NCBI RefSeq assembly: GCF_042453785.1
Contig: NC_091675.1
Location: 6,584,501-6,648,500, forward strand
DNA length: 64,000 nucleotides
Direction: 5' to 3'
Source: Malus domestica
Taxonomy: Eukaryota > Streptophyta > Magnoliopsida > Rosales > Rosaceae
Shown here: positions 1 to 64,000 of the stretch, in pieces
How the letters are laid out: each line of letters opens with the position of its first letter
How positions within the stretch are numbered: the first letter of the stretch is position 1
The notes under the pieces: model-generated
Databases searched by the model: none
Told to the model about the DNA's origin: nothing
Seen by the model: the letters and a program-made list of their open reading frames with translations, nothing else
Made by a program: the position numbers and the translations under genes

Positions 1-23
1 ATTGCATTATGTTATACTCGTAG

Positions 24-1771
24 ATTACGGAGTGGACAAGTACAACATTGGGACTGGTTTTGGCCATTTTGGCATTGCACTTGAAGATGTAAGTTCTTTT
101 TTTCTTAATATCGCTGTGGTTTTTCTCTCATGACAAACTACTCTTATTTGTGCGTTTTCTTGGTTTGGATTTTTAATTCATTGTCCATCTACTGAACTAT
201 AAAACCAATGAATTTTACTTACAATTATAAGCAATACTCTTCTCAGCTTTAACTTTTAAGCTGAATGAATTCATTGTCTATCTTTTTACCTTCTGCCCTT
301 CTCTTTTGTCTTTTCAACATCCCTACTCTTCAGAAGCTTTGGAGCATTATCTCTTACAATTTTCATTTCTTATCCATAATGTTTTATATGCCAATTTTTT
401 TTTTCTTTAAGTTACGCAAGTTTTTTGTAGGTAACCAAAACCGTGGAACTTATAAAGGCAAAGGGAGGGAAAGTTACCGAGGAACCTGGTCCTGCTAAAG
501 GTGGCAGCACAATAGTTGCCTCTGTTGAGGATCCCGATGGCTACACGTTTGAGCTTTTGGAGAGAGGGCCTTCACCTGAGCCCTTCCGTCAAGTGATGCT
601 TCGTGTAGGTGATCTTGACCGTGCTATTAACTTTTATAAGAAGGTGAGATGTCTTAAACGAATTTCTTTTATTTTTTAAATATTTGTTCCTGGTTCGGCT
701 TTTTATAGGTAAGCTTTCCTGAAGCTTTGACCATTGTGTTTTTTTTTTTTTAACATGAAGGCTTATGGGATGGAACTTCTCCACAAGAGAGATAATCCTG
801 AATACAAGGTAACTTCACACATGCGACCCACTGACAAATTCCCTGATAGGCTGATAGGCAGGATACCCTTGGAATAATAGAAATTGTGACGGAAACATGC
901 CATCGCAAATTTGCCATTTATGTGGCTGTTTGTGTAGGAGTGATATGGGCATGAAGACCCTTATGAATTGATGTAGTGCCCGTACATAGTGATACCACTT
1001 TGTATTTAGAGGCCATCTTTTGTGAGCTGTCTGTTCATTATTTTCACAATGCTTCTTGCTTCCTGGATTCTGGGTACATGGCAGTAGTTGTGTACTGAAG
1101 GCATCCCATAACATACCTTCTTGCTGGATTATGATTTTGAGCCTGCTACTCTACCTACCTAATAGCTGGTTCTGCTTGTTTACCAGTGTACTGTTGCCGT
1201 GTTGGGCTACGGTCCTGAAGATAAGAACGCAGTGCTTGAACTGACGTACAACTATGGGATCACAGATTATGACAAAGGAAATGGTTACGCGCAGGTATTT
1301 ACAAGATATTTTATTTCTCAAAGCACTGATATGAGCTATACCAGTCTGCTCACCAATTTCCATGTTATTATACGAAGAATACTAAATCTGCATCCCAAAT
1401 TGTAACAGATCGCAATAGGCACAGATGATGTTTACAAGACTGCAGAAGCAATCAAACTAAGTGGAGGGAAGATTATTCTTGATCCTGGGCCTTTGCCAGG
1501 CATCAACACAAAGATAACTGCTTGCCTCGACCCTGATGGCTGGAAATCGGTATGTCCTGTCCAATTTAGTTGCATTTTTTCTTAGTCGGTAGTTCTGGTA
1601 CCAATTAGAGTGCAAAATTCAGTATTGAAATAGCACATTGGTGTTATGTCATATTCGTACCTTTTATCATGAATCATTATCATATTTTAAAGCAAACGAT
1701 CCGATTTTTTTGGCCTCCCCAATTTGCAGGTCTTTGTTGATAATGCTGATTTTCTGAAGGAATTAGAGTGA
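24..1771 (+). CDS. Lactoylglutathione lyase (glyoxalase I), 3' exons only
   Basis: The enzyme isomerises the hemithioacetal of methylglyoxal and glutathione to S-lactoylglutathione, the first step of methylglyoxal detoxification. Six exons are readable: 24-88, 431-643, 761-808, 1187-1294, 1409-1549 and 1730-1771, all with GT-AG borders and a continuous frame; the stop is TGA at 1769-1771. The first exon seems to start at an acceptor (ctcgtag) at 21-23, so the N-terminus lies left of the window. Family landmarks are [51 protein letters not shown] and CLDPDGWK, which together give the two-domain (tandem VOC fold) plant form. Long two-domain versions of this kind are often plastid-targeted, but the targeting end is not visible. 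It is convergent with the next gene; the 3' ends are about 300 bases apart. Confidence 0.93.
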
Positions 1772-2065
1772 AGAAAAGCATCACCAACAGCTCAAAAATT
1801 GAGCCCGTGGAAGATTTGTAACAATTTTGACTGTACATTATCCTAACCTCGTTATCTTGAAGCAGCCATGAGAGAACATATTAAAACCAAACTTGTAGAT
1901 GCATTACTTTGTATAAGATAGTAACAGTTGTTATAAGTTCCATTCTTTCCCACCGAAACGTAGATATAGAATTGGATTCTGAGATAACTGCACGTTGATT
2001 GTTGTGAAAAACTTAACACGTTCAATTTTACATAAATCCAAATTTTAACCTTTCTTGGAATTGTG

Positions 2066-4825
2066 TTATGTTGGCATGAAATTCAACATATGACGGATCC
2101 CTTCAGTCCACATATGTTTGTCACCTTGACTTCTGCATTCAAATTCTATTGTCCTTTCAGCTGTTTTTATCCCAAAGTATGCCCTTGGTTTGCTGCCGTC
2201 TTCTCTTTCCCTGCCGGGCCAAGCTGGGATGTCACAGTAGACTCCAGAGACCACACCTGTATGCATCACAGCGTGGCATCACGGTTGACAGGATAGAAGT
2301 CAATGTAAAATGTTTGCTCTAGGTATGAGAATTTTCTTACATTTCTTCTTTTTCGTAAATGTTCCCGCCATATGCTTGCTTTTCATTTTGGCTACAACCT
2401 GTTATTATTCCATTTCTGAATAAGTATCTGGTGATGCTGTTTTAGAAATATTAGGTCTATAACTAATCAGTAAATCTTCAACTTAGAAGTTGATACTTTT
2501 TTCCAAATTTTCGTGTATCGGGTATTTTACCTGCCCATTTGAGTTAGTATTGAAAGAAACCCTCTTCCAGTGAAGAGCACCTGCATTCATAAGTTACATG
2601 ATGGTGAGTTCAACTTATCCATGAAGTTATTTAGCTGAATTCATTATTGCTGCATTAGCGTATCTTAATAATGCCGTTTGTTTACCTTTCCTCGTACGTT
2701 TAAGGAGCTCCCCACCCTTTGAGACAAAGTTCAATGCTGCATTTGATTGGTTGCCTTCACATCTCTCCTCGGCCAGAGCAACAGTTGTGCCACCATACTC
2801 CTTTTGCAGCCTCACTTTAAGTGTGGCAGCTCCGCGTAAAGCTGCGCATTGATCATAGACTGCTTTAGCTAATTCAATCAAGTTTAGCCATTGCTAATAT
2901 GTTTTAAACTAGTATGCGCTTAGCTTTATTGAGTTCTGCGTTTGATTAGCTTAAAATTTGGTTGAATATACGTTTAAAACGATGGAATTTAGTACATCTT
3001 GTAGAGTCTTAGTGTACCTGTAGCTGCTCCTGCAGTTAAGGTCATGATATCTCCATTAGTCCTTGCATTAACTGCAGAACTGACAACTGATAGAATATGA
3101 TCATGCTCAGCTCCCATTTCCTCCGCAATCTCAATGCAACGCGAAGCGACTAGAGCTGCTGCGGATGCTAGCGCAGCTGATGTTTCCGTCCTCAATTCGG
3201 ATACTGGTGTTTTCTGGTGGGCAGCTGATGTTTCAGGAAATACAGTTGAAGCTGCAATTGATGCTACAGCAGCAGCAACCCCAGCCACAGAAACAGCAGC
3301 GTGCAACTGCGCATTTTGGGTTCGGATTTCATGCTTCTTCCTCTCCTTCTGATCTTTTAACCATCTGCCCATTGTTTTCCCTCGCAAAATGCTCTTGTAT
3401 AGCTGCAGGGATACAACAATGAGGAATTGAAAAATTACGACGACAAATGATTTTCGGACACCCTCTTTCCCTCTGCCCGTATTTGCATTCTGGCATTTCG
3501 ATTGAATTAATCAAAAGAGAATCAAGGGTCATAAATAAAGAGGCCCGCGGAAATCACAATTACGCTTCAGGAATTTCATGTACATGATAAGTTGAGTGGT
3601 GCAAACTGAAGTTACCCCATGATTGAGAAATTGTTGCTGGCTGGAAAGGAAGTCTGGGTGGAGTGCTTGGTGTAGTAAAAGTAACTCCTGCACATATTAA
3701 CCGGCCTAAAACAGTAAAAGCTCCTGCCTCTGATTGTGCCCCAGTATACAATATTTAAATCGAAAAAGAAGCTTTTTGTAATCGAGTATCAGTAACTTAG
3801 CATATATGATAAAATAGTAGGTACGAAATTATAGATTTGGTTTAAAATCATGCACTCGTGCACATATACACATGATGATGATTCTGCACTCCCAAATCAA
3901 ATTTCATAAATAATACAACCTCCAAGCAAACATTCATCAATTGTACGCGTTATTTGGTCTAGCAGCACCTAAGTTTTTTCTTTGTTAGACGAGGTCATAT
4001 TTCATCAACTAAATCTCATAAACGATAGTTAATAACTATTCACAAGTTAGCCCTCAAAATTCATAGATATAAAAAACACTTAAAATCACATTTTATAGGG
4101 AAAAACTTGGAATATTAGTTGTTATTATATCCGAATACTATTAATTGTCAGAAGCATAAAACAATTATGTCGTCTACTCATATCATATTAAGTAGTGGTT
4201 ATATCAAGTGCATGTGTTATAGTACTAGACAATCATTTTTCAAGAGAGAGAGTGAGAGTACCTTCATCTCTTCACTGTCTCTTGGCGAAACTGGAGGGCT
4301 AACTCCACTGGGTAACTGCTGAAGCAGCCAAGATGTTCATAAGATCACATCTAACACAAATATAGATTATAGCATAATTTGCTAAGTATAATTAAGAAAC
4401 TAATTAACTTACAGATTCCATTAAACGCATGGCACTTCTGTCGTGTGATTCAACACCATCATCAGAACTGAACGCTGACTTGTCAAGGGTCTTGGAAGCA
4501 ACGTTCACACGTGTGTGGGAAAGAGCTTTGGAGATCTCCATGGCTGAGAGACTCCACGATCTGGCCAGAAACTCCATCGACTCCGTTGGAGTTTCTGGCG
4601 GCGGCGCCGACGACCCCTCTGTTCCGCTCACTATACCTCCATTTTCATCTATGTTCTCCAGCACGCCATGCAGTAGTCCGTTTGTTGAGCATTTCAAACT
4701 GCAGGAGCTCACTATCACCAAAACACACAGAGTTAGATTACACCAGTCATTATTTAAATAAATAAATAAATAAATATTATGAAGTTTTTGTTTTCTTACT
4801 TTTGAAGCCAAATAAATATTTTCAT
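2066..4825 (-). CDS. VAN3-binding protein / FORKED-like (DUF828 + PH_2)
   Basis: Members bind the ARF-GAP VAN3/SFC and help place PIN auxin carriers during leaf-vein patterning, acting at the trans-Golgi and plasma membrane (family knowledge). Nine exons join in phase: 4800-4825, 4413-4698, 4262-4318, 3584-3727, 3018-3402, 2686-2841, 2531-2580, 2341-2398 and 2066-2256, giving about 450 residues. The N-terminal half has the family signature [19 protein letters not shown] and a [11 protein letters not shown] segment. A long alanine-rich helix follows ([40 protein letters not shown]). The C-terminus is the PH_2 domain ([56 protein letters not shown]). The start was chosen because the ATG at 4825 is the only one found that enters exon 2 in frame; it makes a first coding exon of only 26 bases. 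The exon 4 acceptor (cagag before 3727) was set by phase. Length is in the usual 400-500 residue range. Confidence 0.88.
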
Positions 4826-5040
4826 TCAGTGATGACTCATCGGAAAAGCTCTGGTATTGGGAGCATCTCAGTTGAGCTATGAAAGCAAGAGTGAATGAAT
4901 GAGATGATGAAGAGGAGGGTGTACTATGCAGTACCTATTTAACATGGCTTAGCAAAAGTAAGTTGCATGCTTTTTTTATTGAAAAATACTTGACTTCTCA
5001 CGGCAATAAGGCTAGTAATATTTTATGGCACGGAAGTTGA
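4826..5040. promoter_or_regulatory. 5' flank of the VAN3-binding-like gene
   Basis: This is the short interval between the ATG at 4825 and the LINE remnant. The sequence just upstream of the ATG carries out-of-frame ATGs, so it is likely 5' UTR followed by promoter. No clear core motif could be assigned. Confidence 0.35.
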
Positions 5041-5360
5041 GTGGTAAAAAATAACGAGTGCAAAAAAGTGAAAATGAGAATCTTTCGTTGGATGTGCAAA
5101 CACATGATGATGAATAAGATTAAGAATGAGGATATTCGAGGTAAAGTAGGAGTGGCCGCAATTGAAGATAAGATGAGAGAAAACTGGTTAAGGTGGTTTG
5201 GCCACGTGAACCGAAGATCGACAGATGCTCTAATTAGAAGATACGACTATGAGACAGATGCTCGGGATAAAAAGGACAGAGGAAGACCTGGAAAAACTTG
5301 GAAAGAAACTTTAAAAAAAATTATAGAGCATCTGAGCTAATGAAAGATAGATAAGGTACA
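5038..5360 (+). mobile_element. LINE (non-LTR retrotransposon) 3' fragment
   Basis: An open frame of 99 residues (5041-5340) matches the extreme C-terminus of plant L1-type LINE reverse transcriptase proteins. The diagnostic run is IFRWMCKH, IKNEDIRGKVGVA, LRWFGHVNRRSTDALIRR, then GRPGKTWKETL before the stop. The reverse-transcriptase and endonuclease parts are absent, so this is a 5'-truncated dead copy, as LINE insertions usually are. No clear poly-A tail was seen. It is not a host gene. Confidence 0.75.
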
Positions 5361-7080
5361 AAACATAATGAGATAAGGCTTGATTCATGTTGTTGTTTGT
5401 GTTAGCAAGTGGCTTCAATATACATATCAATTCTCGATTTGCAATAACAAATGAATGACTCCATTACACGTTAGGAATGGACATTTCTTCCTTGCAGACA
5501 AATAGTAATTTGACGAGTGTATATCTTTTTTTTCTTTTTGTGTTACTATATGACTTCAGTAAACATGTCAATTTTGATTTGTAATTACGGATTGATGACT
5601 ATTCAGCTAAAAGAAGCCAAACAATGTTCTTATTTGTTGTGAAAAATGTTACTAATTTATTAGCAATTTTAATATTGTATTAAAAAAAAATTCAACCACT
5701 CGTAATAAAATCGACGCAGATAAAATATAAAGTGTAAAAATCATTTCCCTGCAAATTCAAATGGACACAAATAAAGCTGAATAATATTCATCTTTTGTCG
5801 CCACTTCATTATTCCTTCTCCTTTTCCTCAACTCAGTGCTTTATTATACATAAATAGGTAAAGATCCATTTTCAGAGCGGCCATTGTTCATCATTACCAG
5901 AGTTTCCTTTTGTCACCATTATCTACGTCTTAAAGTTATATACGGGGCTGACGGGCCCTTGGCAATACAGTGCCCTCTAGACTTCGAGTACAATTTATAT
6001 GATATAAATATATTATCTCATAATGTTCTGTGTAATAAAATAAAATTATATAAACGAAAATTTACGTATATTTTTATTTTATTGATATAAAACGTCAGCG
6101 GTACACACGTGTCCATTCTCCTGAATTTGTGGGATCCATGGGCCATGGCTGCCACGTCCACTAAGCCTATAATCATGAAATCTATGGAATATTCGACCAA
6201 AATATATTATGCATGAAATCTAACAAATGTGTGCCCTACGTTAAGGTTTAAAGTAAGTCTGTATAAAGCTGCTTCTTCACTTTCTCTTATATATAACTTT
6301 TCTAGTCAAAACAATAAAACCAAAACGCTTTTACTGTTTCCGAGTAGCGTAAAGGGTTCTTTCTACAAGAAATTGTTCGGTGGAACTGTCACACAAACGT
6401 AAAATACTGCAATCCACTGATATGATAACATGTAATCGATTTACTAGTTTAATACTCTTAAAGTCTAAACACACAAATCTATCATCCATTTGCATTATAA
6501 GACATGAACTAATAACAAGACGCTACCACAATCACACCCGTGTTTCATTTTTGTACTTCCACTCCAACAACCCTAGAAGGCTAGAACTTCACCATCACAG
6601 TAGTGGTGGCATAACTTAATAGTTTCAAGACCCACGCACCAAGAGCAATTGGCATCAGTTTAAGATCCAACTTGTATCATTACTTGGAGCCTAATCATGT
6701 CTCGGTTGTGACTTGTGACAGTGAGGACCAACAATTCCGAGGTCCCCCACTCCTACATCCAATAATTTATTTAAAATTCGTGATTAATTATCTAAATCCA
6801 AATAATCATACCCCCTAATCTCTCAGCCTTACGAGGCTGATACACTTGCAATTTCCGACCTATAAAAATTAAAAGTGGCAATTAACAAATACAAAGGGTT
6901 ATAGAATACCACAAGAAGTCCAGCAACAAAGAGGAGAGACAAAATTTAGCCTTGTAGAATGGATGGAGAAAAACATCTTTCAGACATTTGTATTTATGTG
7001 ATGTAAGAAAATGCATCGTAAGTTCATAACTACGATTGGCATCGGAGGAATTAGGGTTCGTTACTGCTTCAAATTATGGA
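5361..7080. other. Intergenic, AT-rich, no gene seen
   Basis: The stretch between the LINE fragment and the tail region of the casein kinase gene shows only short open frames with no family resemblance. It contains AT-rich runs (for example 5990-6085) and no RNA gene that could be recognised. Confidence 0.5.
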
Positions 7081-7882
7081 CTGCTTAAAGCTTCTAAACA
7101 CAAAGCTCGAAGGATTTAACGAACAATAGAAAGATCTCTAATACCCTCTTCAATGAGATCAAGACGCCCAATGAAGTTCTCCCATTCAAGATCTGAAGCA
7201 AAGAAAAATAAGATTAATGAGCATTTTATGTACAAATGAAACATAGCAACTCCAAAAGGGACATTTCCCTTGAGAAAAAGGTCAATGTAGTCGATACCTG
7301 AAATACTAGTTTACTCTTTTTTCCAGGTTCTGAAGGACCTGGTGAACATATCCAGGGCTTTGATCCGAAAAAGATTAAGAACAGAAAGCAACTCAATCCT
7401 GAATTGAATGAAATACATGGTCAAAACAACCTTATAACGCCGCAAAACAAAATGAAATAGTATGATCTATCTATCATCTATCAGAATAATGGAAAATACA
7501 CTTTACACATCATCCACACAACACGATATGGGCTGTCATTTTTGCCACCTATGCACGCGGAAACTCCATCCTGTGGTGTGAAGTCCAAGCACATCCTGTG
7601 TGTTCAAGTTTTGCCAGTTGAAGTTTTCACATGTGTTATGCAATCTGTCATGGGAGAAACAAGCAACCCAAACTTCATGGCATTTGCTACCGAAAGACAC
7701 ATGCTCTGAGCAATCTCCTTCAGATCTATAGCTGAATAAAAATAAAAATAAAAAATAAAAAAAACAAGGCTGAATAGCTTGAAAACTATTTATGCAGTTT
7801 GGAGCGATTATCTTTCATTTGATACACAAAACAAATGTAAAGCAAACAAAAGATAATTTCGCACGATAAAAATCCATACCTA
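7081..7882 (-). other. 3' flank of the casein kinase gene with coding-like pieces
   Basis: On the minus strand several short pieces read like protein although no gene model closes. One runs from an acceptor-like site at 7191 to a stop near 7118 (core WENFIGRLDLIEEGIRDL). Another lies at about 7310-7395 (LLSVLNLFRIKALDMFTRSF), and a third at about 7625-7735 (LKEIAQSMCLSVANAMKFG). They may be remnants of a degraded gene, alternative 3' exons of the kinase gene, or chance. No family was recognised. Confidence 0.25.
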
Positions 7883-11538
<3,656 letters not shown>

Positions 11539-12436
11539 AAAAAGCCCTAATTTCTCTGGAACTGATTGAATTCGTCGACGAGGAGAGAGAAAGATAGGGT
11601 TTTTAGGGCAAGGTTCAGATCGAATAGCAGAGACGACGATTCGGTCAAATGCGATTTGGGGATTTTCAGGGAGGGAGAGGTTGAAAAAAATAAACGAACA
11701 GGACTCGGATGGCGGCCACAGAAGAGAGAGACGGGATCTAAAAAGTGAAAGTGAAAAAGAGTTGGGCGAATATGGTAATTACGGATCTTGAAATGAGGGG
11801 TAAATTTTGGTATTTGTGAAATTTAGGGGTGGGTATTGAATTCCTGAAAGTATTGGGAAGCGCAGCTACGATGGCGGTAAAATTATTTTCAAAGTGTTGG
11901 AAATTAAAAGTCGGTTGTGGAGAATTTTTTACCCGAATAAAAAAAAGGTAAAAAGTAAAATTCGGTTCTTCTATTGGTCAAAGAAACGAACAGTTTCTCT
12001 TTTTTTTTTTAACAAAGAAAGCAAAAGGTAATTAACTTACCAAACTTTGCTTTTGTTGGAACTAATTACCATATTAATTAATTAAGAGAAAAGACAAATA
12101 AATTAGTTCAAGCCTTTGAAATATTGTATAATATTTGGTTTTTAGAATCGACGACTGACCAAAATGTTTGAATTTGGACTAACGCTTAATGTTCAAGGGA
12201 GAAATTTAGACGATAATTATGTTGTTTTCCCTAATCATGCATTGCTTAACAAGTATATTTTTTGTCCTTTAATACTTCGATCTAGTGATATTCCTCTTTA
12301 TTTGTAAGTGAGATGTCTTAAGTTTGATTATCGCCAAATGCGAATTTAAACCACATTATTGATAGCCCATTGTGAGGCTAAGCCTACTCCCTCCCCCTTA
12401 GTGTAAATAATATCGTTTGTTAAAAATAAAAAAAAA
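11539..12436. promoter_or_regulatory. Upstream region of the casein kinase gene
   Basis: This is the 5' UTR and promoter side of the minus-strand kinase gene. Sequence next to the ATG (11540-11760) is purine-rich on the plus strand with GAGA-like runs, typical of plant 5' UTRs. No gene was found. Confidence 0.4.
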
Positions 12437-12583
12437 TGTGTGATATCCACACACCCTTTTTTACTTCTCCCACACCTTTTTGGTTTTCGGTCATCGGATC
12501 GGATGAATTGAAGAATATCAACGGACATAAATTAATAAGGGGTGTGTAAGAAGTAAAAAATGGTGTGTGGATAGCACACCCCT
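12437..12583. repeat. MITE with about 45-base inverted ends (family M1)
   Basis: The left end (gtgtgatatccacacaccc) returns as an inverted copy at the right end (ggtgtgtggatagcacaccc), with a middle part containing tgaattgaagaatatcaacg. No coding sequence is present. Related copies lie at about 53264-53405 and 51010-51150. No target-site duplication could be fixed, because the borders run into A-rich sequence. Confidence 0.6.
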
Positions 12584-12932
12584 AAAAAAACAAAAAAAAC
12601 AAGTATATATTTTGGAGTTTGGTAAAGTAATTTGGTTGTTATGATGTTGTTGCCTATACTTATATCTAGTTGCATCTCATTGCATCACATAAACCTTACC
12701 CTTCACAGTGACTGTTACGGTAGCTCGCATGATAACCACAGTTAGCTTAGGTATTTTTTTTTCCTTTCCTTTTGCCCATTTCGATAGGGTTTTCTTTTGC
12801 TAACCTTATTGCTCGACCCACTTAATAGATTCAAGTTTTTTTTTGTGAGAAGTATATTCAAGTTTACGATGCAATCAATGAAAAATATGTATCAATGTAT
12901 GTACAACAACCAAAAAAGATGCATGCAATCCT

Positions 12933-15056
12933 CTATGAAATTTGCACCCATATCCCAGAACTCAGAACTCCATTGTGCACAACAAAGATCAAATAAAAAC
13001 CCGGAGGAGCAATCTCCGCCGATGGCGGCGCTACAACCTCCACCCGAAAAAATTCCGATTCCACAATTTCCAACTTCTTTATGGCCAATACCAAAAGCCT
13101 TTGGCCCATGGAAAAACCATGGGTTGTGAAAGAGAGTACATGGTCACCTTCAAATCTGATTGGTCCACCTTAGCTTTCTTCAACTTGAACTCCACCACAA
13201 TATATCCTCTGTATTTTACCATGTTGCCCTTGTAATCGGATGTTATCGCAGGTCTGTCCGAGATGAGTAAAGGATCGAAGTATGGTGGGCAAAATTTCTT
13301 GACCCGAAGTTCTGTCGGATACTTTACTCCTGTGAAATTGTAGTAGTAATTTGTGTTGCTCCCAGCCACTAATATTTTGCCATCTAGCAATACCATAAAG
13401 GTTGAACCGTACATTCGTGGTATGGTTGTCGCCTTTAGCTCTGTGAACCGTTGGGTTGTTGGGTTGTCGGGTCTAAAAATTAATGGGGTCGGGTTCGGAT
13501 CTTGTGCGAAGTTCCACCCGGATATTCCCTCTTTGGCCCCATTGACTATAAGGATATCACTTGTGGGAAGGATCAGCAGATCTCCCATAGTCCTTAGTGA
13601 TGGCGTCATCTGCTTCTGCCATGTGGATTTAGGGTCTGTTATATCAATCCTTCCACAATCTTGCAATGCAGTTACGAAAATACCCTTCTTAACTAACTTT
13701 CCCGCTCTAGGATCCGCTCCACCGCATATTATAATTTCGGCCAGGATTGCTTTCGGGTTCGGGTCACTGAGATTTATAGGTAGCAATGTCGCCGTGCCGG
13801 ATGCAGGGTAGTTTCAAGACCCACCATTAAGGATAGGAAGCTCCCGGACAATCTTATTGGTGGTCGGATTGAGTAGAATTGAACGGTTATTAGCAAAGAT
13901 TAGAATGTTGCCATCCGTGGAAAGAAAGACAAACGGGTAGAGATTATTCTGAAACAGGTAAGTGGTCTCTTGGAGAAATGGTAATGGAAATTAAACATCA
14001 TTAAAACCTCCCCCCTTAGGGATATACTCGTAATTGAACATGCGCCGGCCTCCGACCAATATGAAATTGCCATTTGGCAAGATATGTTGCGTAGAAAACC
14101 TATTTAAAATGTAAAATACTTAAAATTAGTAGTCATCAATATTCGTTTTAACTCTGCAATCAACAATTTACAGTTATTTATAAGCATATTGGATATAATT
14201 AATGAAGAATTAACAAATTAATATAACATACCATCTTGAGGCAGAAAGTGACATGGGGTGCTCCTCCCAGTCACAGGTATTGCATCCGGAGAGGTATCTC
14301 ACAGACCTCCCTCCAACAGCCCATCCACCGGTTTGCACAAGAGTGCCATTAGCTGATAATCCACCAGATGAGCACCATGTGTCTGTCAAGATCTGATTTA
14401 AACTAACAAAGACAAAAGTAAGTTACAGCAAAACAAATGGAAATATGCACAAATATTTGAACTGGTTAAATTTTTTTAACCAAAAATTGAATCGAGACAC
14501 TAATACAAACAACAGTTTAGTGCCTTTATATATTTTGTTTAGTGTTCCTCGTTCTTTTTTTTTTTCGATTTAAAGTTCGTAACCGATTCTCAAAATATTA
14601 TGTAGTTATGAAACCCTTAAACTAGTTTATACATACCTTAAGCGGCCTAATAGCTGCAGTCCCAGTGTCAAATTCCACAGCATGAGCCCAGCAATCCACT
14701 TCATAGTATTCTCCAGTTTCATCCCTCTCATCGAAAACCCGACGACAATCTCTAGGAAGCAACGAGATCTCCGATGGACCGAAACCGGCAGCGTCAAACA
14801 TAATGGCCTTGTTACTATTAGGCATGATGGTCATGTGCATGGCCGATACACCTGAATTCTCCGAAACCAATTCCCACCCACCTCTATACTCTCCCTCATC
14901 ATACTTGGCGGCTCCATTTTCTTCACCACCTCCATTGTATATAACTATGACTGGGGTTTCACGAACCCTAGAGTTTCCAAACACATTAGGGTTTGTGAGA
15001 CAGTAGGTGAAGAAGAAGAGGGAGAGAAGAGGGAGGGGTTTGAGAAAGATGGACAT
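12933..15056 (-). pseudogene. GLOX-A: glyoxal/galactose oxidase-like pseudogene
   Basis: Close relative of the intact GLOX-B at 23025-27310. Three exons are in place: 14637-15056, 14232-14392 and 12933-14099. Exon 1 encodes a signal peptide and the start of the glyoxal oxidase N-terminal domain ([15 protein letters not shown]). Exon 3 is broken. A Tyr codon of GLOX-B is TAA here (13991-13993), and an Arg codon is TGA (13814-13816). A 4-base loss near 13125-13135 shifts the frame just before the Tyr-His copper-ligand segment, so the C-terminal DUF1929 part cannot be made. The promoter-proximal half is clean, so a truncated secreted fragment could still be transcribed. Confidence 0.88.
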
Positions 15057-16024
15057 TATTTTACAGGGTGCGCAGAAAAAGGATCTTTTTGCAATGTTTT
15101 CTCTTATTTCTTGGTGCTCCTTTTATGCCTTCTAAAATTTTCCAGCTTTGAATGATTTTTTGGATGGCTTTGCCATCTTCAACTCTCTAAGTACCAGTTT
15201 TTTGGTCAGCTGAAATTCCCTTAAAAAAAAGTGGATACCAAAAAAAGCAAGCATTTGGCAAAAAAAAAAGCAACCCATGCCCATTTTTAAGTTATAAATT
15301 GAAAATGTTGTCCAAATAAAAAAGATTTAAGTTGAACATAGTAGTGTGAACTTGTAATTAAACATGACATTAAAGTAATTGATTGAATGATGAAAGATGA
15401 GTCAAGATAGTGAGACATTTATCATCATCTCTTGTTGAGATTAAATTAAGTAAAAAAAAAATTTCGGCCTAGACAATTCTTCGACAATTAATATAGTTAA
15501 CGTGTAACATGATGGAGTTAGGAAAAAAAACTGTTTGTCGTACTAAAATTTAGTTTTGAGATTACAAAATTTAACTTTAAACACATTTGGGTTGGAATCA
15601 GCTTTAGAGCTCATGGGAAGCACCAAATTAGATTTCAATTGTCACCATGTTTCGAATTATTGGGTCAAATATTTGGATATTGCAGACAAAGAAAACGTGT
15701 GACAATGATTTGGACACATAATTAATAAATTAATAACAATGATAAGGAGATGGTGTGGATTATGACAGAAACAGGCATAACATTGTTTTGTTCCATTATA
15801 CTGATTAGCCATTTATGATAAATTAATATAAGTGTTTAGTTTTTAATTCTGATTTGTTTAAGTTTTGGTGCTACATTTGTCAGATTATGATATCATCTGT
15901 CTGAATGTGTTTTGTATGTGCTGATTTGCCTATTCCTTGGCATATTCAATCAATTCTTCACTTTATATGCATCTTCCGGAGAAAATTAATCATGTATTTG
16001 ATTAAGTAATAGGTTAAATTTTAA
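15057..16024. other. GLOX-A upstream region, duplicated in copy 2
   Basis: This is the 5' flank of GLOX-A on the minus strand. It is almost collinear with 27311-28306 upstream of GLOX-B, with small differences only. It is AT-rich and has no open frame of note. Confidence 0.6.
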
Positions 16025-17018
16025 GGAAAACTAATGAAATAGACTTCAAATCTTTACATTTTAATCAAAAGTCATACACTAAATTTTATTTAATGATAAG
16101 AACATAAAATAAAAATAAATAAAAAACTTTTAAAAAAATCCAAGTGTGCTGAGCTACGTCCCTTCCCGTCCCAAACTCTGTAACTCCAACTCGCCCTCCT
16201 CCGTAAACCCCATCCCAATTCCCTCTCCCACAATACCTATAGTCTATCCCTCCTTCACTAATACCACTAATTGCGCTGCAAGATCACCTCCATCCTCCAC
16301 TCCCGTCGCTCGTTACTCCTCGCCATCGTCAATTTTCGATCCCCCAGCCTTTACAAAAAGCTTCACCTACGACCCATCTGCCCAACACTTCATCGTTAGC
16401 TCCATCCACAAACGCACCATCCTCTCTGTCTCCATGCCTCCTTCCACGACAAAGCCTAGCAAACCTATACCCTAATTGCCTAACCTTCAAATCAAACTCA
16501 ATTTCCTCCGTGCCTCATTTTCTAGAAAGCCATAGATTGATGCAACAAGGTTGCATAAGGGACGGTTTGCCAATAATAGAATGGAAAATATCAAATCAAA
16601 TCGAGTCCATTAACTGCCTTTTCAATACAAAGTGAATTGTTTGAGAAAATTGCAAATTCTGATTAATCCATGGTACCACAGGTTTTAGATGGTTGCTAAC
16701 TCTGACTGTATTTTCATAAACAGTATAGTAAGTTTCATAAACAGTGTCTAAGTTTTCATAAACATTGTAGTAAGGTTCATAAACAGTGTCGTAAGTTTCA
16801 TAAACAATGTAGAAAGTTTCATAACTAGTTTGTGAGCGTGTCAGATTTTTTTTTAATATTAAAATTATGTCTTTTTCATTAAAATTTAAGTTCCCTTGTC
16901 ATTTTTATTAAAAATTAAGGGATTTTCATTAAAGTTTAAGTTTTTTAATTAAATAAAGTTACAGCTTGGTTTTTTATTAAAATAAAGTTTGCCCAAGCCC
17001 TTTTCATGAAAGTTCCCT
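16025..17018. mobile_element. Mutator-like element carrying a possible gene fragment
   Basis: The element is flanked by a perfect 9-base duplication, aaattttaa, at 16016-16024 and 17019-17027. The equivalent place in copy 2 (28298-28306) has a single aaattttaa and no insert, so this is a precise insertion of 994 bases made after the segmental duplication. The ends are weak inverted repeats (ggaaaactaatgaaa versus, inverted, agggaactttcatgaaa). A 9-base target-site duplication is the Mutator superfamily hallmark. No transposase is present. Confidence 0.75.
16146..16475 (+). pseudogene. Captured fragment, possibly SMP-30/NHL-like
   Basis: An open frame of 109 residues inside the Mutator-like element is far more GC- and Pro/Ser-rich than its surroundings. 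Residues about 73-96 (FTYDPSAQHFIVSSI, then RTILSVS) resemble the start of the beta-propeller in plant SMP-30/gluconolactonase-like or NHL proteins (EGxTYDPSxQHFxVGS pattern). No intron or catalytic part is visible and the frame ends within the element. The family assignment rests on this single motif and is uncertain. Confidence 0.4.
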
Positions 17019-17392
17019 AAATTTTAATTTGTATTATGTTTTAGGATCCAACCAGGATCCTTTTTATTGTTTTTTAATTTCTAAACAAAAAACAAATGTG
17101 ATTGAGGCCTATGATATTGCTAATTAAGTACACACAGGCCTTAAAAATCTTAGAACCCACATTGTGATTAAGAGCTAAGAACATCTTCAAATGAGATGTC
17201 AAAATTCTAGGTGGAATGCTACTGTGCATATTTGACATCAAAAGTCTATCCAACCAAGGGATTTGAAGGCTTTGTGATTTTGAGTCAAATTTGACATCAA
17301 TGTTAAATTTATTTTTAATTCATTTAAATAGTGGGTCTATTATACCACTAACATTCCAACCAATAAAAATTTTGTTTCAACATTTTTTAATA
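17019..17392. other. Spacer between two transposons
   Basis: Sequence resumes the copy 1/copy 2 homology (tttgtattatgttttaggatcc) for a short way and then becomes unique to copy 1. No gene is seen. Confidence 0.4.
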
Positions 17393-17859
17393 GAGTAAAT
17401 TGTAGTTATGGTCTCTTAACTTTAACTCAATTGAAGCAATGGTCCCTCAACTAAAAATTCATTACCATTGATCCCTCAACTTATCAAAACGTGCAGCTAT
17501 GGTCCCTCAACTAAAAGTCCATTACCATTGGTCCCTCAACTTGAATTCAACTTGAGAAATGGTCCCTTAACTTTAACCCAATTGTAGCAATGGTCCTTCC
17601 AACATAACTTGTTTTGACAAAAATTTTGATATAGTTGACGAAAATGACCATAATTACACACCTTGATGAGTTGAGGAACCCTAATTATATAAATGGTTAT
17701 TCCAACATAATTTATTTTGGCAAAATTTTGACGAAATTGATGAAAATGACTATAGCTACAAATTTTGATAAGTTGAGGGACCAATGGTAATAAATTTTTA
17801 GTTGAGAGACCATTGCTCCAATTTGATTAAAGTTGATGGACCATTGCTACAATTTACTC
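17393..17859. mobile_element. Non-autonomous Mutator-like MITE (family M2), copy 1
   Basis: The inverted ends gagtaaattgtag...ctacaatttactc are flanked by a perfect 9-base duplication, tttttaata (17384-17392 and 17860-17868). The interior consists of degenerate repeats of a phrase like 'atggtccctcaacttta' in both orientations. It has no coding capacity. A sister copy is at 59603-60033 with a different target site. Confidence 0.85.
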
Positions 17860-18113
17860 TTTTTAATAATTACAACCATTTAAAGCACTATTTAAATAAT
17901 AAAATGACATTTGACAATTCGGTTGGAGAAGTACAAAATTTGATATAAGACTTCAAATTATACATCAATCATCAATTGTAATTTGAATCTTATAATTTGA
18001 CATTCCTTTGGAGGTGGTCTAAGTTAAGTAAAACATGCCCTAGTTATTTGAATTCCAAAAGTCACATACAAGTTAATCAAAAGAAGCAAGATTAATCAAT
18101 ACTAGACATTTGT

Positions 18114-19964
18114 TCAATGAGTCTGCTGATGAAGTGATAACCGTCTGATAAATTCCACAACTGCCATAACTGAATTTTTCGAAGCGAGAGATATGAAGTT
18201 GGCAGCCTCGTTGGGTTCGGAGGTGCCGGATAAAGAAGACGAGAGAGCCTTGATGACAATGAAAGGCACCCTTTGCTGAAGACAAACTAGGGCAACAGAA
18301 GCACTTTCCATGTCCAGAGGGCTAATGTTGAACTTATCAAATAAGAAGCTACGATAAGCTGCATTGGATAGAAAAATGCCTGCACTTGTTCCCCTTTCGA
18401 CTCTATACACTTTTGGTGTATGAGGCAAACATGTCGTTGAGTTTAGGCAACGTTCAAGTTCCAAGTCCTACGTAAACAAGAAGAATGCATGAGTTATAAG
18501 TTAATGATCATGTTTTAAATGTACCATTACATCTTTAATTACATATAAATATTGTTTTAGGGTTTAGGGTTTATATTTGAAAGGTAATTAGATCGAGACT
18601 TAAAGCGGCGTAGTTTATGAGAGCACAAGTATCATAACATAAATCCGGAGGGAAATACTTGGCTCCTTCTCTTGAAAGTGGTCAATCATGCTTACCTGTC
18701 AATCACAGATTCACAGTTTGACACGTGTCAAACTGTGACTGCAAGAAAACAGAATGACTGATTTCAAGGGCGGAGCCAATCGGTGTCCAAATTTGGACTC
18801 TCGATTAGGTAACTTTTACCTCCAATTTTTGGGAGATTTCATAGTAGAGGGGATCAACAGCAACCCAAAAGGCATGTTGTCTTTCCTCCGGAGTTCCATC
18901 TATGGGGAAGACTTCCTCTGGTTGAAACCAAATGTTGTTCAAGAGGTTGTCATATGAGCTTCCATCTGTCACATTTGTTGTGTAATTTGCAACATTTAAG
19001 TATCCAATTTCTCTGGTGTAGTCTCCATCTTTTTCAAGGGGTAGCTCATCTTCAGGCCCATTTCCATATCTCTACACCATGCAATTTGTAAAAATGAAAA
19101 ATAGACAACCACATAATATAGATATGTGTATGTGAACACCGTGCGCCTCGTTGCAATCTTAAATTGCAAATCATAAACTAACACATCTACTTAACCGTCT
19201 TGCAAAAACAAACAAAAAGAAATGTTTTGCTTGTACTCCAGACTGATTTTTCTGCAAGGAGCCAAATATGGAGCTAGCTAAGTTAGGTTTGGGGGGGGGG
19301 GGGGGGGGATTAGCTAGTACCAACCTGCCAGCTCCAAAGAGCAGAATGAGACCAATACTGAGGAATGACCACATCTGCAAGACTGAGGGATGGGTTTGCA
19401 TGCCCTGCTATGCCATAGTGCACCACTCCTTCTATATCAAACTGGCTCAGTAATAGCTGAGTAGTTATTGCTGCATTAATCTACAACAATCGAACACCAA
19501 AAAAGAAATATTATAACAGAAATGGAAAAAAAGAGAGGAAATCAAATGAAAATTAAGAAAATTGAAGTAAAGCAGATATACTACCATTGACAGTCCTGTC
19601 ATGACCAATATGACTGGCTTATTAGCAATTGTTCCGAATCGAAATCTCCTCCCTTAAAACCCGAAAAATGAGAAGAAATTTAAGGTAATTTAGCCAGGGA
19701 AGAAGTTTAATTTGTGTTAATTTGCAATGGGATACATTTCTTACCAGAGAAATCTATGAACAGGTTACTTGAAGTGAAGTTTGGAGATTGCAGAAGAGGA
19801 TCCATTTCATAAGAATTTGGAATGACAAGTCCTAAATAAGGGCCACTCATGTTGGCCTCCTCAATCAACATTTGTGTCTCAGTTGACAATGCAACATTTA
19901 ACTGCAGTGGACTAAGCATCAAGAGAGTATAGAGAAGTATGGAAGCTACTGATAAAGTTCTCAT
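18114..19964 (-). CDS. Nucleosidase A (bark storage protein-like, PNP/UDP family)
   Basis: A secreted member of the phosphorylase/nucleosidase superfamily related to poplar bark storage protein and to MTA/SAH nucleosidases. In trees these serve as wound- or season-induced storage proteins, and enzymatic activity of individual members is often unknown. Five exons join in phase: 19745-19964, 19585-19652, 19325-19480, 18820-19071 and 18114-18467, giving about 349 residues. An N-terminal signal peptide (LLYTLLMLSPLQLNVALS) is followed by RFGTIANKPVILVMTGLSM, GVVHYGIAGHANPSL (the nucleoside-binding glycine segment), ADVVIPQYW, and late DMESASVALVCLQQRVPFIV, where the MES motif matches the family's ribose-binding Met-Glu. 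No stop or frameshift was found. Intron 3 contains a run of about 18 G near 19291-19308. Confidence 0.9.
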
Positions 19965-20531
19965 TGTTCCTGCAGAGAGAGAGAGAGCAGAAGAATATAG
20001 AAACCAGTAGTGAAACTGGAAGCATCAGAAACTTGTGTGCAAACTGTCATACTAATCATGTCATCGGGCTGACTTGGTGAAGAAACTTTTCTTTATGTGA
20101 TTTTAACGATTTATTTTTGGATACATGTCAGAGTGTGATTTGCAAATGAATGAGGACTTAAAAGAAGATTTGGTATACACTAGTGATATTAAAGAATGAA
20201 GAATCGAACACAAAAATATTAGAGTTGAAAGAATCGAACACAGAACTTCAAGTTCCCATATACAAAGTGGACAGCAGGATAGGGGAGATTCAAGAGTTAA
20301 CAGAACCAAGCGCAAAGGAAAATGGAAGAAACTTTAAGACTGTACCGAGAGCAAATACTTACAAATAATCTTGAAGCTAGAAAACCAGATAGCAGAAACA
20401 AACTCCAAGCTGAGGGCAGGCAGTCTCCTCCTCACTCAGTCACAGATCTCAGAAATCGATAGGGTGGGGGTTTGAAATATAATATTTAAATATTGTGGTG
20501 TGTTGGGATAAAGAGAGTGAATTATTAAATA
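19965..20531. other. Upstream region of nucleosidase A
   Basis: 5' flank of the minus-strand gene, duplicated at 30046-30686. It carries a GA run at 19976-19987 just upstream of the ATG. A short open frame on the plus strand at 20183-20368 (EESNTKILELKESNTELQ) is conserved in the copy but its reading frame breaks there, so it is not supported as a gene. Confidence 0.45.
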
Positions 20532-21631
20532 GGGTTAATATCAGTTTATTACTTTCGAGTCTTTTAGTTTTGGTGTATTAAATTTTTTTTATCCTAATAA
20601 CATAATTTATTAAACAATTATTAAACCCGTAGAGACAGAAATGTGCAGAGAGAAGAGAGATGCTAATTATGAGTGTCACATTCCTAATGATTAGGGTGCA
20701 ACATTTCCCTCTTTCTTCATCAACTCCCCCTTTCTCTTTCCCTCCCTCTCCACAACCACCACCTTCTTCACCATTCCTCTCCTAAACCCCACCCTCCTCC
20801 TTATCCTACACCCCAACCCAGACCCAGACCCAAACCCACCATGGCCATGCAGACCTCAGCCTCCGTGACCTCCGCGCGACACTCTCGCCTTCCAGCACGC
20901 ACTTACATTCCAATTTCCAGTCTTGCCTCTTGTCCTTCCTGAAAACTCCCTTCAACACCTTCTCCTTCCTCAGATACACGTCGAACCAGATCCCGTCGCC
21001 GACCCCGACCCGTTCCCTGTACCCGAACACCACCTTTCTTTCCCTCACATTCCTGTTCACGACCCGGTACAGTGCAAACGCCAGCGATTCATGTCGGATC
21101 TTCGACCAGTCGATCTCAAGCTCGTTCTCGTTGATCCGCAGAAGATAATTAAGAGTGAGCGATTCAGGTGATGGTTCCCGAGTATTCAAACCCGAAAACT
21201 GCAGAAGAAAAAAATCCCGAATCTTCAATCGATCTCTGCGTGACTGGATTCTGTGGTAGTCCGTCGATCTGCTTGTCTGAGTCTGGGTTGGGGTGCAAGA
21301 TAAAGATGAGGGTGAGGCTTAGGAGAGGATGGTGGAGGAGGTGGTGGTTGTGGAGACATAGGGGAGAGAGAAAGGGGGAGTCGAAGAAGAAAGGGGGTGA
21401 GAAATGTTTAGGTTAATTTTTTTAAATTTTTAAATTTTTTTAATGTTCATGTGACATGTAGCCTCTAGTTATTATTCATCTGAGCATCACGTCATCACTT
21501 AACAATTGATTTAACAATAACAACAACCTTAACAGAAGTATGAAATTGTCCCAAAATTTTAACTTCAAGTATCATCCTATGATGAAAAAAATTTGATGTA
21601 CCAAATGTTGAAAATAAACTAAGATTAACCA
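20532..21631. mobile_element. Mutator-like element, same end family as 24296-26451
   Basis: It is flanked by a perfect 9-base duplication, tattaaata, at 20523-20531 and 21632-21640. Copy 2 of the segmental duplication has one uninterrupted tattaaata at 30687-30695, so this is a precise later insertion of 1,100 bases. The right end, read inverted, resembles the ends of the 24296-26451 element (acatttggtacat, then ttttgggaca). The left end is more diverged. The interior is GC-rich and unlike the flanks, consistent with a captured gene piece. No transposase was seen. Confidence 0.75.
20806..21228 (-). pseudogene. Unrecognised captured gene fragment inside the element
   Basis: An open frame of about 140 residues with codon-like composition: LTLNYLLRINENELEIDWSK, then LAFALYRVVNRNVRERKV, then WFDVYLRKEKVLKGVF. 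The family was not recognised. The 3' end runs into low-complexity Trp/Val codons near 20815-20840. Its confinement to the element and abrupt GC-rich edges suggest a captured exon of a host gene rather than a working gene. Confidence 0.35.
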
Positions 21632-22480
21632 TATTAAATATTTATAGGTTAATTTAATTTAATAATTACATCCAACTCATTTAAAAAAGAAAGGGATTTT
21701 ATTTTCTTCTATATCCCATGTGTAATGTGTGTTGTTTTTATAATTTGGGCCAACTAAACAATTTTTTTTTTTGACTAAATCAAGGGTATCCCAAAGGCTT
21801 CCTAGGCCCAAGGACTAATCCCTCCGGCGCATGTGAAATGCTCCGACCGTGCATTGCAGCACGGTGCCTTTCCATTTTGAGCCAACTAAACATTTTACAC
21901 CATTCAAGTTTGTAGTGATTTTTAAAATGAATTGTCAAGTTCTAATTTTGTGACATTGCACATTTGAGATTTTAAAATGGTATCAGTTTGCACATTTGAG
22001 ATTTTAAAATGGTATCAGTTTACACATTTTGTCTCTTGAACATCTAATCATTCATTAAATTGATTTGAGTTTTTTTGTCAATTTAGTGCAAATGTGACTT
22101 ATATATTAGTCCATTAGGTTCTCAACCTCACTCCGTCATCAATTTAATGAATGATCATACATTCAATCAGACTGAAAGCACAAATTGATAGAAATTCAAG
22201 ATTTTAGAGTGCAATATAAAAACTTGAAACTTTGTGGTCCATTTTAAACAAGTACCCACATATAAGGGGTATAGAGTAATTAACGCTTATAAATTCATAG
22301 CATAGAAAACATGAATTATAGCAATTAACAAACTGCTACCATATGATTATTGAGAATTGTTATTGGCTCTCAAAACATTTAATTTTACACTCCAAATCAA
22401 GGGATTCAATTCACGAAAGCCCCTCAGTTTTATTCAAATTCCAAAAGTGGCATACCAAAAAAAGTTCTTAGAGTGAGTGA
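21632..22480. other. 3' flank of the truncated nucleosidase, matches 30690-31381
   Basis: AT-rich spacer collinear with the sequence downstream of nucleosidase C. It contains a short direct repeat of 'gcacatttgagattttaaaatggtatcag' type near 21956-22022. No gene. Confidence 0.5.
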
Positions 22481-22699
22481 TCACTTTGAAGCTGATAACT
22501 GCTTGACAAATTCCAAAACAGCAGTGACTGAGTTTTTGGAAGCGAGAGTTAAGAACGTGTCGACCTCATTCGAATCGGCGCCGCCGTCGCCAGCTAAGTC
22601 GGAGACAGCCCTGATGACAATGAAAGGCACCCTTTGTTGAAGACATATCAAGGCAACATAAGCACTTTCCATTTCCGCAGGGCTGACGTTGAATTTGTT
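22481..22699 (-). pseudogene. Truncated nucleosidase exon 5 at the duplication junction
   Basis: Encodes only the last part of the nucleosidase C type exon 5: ESAYVALICLQQRVPFIV, LAGDGGADSNEVDTF, and a QLSASK ending. Homology to 31400-31630 stops at about 22699 in mid-exon, where sequence switches to the 3' flank of a GLOX gene. It is the severed tail left by the tandem duplication, with no upstream exons of its own. Confidence 0.9.
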
Positions 22700-23024
22700 A
22701 TATATTTTGGAGTTTGGTAAAGTAATTTGGTTGTGATGATGTTGTTGCCTATACTTATATCTAGTTGCATTTCATCGCATAAACCTTACCCTTTAGAGTG
22801 ATCGTTACGGCGACTCGCATGATAGCCATAGTTAACTTAGGTGTTTTTTTTTCTTTCCTTTTGCCCCTTTCGATAGGGTTTTCTTTTGCTGACCTTATTG
22901 CTCGACCCACTGAATACATTCAATTTTTTTTTTTTGTGAAAAGTATATTCAAGTTTACGATGCAATCAATGAAAAATAGGTATCAATGTATGTACAACAA
23001 CCAAAAAAAGATGCATGCAATCCT

Positions 23025-26000
23025 CTATGCAATTTGCACCCATATCCCAGAACTCGGAACTTCATTGTGCACAACAAAGATCAAATAAAAACCCGGAGGA
23101 GCAATCTCTGCCGATGGCGGCGCCACAACCTCCACCCGAAAAAATTCTGATTCCACATTTTCCAACTTCTTTATGGCCAATATCAAAAGTCTTTGGCCCA
23201 TGGAAAAACCATGGGTTGTGAAAGGTGGCGAGTACATGGTCACTTTCAAATCTGATTGGTCCACCTCAGCTTTCTTCAACTTGAACTCCACCACAATATA
23301 TCCTCTGTATTTTACCATTTTACCCTTGTAATCGGATGTTATCATAGGTCTGTCCAAGATGAGTAAAGGGTCGAAGTATGGTGGGTAAAATTTCTCAACC
23401 CGAAGTTCTGTCGGATACTTTACTCCTGTGAAATTGTAGTAGTAATTTGTGTTGCTCCCAGCCACTAATATTTTGCCATCTGGCAATACCATAGAGGTTG
23501 AACCGTACATTCGTGGTATGGTTGTCGCCTTTAGCTCTGTGAACCGTTGGGTTGTTGGGTTGTCGGGTCTATAAAGTAATGGGGTCAGGTTCGGATCCTG
23601 TGCGAAGTTCCACCCGGCTATTCCCTCTTTGGCCCCATTGACTATAAGGATATCACCTGTGGGAAGGATCAACAGATCTCCCATAGTCCTTGGAGTTGGC
23701 ATCATCTCCTTCTGCCATGTGGATTTTGGGTCCGTTATATCAATCCTTCCACAATCTTGCAATGCAGTTACGAAAATACCTTTCTCAACTAACTTTCCCG
23801 CTCTAGGATCCGCTCCACCACATATTATAATTTCAGCTAGGATTGCTTTCGGGTTCGGGTCACTGAGATTTATGGGTAGTAATGCCGCCATGCCAGATGC
23901 AGGGTAGTTTCGAGACCCACCATCAAGGACAGGAAGCTCCCGGACAATCTTGTTGGTGGTCGGATTGAGTAGAATTGAACGGTTATTAGCGAAGATTAGA
24001 ATGTTGCCATCCGTGGAAAGGAAGACAAACGGGTAGAGATTATTCTCAAACGGGTCAGTGGTCTCTTGGAGAAATGGTAATGGAAAGTAAACATCATTAG
24101 AACCTCCCCCCTTAGGGATATACTCGTAATTGAACATGCGTCGGCCTCCGACCAATATGAAATTGCCATTTGGCAAGATATGTTGGGTAGAGAACCTATT
24201 TAAAATGTAAAATAATTAGTAGTCATCAATGTTCGTTTTAACTCTGCAATCAACAATTTACAGTTATTTATAAACACATCGGATATAATTAACAAGGGTA
24301 AATCTCAGTTAACTACCCTCAAGTTTCTTGGTTTTTAACATTTAGTACATGAAGTTTTTTTCGTCCCAGAGTCATACATAAAGTGTTAATTTTGTGACAG
24401 TCTCATACATTCGTTAGTTTGGTGGTTAAATCAGCAATTAACTGATGATGTGACGCTCACGTGGATAATGATTGGACGGTGTCAATATGGGTTCATGTGA
24501 ATATTAAAAAAAAAAAATTAATTTTAATTTTAAAAAAAAAAAAAAAATTCTGGGCAACCACCCATTCCCCCTCCTTCCTTCTCCCTGCCTTCTCTTCCCT
24601 GCACCTATCCTCCCCGCACGCCCACCCATTCCCCTCATTCTCACTCCATTCTCTCCTCTGCACTCACCAATTTATCACGATTGCTTCTGCGATTGGGAAT
24701 TAGGGTTTTTGGGGTGCGTTTCAGATTCAGATTTTGTAAAATCAAATTGGGTTTTGATTGTTGGGGTTTAATTTGTGGTTGCAGATGGCCCGTACCAAGC
24801 AAACTGCTCGGAAGTCCACCGGACGCAAGGCTCCAAGGAAGCAACTTGCTACCAATGTTCGCAGATACCTTCTTCAAACCCTAATATTTACTCCCTTTAA
24901 TCTGCTTTGTTTTCTTTCAATGTGTTGATTCTATTTTGGGATTTTCTCAGGCTGCTAGGAAATCAGCCCCTACCACCGGAGGCTTGAAGAAGCCCCACAG
25001 ATACCGCCCTGGAACTGTTGCTCTTCGTTATGTATTCGAACCCCCATTTAGTTACCCAATTAATCTTAAAATTTGTAATTTTGATTGTGGGTAATTACGG
25101 AAATCAATTAAGGATTGGTAATTAATCATTCTTGTTTTGTGATTTAACGTTGCTGGATTGTGATTGTAATGTGTTTGTGAATATGCCGCAATGAAATCCG
25201 CAAGTACCAGAAGAGCTCAGAGCTACTGATCAGGAAGCTCCCGTTCCAGAGGCAGATGGGTGGGTGTGCGGGGAGGGTGAGTGTGCAGAGGAGAGAAGGG
25301 AGGGAGAAGGACGGGAATGGGTGGGTGTGCGAGGAGGATGGGTGCAGGGAAGGGAAGGGAAGGGAAGGGAAGGGGAATGGGGGTCATGGATCTACCGTCT
25401 CCAATTACGTGTCTTTTTTATGTCTCCTTTATGTTTTTTTGACATGTTTCCTCTAAGTTAACCAATACTTAAAGACTGTTAAATTTTATTATTTTGTGTT
25501 GAAAAAATAAATTTAGACCAGCTATATTATCTCTTCCCCCATCTTCTTAACGACGACCAAGGTACCCACCCTTCCGCCATCTTCTCATTGACGCCGGCGT
25601 CCCTCCATCTCCTCCTCTTCCTTCGTCTCCCTTTGCTCCTCCATCCTCCTCTATTTTAGCCCAAACAATTGCTCTCTCCAACTAAATCAATGACACCGAC
25701 TCCAATTCGAAGGCCTACAAACTTCCGTCCATCTGTGCGGTGGTGCAGATTATGTAAAGCATGGTGGTAAGATCCTTGCAACTAGTATCGTTGCATCTGG
25801 TGGCTATGCAGATGATTTCGATATCAAATTCCTTGATTATACAGGCCAAGTAGGAAATGTGATGATTACTGATTTGGAACCTGAAGATTAAAAGCTTGAA
25901 CTGGGAAACCTTGCTTTGAAGAATAAGTCTGGATGAAAAGAATGGATAAAAGATTGGAAGAAATCATGAGCTACACGGAAAAAAAGTGAAGAATTCTGGA

Positions 26001-27310
26001 TTTACTAACTGAACAGTTAGTCTGATTATTTTGGTTTTTATTTATTTTTTACTTCTAAATATTAGATAAAAAGTTAACAGAGTTATATCTATGTTATGTT
26101 AAATGATATGTGTCAAAGTATTAGGAAAGAGACACACAAAAGGGGACAGCAGATCTGAAGCGGGGAATGGGTGGGTGCCCAGATTTTTTAAATTTTTTTT
26201 TTTTAAGTTTTTAATTTTTAATTTTTTTAAATTTTTTAATATTCACGTGGTCTCATATTGACACGTGACGTCCAATCATTGTCCACGTGAGCGACACATC
26301 ATCAGTTAACGGTTGATTTAACAGTCAAACTAACGGATGTATGAGACTGTCCCAAAATTAACACTTTAGGTACAATTTTGGGACGAAAAAAACTTCATGT
26401 ACCAAATGTTGAAAACCACAAAACTTGAGGGAAGTGAACTAAGATTTACCCAATTAACAAATAACTAACAAATTAATATAACATACCATCTTGAGGCAGA
26501 AAGTGACATGGGGTGCTCCTCCCAGTCACAGGTATTGCATCCGGAGAGGTATCTCACAGACCTCCCTCCAACAGCCCATCCACCGGTTTGCACAAGAGTG
26601 CCATTAGCTGATAATCCACCAGATGAGCACCATGTGTCTGTCAAGATCTGATTTAAACTAACAAAGACAAAAGTAAGTTACAGCAAAACAAATGGAAATA
26701 TGCACAAATATTTGAACTGGTTAAATTTTTTTAACCAAAAATTGAATCGAGACACTAATACAAGCAACAGTTTAGTGCCTTTATATATTTTGTTTAGTGT
26801 TCCTCTTTCTTTTTTTTTTCGATTTAAAGTTCGTAACCGATTCTCAAAATATTATGTAGTTATGAAACCCTTAAACTAGTTTATACATACCTTAAGCGGC
26901 CTAATAGCTGCAGTCTCAGTGTCAAATTCCACCGCATGAGCCCAGCAATCCTCTTCATAGTATTCTCCAGTTTCATCCCTCTCATCGAAAACCCGACGAC
27001 AGTCTCCAGGAGGCAACGAGATCTCCGATGGACCGAAACCGGCAGCGTCAAACATAATGGCCTTGTTACTATTAGGCATGATGGTCATGTGCATGGCCGA
27101 TACACCTGAATTCTCCGAAACCAATTCCCACCCACCTCTATACTCTCCCCCATCATACTTGGCGGCTCCATTTTTTTCACCACTTCCATTGTATATAACT
27201 ATGACTGGGGTTTCACGAACCCTAGAGTTTCCAAACACATTAGGGTTTATGAGACAGTAGGTGAGGAAGAAGAGGGAGAGAAGAGGGAGGGGTTTGAGAA
27301 AGATGGACAT
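23025..27310 (-). CDS. GLOX-B: glyoxal/galactose oxidase-like (aldehyde oxidase GLOX)
   Basis: Secreted copper-radical oxidase family; members oxidise aldehydes or galactose residues and release hydrogen peroxide in the cell wall. Exons: 26891-27310, 26487-26647 and 23025-24195, joined in phase, about 583 residues. The N-terminus has a signal peptide ([20 protein letters not shown]). Then come [56 protein letters not shown] followed by [43 protein letters not shown] (the family's late His ligand region) and [12 protein letters not shown] at the end. The N-terminal glyoxal oxidase and C-terminal DUF1929 domains are both complete. The ATG at 27310 matches the start used in GLOX-A; the frame extends further upstream only through a TTG. 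Intron 2 is swollen from about 130 to about 2,290 bases by a Mutator-like element, which may affect splicing. Confidence 0.87.
24785..25257 (+). pseudogene. Captured histone H3.3 fragment
   Basis: The frame starts at ATG 24785 with the H3 tail [20 protein letters not shown], followed by LAT. After an intron-like gap to about 24950 comes [20 protein letters not shown], and after a second gap to about 25195 [20 protein letters not shown]; it then stops matching. Thr at tail position 31 and Tyr at 41 are the plant H3.3 marks. Differences from the near-invariant sequence include Gly13 to Arg, and the whole second half of the histone fold is missing, so no histone can form. Introns sit where plant H3.3 genes have them, supporting genomic capture. 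Confidence 0.85.
25739..25935 (+). pseudogene. Captured SRA-YDG fragment of a SUVH-type histone methyltransferase
   Basis: Readable residues include [37 protein letters not shown] and, beyond an internal [14 protein letters not shown]. This order ([13 protein letters not shown], YTGxGGN, GNLAL) matches the methyl-cytosine-reading SRA-YDG domain of SUVH H3K9 methyltransferases. The internal stop, a missing loop and the absence of SET sequence make it dead. It lies about 480 bases after the H3 piece in the same element and on the same strand. Confidence 0.65.
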
Positions 27311-28350
27311 TATTTTACAGGGTGCGCAGAAAAAGGATCTTTGCAATGTTTTCTCTTATTTCTTGGTGCTCCTTTTATGCCTTCTAAAATTCTCCAGCTT
27401 TGAATGACTTTTTGGATGGTTGTGCCATCTCCAATTCACCTAATTAAGTACCAGTTTTTTGGTACAGCTGAAATTCCCTTAAAAAAAAAGTAAGTACCAA
27501 AAAAGGGGCATTTATAACTTGAAATGCCCGTTTTTAAGTTATAAATTGAAAATATTGTCCAAATAAAAAAGATTTAAGCTAAACATAGTAGCGTAAATTT
27601 GTAATTAAACATGACATTAAAGTAATTGATTGAATGATGAAAGATGGGATGGGTCAAGATGGTGAGACATTTATCATCACCTCTTGTCAAGGTCAAATTA
27701 AGTAAAAAAAAAAAAAAAAATTCAGCCTGACAATTCTTGTACAGTTAATATAGTTAACGTGTAACATGATGGAGTTAGGAAAACAAAATTTTGTCGTACT
27801 AAAATTTAGTTTTAAGATTACAAAATTTAACTTTAAACACATTTGCGTTGGAATCGGCTTAGAGCTCATAGGAAGCACCAAATTAGATTTCAGTTGTCAC
27901 CATGTTTCGAATTATTGGGTCAGACATTTGGATATTGCAGACAAAAGAAAAACGTGTGACAATGATTTGGACCCATAATTACTAAATTAATAACAATGAA
28001 TTAATAAATTAATAACAATGATAAGGAGATGGTGTGGATTATGACAGAAACAGGCATAACATTGTTTTGTTCCGTTAAACTGATTAGCCATTTATTATGA
28101 TAAACTAATATAAGTGTTTAGTTTTTAATTTTGATTTGTTTAAGTTTTGGTGCTACATTTGTCAGATCATGATATCATCTGTCTGAATGTGTTTTGTATG
28201 CGCTGATTTGCCTATTCCTTGGCATATTCAATCAATTCTTCAAATTATATGCATCTTCCGGAGAAAATTAATCATGTATTTGATTAAGGAATAGGTTAAA
28301 TTTTAATTTGTATTATGTTTTAGGATCCGACCAGGATCCTTTTTTAATGT
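27311..28350. other. GLOX-B upstream region
   Basis: 5' flank of GLOX-B, collinear with 15057-16024 and then 17019-17060 of copy 1. It contains the empty target site of the 16025-17018 element at 28298-28306. It has small AT-rich differences and no gene. Confidence 0.6.
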
Positions 28351-28529
28351 TTTTTTGTTCTTTCTTTATCAAGTTGGGAATATCACTGACTGTGAGCTTG
28401 TACAACTAGTTGTTGATTCATTTTGAATAATCAACATTATTTCTTACAATGTTTTGGGCGTATGAATAACACAAAGAAAACGGTCATGATACAAGCTGAG
28501 TAATAGTAATACTAATTAGTAAACAACTT

Positions 28530-28765
28530 GTAGATGATATTTGCTTATAACCAAGTGGTATGAAGGGACAAATGTGTAGGTGGAATAGTATTATTAAATG
28601 CATGATGTTTGTTTGCTTATAACCAAATGGCATGAAAGGACAAATGTGTAGGTTTCATGCATGACCTGTAGTAGTATTAGTAAATGCATGATGTTTACTT
28701 ATAACCAAGTGACATGAAATGACAAATGTGTATGTTTCATGCATGACTTGGAATAGTATTAGTCG
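28530..28765. repeat. Short tandem repeats, about 75-90 base period
   Basis: The phrase 'cttataaccaagtggcatgaa(a/g)ggacaaatgtgtagg' occurs three times in a row with variable spacers that include 'gtagtattagtaaatgcatgatgttt'. The block sits in the stretch that replaces nucleosidase B exons 4-5. No function is inferred. Confidence 0.7.
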
Positions 28766-28934
28766 TCGGGAGATTTTGCATCAATTTGTTTTTGTTTTTA
28801 ATATGTGTATATTAAGTTTTATTTTAAGAGGATTGCTCATCATCCCTAAGTTGTGATAATGGCTTTATTTATCGTTGTTAAGTGAGTTTAATTAAATTTT
28901 GAGATTATGTTTATTCACTACATATGTTTCAATT

Positions 28935-29066
28935 TTTTTTTTTTTGAGTCGAGTGATATCATTACTAGTAAGTTAGATGTTAGATTAGTCACCGACATAA
29001 TTCGAACTCACGCCGTCATGCAAGAGCACAACACTTTTTCACCACTGTGGTAAAGTACCACTTGCT
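28935..29066 (-). mobile_element. SINE-like retroelement
   Basis: On the minus strand a tRNA-like head (taccacagtggtgaaaa, then gagttcgaattatgtcgg, resembling A and B boxes) is followed by about 60 bases and a poly-A tail (poly-T at 28934-28945 on the plus strand). This is the usual SINE order. Target-site duplications were not resolved. Confidence 0.45.
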
Positions 29067-29405
29067 AACAAGTTGATTGGCCTGTGTGACTTTACTCAAC
29101 CACATAATTTCATTAAAGTCAAATCTAACGGTTAAGAGAGTGTCCTTTTTTTTTTTTTGAAAAATGGAGATCCATTCCCTTAAAGGGCCTATATAGATAT
29201 GTGTGTGTGAACACCGCGACTCGTTACAATTAAAAAGTCATTCTTCTAAACTGCAAATCATAAACTAACACATCTAGTGATGCGTCTTGCAAAAACAAAC
29301 AAAAAGAAATGTTTTGCTAGTACTCCAGACTGACTTTTCTGTTAGGAGCCAAATATGGAGCTAGCTAAGTTAGGTTTGTGGGGGAAGGGATTAGCTGGCA
29401 CCAAC

Positions 29406-30045
29406 CTGCCAGCTCCAAAGAGCAGAATGGGACCAATACTGAGGAATGACCACATGTGCAAGATTGAGGGATGGGTTTGCATGCCCTGCTATGCCATAGT
29501 GCACCACTCCTTCTATATCAAACGGGCTCAGTAATAGCTGAGTAGTTATTGCTGCATTAATCTACAACAATCGAACACCAAAAAAGAAATATTATAACAG
29601 AAATGAAAAAAAAAAGAGGAAATCGAAGGGAAATTAAGAAAATTGTAGTAAAGCAGATATACTACCATTGACAGTCCTGTCATGACCAATATGACTGGCT
29701 TATTAGCAATTGTTCCGAATCGCAATCTCCTCCCTTAAAACCAGAAAAATGAGAAGAAATTTAAGGTGATTTAGCCAGGGAAGAAGTTTAACTTGTGTTA
29801 ATTTGCAATGGGATACATTTCTAACCAGAGAAATCTATGAACAGGTTACTTGAAGTGAAGTTTGGAGATTGCAGAAGATGGTCCATTTCATAATAATTTG
29901 GAATGGCAAGACCTAAATAAGGGCCACTCATATTGGCCTCCTCAATCAACATTTGTGTCTCAGTTGACAATGCAACATTTAACTGCAGTGGACTAAGCAT
30001 CAAGAGAGCATAGAGAAGTATGGAAGCTACTGATAAAGTTCTCAT
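29406..30045 (-). pseudogene. Nucleosidase B, truncated to exons 1-3
   Basis: Exons 29826-30045, 29666-29733 and 29406-29561 are near-identical to nucleosidase A exons 1-3, with signal peptide and GVVHYGIAGHANPSL intact and in frame. Exons 4 and 5 are missing: homology ends in intron 3 near 29190, and the following 800 bases are repeats and SINE-like sequence. Without the C-terminal half the protein lacks the Met-Glu-Ser substrate site, so it is a pseudogene, although the promoter and first exons are kept. Confidence 0.87.
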
Positions 30046-31381
30046 TGTTCCTGCAGAGAGAGAGAGAGCAGAAGAATATAGAAACCGGTAGTGAAACTGG
30101 AAGCATCAGAAACTTGTGTGCAAACTGTCATACTAATCATGTCATCGGGCTGACTTGGTGAAGAAACTTTTCTTTCTGTGATTTTAATGATTTATTTTTG
30201 GATACATGTCAGAGTGTGATTTGCAAATGAATGAGGACTTAAAAGAAGATTTGGTATACACTAGTGATATTAAAGAATGAAGAATCGAACACAAAAATAT
30301 TAGAGTTGAAAGAATCGAACACAGAACTTCAGAGTTTCCATATACAAAGTGGACAGCAGGATAGGGGAGATTCAAGAGTTACAGAACCAAGCGCAAAGGA
30401 AAATGGAAGAAACTTTAAGACTGTACCGAGAGCAAATACTTACAAATAATCTTGAAGCTAGAAAACCAGATGGCAGAAACAAACTCCAAGCTGAGGGCAG
30501 GCTGTCTCCTCCTCACTCAGGAGAAATTTTTTATTGTGACCAACAATCAATAGGTCTCCTCAGGAGAAAACTCTCACTCGGTCACAATCTCACAGATCTC
30601 AGAAATCGATAGGTTGGGGAGTTGAAATATAATATTTAAATATTGTGGCGAACAAGTGGACTAATATTGGGATAAAGAGAGTGAATTATTAAATATTTAT
30701 AGGTTAATCTAATTTAATATTTACATCCAACTCATTTAAAAAAGAAAGGGTTCTATTTTCTTCTATTTCCCATGTGTAATGTGTGTTGTTTTTATAATTT
30801 GGGCCAACTAAACATTTTACACCTTTCAAGTTTGTAGTGATTTTTAAAATGGATTATGAAGTTCTAGCTTTGTTAAATTGCACATTTGAAGTTACAAAAT
30901 TGTATCAGTTTATACATTTTGTCTCTTGAACATCTAATCATTCATTAAATTGATTTGAGTCTTTTTTTTTTTGTCAATTTAGTGCAAATGTGACTTATAT
31001 GTTAGTCCATCAGGTTCTCAACCTCACTCCGTCATCAATTTAATGAATTATCGTACAATTAATCAAACCCAATGCACAAATTGATAGAAATTCAAGATTT
31101 TAGAGTGCAATATAAAAACTTAAAACTTTGTGGTCCATTTTAAAAAAGTACCCACATATAAAGGGTATAGAGTAATTAACCCTTATAAATTCATAGCATA
31201 GAGGCAATAAACAGGAATTATAGCAATTAGCAACCTGCCTCCATATGAATATTGAGAATTGTTATTGGCTCTCAAAACATTTAATTTTACACTCCAAACC
31301 AAGGGATTCAGTTCACGAAAGCCCCTCAGTTTTATTCAAATTCCAAAAGTGGCATACAAAAAAAGTTCTTAGAGTGAGTGA
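30046..31381. other. Spacer upstream of nucleosidase B, downstream of nucleosidase C
   Basis: Collinear with 19965-20531 plus 21632-22480. It holds the uninterrupted target site (30687-30695) of the 20532-21631 element. A stretch at about 30525-30590 is absent from copy 1. No gene. Confidence 0.5.
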
Positions 31382-33857
31382 TCACTTTGAAGCTGATAAC
31401 TGCTTGACAAATTCCTTTGAAGCTGATAACTGCTTGACAAATTCCAAAACAGCAGTGACTGAGTTTTTGGAAGCGAGAGTTAAGAATGCGTCGGCCTCAT
31501 TCGAATCGGCGCCGCCGCCGCCGGCCAAGTCGGAGATAGCCCTGATGACAATGAAGGGCACCCTTTGCTGAAGACATATCAAGGCAACAGAAGCACTTTC
31601 CATTTCCACAGGGCTGACGTTGAATTTGTTGTATATGAAGCCTCTGTAAGCAGCATTGTCTAGATAAATGCTTGCACTTGTTCCCCTATCAACTCTTGCC
31701 ACTTTTGGTGTATGGGACAAACATGTCGTCGAGTTCAGGCAGCCTTCCAATTTCAGGTCCTAGACACAATGTGCAATTTTCCAATTTTAATTGAACGCTA
31801 AAGATAATTATATGCATCGCATTTAATTTTAGACCGCATTGGTTAACAACATGATGGTGTCATTAAATATCTAGGAGACTAGGAATATTGACAAAAATGA
31901 TCACAAATCAATTTTCAATTGTTGAACCAATCAAAATCAAATATCAAAGAAATACCAATTTGAATAATGATGACATACTGATCATCGATATGTCATTATT
32001 GTGACGTGCTAATGTTTGTTGTAATTGAGATATTTTTTGACTTTTTAGGATGTGGAAATAAGCGTGCCTTAAACTATACTCATTTTAAGGCATGAAAAAA
32101 AAAACGTCGTGAAAGGAAAGATGTCTTTTACACCACCGCGAACTTTTTTTTTTGGTTTGCCAAAATTAAATTTCCCAGCATTTAGGCCTCTTCAAGCCGT
32201 GCTATTACCTCCAATTTTTTAGAGATGTTATAGTAAAGGGGATCAACAGGAACCCAAAAGGCATGTTGTCTTTCCTCTGGAGTTCCATCTATCGGAAAGA
32301 CTTCCTCCGGTTGATACCAAATATTGTTTAACAGGTTGTCATATGAGGAGCTGCTTGCATTGACTGTATAATTTGCAAATTTTAAGTAGCCAATTTCTCT
32401 GGTGTAGTCTCCGCTTGCTTCAAGGGGTAGCTCGTTTTCTGGCCCTTGTCCATATCTCTGCACCATGTCACACGCACACACAAGCACACTAATAACCGCA
32501 AATTCATATTTACTAACAAAAAGAGGGAAATAAAGAAGGGATAACTCATAAGCTGAAAAGAAAAATTGACGTTACTCAAGGAGTTAAGTGAGGTCTAATT
32601 AACAACTATTGAATGTCAGGGATTAGTTAAGCGGCATTTAAATTTCGGGAGCTTAAATGAACGATATAAGTAGCTCTAGACAGTGTTTGCTCTAAATCTG
32701 CGAAACCTTGAGTTCAAGCTCATTTACTAATTAGGTTAGTTTCATGTGCTAGATGATATATATTTGAGAAAGTAACCCCTTCCAAGTAATACTTCCATCC
32801 CAAATTGCTTAACTTCAAAGTTTGTAATGAAATTCGTGCATCGAATTCTCTCTATGTACTTGCTTACATGTTTTGAAAACCTAGTTAATTAATAATAAGG
32901 TTGTGTGAATTTCCAGTTAGTTGGTAAAAGCGACTTGTGGCCGTAATTAGGAAGAGGAGGCACCTGCCAGTTCCAAAGAGCACTATGGGCCCAATACTGA
33001 GGAATGACCACGTCGGCAATGTTTATGGATGGGTTTGCATTACCAGCTATGCCATAATGCACCACTCCTTCTATGTCGAAGAGGCTTAACAAAAGCTGAG
33101 TAGTAATTCCTGCATTAATCTGCAAAAACATAAAAATGATAACACATGCAATCAGAAAAGAGGATACAACGAGAAACTTTGAGTGCGGCGATCATAACTT
33201 GACATGATGTTACTAATTTACGTATTATATATAAATAAACGATGTAATATATGTAATAGAGTATAACTAATGTCAATAAACATGCCACAACCTGAGTGAA
33301 TCAATAACACCGTGTTGCGATGTGATTCGCACCCAGGCTGAAATATTACTCGAAGAAAAACTAAAGTGAATTAGAAAGTCAGAAGGTACATGATAATATA
33401 TATGTATGTGTGTATGTACCATTGAGAGTCCTGTCATAACCAATATGACTTTCTTGTTAGCAATGGTTCCGAACCGAAATCTTCTTCCTTTGAAAACCAC
33501 AGAAAGAAAGTATATAAGAAAGTATATATTTCATACTAATTATTTGCTTCATTTTGTTTTTCAAAAGGTCTAAGTTCGAATCCCCGTCTTCTTTTCCAGA
33601 TGAAGAAGTAGAACACGATTTGTATGCGTACCGGAGACATCTATGGTAAGGTTAGTTGAGGTGAAGTTTGGAGATTGAAGAAGAGGGTTCATTTCGAAAG
33701 CGTTTGGAATGACCACGCCTAGATAAGGGCCACTCTGGTTCGCCTCGTCGATCGACTTGTATGTCTCTGCGGACAATGCAGCATCTGCCTGCAGTTGTCT
33801 GTTAAGCATGAAGAAGCTGATCATCATCAGAGAAGCTACTACTGATGAAGCTCCCAT
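31382..33857 (-). CDS. Nucleosidase C (bark storage protein-like, PNP/UDP family)
   Basis: Five exons join in phase: 33632-33857, 33420-33487, 32964-33119, 32209-32457 and 31382-31759, about 358 residues. It has the same architecture as nucleosidase A but is clearly diverged: signal peptide MGASSVVASLMMISFFML, then ANQSGPYLGVVIPNAFEM, RFGTIANKKVILVMTGLS, GVVHYGIAGNANPSIN, RYGQGPENELPLEASG, and VEMESASVALICLQQRVPF. It is the donor of the severed fragment at 22481-22699. The extreme C-terminus has a 30-base direct repeat (about 31383-31442) that repeats EFVKQLSASK twice; copy 1's fragment has it once. The gene appears complete. Likely a secreted or vacuolar storage-type protein; activity is not predictable. 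Confidence 0.9.
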
Positions 33858-34981
33858 CTTTGTGTGTGAGAGAAAGAGAGAGAGGTGCCCTAAGGAATAA
33901 AGAATTAGAGAATTTATAAAGATTTTTCTCGGAATATGGACGATACACTACGTATTAGTACATAAATAATGAAATACTTCTATTAAAAATTAACAACTTA
34001 TAAAATAAAACTTTTTTTTATTTATATAATGATACGTAGTATATTATTCGTGTTCTTAGTACTTATCAATCGATTCAAAATTTCTCCGGGGGCGTGTGTT
34101 ACTTATCAATCGATTCAATCCCATGCCATGTGTTGAAGTACACTGACCAAACCCATATGTCTCTGTCTGCTATTATTTCACAAACACGTGTCATCATCTG
34201 GGTGGATTAATTAAAGCAATAATTTGTCAAAAGTTAATGAGATTAGGAAGTGGACCCAACCTTGATATAACGAACAAAAATTCGTACGCATTTAGTAATT
34301 ATTGAGATTAGGACGTAGACCTAACCTCCAGCTCATGAACGCATTTACTCTTCTCGAGAGTAACACGTGATTGGCGTTTTAAAATAACTGAGACATTGTA
34401 ATTTTGATAAAAATGAATAAATAAAACGAGCTCCAAAAATGTATTGCCATGTTTTGAGGCCATGCATAATATTTTGTAAAGTCTCATATTCCAATTGAGA
34501 TATCAAATTAAAATGTTGTTTGGTTATTTATAAAACCAAGCGGGTCATAATTTAATAATAAAATAGTTAATAAGTGAAGAAAAATATACATGTGGACCCA
34601 ACATTAAAACAAAACAAAAACAGATTTTACCATTGCCTTCAAATTTGGTAGTAAAGTGGAGAATGTCGGTCCATGTAGAATTTTAGCATCTCTTCTGAAA
34701 CGAGAAAATCACCTAATTTTTAGCTCTCCTTGCCCTCATGCCATGTGTAGACTCTTACCTAACAACGTGATACCAATTGTACAGATTTAATAACAACACG
34801 TGAGCTAGCTACCACTTGCTCACAATATGAGTGAGTGAGAGAAGCATCAACAGCACACAAGTTTACTTCAAAACCAAAAGTAAGTTCCTTTTGTTACTTA
34901 AGAGTTTTGGAGCTTGTTTGGATATGCTTTTAAAATAATTAAAAATGTTTATAATGAAAATATTTTTGAAAACAATCCTTA
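33858..34981. promoter_or_regulatory. Upstream region of nucleosidase C
   Basis: 5' flank with a GA-rich leader next to the ATG (33866-33895 on the plus strand). Several 'acacgtg'-type G-box cores lie at about 34184, 34364 and 34797. These are common in stress- or ABA-regulated plant promoters; function is inference. No gene. Confidence 0.35.
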
Positions 34982-35979
34982 GACCATCTCCAATGGTTTG
35001 GCTAAAAGCCAAATATTTTAACCATGGGCTAACTTTTTCAACCTTCAATCATCCTCTATATTCACCAATCTTTCAACTTTCAAATAATTTTTGTTTCCTA
35101 AAAATCCTCAATATCTCATCAATGGGTGATAAAAGAAGGCGTAGCATGGCAATGCAAATGGCACAATACCAAGCAAGGATTGAGATTGAGGATGAATAAT
35201 TGTTCAACGCCGAAGTTGAACTTATCAACTCGTTTATGATTTTATCCCACAAAACTTTCTTATTTTGATTTGTACCAACTGCACCATCTTCGCTAACAGA
35301 AACCCATGCCAAGCATAGAGCAACATCTTCCTCACAAGTCCAATTACGACATCTAATATGCTCTCTTGCCATGTTGAACAATTTGGAAATGGAAAGAAAT
35401 GGTAGAAAGATAAATTAGAAGATTTGTAAGAGAAAATTGAGTTTTGTGTGGATGTTTGAACAAATACATAGGTATTTATAGAGTTTTTGAGTGAATTTTT
35501 AGTTAAATAATATTTTTAAATTATTTTAGCCATTGGATTTAAATTTGGACCGTTAGATCTTTTTTTTACCGTTAGATTTAATTATATTCGATCTCAGCCA
35601 TTGGATTCAATGTATTTTAAAATAACATATTTAAAAAAAAATCAAATTTGAATTTGGACCGTTGGATCAACCAACGGTCTGTGAAAACCAGCCATCAGAT
35701 TGAAAATGTAGCTGTTGGACTGCATTGGGTGGCCGACAAACTGCTGAAAGCGGGGCCCACCCCTGTCGGAAACGAATTGCAAGCGCTTCGCGTGGGGGCG
35801 AGTTGGAGCATGAACGGGCCAAGGCTGGCCTAATGTCCAGCGAGTCCAGCCGTGGGGGGGGGGGTATTTGGCCCAACTTTAACATTTGGCATTTAACCCA
35901 ATGTTTTAGCATGGGTTGGAGATGGTTTTGGGTGGGGGGGGAGGGGAATTTAACATTTAACCCACCATTGGAGATGGTC
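34982..35979. mobile_element. PIF/Harbinger element, non-autonomous
   Basis: Inverted ends gaccatctccaatgg...ccattggagatggtc are flanked by the 3-base duplication TTA (34979-34981 and 35980-35982), the Harbinger hallmark. Length is 998 bases. It carries a fragment of the ORF1 Myb/SANT-like protein on the minus strand but no DDE transposase. G runs occur at 35854-35863 and 35934-35942. Confidence 0.85.
35073..35381 (-). pseudogene. PIF/Harbinger ORF1 (Myb/SANT-like) fragment
   Basis: The residues NWTCEEDVALCLAWVSVSED, GAVGTNQNKKVLWDKI match the trihelix-like DNA-binding domain of Harbinger ORF1 proteins (WxxEEDxxL, SEDxxxGTNQ, FWxxI). The frame then runs into unrelated sequence (LNNYSSSISILAWYCAICIA). 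The rest of ORF1 is missing. Confidence 0.65.
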
Positions 35980-36443
35980 TTAGTAAAAATACTAATAAAT
36001 CCTGAAAAAACACCTAAAGTGCTTCAATGCTTCTAGTAGAAAGCACTTAAAGTGATTTTGGAACCCAAAAACATTTTCACTAGAAACATTTTCAATTATT
36101 TTAAAAGCACGTACAAACGAGCTATCGAACGTTTGAACCAAAGATTTCGGATTTGACATAACCAACATTGGTTTTGTTTCTTAGGAACCGAAAATGTGTA
36201 GAAAAACCAACTCAAACTCATTTTATGGTTCCGAATTGGTTTTCGAAAATGTTACGAAGCTCAATTGCCGGGTTGTTTTCACTTTTCTGATGGAAAAAGA
36301 CGACGATTTACAAAGACTTAACTTGGAAAAGTGCTCCCATATTTACACCGTTTAACATGACAAACTATTACGTATTTCAAACTTGAACTTTGTAAGCAAA
36401 TGATAACACAAGTTTTATCGTCAACAAAGCGTTGATCAATGGG

Positions 36444-39993
<3,550 letters not shown>

Positions 39994-40677
39994 CGATATA
40001 CTGCGATGGAAGTTGAAGAGAGAAACGGAAGGAGGAGAGAGAGAGAGAGGGAGGAGGTGAGGTGTGTGTTGGTGTGAATTTTTGTGTTACAGCTTTAAAC
40101 AACAATAGCTGGATGAGAGGTGGCGGGTAATGGAGGCAAACACGAAATAAATGTTCAGAACCCGGCCCAGATTACAAACCGGAAACAAGCCCACATACAT
40201 AAACCCGAGCCCGATCTCATTTTAGGGCGATTTATAGTGGGTACTGAAATGTCTTGTGGTTTGATGAGTAATGTTCTCTTATTAGACCAGACTAATCCAT
40301 CACTAATCATGTGGGATGGAACCATTAGTTTGGTATAGACTTTGTGGTTTAACGAGTATTTTCTTGTCAGACAGTCACACACGTTATATTATCAGATTTG
40401 TCAATTAACATATATACAAAGTATTATATTGATTATTTGACAACATGAAGGACGTCAAACTATTTGGTATAAAAAATAAAATAAAATAAAACGACCTCGC
40501 ATTCAATACAAATAGTTGTGATTTTCATACTCGACTTTTTTTTTTCTTTGCATTCATCTTGTTTTTTATTTTGATTTATTTGATCGTACAATTAGAAATA
40601 GCGAAAAGTGCAAGGAGAGAAAACCGAGAGTACAAGTTTTAATACATAATGAAACAAATTTCATTAAGTGGCTGAAA
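39994..40677. promoter_or_regulatory. Upstream region of VTE1
   Basis: 5' UTR with a CT/GA run (40035-40060) and the promoter side of VTE1. It ends at the 3' end of the next minus-strand gene. No other gene found. Confidence 0.4.
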
Positions 40678-41034
40678 TTAAGAAGGCCTCAAGCCATCAA
40701 CAACATTCATCACACTTCTTGCCTTTACTTTGATTTGGGAAATCTTACATTCAAAGAAAGGCTTTGAAGCCAAGAAAATGGCAACAACATGATACAATAG
40801 TTTGTAGACAATTAAAACAAAACCTAGTTCAAAATTGTGCTTCACAACCGTTTCGATGTAGGAAGAAAAACACAAGAAAATGTTGTACATGTCGTCTATG
40901 AGAAACAAAACAAGGCCAATGGCGAATGCAAGCAAGAGACTAGTCAACACGACGGAAATAACGAGAAGAAGAACGCATGCGATGAATGCGGCGTGGAGAA
41001 ATGCAAGTAGGAAGAGGTCGAGATTCAGTTCCAT
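40678..41034 (-). CDS. Small unknown membrane protein
   Basis: Intronless open frame of 118 residues from ATG 41034 to stop 40678. Two strongly hydrophobic stretches occupy residues about 5-50 (FLLAFLHAAFIACVLLLVIS, then LLLAFAIGLVLFLI), with a third around 77-90 (FVLIVYKLLYHVVAIFL). The tail is short and basic (KVKARSVMNVVDGLRPS). A TATA-like tttataa lies about 45 bases upstream of the ATG (41078-41084), with a purine-rich leader between. The family was not recognised. A likely gene because of the clean start context and the long uninterrupted hydrophobic frame in AT-rich DNA, but expression is unproven. Confidence 0.5.
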   Translation of the reverse strand: MELNLDLFLLAFLHAAFIACVLLLVISVVLTSLLLAFAIGLVLFLIDDMYNIFLCFSSYIETVVKHNFELGFVLIVYKLLYHVVAIFLASKPFFECKISQIKVKARSVMNVVDGLRPS

Positions 41035-41924
41035 CGGAGGGTACAATTGAAAATAGCGAGAGAGAAAGTTGGGGATGTTATAAAGGAAAAAGGTGGAGCT
41101 TGAAGAAGGAAAGAGATGAAGTGACTTGCACTCATTCTATTGAATGGCAACGAAGTCATATTTTTTTAAGTTATTTGGAGTTCATAGCAAGTCATTCCGT
41201 TTTGTGCAATTTGGCCAACCTTCCCTACTTCAACAAGTAAAATTTTCTCTTGTTAAAAAAAACATAATGCGAAGGAAATTTGGTATCTCTTACAATCACA
41301 CATAATCATTCCCACCTGTGACTAGGGGAAATAGCGTTTGATTTAAAAACTAGGAAAACGCTGTGGGAAAATCCTCGACCAATTTTTTGAATGATCGTAT
41401 GAAACTGCTGAAGTGTTTGAACATTTTAAAACGGTTAACTAATCCAGAAACAAACGAAAACAGTAGATTGAACTCTAAAAATTCATGAAAATACCATCTA
41501 AACGATGAATTGCCTTTCCTTTCTTCTTCTACAATACCATCTAAATGAAATGTTAAATTAAAAAGAAAAAAAATGTTAAATTAAGAAATATCTGATTTGT
41601 AAAATAAAATCAGAAAACAATGTTTAAACCATTTGATTTGCATCAAAGGCAAAGTCCAACCCAATTTGGGCAGAGCATGTCCCAGGCATAAACCCAAACT
41701 CGACCCAATCGTAAAATTTTTCAGCCCGCTAGGACTTAGCCCAAACATAAGGGCATTTATGTCATTTCGTATCCTACTCTCCGAAAAGCCGGCTCAATTC
41801 GCACTAGTGTGAAATTCTCTCTCCCCTTGCTCACTTCGAAGTTCCTACTTCCCCTACAAACTGAAAAGCTTCATCGTAGTCTCAGATCCATCGCTCATTC
41901 TCTCACCACCACCGATTGAGGAGG

Positions 41925-41955
<31 letters not shown>

Positions 41956-41967
41956 TTTTCAGTCGCC
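41035..41967. promoter_or_regulatory. Divergent intergenic region before EMC1
   Basis: Shared upstream region of the small membrane-protein gene (minus) and EMC1 (plus). A GA dinucleotide run lies at 41924-41953 in the EMC1 leader. No other gene seen. Confidence 0.45.
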
Positions 41968-44900
41968 ATGGGCGCGGCGAGCATGGCGATTCGAGGTTTC
42001 CTGCTTCTACTGCTGTTCTTATCAGCTGCACATCTCAGTCTTTCGCTTTACGAAGATCAAGTCGGTCTCATGGATTGGTAAATTTCAATAGCATACCCTC
42101 TCCGTTTGATGACTAAGAAATTATCGGAATATGATTAAGATTTGAAATTCGATTGAAATCGCTTCACTTGATTTCTCTGAATCCAAACGGAAGTTAATTT
42201 CTGTAGAATTTGATCTTATATGCGTCGAATTGAATCGTAACCAAACTGTTAGTCGTAAGTTTGAATTTTTGTTTTTTGTTTTTGCATTGATTTTTTACTC
42301 TGCGGGACTTTGAATTGATTTTTGTAAGTTTCTGTTTTGTTGTAGGCACCAGCAGTATATAGGGAAAGTGAAGGAAGCAGTGTTCCATACTCCGAAAAGC
42401 GGGAGGAGGCGGGTTGTGGTGTCCACTGAGGAGAATGTAATAGCATCGCTTGATCTCCGGCACGGGGGGATAAGTAAGTTCCTCACTATTTGAGATGTAA
42501 TAATCATATATGGATATTTTTTTGTAGCCTCGGCTCAAACCTTGAACCGAATGTTAACCGGTGCTTTTGTTTTGTGCAGTTTGGAGACGTGTTCTTGGGA
42601 GCAATGATGTTATAGGCGGAATCGACATAGCATTGGGAAAATGTAATTGTTATGCGTGCATTCATCCTTTTTTGGTTAAATTTTTTCATTTGCCTCTACA
42701 CTATATGATTACGTGAACTTTGTGGTTGAAAGACTCATTTGTCGGGAATAAACAAATTTCATATTATCACGTTAGCGAATTGGCTATAGAAAAAAGGGGG
42801 TTGAAGTGTGCCACATTATTTTTTCTCTATTAGGAATCCATTATTAAATGCTTCAGCAATGAACGTATATTGTTGATCCAAAGGTTGAGCATTCTATGTT
42901 GTTTTTTCAGATGTCGTCACCCTTTCATCAGACGGAAGTATTTTAAGAGCATGGAACCTTCCTGATGGTCAGATGGTTTGGGAATCCTTTTTAGAGGGCT
43001 CAGGATCCTCAAAATCTTTATTAAGTGTCCCGGTTAGTAAACAACATTTACACTCACTCTTCCAAAGCTTCATTTATGCTACACAATTCAATCCTACATT
43101 TAATGTTCGTGCAGACAAGTTTGAAAATTGACAAGGAAAATTTGATCCTTGTTTTCGGTAAAGGGTCTCTACATGCTATTTCTAGCATTGATGGCGAGGT
43201 TCTTTGGGAAAAGGATTTTGCAGTTGAAAGGTACTTTGACTTAGAATTTTGTGATTAATAATCATTTGTAATACAATTCTTTTTTTGTATTTAGTAAATA
43301 TTGCTATTTCACTAATATTTTGTTTTTTCCATGTTTTCAGTGTAGAGGTTCAACAGATTGTTCAGCCTATTGGCGGTGATTTAGCTTATGTACTGGGATT
43401 TGTTGGTTCTTCCCACTTTGATGCGTATCAGATCAATGCAAGGACCGGAGAGTTGCTGAAGCACAACAGTGCACCCTTTTCGGGTGGCTTTTCAGGGGAA
43501 GCACTGCTTGTTTCTAGTGAAATTCTTCTGACATTGGATTCCACGGGGTCAAAGCTGGTAATTGTAAGTTTTCAGGATGGAGAAATTAACTATCAACAGA
43601 CACCTATATCTGATATTTTTGGGGATTCTCTTGGAACACCAGTGCTGTTACCTTCAAAACTTCCAGGATTGTTTTCTGTAAAACTTAATGGGGCTGTCAT
43701 ATTCATAAGAGTGACTGGTGAAGGAAAGTTGGAGGTGCTGGATAAAGTAAATAATGTGGCAGCTATCAGTGGTGCAATCTCAATTTCAGATGGGCAACAG
43801 GCTTTTGGACTAGTTCAACATGGAGATGGTAAGATCCATCTTACAGTAAAGCCTACTATTGACTTGAGTGCTGATCTGCTCAAAGAAAGTATCGATATGA
43901 ACAATCAGAGGGGGGTTGTTCATAAGGTTTTCATAAACAATTATATCCGGACAGACAGGTCTAATGGGTTTAGGGCCTTAATCGTCATGGAGGATGATTC
44001 ACTTCTGTTGTTACAACAAGGTGCAGTTGTATGGAGTAGGGAGGATGGGCTTGCCTCAATTATTGATGTAGTGACGTCAGAACTACCTGTGGAAAAGGTA
44101 GGCGTCTCAGTTGTGAAAGTGGAGCAGAACCTCTTCGATTGGCTTAAGGTATGAATTGTGATATGGTTTAATGGAGTCGGAGACTTATAAGCAAGGCTAA
44201 AAGGTGTTGACTTTCTGCATGTTAACTGCATATGGGATCACACTTTGTAGAATTGCATAGCAGTGTGGTTTCATATGCAGTGTGTATACATATGCTCTTT
44301 TGTTAGTTTGTATACTGTGGTAGTCATTTTGGACCAGGGTTTTTTAGTTAACATGTCTGCTTGACTGTTCTTTTTCTTATTCTTTTTTCATTGATTTTGT
44401 GTTATTTTGAAGGGACACATACTGAAGCTTAAGGGAACCTTAATGCTTGCAAGTGCTGCAGATGTTGCAGCTATACAAGAGATGAGGCTAAAAAGCTTTG
44501 AAAAGAGCAAACTGACCCGTGACCATAATGGTTTCCGGAAGCTCCTCATAGTACTGACGAGAGCAGGAAAACTTTTTGCCTTGCACACCGGATATGGGCA
44601 AGTTGTCTGGTCTCTCTTAGTGCCTACTCTGCGTAAGTCTGAAACCTGCAAGTACCCGACTGGGTTGAATATTTATCAGTGGCAGGTACCCCATCATCAT
44701 GCAATGGATGAAAATCCATCTGTGCTCATAGTAGGCCGATGTGGGCAAAGCTCTGAGGCACCAGGTGTTCTTTCTATTGTTGACGCATACACGGGCAAGG
44801 AAATTAACTCAATGGCTGCAGTTCATTCTATTGTGCAAGTTATACCACTGCCATTTACTGATTCGACAGAACAGCGTCTTCATCTACTAATAGATGCAAA

Positions 44901-47436
44901 CCAGCGTGGGCATTTATACCCAAGAACATCTGAGGCTATTGACATTTTTCAACGGGAGTTCACAAACATATACTGGTACTCGGTTGAAGCTGATAATGGC
45001 ATTATCAAAGGACATGCTTTGAAGGGCAATTGCAACCAGGAAGCCGTAGATAGCTACTGCTTTGAGTCCAAGGATATATGGTCGATTGTATTCCCATCTG
45101 ACTCAGAAAAAATCATTGCAACTGTGACTAGAAAATTGAGTGAGGTATGATTGTGTCTTGCTGTCACATACTATATAGGTGTAACCCTGTAAGCGAACAT
45201 ACTGTTCTTGAAAATTTTGCATTTTTTCCTTTAATTGTATCCATTATATTTTTTAATTTCTTCACTTTGTTTATTTTTTTATATTATTGGTTCTCTGTAT
45301 TTTTTGTTATTTCATCTTGTAGATCATTCCCTATTCACTTTGTCATGTAGATTCTATCATCCACAGTCAACCTTTTAACAAACTTTGGTCTTACTAGTCC
45401 TCTTGGCATGGCCAGTTTTATTGGAAAGAGGATTCTTGTGGTTTGATTTACTACCCCCTTATATGCTCTGTAGTGTGTTTGGTCAGAAAGGAATAGTAGG
45501 TTTCTTGAGGAGTGTGGTACTGTACTCATGACCTTAACACAAACTATTTTTTTAGATTGTTATGAGCTTAAGACAAAAAAAAAAAAAAAGAAGATAAATA
45601 AATAAAATAAAATATTGCTATTTCATTCGCTCATTGCTTGCGCATTTGAATTTGTTTCTTCACATTTTACTTCTCGAAAAAGGAGAAATTTGGTCTTTCA
45701 GTCTTTGGATATTCTTTCCTGTTTTATATTTTTGTAACAAAGGCTAGTGATTCTCCGTCCAGGTGGTTCATACTCAAGCAAAGGTTATTGCAGACTCAGA
45801 GGTGATGTATAAATACATATCTAAAAATCTACTCTTTGTGGCAACCGTTGCACCAAAAGGCAGTGGTGAAATTGGAACAGCTACCCCAGAGGAGTCCTGG
45901 TTGACTGTATATCTTATTGACACTGTAACTGGTCGTATATTGCACCGGATGACCCATCACGGTTCACAGGGACCTGTCCATGCTGTAAGCTTTCCTTCTG
46001 CTTTGTTTATGGTTGTGTAATTGAGAATTTGAGAGACAATTCTCTTAACAAGTTTCTACATCTTGCAGGTTTTCAGTGAGAATTGGGTTGTTTACCACTA
46101 CTTCAATCTTAGAGCACACAGATATGAAATGTCAGTCATTGAGATATATGATCAGTCCCGAGCGGTATGGTTAAAAACTTAACTTTTTATGTATAATTTG
46201 TCCAGTGGTTGCCATTAAATATACAATCTGAATCAAAATGCAATTCACAGGATAACAAGGATGTTTTGAAGCTTGTTCTTGGGAAGCATAATCTTACTTC
46301 ACCTATTTCATCATATTCTCGACCAGAGGTTGTGACAAAATCACAGTCTTACTATTTCACGTATTCTGTTAAAGCAATAGATGTAACCTTAACAGCAAAG
46401 GGTATAACTTCGAAGCAGCTTCTTATTGGTACAATTAATGATCAGGTAGGGTACTACCTTTGAGGATCCTGAGATATTATTTTGTTTTGTTCTTTGGGAC
46501 TCTATTCCTCGTATTACACTTGCTTTTATATCTCCCTTTAACGAGGGTAAACACTTCGTAGGTTTTGGCACTTGACAAGCGTTTTCTGGATCCCCGTCGG
46601 TCACTCAATCCCACACAAGCGGAGAAAGAGGAAGGCATTATTCCTCTAACTGATGCATTGCCAATAATTCCTCAGGTATGCTAGTAGTATGTACTATCAT
46701 CATTATGAGAGCATATCTTGCAAAGCAATTCTTAATATTTCCTTGATCCTCTTAATTCTCAGCATTATTGACCTTAAATATTTTACTGTATGATTAATTT
46801 TACAAAAATCTGAAACGCTATCAGTTTAGTTGTTGGACTTTAACGTGGGAGGTTTAAAGAAACGGTATACAAGATATGCTTGTTTGGGTTCATATTTCCT
46901 ATGCTATCGTATATCTTATTTCAGAGTCCAGTTTTCAAAGAAGCAACTTTCTTGTATGTAAAGTTTTGTATAACTTCTGAGTGGTATTTGGATATTGATC
47001 CTTCACTTAGCAGGGAGATAGATAATTATTACTTTCAGTATTTAACAATAACATTGAGATAGCTCGATTTCTGAAAACCTGCATTGGAATTTTGTTGTAG
47101 CTCTAATTTTTTAAGCACCTCTTTCTTTTTGCTAATATTTGGTCTGAATGTCTTGTACAAATCTTGTACCTGCAGTCCTATGTGACACATAACCTCAAAG
47201 TGGAAGGACTTCGAGGCATCGTGACAGTGCCTGCCAAGCTGGAATCAACAACTCTTGCCTTTACATACGGAGTGGATCTGTTTTTCACTCAACTCGCTCC
47301 CTCGAGGACCTATGATTCGCTCACAGATGATTTCAGCTACGCGTTGCTTCTCATCACCATAGTTGCACTCATAGCAGCAATCTTTGTCACATGGATTTGG
47401 TCGGAGAAGAAAGAACTAAAAGAGAAGTGGAGGTAA
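41968..47436 (+). CDS. EMC1: ER membrane protein complex subunit 1 (EMC1)
   Basis: Largest subunit of the EMC insertase, which inserts and helps fold tail-anchored and multipass proteins in the ER. Twelve exons join in phase: 41968-42077, 42346-42473, 42580-42642, 42911-43032, 43115-43230, 43341-44148, 44413-45144, 45763-45984, 46069-46164, 46251-46445, 46562-46675 and 47176-47436, about 988 residues, the family's usual size. It has a signal peptide (GFLLLLLFLSAAHLSLSLYE), a lumenal PQQ-like propeller (VVVSTEENVIASLDLRHG; LSSDGSILRAWNLPDGQMVW), and the conserved EMC1 C-terminal domain (VLALDKRFLDPRR; LPIIPQSYVTHN). One transmembrane helix near the end (ALLLITIVALIAAIFVTWIW) is followed by a basic tail EKKELKEKWR, as in homologues. 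Start: ATG 41968 in the context gtcgccATGG. No damage seen. Confidence 0.96.
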
Positions 47437-48572
47437 CCTGTCTTCTGGGTATTTCGATCTGACCTTTTTGCGTTTTTTTTCCCCTTACTTTTAACTTAAA
47501 TTAGGAGGTTTACTCCCAAGTCGTAATTTTAGCATGCCTAGCCTAGCTTTAGAGGCATTTTATGTTGTAAAAAATCCATATTATTTTTTTGTATCGACAT
47601 TCGACAATCTAGATTGTGTCTTGATGTTGTACATTTCAAGTGCAAGAAAATAGTGAACTCTTTCACGCCGTTTAGATTCTCTAAATAAGTAGAAATGCAT
47701 CGTCGTGTTATTTGGTTTGAGGTTTCCATTCTTCTTCTAGAGACTTAAATGGCCCGGTTACTCTGTCACGGTGTCGTCTCGTGCCAATGGAATACAGACA
47801 GGATTTATCAACATGTTCTTGTTTCATTAGCACGGGATGCCAGATAATGGTATACCTGTGCCATATAATAAGTTGTTCCCGTTCTTCCGACCCTGAAGTA
47901 ATCAATGTTCATGAAATAATGAGATTCCCCTCATTTGGTCAAATTTGTGCTTTATGAACTGGCATAGCATAGCCTGTCCATAATTGAACTGCAGAGTCTG
48001 GTGCACTGGTCCTATAAAAATTGTTCGCTCTCAGTCAAATGTCGGAGATTTCTCCGTACTTGTTGTGCAAAATGTGTTATCGCCGGTAAAAAGAAACTTA
48101 ATGCAGTAAGGGAGCAATTTCTACGCGTTATTCTTCACGGTCTGCAATCCCTCTTCGAAGTATAGCACTCAATTCCTCTTTGATTTGTTCAATGACGAAA
48201 AAATGGGTGTGCAAGAGGTGAAAAATGGCATGCCGAAATAAACTGCACTTTTCTTTCTAGATCGTCAATTTACTTCAATTTTTGAAGGATTTTTACTAAG
48301 ATTGTTCTTGAAATTGGCATAATTTTTTACTTTGATCTCTAAGATTTAATATCAATATAATTGGTTCTTAAGTTTGCCCATTGTCCATCATTTTGGTCAT
48401 TATGTAGAAAATCTTCGTTAAATAATGGTAAAAAAATTAAAAATACTCTCATTTTTTTGTCCAATTATTTTGGCCTAAGTATTTATTAAATTGAGAGGAG
48501 TATTTTTATAAATTTAGTCCTTAGTTAGTAGCATTAAGCTTTTCCATTATAAATTGATTTGAAATATTTGTA
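47437..48572. other. EMC1 3' flank with fragments of small repeats
   Basis: The first few hundred bases are 3' UTR. Around 48190-48260 is a partial match to MITE family M1 (atgggtgtgcaagaggtgaaaaatgg). Positions about 48285-48560 look like one half of an element related to that at 48573. No gene. Confidence 0.45.
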
Positions 48573-48941
48573 GGCTTTTTAGTCAAAATGGTTCATGAGA
48601 TTTGCATAACTTCTCATTTTAGTCTCTGGGATTTGAAATTAATAGAAGTGGTCCCTGAAATTGTCAACCATCAATCATTTTGGTACTTTGATGAAAAATT
48701 ATGTTAAGTAAGGATCAAAATGATAAAAATACCCTCAATTTAATAAATAATAGGGCAAAATGATTTGATAAAATTTGAGGGTATTTTTGTCATTATATTC
48801 TTATTCAATGGAGATATTTCAGAGAATGACCAAAATGATTGATGGTTGACAAACTCATAGACCAATTTTATCGATTTCAAATCTTAGAGATCAAAGTAAG
48901 GAGTTATACAAATCTCAGAGACCATTTTGATTAAAAAAAAC
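48573..48941. mobile_element. Non-autonomous Mutator-like MITE (family M3)
   Basis: Long inverted ends (tagtcaaaatggttcatgag versus, inverted, aatcaaaatggtctctgaga) reach nearly to the centre of this 369-base element. It is flanked by a perfect 9-base duplication, atatttgta (48564-48572 and 48942-48950). The phrases 'gtggtccctgaaattgt' and 'accatcaatcattttgg' recur in the 56950-58765 structure. No coding capacity. Confidence 0.82.
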
Positions 48942-48950
48942 ATATTTGTA

Positions 48951-49584
48951 TAAGACATTTGATTTAGTACATGTTTGGCACCGTATGTGAAGTAGGTTGT
49001 AAGTGCATGTCAGATACTAATCTACGAAACACTTCAAGGTGACATTTCAAGAAAAATAAAACTAAAATATTCGGGGGTATTCACACTTGTTTTTTTTTTT
49101 TTTTTTTTTTTTTACTAATTTTCTTGTCCGTCTCTTTTATTTAATAAAAAAATTAAGAAAATCAAAGTGTCAGAAGAAAAGAATATTCTTCGGATCCCTT
49201 TCATCTAATTTATATAAGTTAGAAATCTGAATTTCTAAAATTTGATCTAACAATTAAAGTTATTATAATTTTTAATATAGCTCTCTGTTTATAATTATTA
49301 GATCAAATTTCAAGATCCAAATTTATAGATCATGAGGCTTAAGTGAAAAGGATCCGGATCCCCCTTCCGTGAAAAAATTACCACCCATGTAAAATGTAAC
49401 CAGAAGAAAATGGCACGTCATGTTATTTTTTTAATTTGTGTTATTATTATTTTCCTCAAAGTGGAAACTGACACGGTACTGGAACCTCTATATATAGACC
49501 AGGACGACACTTCCCCACAATCACATGGCCACATCCTTGCAACTTTCACCATCTTCCTCTGCTCTCTCTGCTCTGTCTCCTCTG

Positions 49585-49630
<46 letters not shown>

Positions 49631-49656
49631 GGCAACAGAGTTAGACTCTAGCACCC
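48951..49656. promoter_or_regulatory. Upstream region of the ARM-repeat gene
   Basis: It has a long T run (49089-49113), a TATA-box candidate tatatata at 49489-49496, and a CT dinucleotide run (49588-49627) in the probable 5' UTR shortly before the ATG at 49657. An upstream in-frame-free ATG at 49410 opens a low-complexity frame that is not supported. Confidence 0.45.
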
Positions 49657-50649
49657 ATGAAAACTCAGCACCCAAAGCTCAAAACCCATCTCTTCTCCTG
49701 CGGCTTCTTCCGCCACTGCACCCGCACCGTCCTCAGCCCCACAACCCCTCATCCTCCGCCGCTCCCTTTCTCCTCCTCCGACCCACTGCCACCTTCACTC
49801 TCATTAGATTCATCACCTCCTACTCCTCAGCCGCCCGACCCGTCAACCCACCACCACTACCCCTCCAAACCCAACTCCGCCTCCTCTTCCTCCTCCACTT
49901 CCCAAAGCTTCACCCAGTGGAAATTCGATCTCCCGGACTCCCCCATCCTCCCTTACTCACAACCCGAACCCGACAGAAAGCCCGAACCCACATCAAAACC
50001 GCCGCCGCCTCCGCCGCAACCCATTTCCTCCACTAACCTCCAGGAGCTCTTCCATGCAGCGGAGCTCCAGCTCAGCATCGGGTCATACCCGGAGCAGATC
50101 GCGGCGCTTCACCTTTTAGAACGCTCACTTGTTCCTTACCCGCCACCAGACCCGGTTTGCCCTCCCGAATTAATGCGCGGGGTAGTAAGAAATTTAAAAA
50201 ACAAGGCGGCGGCAAAACCGGCAACGAAAATTTTGTTGGCGCTTTGTCTGGCGGAGGGAAACCGTCACGTGGCGGTGGAGTCCGGGGCGGCTGCGGCGGT
50301 GGTGGAGACGGCATTGGAGTTGGAGGCTGCTTCGGCGGAGCGGTCCCTTGCGGCGTTGGAGCTGATGTGTACTGTGGCGGAGGGGGCGGCGGCGGTGAGG
50401 GCGCATGCAATGGCGGTGCCGGTTATGGTGATGATAATGGGAAGGACGTCAGCACGGGGGAAGGAGTATGCGATTGGTGTGCTGGCCGTGATATATGGTG
50501 GTGGGGACGATGAACAGGCGGCGGAGGCTGTGGCGGCGGCACCGCCGGAGGAGGTGGCGCGTGCGGTGGAGCTGGCTTTGCAAGGGGATTGTAGTGGTAG
50601 AGGGAGGAGGAAAGGGGCCCAGCTACTGAAGGTGCTTCAAGAGAACTAA
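49657..50649 (+). CDS. ARM-repeat protein, PUB-like C-terminal repeats without U-box
   Basis: Intronless, 330 residues. The first 120 residues are Pro/Ser-rich and disordered (TPHPPPLPFSSSDPLPPSLS). From about residue 128 it is helical and Ala/Leu-rich in the pattern of the armadillo repeats found at the C-termini of plant U-box E3 ligases (NLQELFHAAELQLSIG; AAAKPATKILLALCLAEGNR; VESGAAAAVVETALELE; RSLAALELMCTVAEGAAAVR; ARGKEYAIGVLAVIYGG; GRRKGAQLLKVLQEN). No U-box is present, so ubiquitin-ligase activity is not expected; such proteins may act as scaffolds. GC content is far above the flanks, which also produces long shadow frames on both strands. Exact subfamily not identified. Confidence 0.8.
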   Translation: MKTQHPKLKTHLFSCGFFRHCTRTVLSPTTPHPPPLPFSSSDPLPPSLSLDSSPPTPQPPDPSTHHHYPSKPNSASSSSSTSQSFTQWKFDLPDSPILPYSQPEPDRKPEPTSKPPPPPPQPISSTNLQELFHAAELQLSIGSYPEQIAALHLLERSLVPYPPPDPVCPPELMRGVVRNLKNKAAAKPATKILLALCLAEGNRHVAVESGAAAAVVETALELEAASAERSLAALELMCTVAEGAAAVRAHAMAVPVMVMIMGRTSARGKEYAIGVLAVIYGGGDDEQAAEAVAAAPPEEVARAVELALQGDCSGRGRRKGAQLLKVLQEN

Positions 50650-51643
50650 TGTGGTCTTTGTTTGTTTGGTACTTGGTAGAGGATCAACAAATGTAGTAAT
50701 GCTTCGTAATGTATTATTGTTCGTGTTTTAGTAAGTTGGTATTCCAATAAACTACTCTTATCTACAGAAATGGTAATTCGAATTTTACTATGAAAGACCG
50801 GATACATTACCCTAATCAATTTGATATTAAACTTGGACTAGTTTTATAATTACCATAGTTTTAGTTTTTATTTTTCATTTTTGTGCCACATATATAGAGA
50901 TGAAAAAGCGTGAGGAAATGTTGATGGAAAAAATTGGGTATGAATAACACACACAATGATAATTGAAAATAATTCATTTTCAGTTTCAAAATTTTGTTTC
51001 CACGCATGATAGCGTTGTTCACATACCAATTTTTACTTCTCACGTCATCCCTCAATTTTTAGCTGTCGAATTGAATGAATTGAAAAAGATCAAGCGTAAA
51101 AAATTAACAAGAATGTGTGAAAGATAATATGTGTATGAATAATATTATTCATTCACGTAATCTCCTACGGCTACGGTTCTCACTCCTCTTATCACCACCG
51201 CCTCTCATCAGTCCTCTCTTCTCTTTGATATACATTCCATTTGGCGATAGTGCAAAAACGCAAAATTAAAATTAAAATAATTATCAAACGGTGCACTTGC
51301 GAATGGTCCAATATTTCCATGACAACTGGCCTAACTCCAAAATTATTTTCTTTTTGTATTGAAATCAAACACGGGCAACAAATAGCATCTTACCCCATCA
51401 ACAGAAAAGATATTTAATTCCATTATTTGGCTCAATATCCAAAAAGGGCCATACCGACTTGGTATATACATATAATTAAGTAGACAATTCGTAACGTAAA
51501 ATTCAAGTAATTAATTCCGAATACTCATTTCCCTTCAAAGCATTGCCTTCCTTGTCCCTTATTTTCCACTCCCTCCCCTTTGAAAACCTCCTTCAAACTT
51601 TGTACAAAAAGAAAAAGAGATCCCTAAATTAATTTGAATAGTT
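50650..51643. other. Intergenic with an M1-like MITE
   Basis: 3' flank of the ARM gene and promoter side of the lactone-oxidase gene. A degenerate M1 element lies at about 51010-51150 (ttcacataccaatttttact, inverted near aaagataatatgtgtatgaa, with the tgaattgaaaaagatcaa core). Confidence 0.5.
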
Positions 51644-54600
51644 ATGCACAGCTTCTGGTGGCTCCTTGGTGTTCTTCACCATGTCATTTGGGTTGCAACC
51701 ATGCTACTTACAGTCCAAGCCATGCCGCCACCGCCCCCAATTCGCTGCGACGCATCAACCGGCTGCAACCTCTCCAACTCCTACGGTATATGGGGTGATA
51801 GGAAAGATTGTCACGCCCCATCCGCGGCATACCCACAAACCGAAGAGGACCTCCGCCTCGCCGTGGCTTTCGCAAGCAAAAACAAGGTCAAGATCAAAGT
51901 GGTGAGCAAATTTTCACATACCATACCAAAGTTGGCATGTCCCGACATGAGTTTTGGAGACGCAATGCTAATAAGCACGGCCAATGTCAATTCCACGATT
52001 GAAATCGATGCGGCGAATTTAGCTGTCACGGTTGATGCCGGCGTAGGGCTACGACAGTTGATCGACAAAGTAGAGGAAGCTGGGCTGAGCTTGGTGGCTG
52101 CGCCGTATTGGGAGGGTGTGAGTGTAGGAGGGCTTATAAGCACGGGAGCACATGGAAGCTCGTGGTGGGGAAGAGGAGGAGCAGTGCATGATCATGTTAT
52201 TGGTCTTAATCTTGTTGTTCCAGCAAACCGATCAGAAGGGTATGCGAAAATTCTCAGATTAGATTCAAAAGATGAAATCTTTAAAGCTGCAAAAGTTTCA
52301 TTGGGGTTGTTGGGTATCATCTCCAAGGTTGGTAAACAGTCCTGGTTTCTTATATTCATGGTCAATCATATTAAGGGTTGGTTTGGTATTGCTGTGCTTT
52401 GAAAAAAAGCTGATGTGAGAATAAGCTGTTGTGCTGTGAGAATAAGCGGCTGTGAAATAAATCAGCAGAGTGTTTGGTAAACTTTTTTGTAAAAGTGCTT
52501 TTGGAAAAAAGCAGTTTGATAGTGGGTATTTTCATTAAAAGAGCAATGTAGCTCCATGTGCTTTGAAAAAAAGCCAGTTTTCCAAAGCTGCAAATAGCCG
52601 CTTCAATTTTTTCCTTTGATTTCAGCTTATTTTCACAGCAGCTTCCAAAATAAGCCCTTTTTTTTTTCAGTTTACCAAACACCTAAAACCCTCACAGTTT
52701 TTTTTCATAGGTGCTTTTTGTTTAAGCACCTCACTCCCAAACCACCCTTTAGAGCAGTGGCGGAGCCAAGATTTCATGTGAGGAGGGGCCTCAAACAAGT
52801 ATAGAAGAAGAAAAAACGAATAGTGATTATAAAATTACTAATGCAAAACATCATAATATTTATCCAAATAATTAAGTAGTCAAAATTAACATATGCATAG
52901 ATAATTTTATCTATCCATAGTAATCAAAATTATTCTTGACGAATTGCAATGAAACAGTTGCATAATGTCATCTATAGTATTTAAATAATTATTAAACTGA
53001 ATAGAGATAAGTACGAAAATCTTTGCAAACCCTAAAACTCAAGTAAGAGGTGGGATAGAATAGAAACAAATGTTTTATAGTGAATAATAGAGTATTACAA
53101 ACCTTTTTGTTCTTTATTCAATAAATTTGGGATTTAGAATGGCTAAATATATGAAATTCAATAAGAAAAGGTAAAAACTCTCCCCGTGCATAAGTGAAAG
53201 ATGATTTTATTTTAATTAAAAGTGAATGATGGGTTTTAATTTAATGTTATTGATTTGTGAGAGGGTTGTGCTATCCACACACCTCTTTTTGCTTTCCATA
53301 CACCCTTTCAATTTGCGATCGTCTGATTGAATGAATTAAATATCGAATGACATAAATTAACAAGAGTGTGTTAAAGGTAAAACAATGTATGCAGATAGCA
53401 CTACTCTTTGTGATAAATGACCATTTAAAATATATACTTATTTTTGGGATGGTATCTATGAGATGAAAAATAGATAATTATTGAATTTGTTTTAGTTGTT
53501 GAGAAGGGCTGCAAAGCAATAGAAATAGGTGTAGTAGACTAATCTTATTTTTTAAGTGAGAGTAGGCCTAGGACTACTGTAGTCCTTAACTGCCTCCGCC
53601 ACTGCTTTAGAGTGGTTAACCTTACTAATTACACCCACTTTTGAATACTAATTGACATAAAAAATTCTTTTTTTGCGGTGAAAAAGTAAAGTCTAGAGTG
53701 AGCTAAAACAAAAAACAAATGGAACGCGGTTACATAATTTGAGATCTTAAAAATTAATGTTAATAACTTTGTGTTTCTAGTACTACTCATTGATAGGAAA
53801 AAAACTTCAATAAAGCAACCAAATCACGTAATTGTTAGATACTTTAAAAAAAAAATCAGACCCACGTATGTAAAGCTGTATAGTATCCACATATTGGGAC
53901 CTATTTTTTTTGTAAGTATAGCCTAACTAATTACATGATTAGGCTACGCCCTATTGATCTCCATCAGTGGCTATGCAATGTTGGATAACTTTCTAATAGT
54001 TAAGTTTTATTGAATTATTGAAGTAAGATTTAATTAGAAATTGGTCAATGTACAGGTGAAGTTGAGATTGGAGGCAGCATTCAAAAGGAGTATAACCTAT
54101 AACTTTACAGACGATGCTCAAATAGAGGACATTTACATGGAGCATGCTAAAAAGTATGAGTTTGGAGACATAACTTGGTATCCATCTAAGCATACAGCTG
54201 CATACAGATACGATAACAGAGTTCCTTTCACCGCAACAGGCGATGGAACATATGATTTCATAGGCTTCCAGTCCAATTCTGTTGTGGTCGCCAAGACTAT
54301 AAGAGCAACAGGTAATCATGTCTTCTTTCATTCTCTATTACTTTTGTAATTTTTGGGCATATTACTTCTTCTTTTATTTGTATATAGAAGAAAAACATTA
54401 ATTGTATCTCTTATGTGGGAACCCATTGCTAACAATAGATCTCACCTCCAAGGTAAATTTTAAGTACAACTGGATGCATCAATGTGCTCTCTTAATGTTA
54501 TATGTATTGTGAGGAGAGAGAAGAGTACAACCATACAAAATAATATACACCAAGTTGCACTTAAGTTTATTTTCGCCTATAAAAATATATAGGTGCATGT

Positions 54601-55824
54601 GATTCACATATATATCATTTTTTCTTTTCAAGTCATGGGTTTGATATATCATTTAATTTTTAGTGTCGGTATTTGTATCATGTTAAATGATTGATATAAG
54701 AAGTACCTCTGTAATAAAAAGTGTTAGCATCAATTGCCAATATGTGCATAATGTGTTTTCATGCATATAGAGTACATGATCATCCATTACTCAAAATGCG
54801 TCATGTGCCCATTACGTGACTTGAGGCTTAATTGTGCCTCTATAAGCCCCAGTGCTTTTAAAAGAGTGGTATACATACTCGATAATCAGTTAAAATGGTG
54901 CAAATATATAATTTAATTTGTTACGTTATTATATTACTCTAGACTTAAAAACTAAAAGAGGGTGTAAATTCGAAATGTGCAGAGAAAACATTGGACAACG
55001 GACGAAGCTCGGTTTTCCAATGCACACTAGCATCTACATTTTTGGGGGCCAAGAAATTAGTGGCCAATGGTTTGAAAAATAACCTAATCTTCACTGGTTA
55101 CCCTGTAGTAGGCCACCAGGGAAAAATGCAAACCTCAGGTTCATGTCTGTATTCAACAGGCACAGAGAATTCCTGTGCATGGGACCCAAGAATCAACGGC
55201 CTCTTCTTTTACGAGACAACAGCAATATTTCCAGCATCAAAATTTGCAAACTTCATCAGAGACGTCAAAAAACTACGAGACCTAAAACCAGAAAACTTCT
55301 GTGGCGTGGATATTTACAATGGTTTTTTAATCCGTTTCATTAGGGTTTCCGATGCCTATCTTGGTCAACAAGAAAACTCTGTGGTCGTTGACTTTAATTA
55401 CTATAGAGCCGATGATGCATGGACTCCAAGGTTCAATGAAGACGTGTGGGAAGAAGTGGAGCAACTGGCATTTTTCAAGCATGGGGCAAAGCCACACTGG
55501 GCTAAAAACAGAAACGCTGCGTTTTTGGACGTGCAGAAAAAGTACCCTAATTTTAACAAGTTTTTGGGTGTGAAAAGACTGTTGGATCCTCAAAATATAT
55601 TGTCGAGTGAATGGTCGGATGAGCTTTTGTTTGGGAAAGCAGGTGCAAAGGCTGATGGGTGTGCTTTGGAGGGTCTTTGTATATGTTCTGAAGATCGGCA
55701 TTGCAGCCCTGTGAAAGGGTATTTCTGTCAACCTGGACTTATTTATAAGGAGGCTAGAGTTTGTAGGTACTCATCATCCTCTGTGGAATCAGAGAGTGAC
55801 AAAACTAATTTGATATTGGATTAA
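51644..55824 (+). CDS. L-gulonolactone oxidase-like (GULLO family)
   Basis: FAD-dependent aldonolactone oxidoreductase family. Plant members can make ascorbate from L-gulono-1,4-lactone, though often weakly. Three exons: 51644-52327, 54056-54311 and 54983-55824, in phase, about 593 residues. An N-terminal signal peptide (VLHHVIWVATMLLTVQA) indicates a secreted or ER-lumen protein. The FAD-binding PCMH domain spans residues about 60-230 (HAPSAAYPQTEEDLRLAVAF; VVSKFSHTIPKLACPD; PYWEGVSVGGLISTGAHGSS). The ALO domain fills the C-terminal half and includes the HWAKNR motif near residue 484, the HWxK signature of sugar-lactone oxidases. A Cys-rich tail follows (CALEGLCICSEDRHCSP), seen in plant GULLOs. 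Intron 1 (1.7 kb) contains a MITE and a hAT element. No disruptions. Confidence 0.93.
52375..52747. mobile_element. MITE-like element in GULLO intron 1
   Basis: Imperfect inverted ends (gggttggtttggtattgctg at the left; inverted right end gggtggtttgggagtgaggt) enclose 373 bases with 'agctgctgtgaaaataagc'-type repeats in both directions. The target-site duplication is not clear; the right border abuts the next element's target site. Confidence 0.55.
52755..53604. mobile_element. Non-autonomous hAT element in GULLO intron 1
   Basis: Ends cagtggcggagccaag and (inverted) cagtggcggaggcagt are flanked by a perfect 8-base duplication, ctttagag (52747-52754 and 53605-53612), the hAT pattern. It is 850 bases long with no transposase. 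An M1-type MITE is nested inside it. Confidence 0.85.
53264..53405. repeat. MITE of family M1 nested in the hAT element
   Basis: Left end ttgtgctatccacacacctc and right end (inverted) agtgctatctgcatacattg match the ends of the 12437-12583 element, with the same tgaattaaatatcgaatgac type core. It inserted after or together with the hAT element that contains it. Confidence 0.65.
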
Positions 55825-56107
55825 TCATTTCGGAGTGTTAGTAACAGATCATTTTATTATTTTACAAATATTATCCACAATCTATATGAATGCAGGTAGT
55901 AAATATATATGACTTTTCATATGTAAGTTATTGATAGCATCATACTTTAGAGGAAAAACACTTCAGACTTAATATTTTAAAGAGAAAAAATTAAATTACT
56001 TTGTCACATCAAAAAAATTTCACAACTAAAAGAATCAATTAGAGTATGACAAGTAAATATGAGAGATATTTTTTTCTCCAATTGAGCTCTTAAAGTAATT
56101 TTTATTA
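55825..56107. other. GULLO 3' flank
   Basis: Probable 3' UTR and AT-rich spacer up to the next transposon. No gene seen. Confidence 0.4.
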
Positions 56108-56330
56108 GGGAGCATTTTTGCTCACCACCATAAACTATGGTGTATACTCACCATACACCTAATCAATTAACACGTGTCATTTTACTTAACTCTAGTTAAC
56201 TTTCACATTAAATGTTAGTTTTTCAATTTTAAAAAAAATTAACCAAGATTAAGTGAAATGACATGTGTCAATTGATTAGGTGTATGGTGAGCATACACCA
56301 TAGTTTATGACAGTGAACACAAATGCTCCA
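56108..56330. mobile_element. Small Mutator-like MITE (family M4)
   Basis: A 223-base near-palindrome: ctcaccaccataaactatgg at the left and its inverse near the right end, with caattaacacgtgtcatttt repeated inverted around a T/A-rich centre. It is flanked by a perfect 9-base duplication, tttttatta (56099-56107 and 56331-56339). Confidence 0.82.
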
Positions 56331-56339
56331 TTTTTATTA

Positions 56340-56949
56340 AGCTTAGAATTGTCAGGATGTTTGTTTTTCTAACCTACTACGAAAGTTTCGGTGGCATTTA
56401 TAAAATTATTATTATTTCCATACCTTGTATCTATATGGACTGGAATGAAGGGGTGAGAGCAAGAATTGGAATACAGTTGTTGGATTTGTCTTTTTATTTT
56501 TTATTTTTTGTTCTTATATTTGTGTTTCTTTCTCTAGTTAAATTTCCATGAAATGCCTTGGTATTTTTGTGTCCAACTGTTATGGTTGGATACTTAATTC
56601 AGATTTTTCCAAATCAATCTAGAAAGTAGTGGTGAATTCCACCCTAGCTGTTTGTTTTTCAGAATTTTTTTAATACAATACATGTTTGATTAAAGGAATA
56701 TAGCAACACACTTTTATTTTATGATAGAACAACACACTTTTATTTACTTAAAGATTAATTAAGATTAAAGTAATAATATCACCTTACACTATTGGCTCCT
56801 AAGTATATGCTAACAAATACACGGATCCGACAGCAAAAGGAGGATCCGATGATATTCATTCATTCATTCATACAGAAGGTACTGTACTGTGCACGCACAT
56901 TGATCAGTCAACATCTCGATGTGTGCATGTCATGGCGTTCCTCTCGAAG
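56340..56949. other. AT-rich intergenic, no gene seen
   Basis: Only short frames with no family resemblance. Contains a short cattcatt run near 56858-56870. Confidence 0.4.
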
Positions 56950-58765
56950 TCTAATTTCTTTGGTCTCTATCATTTCAAATCGATAAAAGTGATCCCTAAG
57001 ATTGTCCACCATCCATCTGTTTGATCATTCTGTTAAAAACTCTATTAAGTGTCCCGGAGCTCTTGGCCGGAAGTTTGGGCAATTTTCAAAACTTTGTAAC
57101 TCAATCGTTTATTAACCAAATTCGACCCATAATATATCAAAATGAAGATAGGAATGTGTAGAATAAGATTATACATATTTGGAAGCCTAATGGTTGCCGG
57201 AGATGGCCTGAAAATAGCCTCAAACTTGACTGGTCCGAGCGAAAACTAGCCGGAAACTAGGTAAACTTTAAACGTTCATAACTTCTTCAATACTCAACAA
57301 AATCAAGTGATTCAAAAATGAAAATCATACTTCTCGACGAGACGAAGAGAATGGTACCTTTTTAGATGGCTAAATCACCGTGGTTTGGCCAGAAAATGGC
57401 TCGAAAGTGGCTAACTCGAGACCAAGACAGTCACTTTCGAGCCGTTTTTCGGCCAAAACACGGCTAGTTAGTAGTAAAAAAAGGTACCATTCTCTTCGTC
57501 GCGTCGAGAAATATGATTTTCATTTTTGAATCACGTGATTTCGTTGAGTATTGAAGAAGCTATAAACATTTAAAGTTTACCCAGTTTCCGGCGATTTTTC
57601 AGGTTTTCCCTCGCACCAGTCAACTTTGAGGCTATTTTCCGGCCATCACCGGCAACTATTGTGCTTCCAAATATGTATAATCTTATTATACACTTTCCTA
57701 TCTTCATTTTGATATATTATGGGTCGAATTTGGTTAAGAAACGATTGAGTTATGAAGCTTTGAAAATTGCCCAAACTTTCGGCCAAGAGTTCCAGGACAC
57801 TTAACGGAGTTTTTAACATAATGACCAAAATGATGGATGGTGAACAATCTCAGGCAGTGATGGATCTAGAATTTTAAACTCGGGGGGGGGGGGGTCCCAA
57901 TAATAAGGGTCAAAAAATTTATAGACAAAAACAACATTGAAAATTTAAATATAATACATTTCATTAAAAAATCATATGCAAAACAATATTACAAATTATA
58001 AAATCATAATTCAAGCGTCCATTATGAGGTTTCATAAGTTACTAGGGAGTACCTAAGTTATTAATTATCTAATATGGACCACTAAATTTAAAACACTGGT
58101 CAAACAAAACTCTCCCCAAACTCCCTCTATATTTCTAACCAAACACACCATTTTTCTCTTTTACTAGTTTCCAAACATCCACTTTCTCTCTCACTAAGAA
58201 CACAACTGCCATAACTCCACCAACCGCCTCCCTCCCCACTCTCCCGAAGCCATGGCAGCTCCACCCCCAAATTTCACCAACCCATGACATGACAAATCAT
58301 ATCCATCTTACTAACCTTATGTAGGAAATTTCACCCATAAGAAAAATTACTAAGGTGGTTGAAATAATTTGGGGAAATTTGGGCTTATGTACTGCCCCAC
58401 CAGACGACAGAGAAAGGTTAGAGGAGAAGTGGGTGGCACCAATGGATGAGACCATGGCATAAGCAAGGAGGAGAGAGGCTGGAATGGTCCTTATTTTCTT
58501 TCTTCTCCATGCGCGATTATCTTCTCCAAGAAGAAGACAACCACTACAACTTGCAACCTACAACCTGCACAGACCTCATGCTCGAGTACGAGGGGTCCCC
58601 GGAAAATTTCTAGCAGCGATTTAGGATCACCGACGGGTCCTGGGACCTCCCAGGTCCCTATGTGGATCCGTCCTTGATCTCAGGGACCACTTTTATCGAT
58701 TTGAAATGTTAGGGACCAAAGTGATGAGTTATGCAAATTTTATGGACCATTTTGGCTATTTAGCC
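56950..58765. mobile_element. Long-palindrome (foldback/MULE-like) element with a nested hAT
   Basis: Two arms of roughly 380 bases, about 57045-57425 and 57425-57805, are inverted copies of each other (for example cttggccggaagtttgggca against tgcccaaactttcggccaag). Outside them lie family M3-like ends (ttggtctctatcatttcaaa left; tttgaaatgttagggaccaa right). A hAT element of 822 bases interrupts the right outer arm. No coding sequence was recognised. The left terminus is eroded, so no outer target-site duplication was found. Confidence 0.75.
57855..58676. mobile_element. Non-autonomous hAT element nested in the palindrome
   Basis: The perfect 8-base duplication atctcagg flanks it (57847-57854 and 58677-58684). 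The ends are cagtgatggatctagaa and (inverted) caaggacggatccacat, the cagtgNNggatc type shared with the 52755 element. A G run occurs at about 57883-57892. The interior has no clear open frame. Confidence 0.85.
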
Positions 58766-59079
58766 TAATTTTGTATGCCAATTATATAAGCCAAAGAAGT
58801 CTGTTTCCGTTCCGTCTAATTCTAAAGCAGAAAATTATGCCAATTTGTACGAGGCATGCAACTTGCAAAGTTCTCAGCATCAAACAAAGTTGGGATCACT
58901 TGGCAAAGTTGCATGCCACATCCAGTTTTGTTAAGCGTTATCAATTAACTAATAGCTATATATACGTACCACTTAGCAAGGTGATAAACGTATTGAAGAG
59001 GCCTTTGGAACAAGTTTCCATTGGCAAAATCTGAATAACTCTATTAATTGGTAAGTATAGAGAGGTGTAGAAACTTGTG

Positions 59080-59340
59080 CAGTTTTTTATGGCTCTTTGG
59101 GATGATTTTGAGTCGCTTCGTAGTCCTATTTTGCGCCGCACCTCAATTCTTTCTGTTGATTATGTGCTTCATGAGTTACAAGCCAAAGAATGGAACCTAA
59201 TTTCAGTATGTGACTTCAAACAACCTTCTTCGACTTGTGACTCATGACGCACAGAAGCGGGGTCTGATGCAGAATAAAACTACGAAGCAACTCAAAATCA
59301 TCCTGAAGAGCCATCAAAACTGCACAATTCTCTGCTCCTC
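59080..59340. mobile_element. Copia gag (UBN2-like) fragments in inverted arrangement
   Basis: On the plus strand from about 59088 the frame MALWDDFESLRSPILRRTSI, then LSVDYVLHELQAKEWNLIS resembles the UBN2 part of Copia gag (FLMAL..F...R..IL...P.PSL..A...L..EE). A second, more decayed copy is inverted at about 59240-59340 (gcaactcaaaatcatcctga). It lacks LTRs, protease, integrase and reverse transcriptase. Confidence 0.55.
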
Positions 59341-59602
59341 TCTACACGAGCAATACTTAGCAATAGAGTGAAGTGCCAATGCAAGATGGTCCTAAAGGCC
59401 AGTCATTATCTTTCCTACGACATATTTGAAGAATGCAGATCTAAAAAACAATAATCCCAACCAAATATGCAGCAACGGCAACCAATTTAAAGGGATAAAA
59501 AGCTATGCAAACTCCAAAGCGGTAGCAATAAGTACAAACAAACTATGCCAACTCCAAAATATATATCTTAGCAAAAAATTATAACGAACTTAATTTGCAA
59601 AA

Positions 59603-60033
59603 GAGTAAATTGTAGCAATGGTCCCTTAATTTTAACTCAATTGAATTAATGATCCATCAACTAAAAATTCATTACTATTGGTCTATCAACTTTAATCCAA
59701 CTAGAGAAATAGTCCCTTAACTTTAACCCAATTAGAGCAATGATTTATCAACTTTAACCTAATTGTAGCAATGGTCCTTCCAACATAACTCATTTTGTCA
59801 AAATTCTAACGAAATTGACAAAAATGACCATAACAACACGTTTTGATGAGTTGAGGAACCTCAATTGTAGTAATGGTCATTCTAACATAATTCATTTTGA
59901 CAAAATTTTGACGAAGTTGACGAAAATGACCACTACACATTTTGATGAGTTGAGGGACCAATAATAAATTTTTAGTTGAAAGACCATTGCTCTAATTTAA
60001 TTACAATTGAGGGACCATTGCTACAATTTACTC
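59603..60033. mobile_element. Non-autonomous Mutator-like MITE (family M2), copy 2
   Basis: It has the same gagtaaattgtag...ctacaatttactc ends and the same internal phrases as 17393-17859. It is flanked by its own perfect 9-base duplication, tttgcaaaa (59594-59602 and 60034-60042). Length 431 bases. Confidence 0.87.
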
Positions 60034-60042
60034 TTTGCAAAA

Positions 60043-61420
60043 TTACCAATTGCATATGTGATGCAAAGCCGAAAAAAGGAGATTGCAGAGGAACGGGTAC
60101 AAGAAGAGCCAACCCGGCTGAATTTGATGCCAAGTTGAAAGTTAGGGTCTATTGAATGCAACATTTTAATTTTCTTACAAAGAGGTATTTATAGGAAACA
60201 AATGAATACAACATTAACTAACTAAAAATTAGGAAATAAAACCATCGTTGTTAAACAAGAAAACCTAAATCCACAAGGCTAGCTTTAAATACAAAACAAA
60301 TTAAATTTTGGTTTAGCGGTAGGCACTTTAGTGGGTTTACGACCAACCCAACCAAAATTCGTGGGGTTGAGTTGGGTTGTAAACTTAAAAAAAAAATAAA
60401 AATAAATAAATAAATAAAATAAAAAATAAAAAAATAAAAAACATGACCACCCTTCCAATAGATGAGTGGTTTGGATTGATGTATTATTAACTTGATTAAA
60501 ACTGGCTCACCCGAATATCAACAATTCTTAAACATAAATATATGCGTACATAGACATATACATAAAATTTAATAGTTACTAAACACACTCGTGAGGGAGC
60601 CTGCTGTGTAACGAAGCATTTTTCTATTATTCTTTTATTTTGACTTTTCGGTTGTTATATTGAAAATCTCATTTGACCAAAAAAAAAAAAAAAACACACT
60701 TGTTTATATATACTTTAGTTAAATAATGAAATTTAAATATTAAGTCACAATAGTGATTCTACAACATTAATTTTATATTATTTAAGTTGTATTTTGAATT
60801 ATTTGTCACTAATACTCAATTTAAAAATAACAAAGAAAGTAAATAATCTCAACCCGTTGAACCAGTTCAACTCAACCCGCCTTAATGGTTTGGTGGGGTT
60901 GGTTAATTTGGCCATTCTCTTGGGTGGAAATGAGTTTCACTAATGTCAGCTCGAGCCTATTAAATTGACTCACGGATTAAAGTCCAATCCAATCCAACCA
61001 ACCTAGCAATGCCCACACTTACTTTGGTTATTCAGTAAATTAATTAAGTAGTACCAATAAATATGAGCTGTTATAATTTACACCGATTAGAAAGCAGTTA
61101 TCAAATTCTGCATGCACTACTTGCATGGAAGATTAGCAAACGAGGGAAATGAATACAGATCGTATGGGAGCTCACCAATTTATCCTATTATATATTCCAA
61201 ATTATACAACAAATTAATCTCAATCGTGATTCATATTGGTGTCGAGCTAAGCATGGTTTCCATCTCTTTTGGTCCTGTAATTATACAGCAAAAAATTTAG
61301 TTAGTACACCACTTGTACATTCCACAATCTTAGCCTTAGGTTCGCAAATTCTACAAATCAAATATAAATGGATGTATTGTCCAATTTGGCATATTGTCCA
61401 ATTGGAATAAGACTTGGCTG
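60043..61420. other. Intergenic, AT-rich, low complexity in part
   Basis: It contains an A/T low-complexity run (60386-60442) and an A run at 60679-60695. Text such as 'caacccaaccaaaattcgtggggttgagttggg' and, 500 bases on, 'caactcaacccgcc...ggtttggtggggttgg' suggests another decayed element. No gene recognised. Confidence 0.4.
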
Positions 61421-61566
61421 CTGAAATTTCAGCAGGAGGTCTTGCTTACATCCAATTCTAGATGGATATATGTCCAAGTTTAAAAAATTAAAATTTGGAC
61501 ACATGTTCATCCGGGATTGGTTGTAAGCAGGACCTCCTACTGAAATGTTCAGCAGCGAAGTAGCGT
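61421..61566. repeat. Small inverted-repeat element
   Basis: gctgctgaaatttcagcagg, aggtcttgcttaca at the left is mirrored by tgtaagcaggacctcctact, gaaatgttcagcagc at the right, with 'tggatatatgtccaa' and 'ttggacacatgttcatcc' towards the centre. No target-site duplication was fixed. Confidence 0.6.
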
Positions 61567-61765
61567 CCCAATGAACCTATTTATTAGAATGACTAGACAT
61601 AAGCATCATGACCAATACAGTAACCTAATAACTAGCTGCAGGTTTAGGGAACCTATGCATAAGCTTCAACAACGCACACCCGAACATCAACCAAACCAAA
61701 CCAGATATACAAATTAGGTCGATTTGCATAATAATTCTAAAAAAATATAATGCAAAACAAAAACC

Positions 61766-62110
61766 ATGTCAAATAAGATTTCCATAAGCATATATATGAG
61801 ATCAGTACCCTCATTCATACTGCAGCGCCTTACCATGGTTCCGAGATTGACGAAGAGCGATGGATGCAGATGCTTCAACTTTGACATTTCTAGCACTTCA
61901 AATCTTCAAAGTAATCCAAATTGTAACATTTGCAGTGGAGCCGATATGTCAAATAAGATTTCCATAGCATATGAGATCTGTACCCTCATTCATACTGCAG
62001 CGCCTTACCATGGTTTCGAGATTGACGAAGAGCGATGGATGCAGATGCTTCAACTTTGACATTTCTAACACTTCAAATCTTCGAAGTAATTCCAAGTTGT
62101 AACGTATGCA
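61766..62110. repeat. Two tandem copies of an about 180-base unit
   Basis: The unit starting atgtcaaataagatttccat at 61766 is repeated at 61946 with a few substitutions and an 8-base loss near catatatatgaga. Both copies contain gcgccttaccatggtt, ccgagattgacgaagagcgatgg and the same end, gcagtggagccga. It may be a gene fragment; the encoded family was not recognised. Confidence 0.8.
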
Positions 62111-63119
62111 GTGGAGCCGAATTTGTTGCTATCAGTGAAGGCAGTCGCGCGTTCAAAAGGCTTCTAAACACTGGCAATTGGGGTAAAACATGGCAACAAT
62201 GAACCTACTTAGATGTCTATGTGGCAGCTAGGTTTATGAGGTTGGACCGCACCTTTTAATTTGCTGTAGTGGTATAAACAAATGGACCGATAATGAAAAG
62301 CCTCTGATATATTTTTTACATATACTCCAGCCGACCGATGATGAAATCATTAATATAAGGGAACTTTAACGAAAAGCTCCTGGTACTGTTCATTTTAATG
62401 AAAAATCACATTTTTACATTAAAAAGTCAATCATGGTACTATTCACTTTACCCTTTATTTTGTCCTTATCATTAAAACTCAAAGTTTTCAAGCTCTTTTC
62501 ATGACTTATATAATGCGTTAAATAATTAAAGCTAGGAAACGAAATATTAGGTTGGTGAAAAGCTTTGGATGATGTATAAATTATAATAAAATATATATTA
62601 ATCTGTTATAAGAATAAGCATGTTTATCTATAAGATCTTTTTTAATTACAATTTCCTGTATTTAATTGGAATAAAAGTTTGATATTTTGGCTTTTAATTA
62701 AAATCGTGTGTGTGTGTGTATATATATATGTACATATTGTATAATATATTGGGGGCAATACTAGAACTCTTCTTTTTTAGGTTGAAGCAGTAGGTCCTGT
62801 TTTGGACTTAGGAGAGGGACCTAACCCATAAAGCCAATTGGCTTTTGTGCAACAACAAACGGAAAGAAGATTATGATGGGAGCCATTAGTTCTTACCCCT
62901 AGCTTTCTCCTTAAGCTGGAAATGACATTCTCAAAGAATCAATTATGCAAAAGAAAAACATTCTAATAAAAGTGGTAAATTTCAAATCTGCTCTAGCAGA
63001 TTTGATAAAAATTCATAGAAATATGGATGTATTAATTAAGATTTTAAAGGAGTTATAGAAAAGAAAAAAAGAGGGTATTCACTTAGGATTTTATTTTAAA
63101 GTTTTTTATATTATTATTA
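62111..63119. other. Intergenic with a small MITE and a GT/AT microsatellite
   Basis: Positions about 62359-62503 form a small inverted-end element (gggaactttaacgaaaagct versus, inverted, tcatgaaaagagcttgaaaa). Its ends resemble the right end of the 16025-17018 element. A GT/AT microsatellite lies at 62707-62730. No gene. Confidence 0.5.
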
Positions 63120-63271
63120 GGGTAAAAGACTGTTTACTATCCTCATGTTTCGCGGTTTTGAATATTTAGTACATTAAGTTTTTTTCTTCCTCCTTCTTCT
63201 CCTTCTTCCTTCCTCCTTCTTCCTTCTCCTTCTTCTTCTTCTTCTTCTTCTTCTTCCTCCGAATCTGGGGA

Positions 63272-63317
<46 letters not shown>

Positions 63318-63881
63318 TTTTTCTTCTTCATCCTCCTTCCTCCTTCTTCCTTCCTCTTCTTCTTCTTCTTCTTCCTCCGAATCTGGGTTGCAGATTCGTT
63401 TTTTTTTTTTTTCTTCTTTCTTCTTCTTCCTCCTCTTCTTCCTTCTTCTTCTTCCTCCGACTGCAACTTTTTATTTTTAAAAATTTTTTTTTTCTTCCTC
63501 CTTCTTCTCCTTCTTCCTTCCCCATCTTCTCCTTCTTCTTCTTCTTCTTCCTCCGAATCTGGGGAAGATTTTTTTTTTCTTCTTCCTCCTTCTTCTTCTT
63601 CTTCCTCCGACTGCAACTTTTTTTTTTAAATATATATATAATTTTATTTATTTATTTAATAAATAATTTATTTTTAATTTTCACGTGGATGATACGTAGC
63701 GTCCAGTCAGTGTCTACATAAGCACCACGTCATAGTTAACGGGAGACTTAACAGTTTGACTAACGGATGTATGAGACTGTCACAAAATTTACATTTTCGG
63801 TATTACTCTGAGACGAAAAAAACTTAATGTACTAAATGTTGAAAACTACGAAACATGAGGGTAGTAAACAGTCTTTTACCC
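63120..63881. mobile_element. Mutator-like element with pyrimidine-repeat interior
   Basis: The terminal inverted repeats start gggtaaaag and are of the same type as the element at 24296-26451 (gtttactaccctcatgtttc; acatttagtacattaagttt; ctaacggatgtatgagactg). It is flanked by a perfect 9-base duplication, ttattatta (63111-63119 and 63882-63890). Length 762 bases. The interior is CTT/CCT repeats with interspersed 'cctccgaatctgggg' and 'cctccgactgcaac' units plus an AT run (63274-63309). The open frames across it are low-complexity artefacts. Confidence 0.87.
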
Positions 63882-64000
63882 TTATTATTACTAGTGATAG
63901 TCCAAATATGAGCTATATTAAGTGAAGTGGGAGGATATATATAAGATCTTAACTATTGGGGGCAATTGACCACATGCATTTAAAGAATTTTTAAAAACAA

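Follow-up and report, generated by a model that had tools for sequence, protein, structure and literature searches.

A composite transposon of apple (Malus domestica), located in a window of 64,000 nucleotides (the whole stretch of DNA that was analysed), consists almost certainly of two independent non-autonomous Mutator-type elements, of which one, termed B, has by chance become nested in the other, termed A. A carries a fragment of a histone H3.3 gene and B a fragment of a SUVH gene, and the pairing of the two chromatin genes is an accident, since one insertion landed in another. The original prediction of a Pack-MULE with jointly captured H3.3 and SUVH sequences holds for the Pack-MULE carrying H3.3 and for the identity of the SUVH piece, but not for capture by one element, as the SUVH piece resides inside a separate transposon with its own 9-bp duplication and with relatives elsewhere; what had been regarded as unusual, two chromatin genes in one element, is an ordinary case of chance nesting. 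Most likely, the composite represents two inert Pack-MULE-type fossils that have no function now.

Architecture of the composite

The features of the composite and its host gene are the following.

12606..15448, minus strand: tandem copy of the host gene, with the empty site
24196..26486, minus strand: intron of the glyoxal-oxidase-like gene that holds the composite (splice sites by eye, domains of the flanking exons)
24287..24295, no strand: left copy of the outer target-site duplication, AATTAACAA
24296..24668, plus strand: left terminal inverted repeat of the outer MULE, 373 bp
24668..25253, plus strand: captured H3.3 gene fragment, 586 bp, composed of 5' leader, exon match 24785-24856, intron 1, exon match 24951-25027, intron 2 and the start of the next exon, 25192-25253
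25254..25381, minus strand: right terminal inverted repeat of the outer MULE, inner part
25373..25381, no strand: left copy of the nested target-site duplication, GGGAATGGG
25382..26162, plus strand: nested transposon of a second MULE-like family, 781 bp
25739..25925, plus strand: SUVH SRA-domain fragment within the nested transposon, with one in-frame stop
26163..26171, no strand: right copy of the nested target-site duplication, GGGAATGGG
26172..26451, minus strand: right terminal inverted repeat of the outer MULE, outer part
26452..26460, no strand: right copy of the outer target-site duplication, AATTAACAA

Element A extends from 24296 to 26451 and its inverted repeats, which start with GGGTAAATCT, are directly bordered by the predicted 9-base target duplication, perfect in both copies (24287-24295 and 26452-26460); with the base composition of the window, a chance match of two 9-mers at fixed places has a probability of about 7e-6. 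The inverted repeats exist as predicted, but their length had been given as about 215 bases, while the left repeat comprises 373 bp and the right repeat, split in two, about 408 bp. The 9-bp duplication, the long inverted repeats and an internal fragment of a gene that the host genome holds elsewhere make A a Pack-MULE. Equally, B contains a host-gene fragment, the SRA fragment of a SUVH6-like gene on C11. The assignment of A and B as putative MULEs rests on their ends, repeats and 9-bp duplications.

B is flanked at both ends by the perfect 9-bp duplication GGGAATGGG, with the right terminal inverted repeat of A as its insertion site. Removal in silico of B together with one copy of GGGAATGGG restores a right repeat of about 408 bp that is identical to the left repeat at 320 of 369 aligned positions (87%). 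In the search of the 651-Mb assembly with its 19 contigs, several siblings of A align with positions 1-373 of the element in either orientation, while the right repeat of the window appears as two matches, 956-1087 and 1867-2156 (40 of 2,439 candidates scored). A single gapped alignment spans the junction in 12 of 14 sibling loci, the exceptions being L019 and L020, where crossing is defined by a query start of at most 240 and an end of at least 320 in the alignment table of the 14 retrieved loci, which belong to a larger family. The motif GGGAATGGGTGGG is frequent in the outer repeat and is found also at 25313-25327, and a duplication of GGGAATGGG is for this reason less improbable there than that of a random 9-mer.

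Relatives of both elements and alternatives to nesting

Among the 14 sibling loci of A, the target duplication agrees in 9 of 9 bases at eight loci, in 8 of 9 at three and in 6 or 7 at two, with one locus unpaired; the pairing tolerated shifts of as many as 4 bases at the ends, and for L015 the 20-1230 pair was used (the 20-2190 pair gives 6). A with H3.3 cargo is present at no fewer than three loci that share the left capture junction, as the elements at C12:2253627-2254937 and C14:8072728-8074041 have the same left H3.3 junction as the window element. These two elements are 93.6% identical to each other and possess different target duplications, TTAATTTTT and TTTTCTTTT, which rules out a single ancient insertion retained on duplicated chromosomes. 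No SUVH match was found in either of them. Their H3.3 piece ends within exon 1 and is followed by a 31-bp piece of intron 1 and then by further sequence resembling part of a different gene, which we take to be JAZ/TIFY-like; a Pfam search of this second fragment gave no match. Relative to both H3.3 parents, one derived base is common to all three elements, one is shared by the window and C12 elements only and nine by the C12 and C14 elements alone; the common left junction outweighs the few shared derived bases as evidence for a common capture.

A full-length relative of B (L011, C15:6836232-6837075), situated about 226 kb from the window element, has the same ends, its own 9-bp duplication TCCTATAAT, unrelated flanks and no H3.3 sequence, and differs from the window copy by a K2P of 0.094. 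Other relatives include a partial copy on C1 and a diverged copy on C7. The ends of B are also shared by L074 (C15:15.80 Mb), with a GTGGTCATA duplication by eye and nine extra bases at the left end, and by L077, with a common CCCTTCCGCCG string by eye. In this way, a target duplication is discernible by eye in four of eight B-family loci (window, L011, L074 and L077), and a clear duplication was absent by eye at L013, L070, L075 and L076. In B itself and in L011 the two ends show a relationship that is short (about 20 bp by eye) and diverged; the ends of L074 and L075 match as inverted copies for about 130-156 bp. Near the ends of L074 and L075, on both arms, lies another segment, from within codons 745-783, of the very SUVH gene represented in B. 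The B family thus bears SUVH sequence independently of H3.3 elements. One of the general searches had 40 of 60 candidates scored, and general genome searches skip very common words. Furthermore, a search with the H3.3 cargo, in which all 36 candidates were scored, and one with the SUVH cargo of the relative, with all 12 scored, overlap solely at the window locus.

That one Pack-MULE itself captured H3.3 and SUVH pieces from two unlinked genes might be concluded from the position of both pieces within one outer repeat pair with one outer target duplication; capture from several loci is on record for Pack-TYPE elements in PMC8903248, and the C12 and C14 siblings combine H3.3 with sequence resembling a second gene fragment. 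However, the SUVH piece is located in an element that has ends and a 9-bp duplication of its own, this element sits within the right terminal repeat and not between the repeats, and an independent relative exists on C15, so that joint capture is exceedingly improbable. The two fragments are not enclosed by one repeat pair free of a separate element around either of them, and a single element that captured from two genes is better sought in the C12/C14 pair than in the window element. The two pieces as neighbours in one normal gene are ruled out by the likely parents on C8 and C11 (40 of 2,439 and 43 of 89 candidates scored). Entry of the SUVH stretch into the right repeat by repair or acquisition via the repeated GGGAATGGG motif, instead of transposition, would be in line with the recurrence of the motif further inside the repeat and with acquired sequence that became integrated into extended terminal repeats, as PMC3310237 mentions. 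Against such an entry, which is judged very unlikely, the limits of the stretch coincide with those of the C15:6.84 Mb relative, which has a perfect 9-bp duplication and unrelated flanks. The nesting of two independent elements is therefore the preferred reading.

Captured fragments and their candidate parents

The BLAST search of the interior that had been proposed alongside the original prediction located likely parents on C8 and C11 as well as siblings of A and relatives of B. The H3.3-type tail with T31 and Y41 and the retained introns were recognized correctly; both introns are present, along with three exon matches. BLAST gives the H3.3 cargo 89% identity to C8:23272209-23272823 and 86% to C15:46463881-46464498, two complete H3.3 genes which encode an identical protein of 136 residues (genome search with 40 of 2,439 candidates scored). 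At the 29 sites that distinguish the two genes, the cargo has the C8 state at 21 and the C15 state at 6 and agrees with neither gene at the other 2, and the C8 gene is most likely its parent, as judged from these sequence comparisons. Seven of the 70 codons compared with the C8 gene have changed, 3 silently and 4 by missense substitution (G13R, K23N, V35L and T58S). The splice donor of the second intron reads TT instead of GT, the first exon match ends in an altered base, intron 2 carries a 30-bp deletion, and the unspliced frame from the H3 start codon covers 47 residues. A working H3.3 tail gene can be dismissed in view of the TT donor, the base change at the end of that exon match and the seven changed codons with their four missense changes, while both parents encode the same protein.

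The piece at 25.7 kb was rightly assigned to SUVH. Its 59-residue translation, with X at the one stop, matches Pfam SAD_SRA with E = 5e-8, and the DNA around 25739-25925 is 91% identical to the SUVH gene on C11; a non-SUVH origin is excluded by the Pfam match, and the parent gene is nearest to SUVH6 among solved structures. This candidate parent is a one-exon gene at C11:37980285-37983506 with 1,074 codons from stop to stop, SRA, Pre-SET and SET domains and SUVH6 as its best PDB match. It is most likely the source of the SUVH cargo, with 43 of 89 candidates scored in the genome search that named SUVH source genes. The C15:6.84 Mb relative of B is 93% identical to the C11 gene and 88% to a C4 gene over about 255 bases. 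The window piece has two bases fewer than this relative, which itself seems to lack one base relative to the parent frame; in consequence of this apparent shortfall, the window piece reads as one frame with one stop across 25739-25925. In the wider genome match of the SUVH piece, three stops are counted (43 of 89 candidates scored). Neither the H3.3 nor the SUVH fragment shows any sign of a working protein, and both are decayed. The gene pairs on C8/C15 and C3/C11 are consistent with what we take to be paired chromosomes of apple.

Host gene, history and meaning of the composite

Once the element and one copy of its target are subtracted, the host intron would measure 126 bp. The tandem copy of the host gene aligns in one piece over the insertion point (2,862 columns, 93.7% identity) and retains 7 of 9 bases of the target at the empty site. 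Since the tandem copy represents an empty site, the outer insertion probably took place after the tandem duplication, unless a clean loss of the element occurred in the first copy. The tandem gene copies differ by a K2P of 0.037-0.057 and the outer left and right repeats by 0.14; this larger divergence of the repeats is a poor fit to a simple reading of age, and therefore the repeats either diverged before insertion or mutate faster. The H3.3 and SUVH fragments are both antisense to the host gene.

In the preferred history, A captured the 5' part of an H3.3 gene, most likely that on C8. One copy of A inserted in the glyoxal-oxidase-like intron, probably after the tandem gene duplication, and before or after this step B, with its SUVH6-like SRA fragment, inserted in the right terminal repeat of this very copy. 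Mobilisation may have occurred in trans by a MULE transposase and capture by a template-switch or gap-repair process, and neutral decay without function would have followed. In the case of Pack-TIRs in animals, PMC8277862 outlines gap filling and replication-fork switching as proposed mechanisms.

Like the plant Pack-MULEs for which later papers cite Jiang et al. 2004, A is non-autonomous with long inverted repeats, a 9-bp target duplication, a genomic gene fragment with introns and siblings with other cargo; unlike them, it has a right repeat split by a second gene-carrying element and is known from sequence alone. Nested insertions were recorded in 191 of 530 (36%) candidate coding-MULEs of maize and 195 of 476 (41%) of rice, as stated in PMC3903597. 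A transposon inserted in a MULE is common to these cases and the present one, but the hosts are coding MULEs there, whereas here host and guest are both small and both contain host-gene fragments. In fungi, histone H3 has been captured and transduplicated by hAT elements to tens or hundreds of copies, according to PMC6710886 and PMC3538342. Histone H3 sequence has likewise been moved by a DNA transposon here, but this transposon, in contrast to the fungal elements, has Mutator-type ends, and three H3.3-bearing loci were found. MULEs described with several inverted-repeat segments per side in self-comparison are superficially alike, although here one repeat has been cut by an insertion and not duplicated. 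Literature searches at the level of titles gave no matching title for a plant Pack-MULE with H3.3 and SUVH.

The composite could, on the other hand, be seen as a regulatory locus, in which antisense transcripts of the intron, or hairpins formed by terminal-repeat RNA, lead to small RNAs that would act on H3.3 or SUVH6-like genes, for which we see very little probability. The antisense position of both fragments would suit such a role, and maize Pack-MULEs are counted among siRNA reservoirs able to silence donor genes in a review (PMC13317346). Of the 21-mers of the H3.3 cargo, 151 of 566 match the C8 gene with its introns exactly and 94 of 566 the C15 gene, and 16 of 167 of the SUVH cargo match the C11 parent; as cargo and parents have exact 21-mers in common, small RNAs could act on the parents and divergence alone is no bar. 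Yet the inverted repeats themselves take in neither gene piece, the composite was found in one copy only (36 of 36 and 12 of 12 candidates scored) and its splice and coding signals are decayed. It is equally improbable that the composite, antisense in the glyoxal-oxidase intron, would give small RNAs matching both H3.3 and the SUVH6-like H3K9 methyltransferase; if true, chance nesting would have made a single locus touching a histone and its modifying enzyme.

As two inert elements, one inside the other, the composite demonstrates that two chromatin genes within one inverted-repeat pair need not mean capture by one element. An inner target duplication and an uninterrupted repeat in siblings suffice to tell nesting from joint capture, and with both target duplications, the empty site, siblings and likely parents in a single genome, the locus is a clean teaching case.

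Duplication around the host gene

A tandem segmental duplication in the window, with 86-95% identity between its paired pieces, contains two glyoxal-oxidase-like gene copies, the first of which represents the empty site of the composite element.

Duplicated pieces (window positions)
12604-16024 versus 22699-28306
19116-20439 versus 29191-30520
21876-22705 versus 30798-31636

SUVH sequence outside the composite

Relatives of the nested SUVH-carrying element
C15:15798500-15805500 (L074)
C5:36908500-36913500 (L075)

As SUVH sequence, falling within codons 745-783 of the SUVH6-like gene on C11, is located close to both ends in these two relatives, captured gene sequence seems to have been incorporated into their inverted repeats. 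A copia-type gag-like reading frame is also present in L074. On C3 (G000:C3:34487368-34499807), a fragmented SUVH6-like sequence with stops may be a duplicated copy of the C11 gene that is in decay.

Cargo of the outer family

Sibling Pack-MULEs with the H3.3 junction
L019, 628-1938, on C12
L020, 529-1842, on C14

In both siblings, the common H3.3 junction is followed by an apparent fragment of a second gene, possibly JAZ-like, which makes them candidates for two-source capture. Comparison by eye of the internal sequences of L016, L023 and L028 and of L017, L018 and L024 identified at least two further common internal sequences, in several copies, enclosed by the same terminal repeats, and the outer family thus carries varied cargo.
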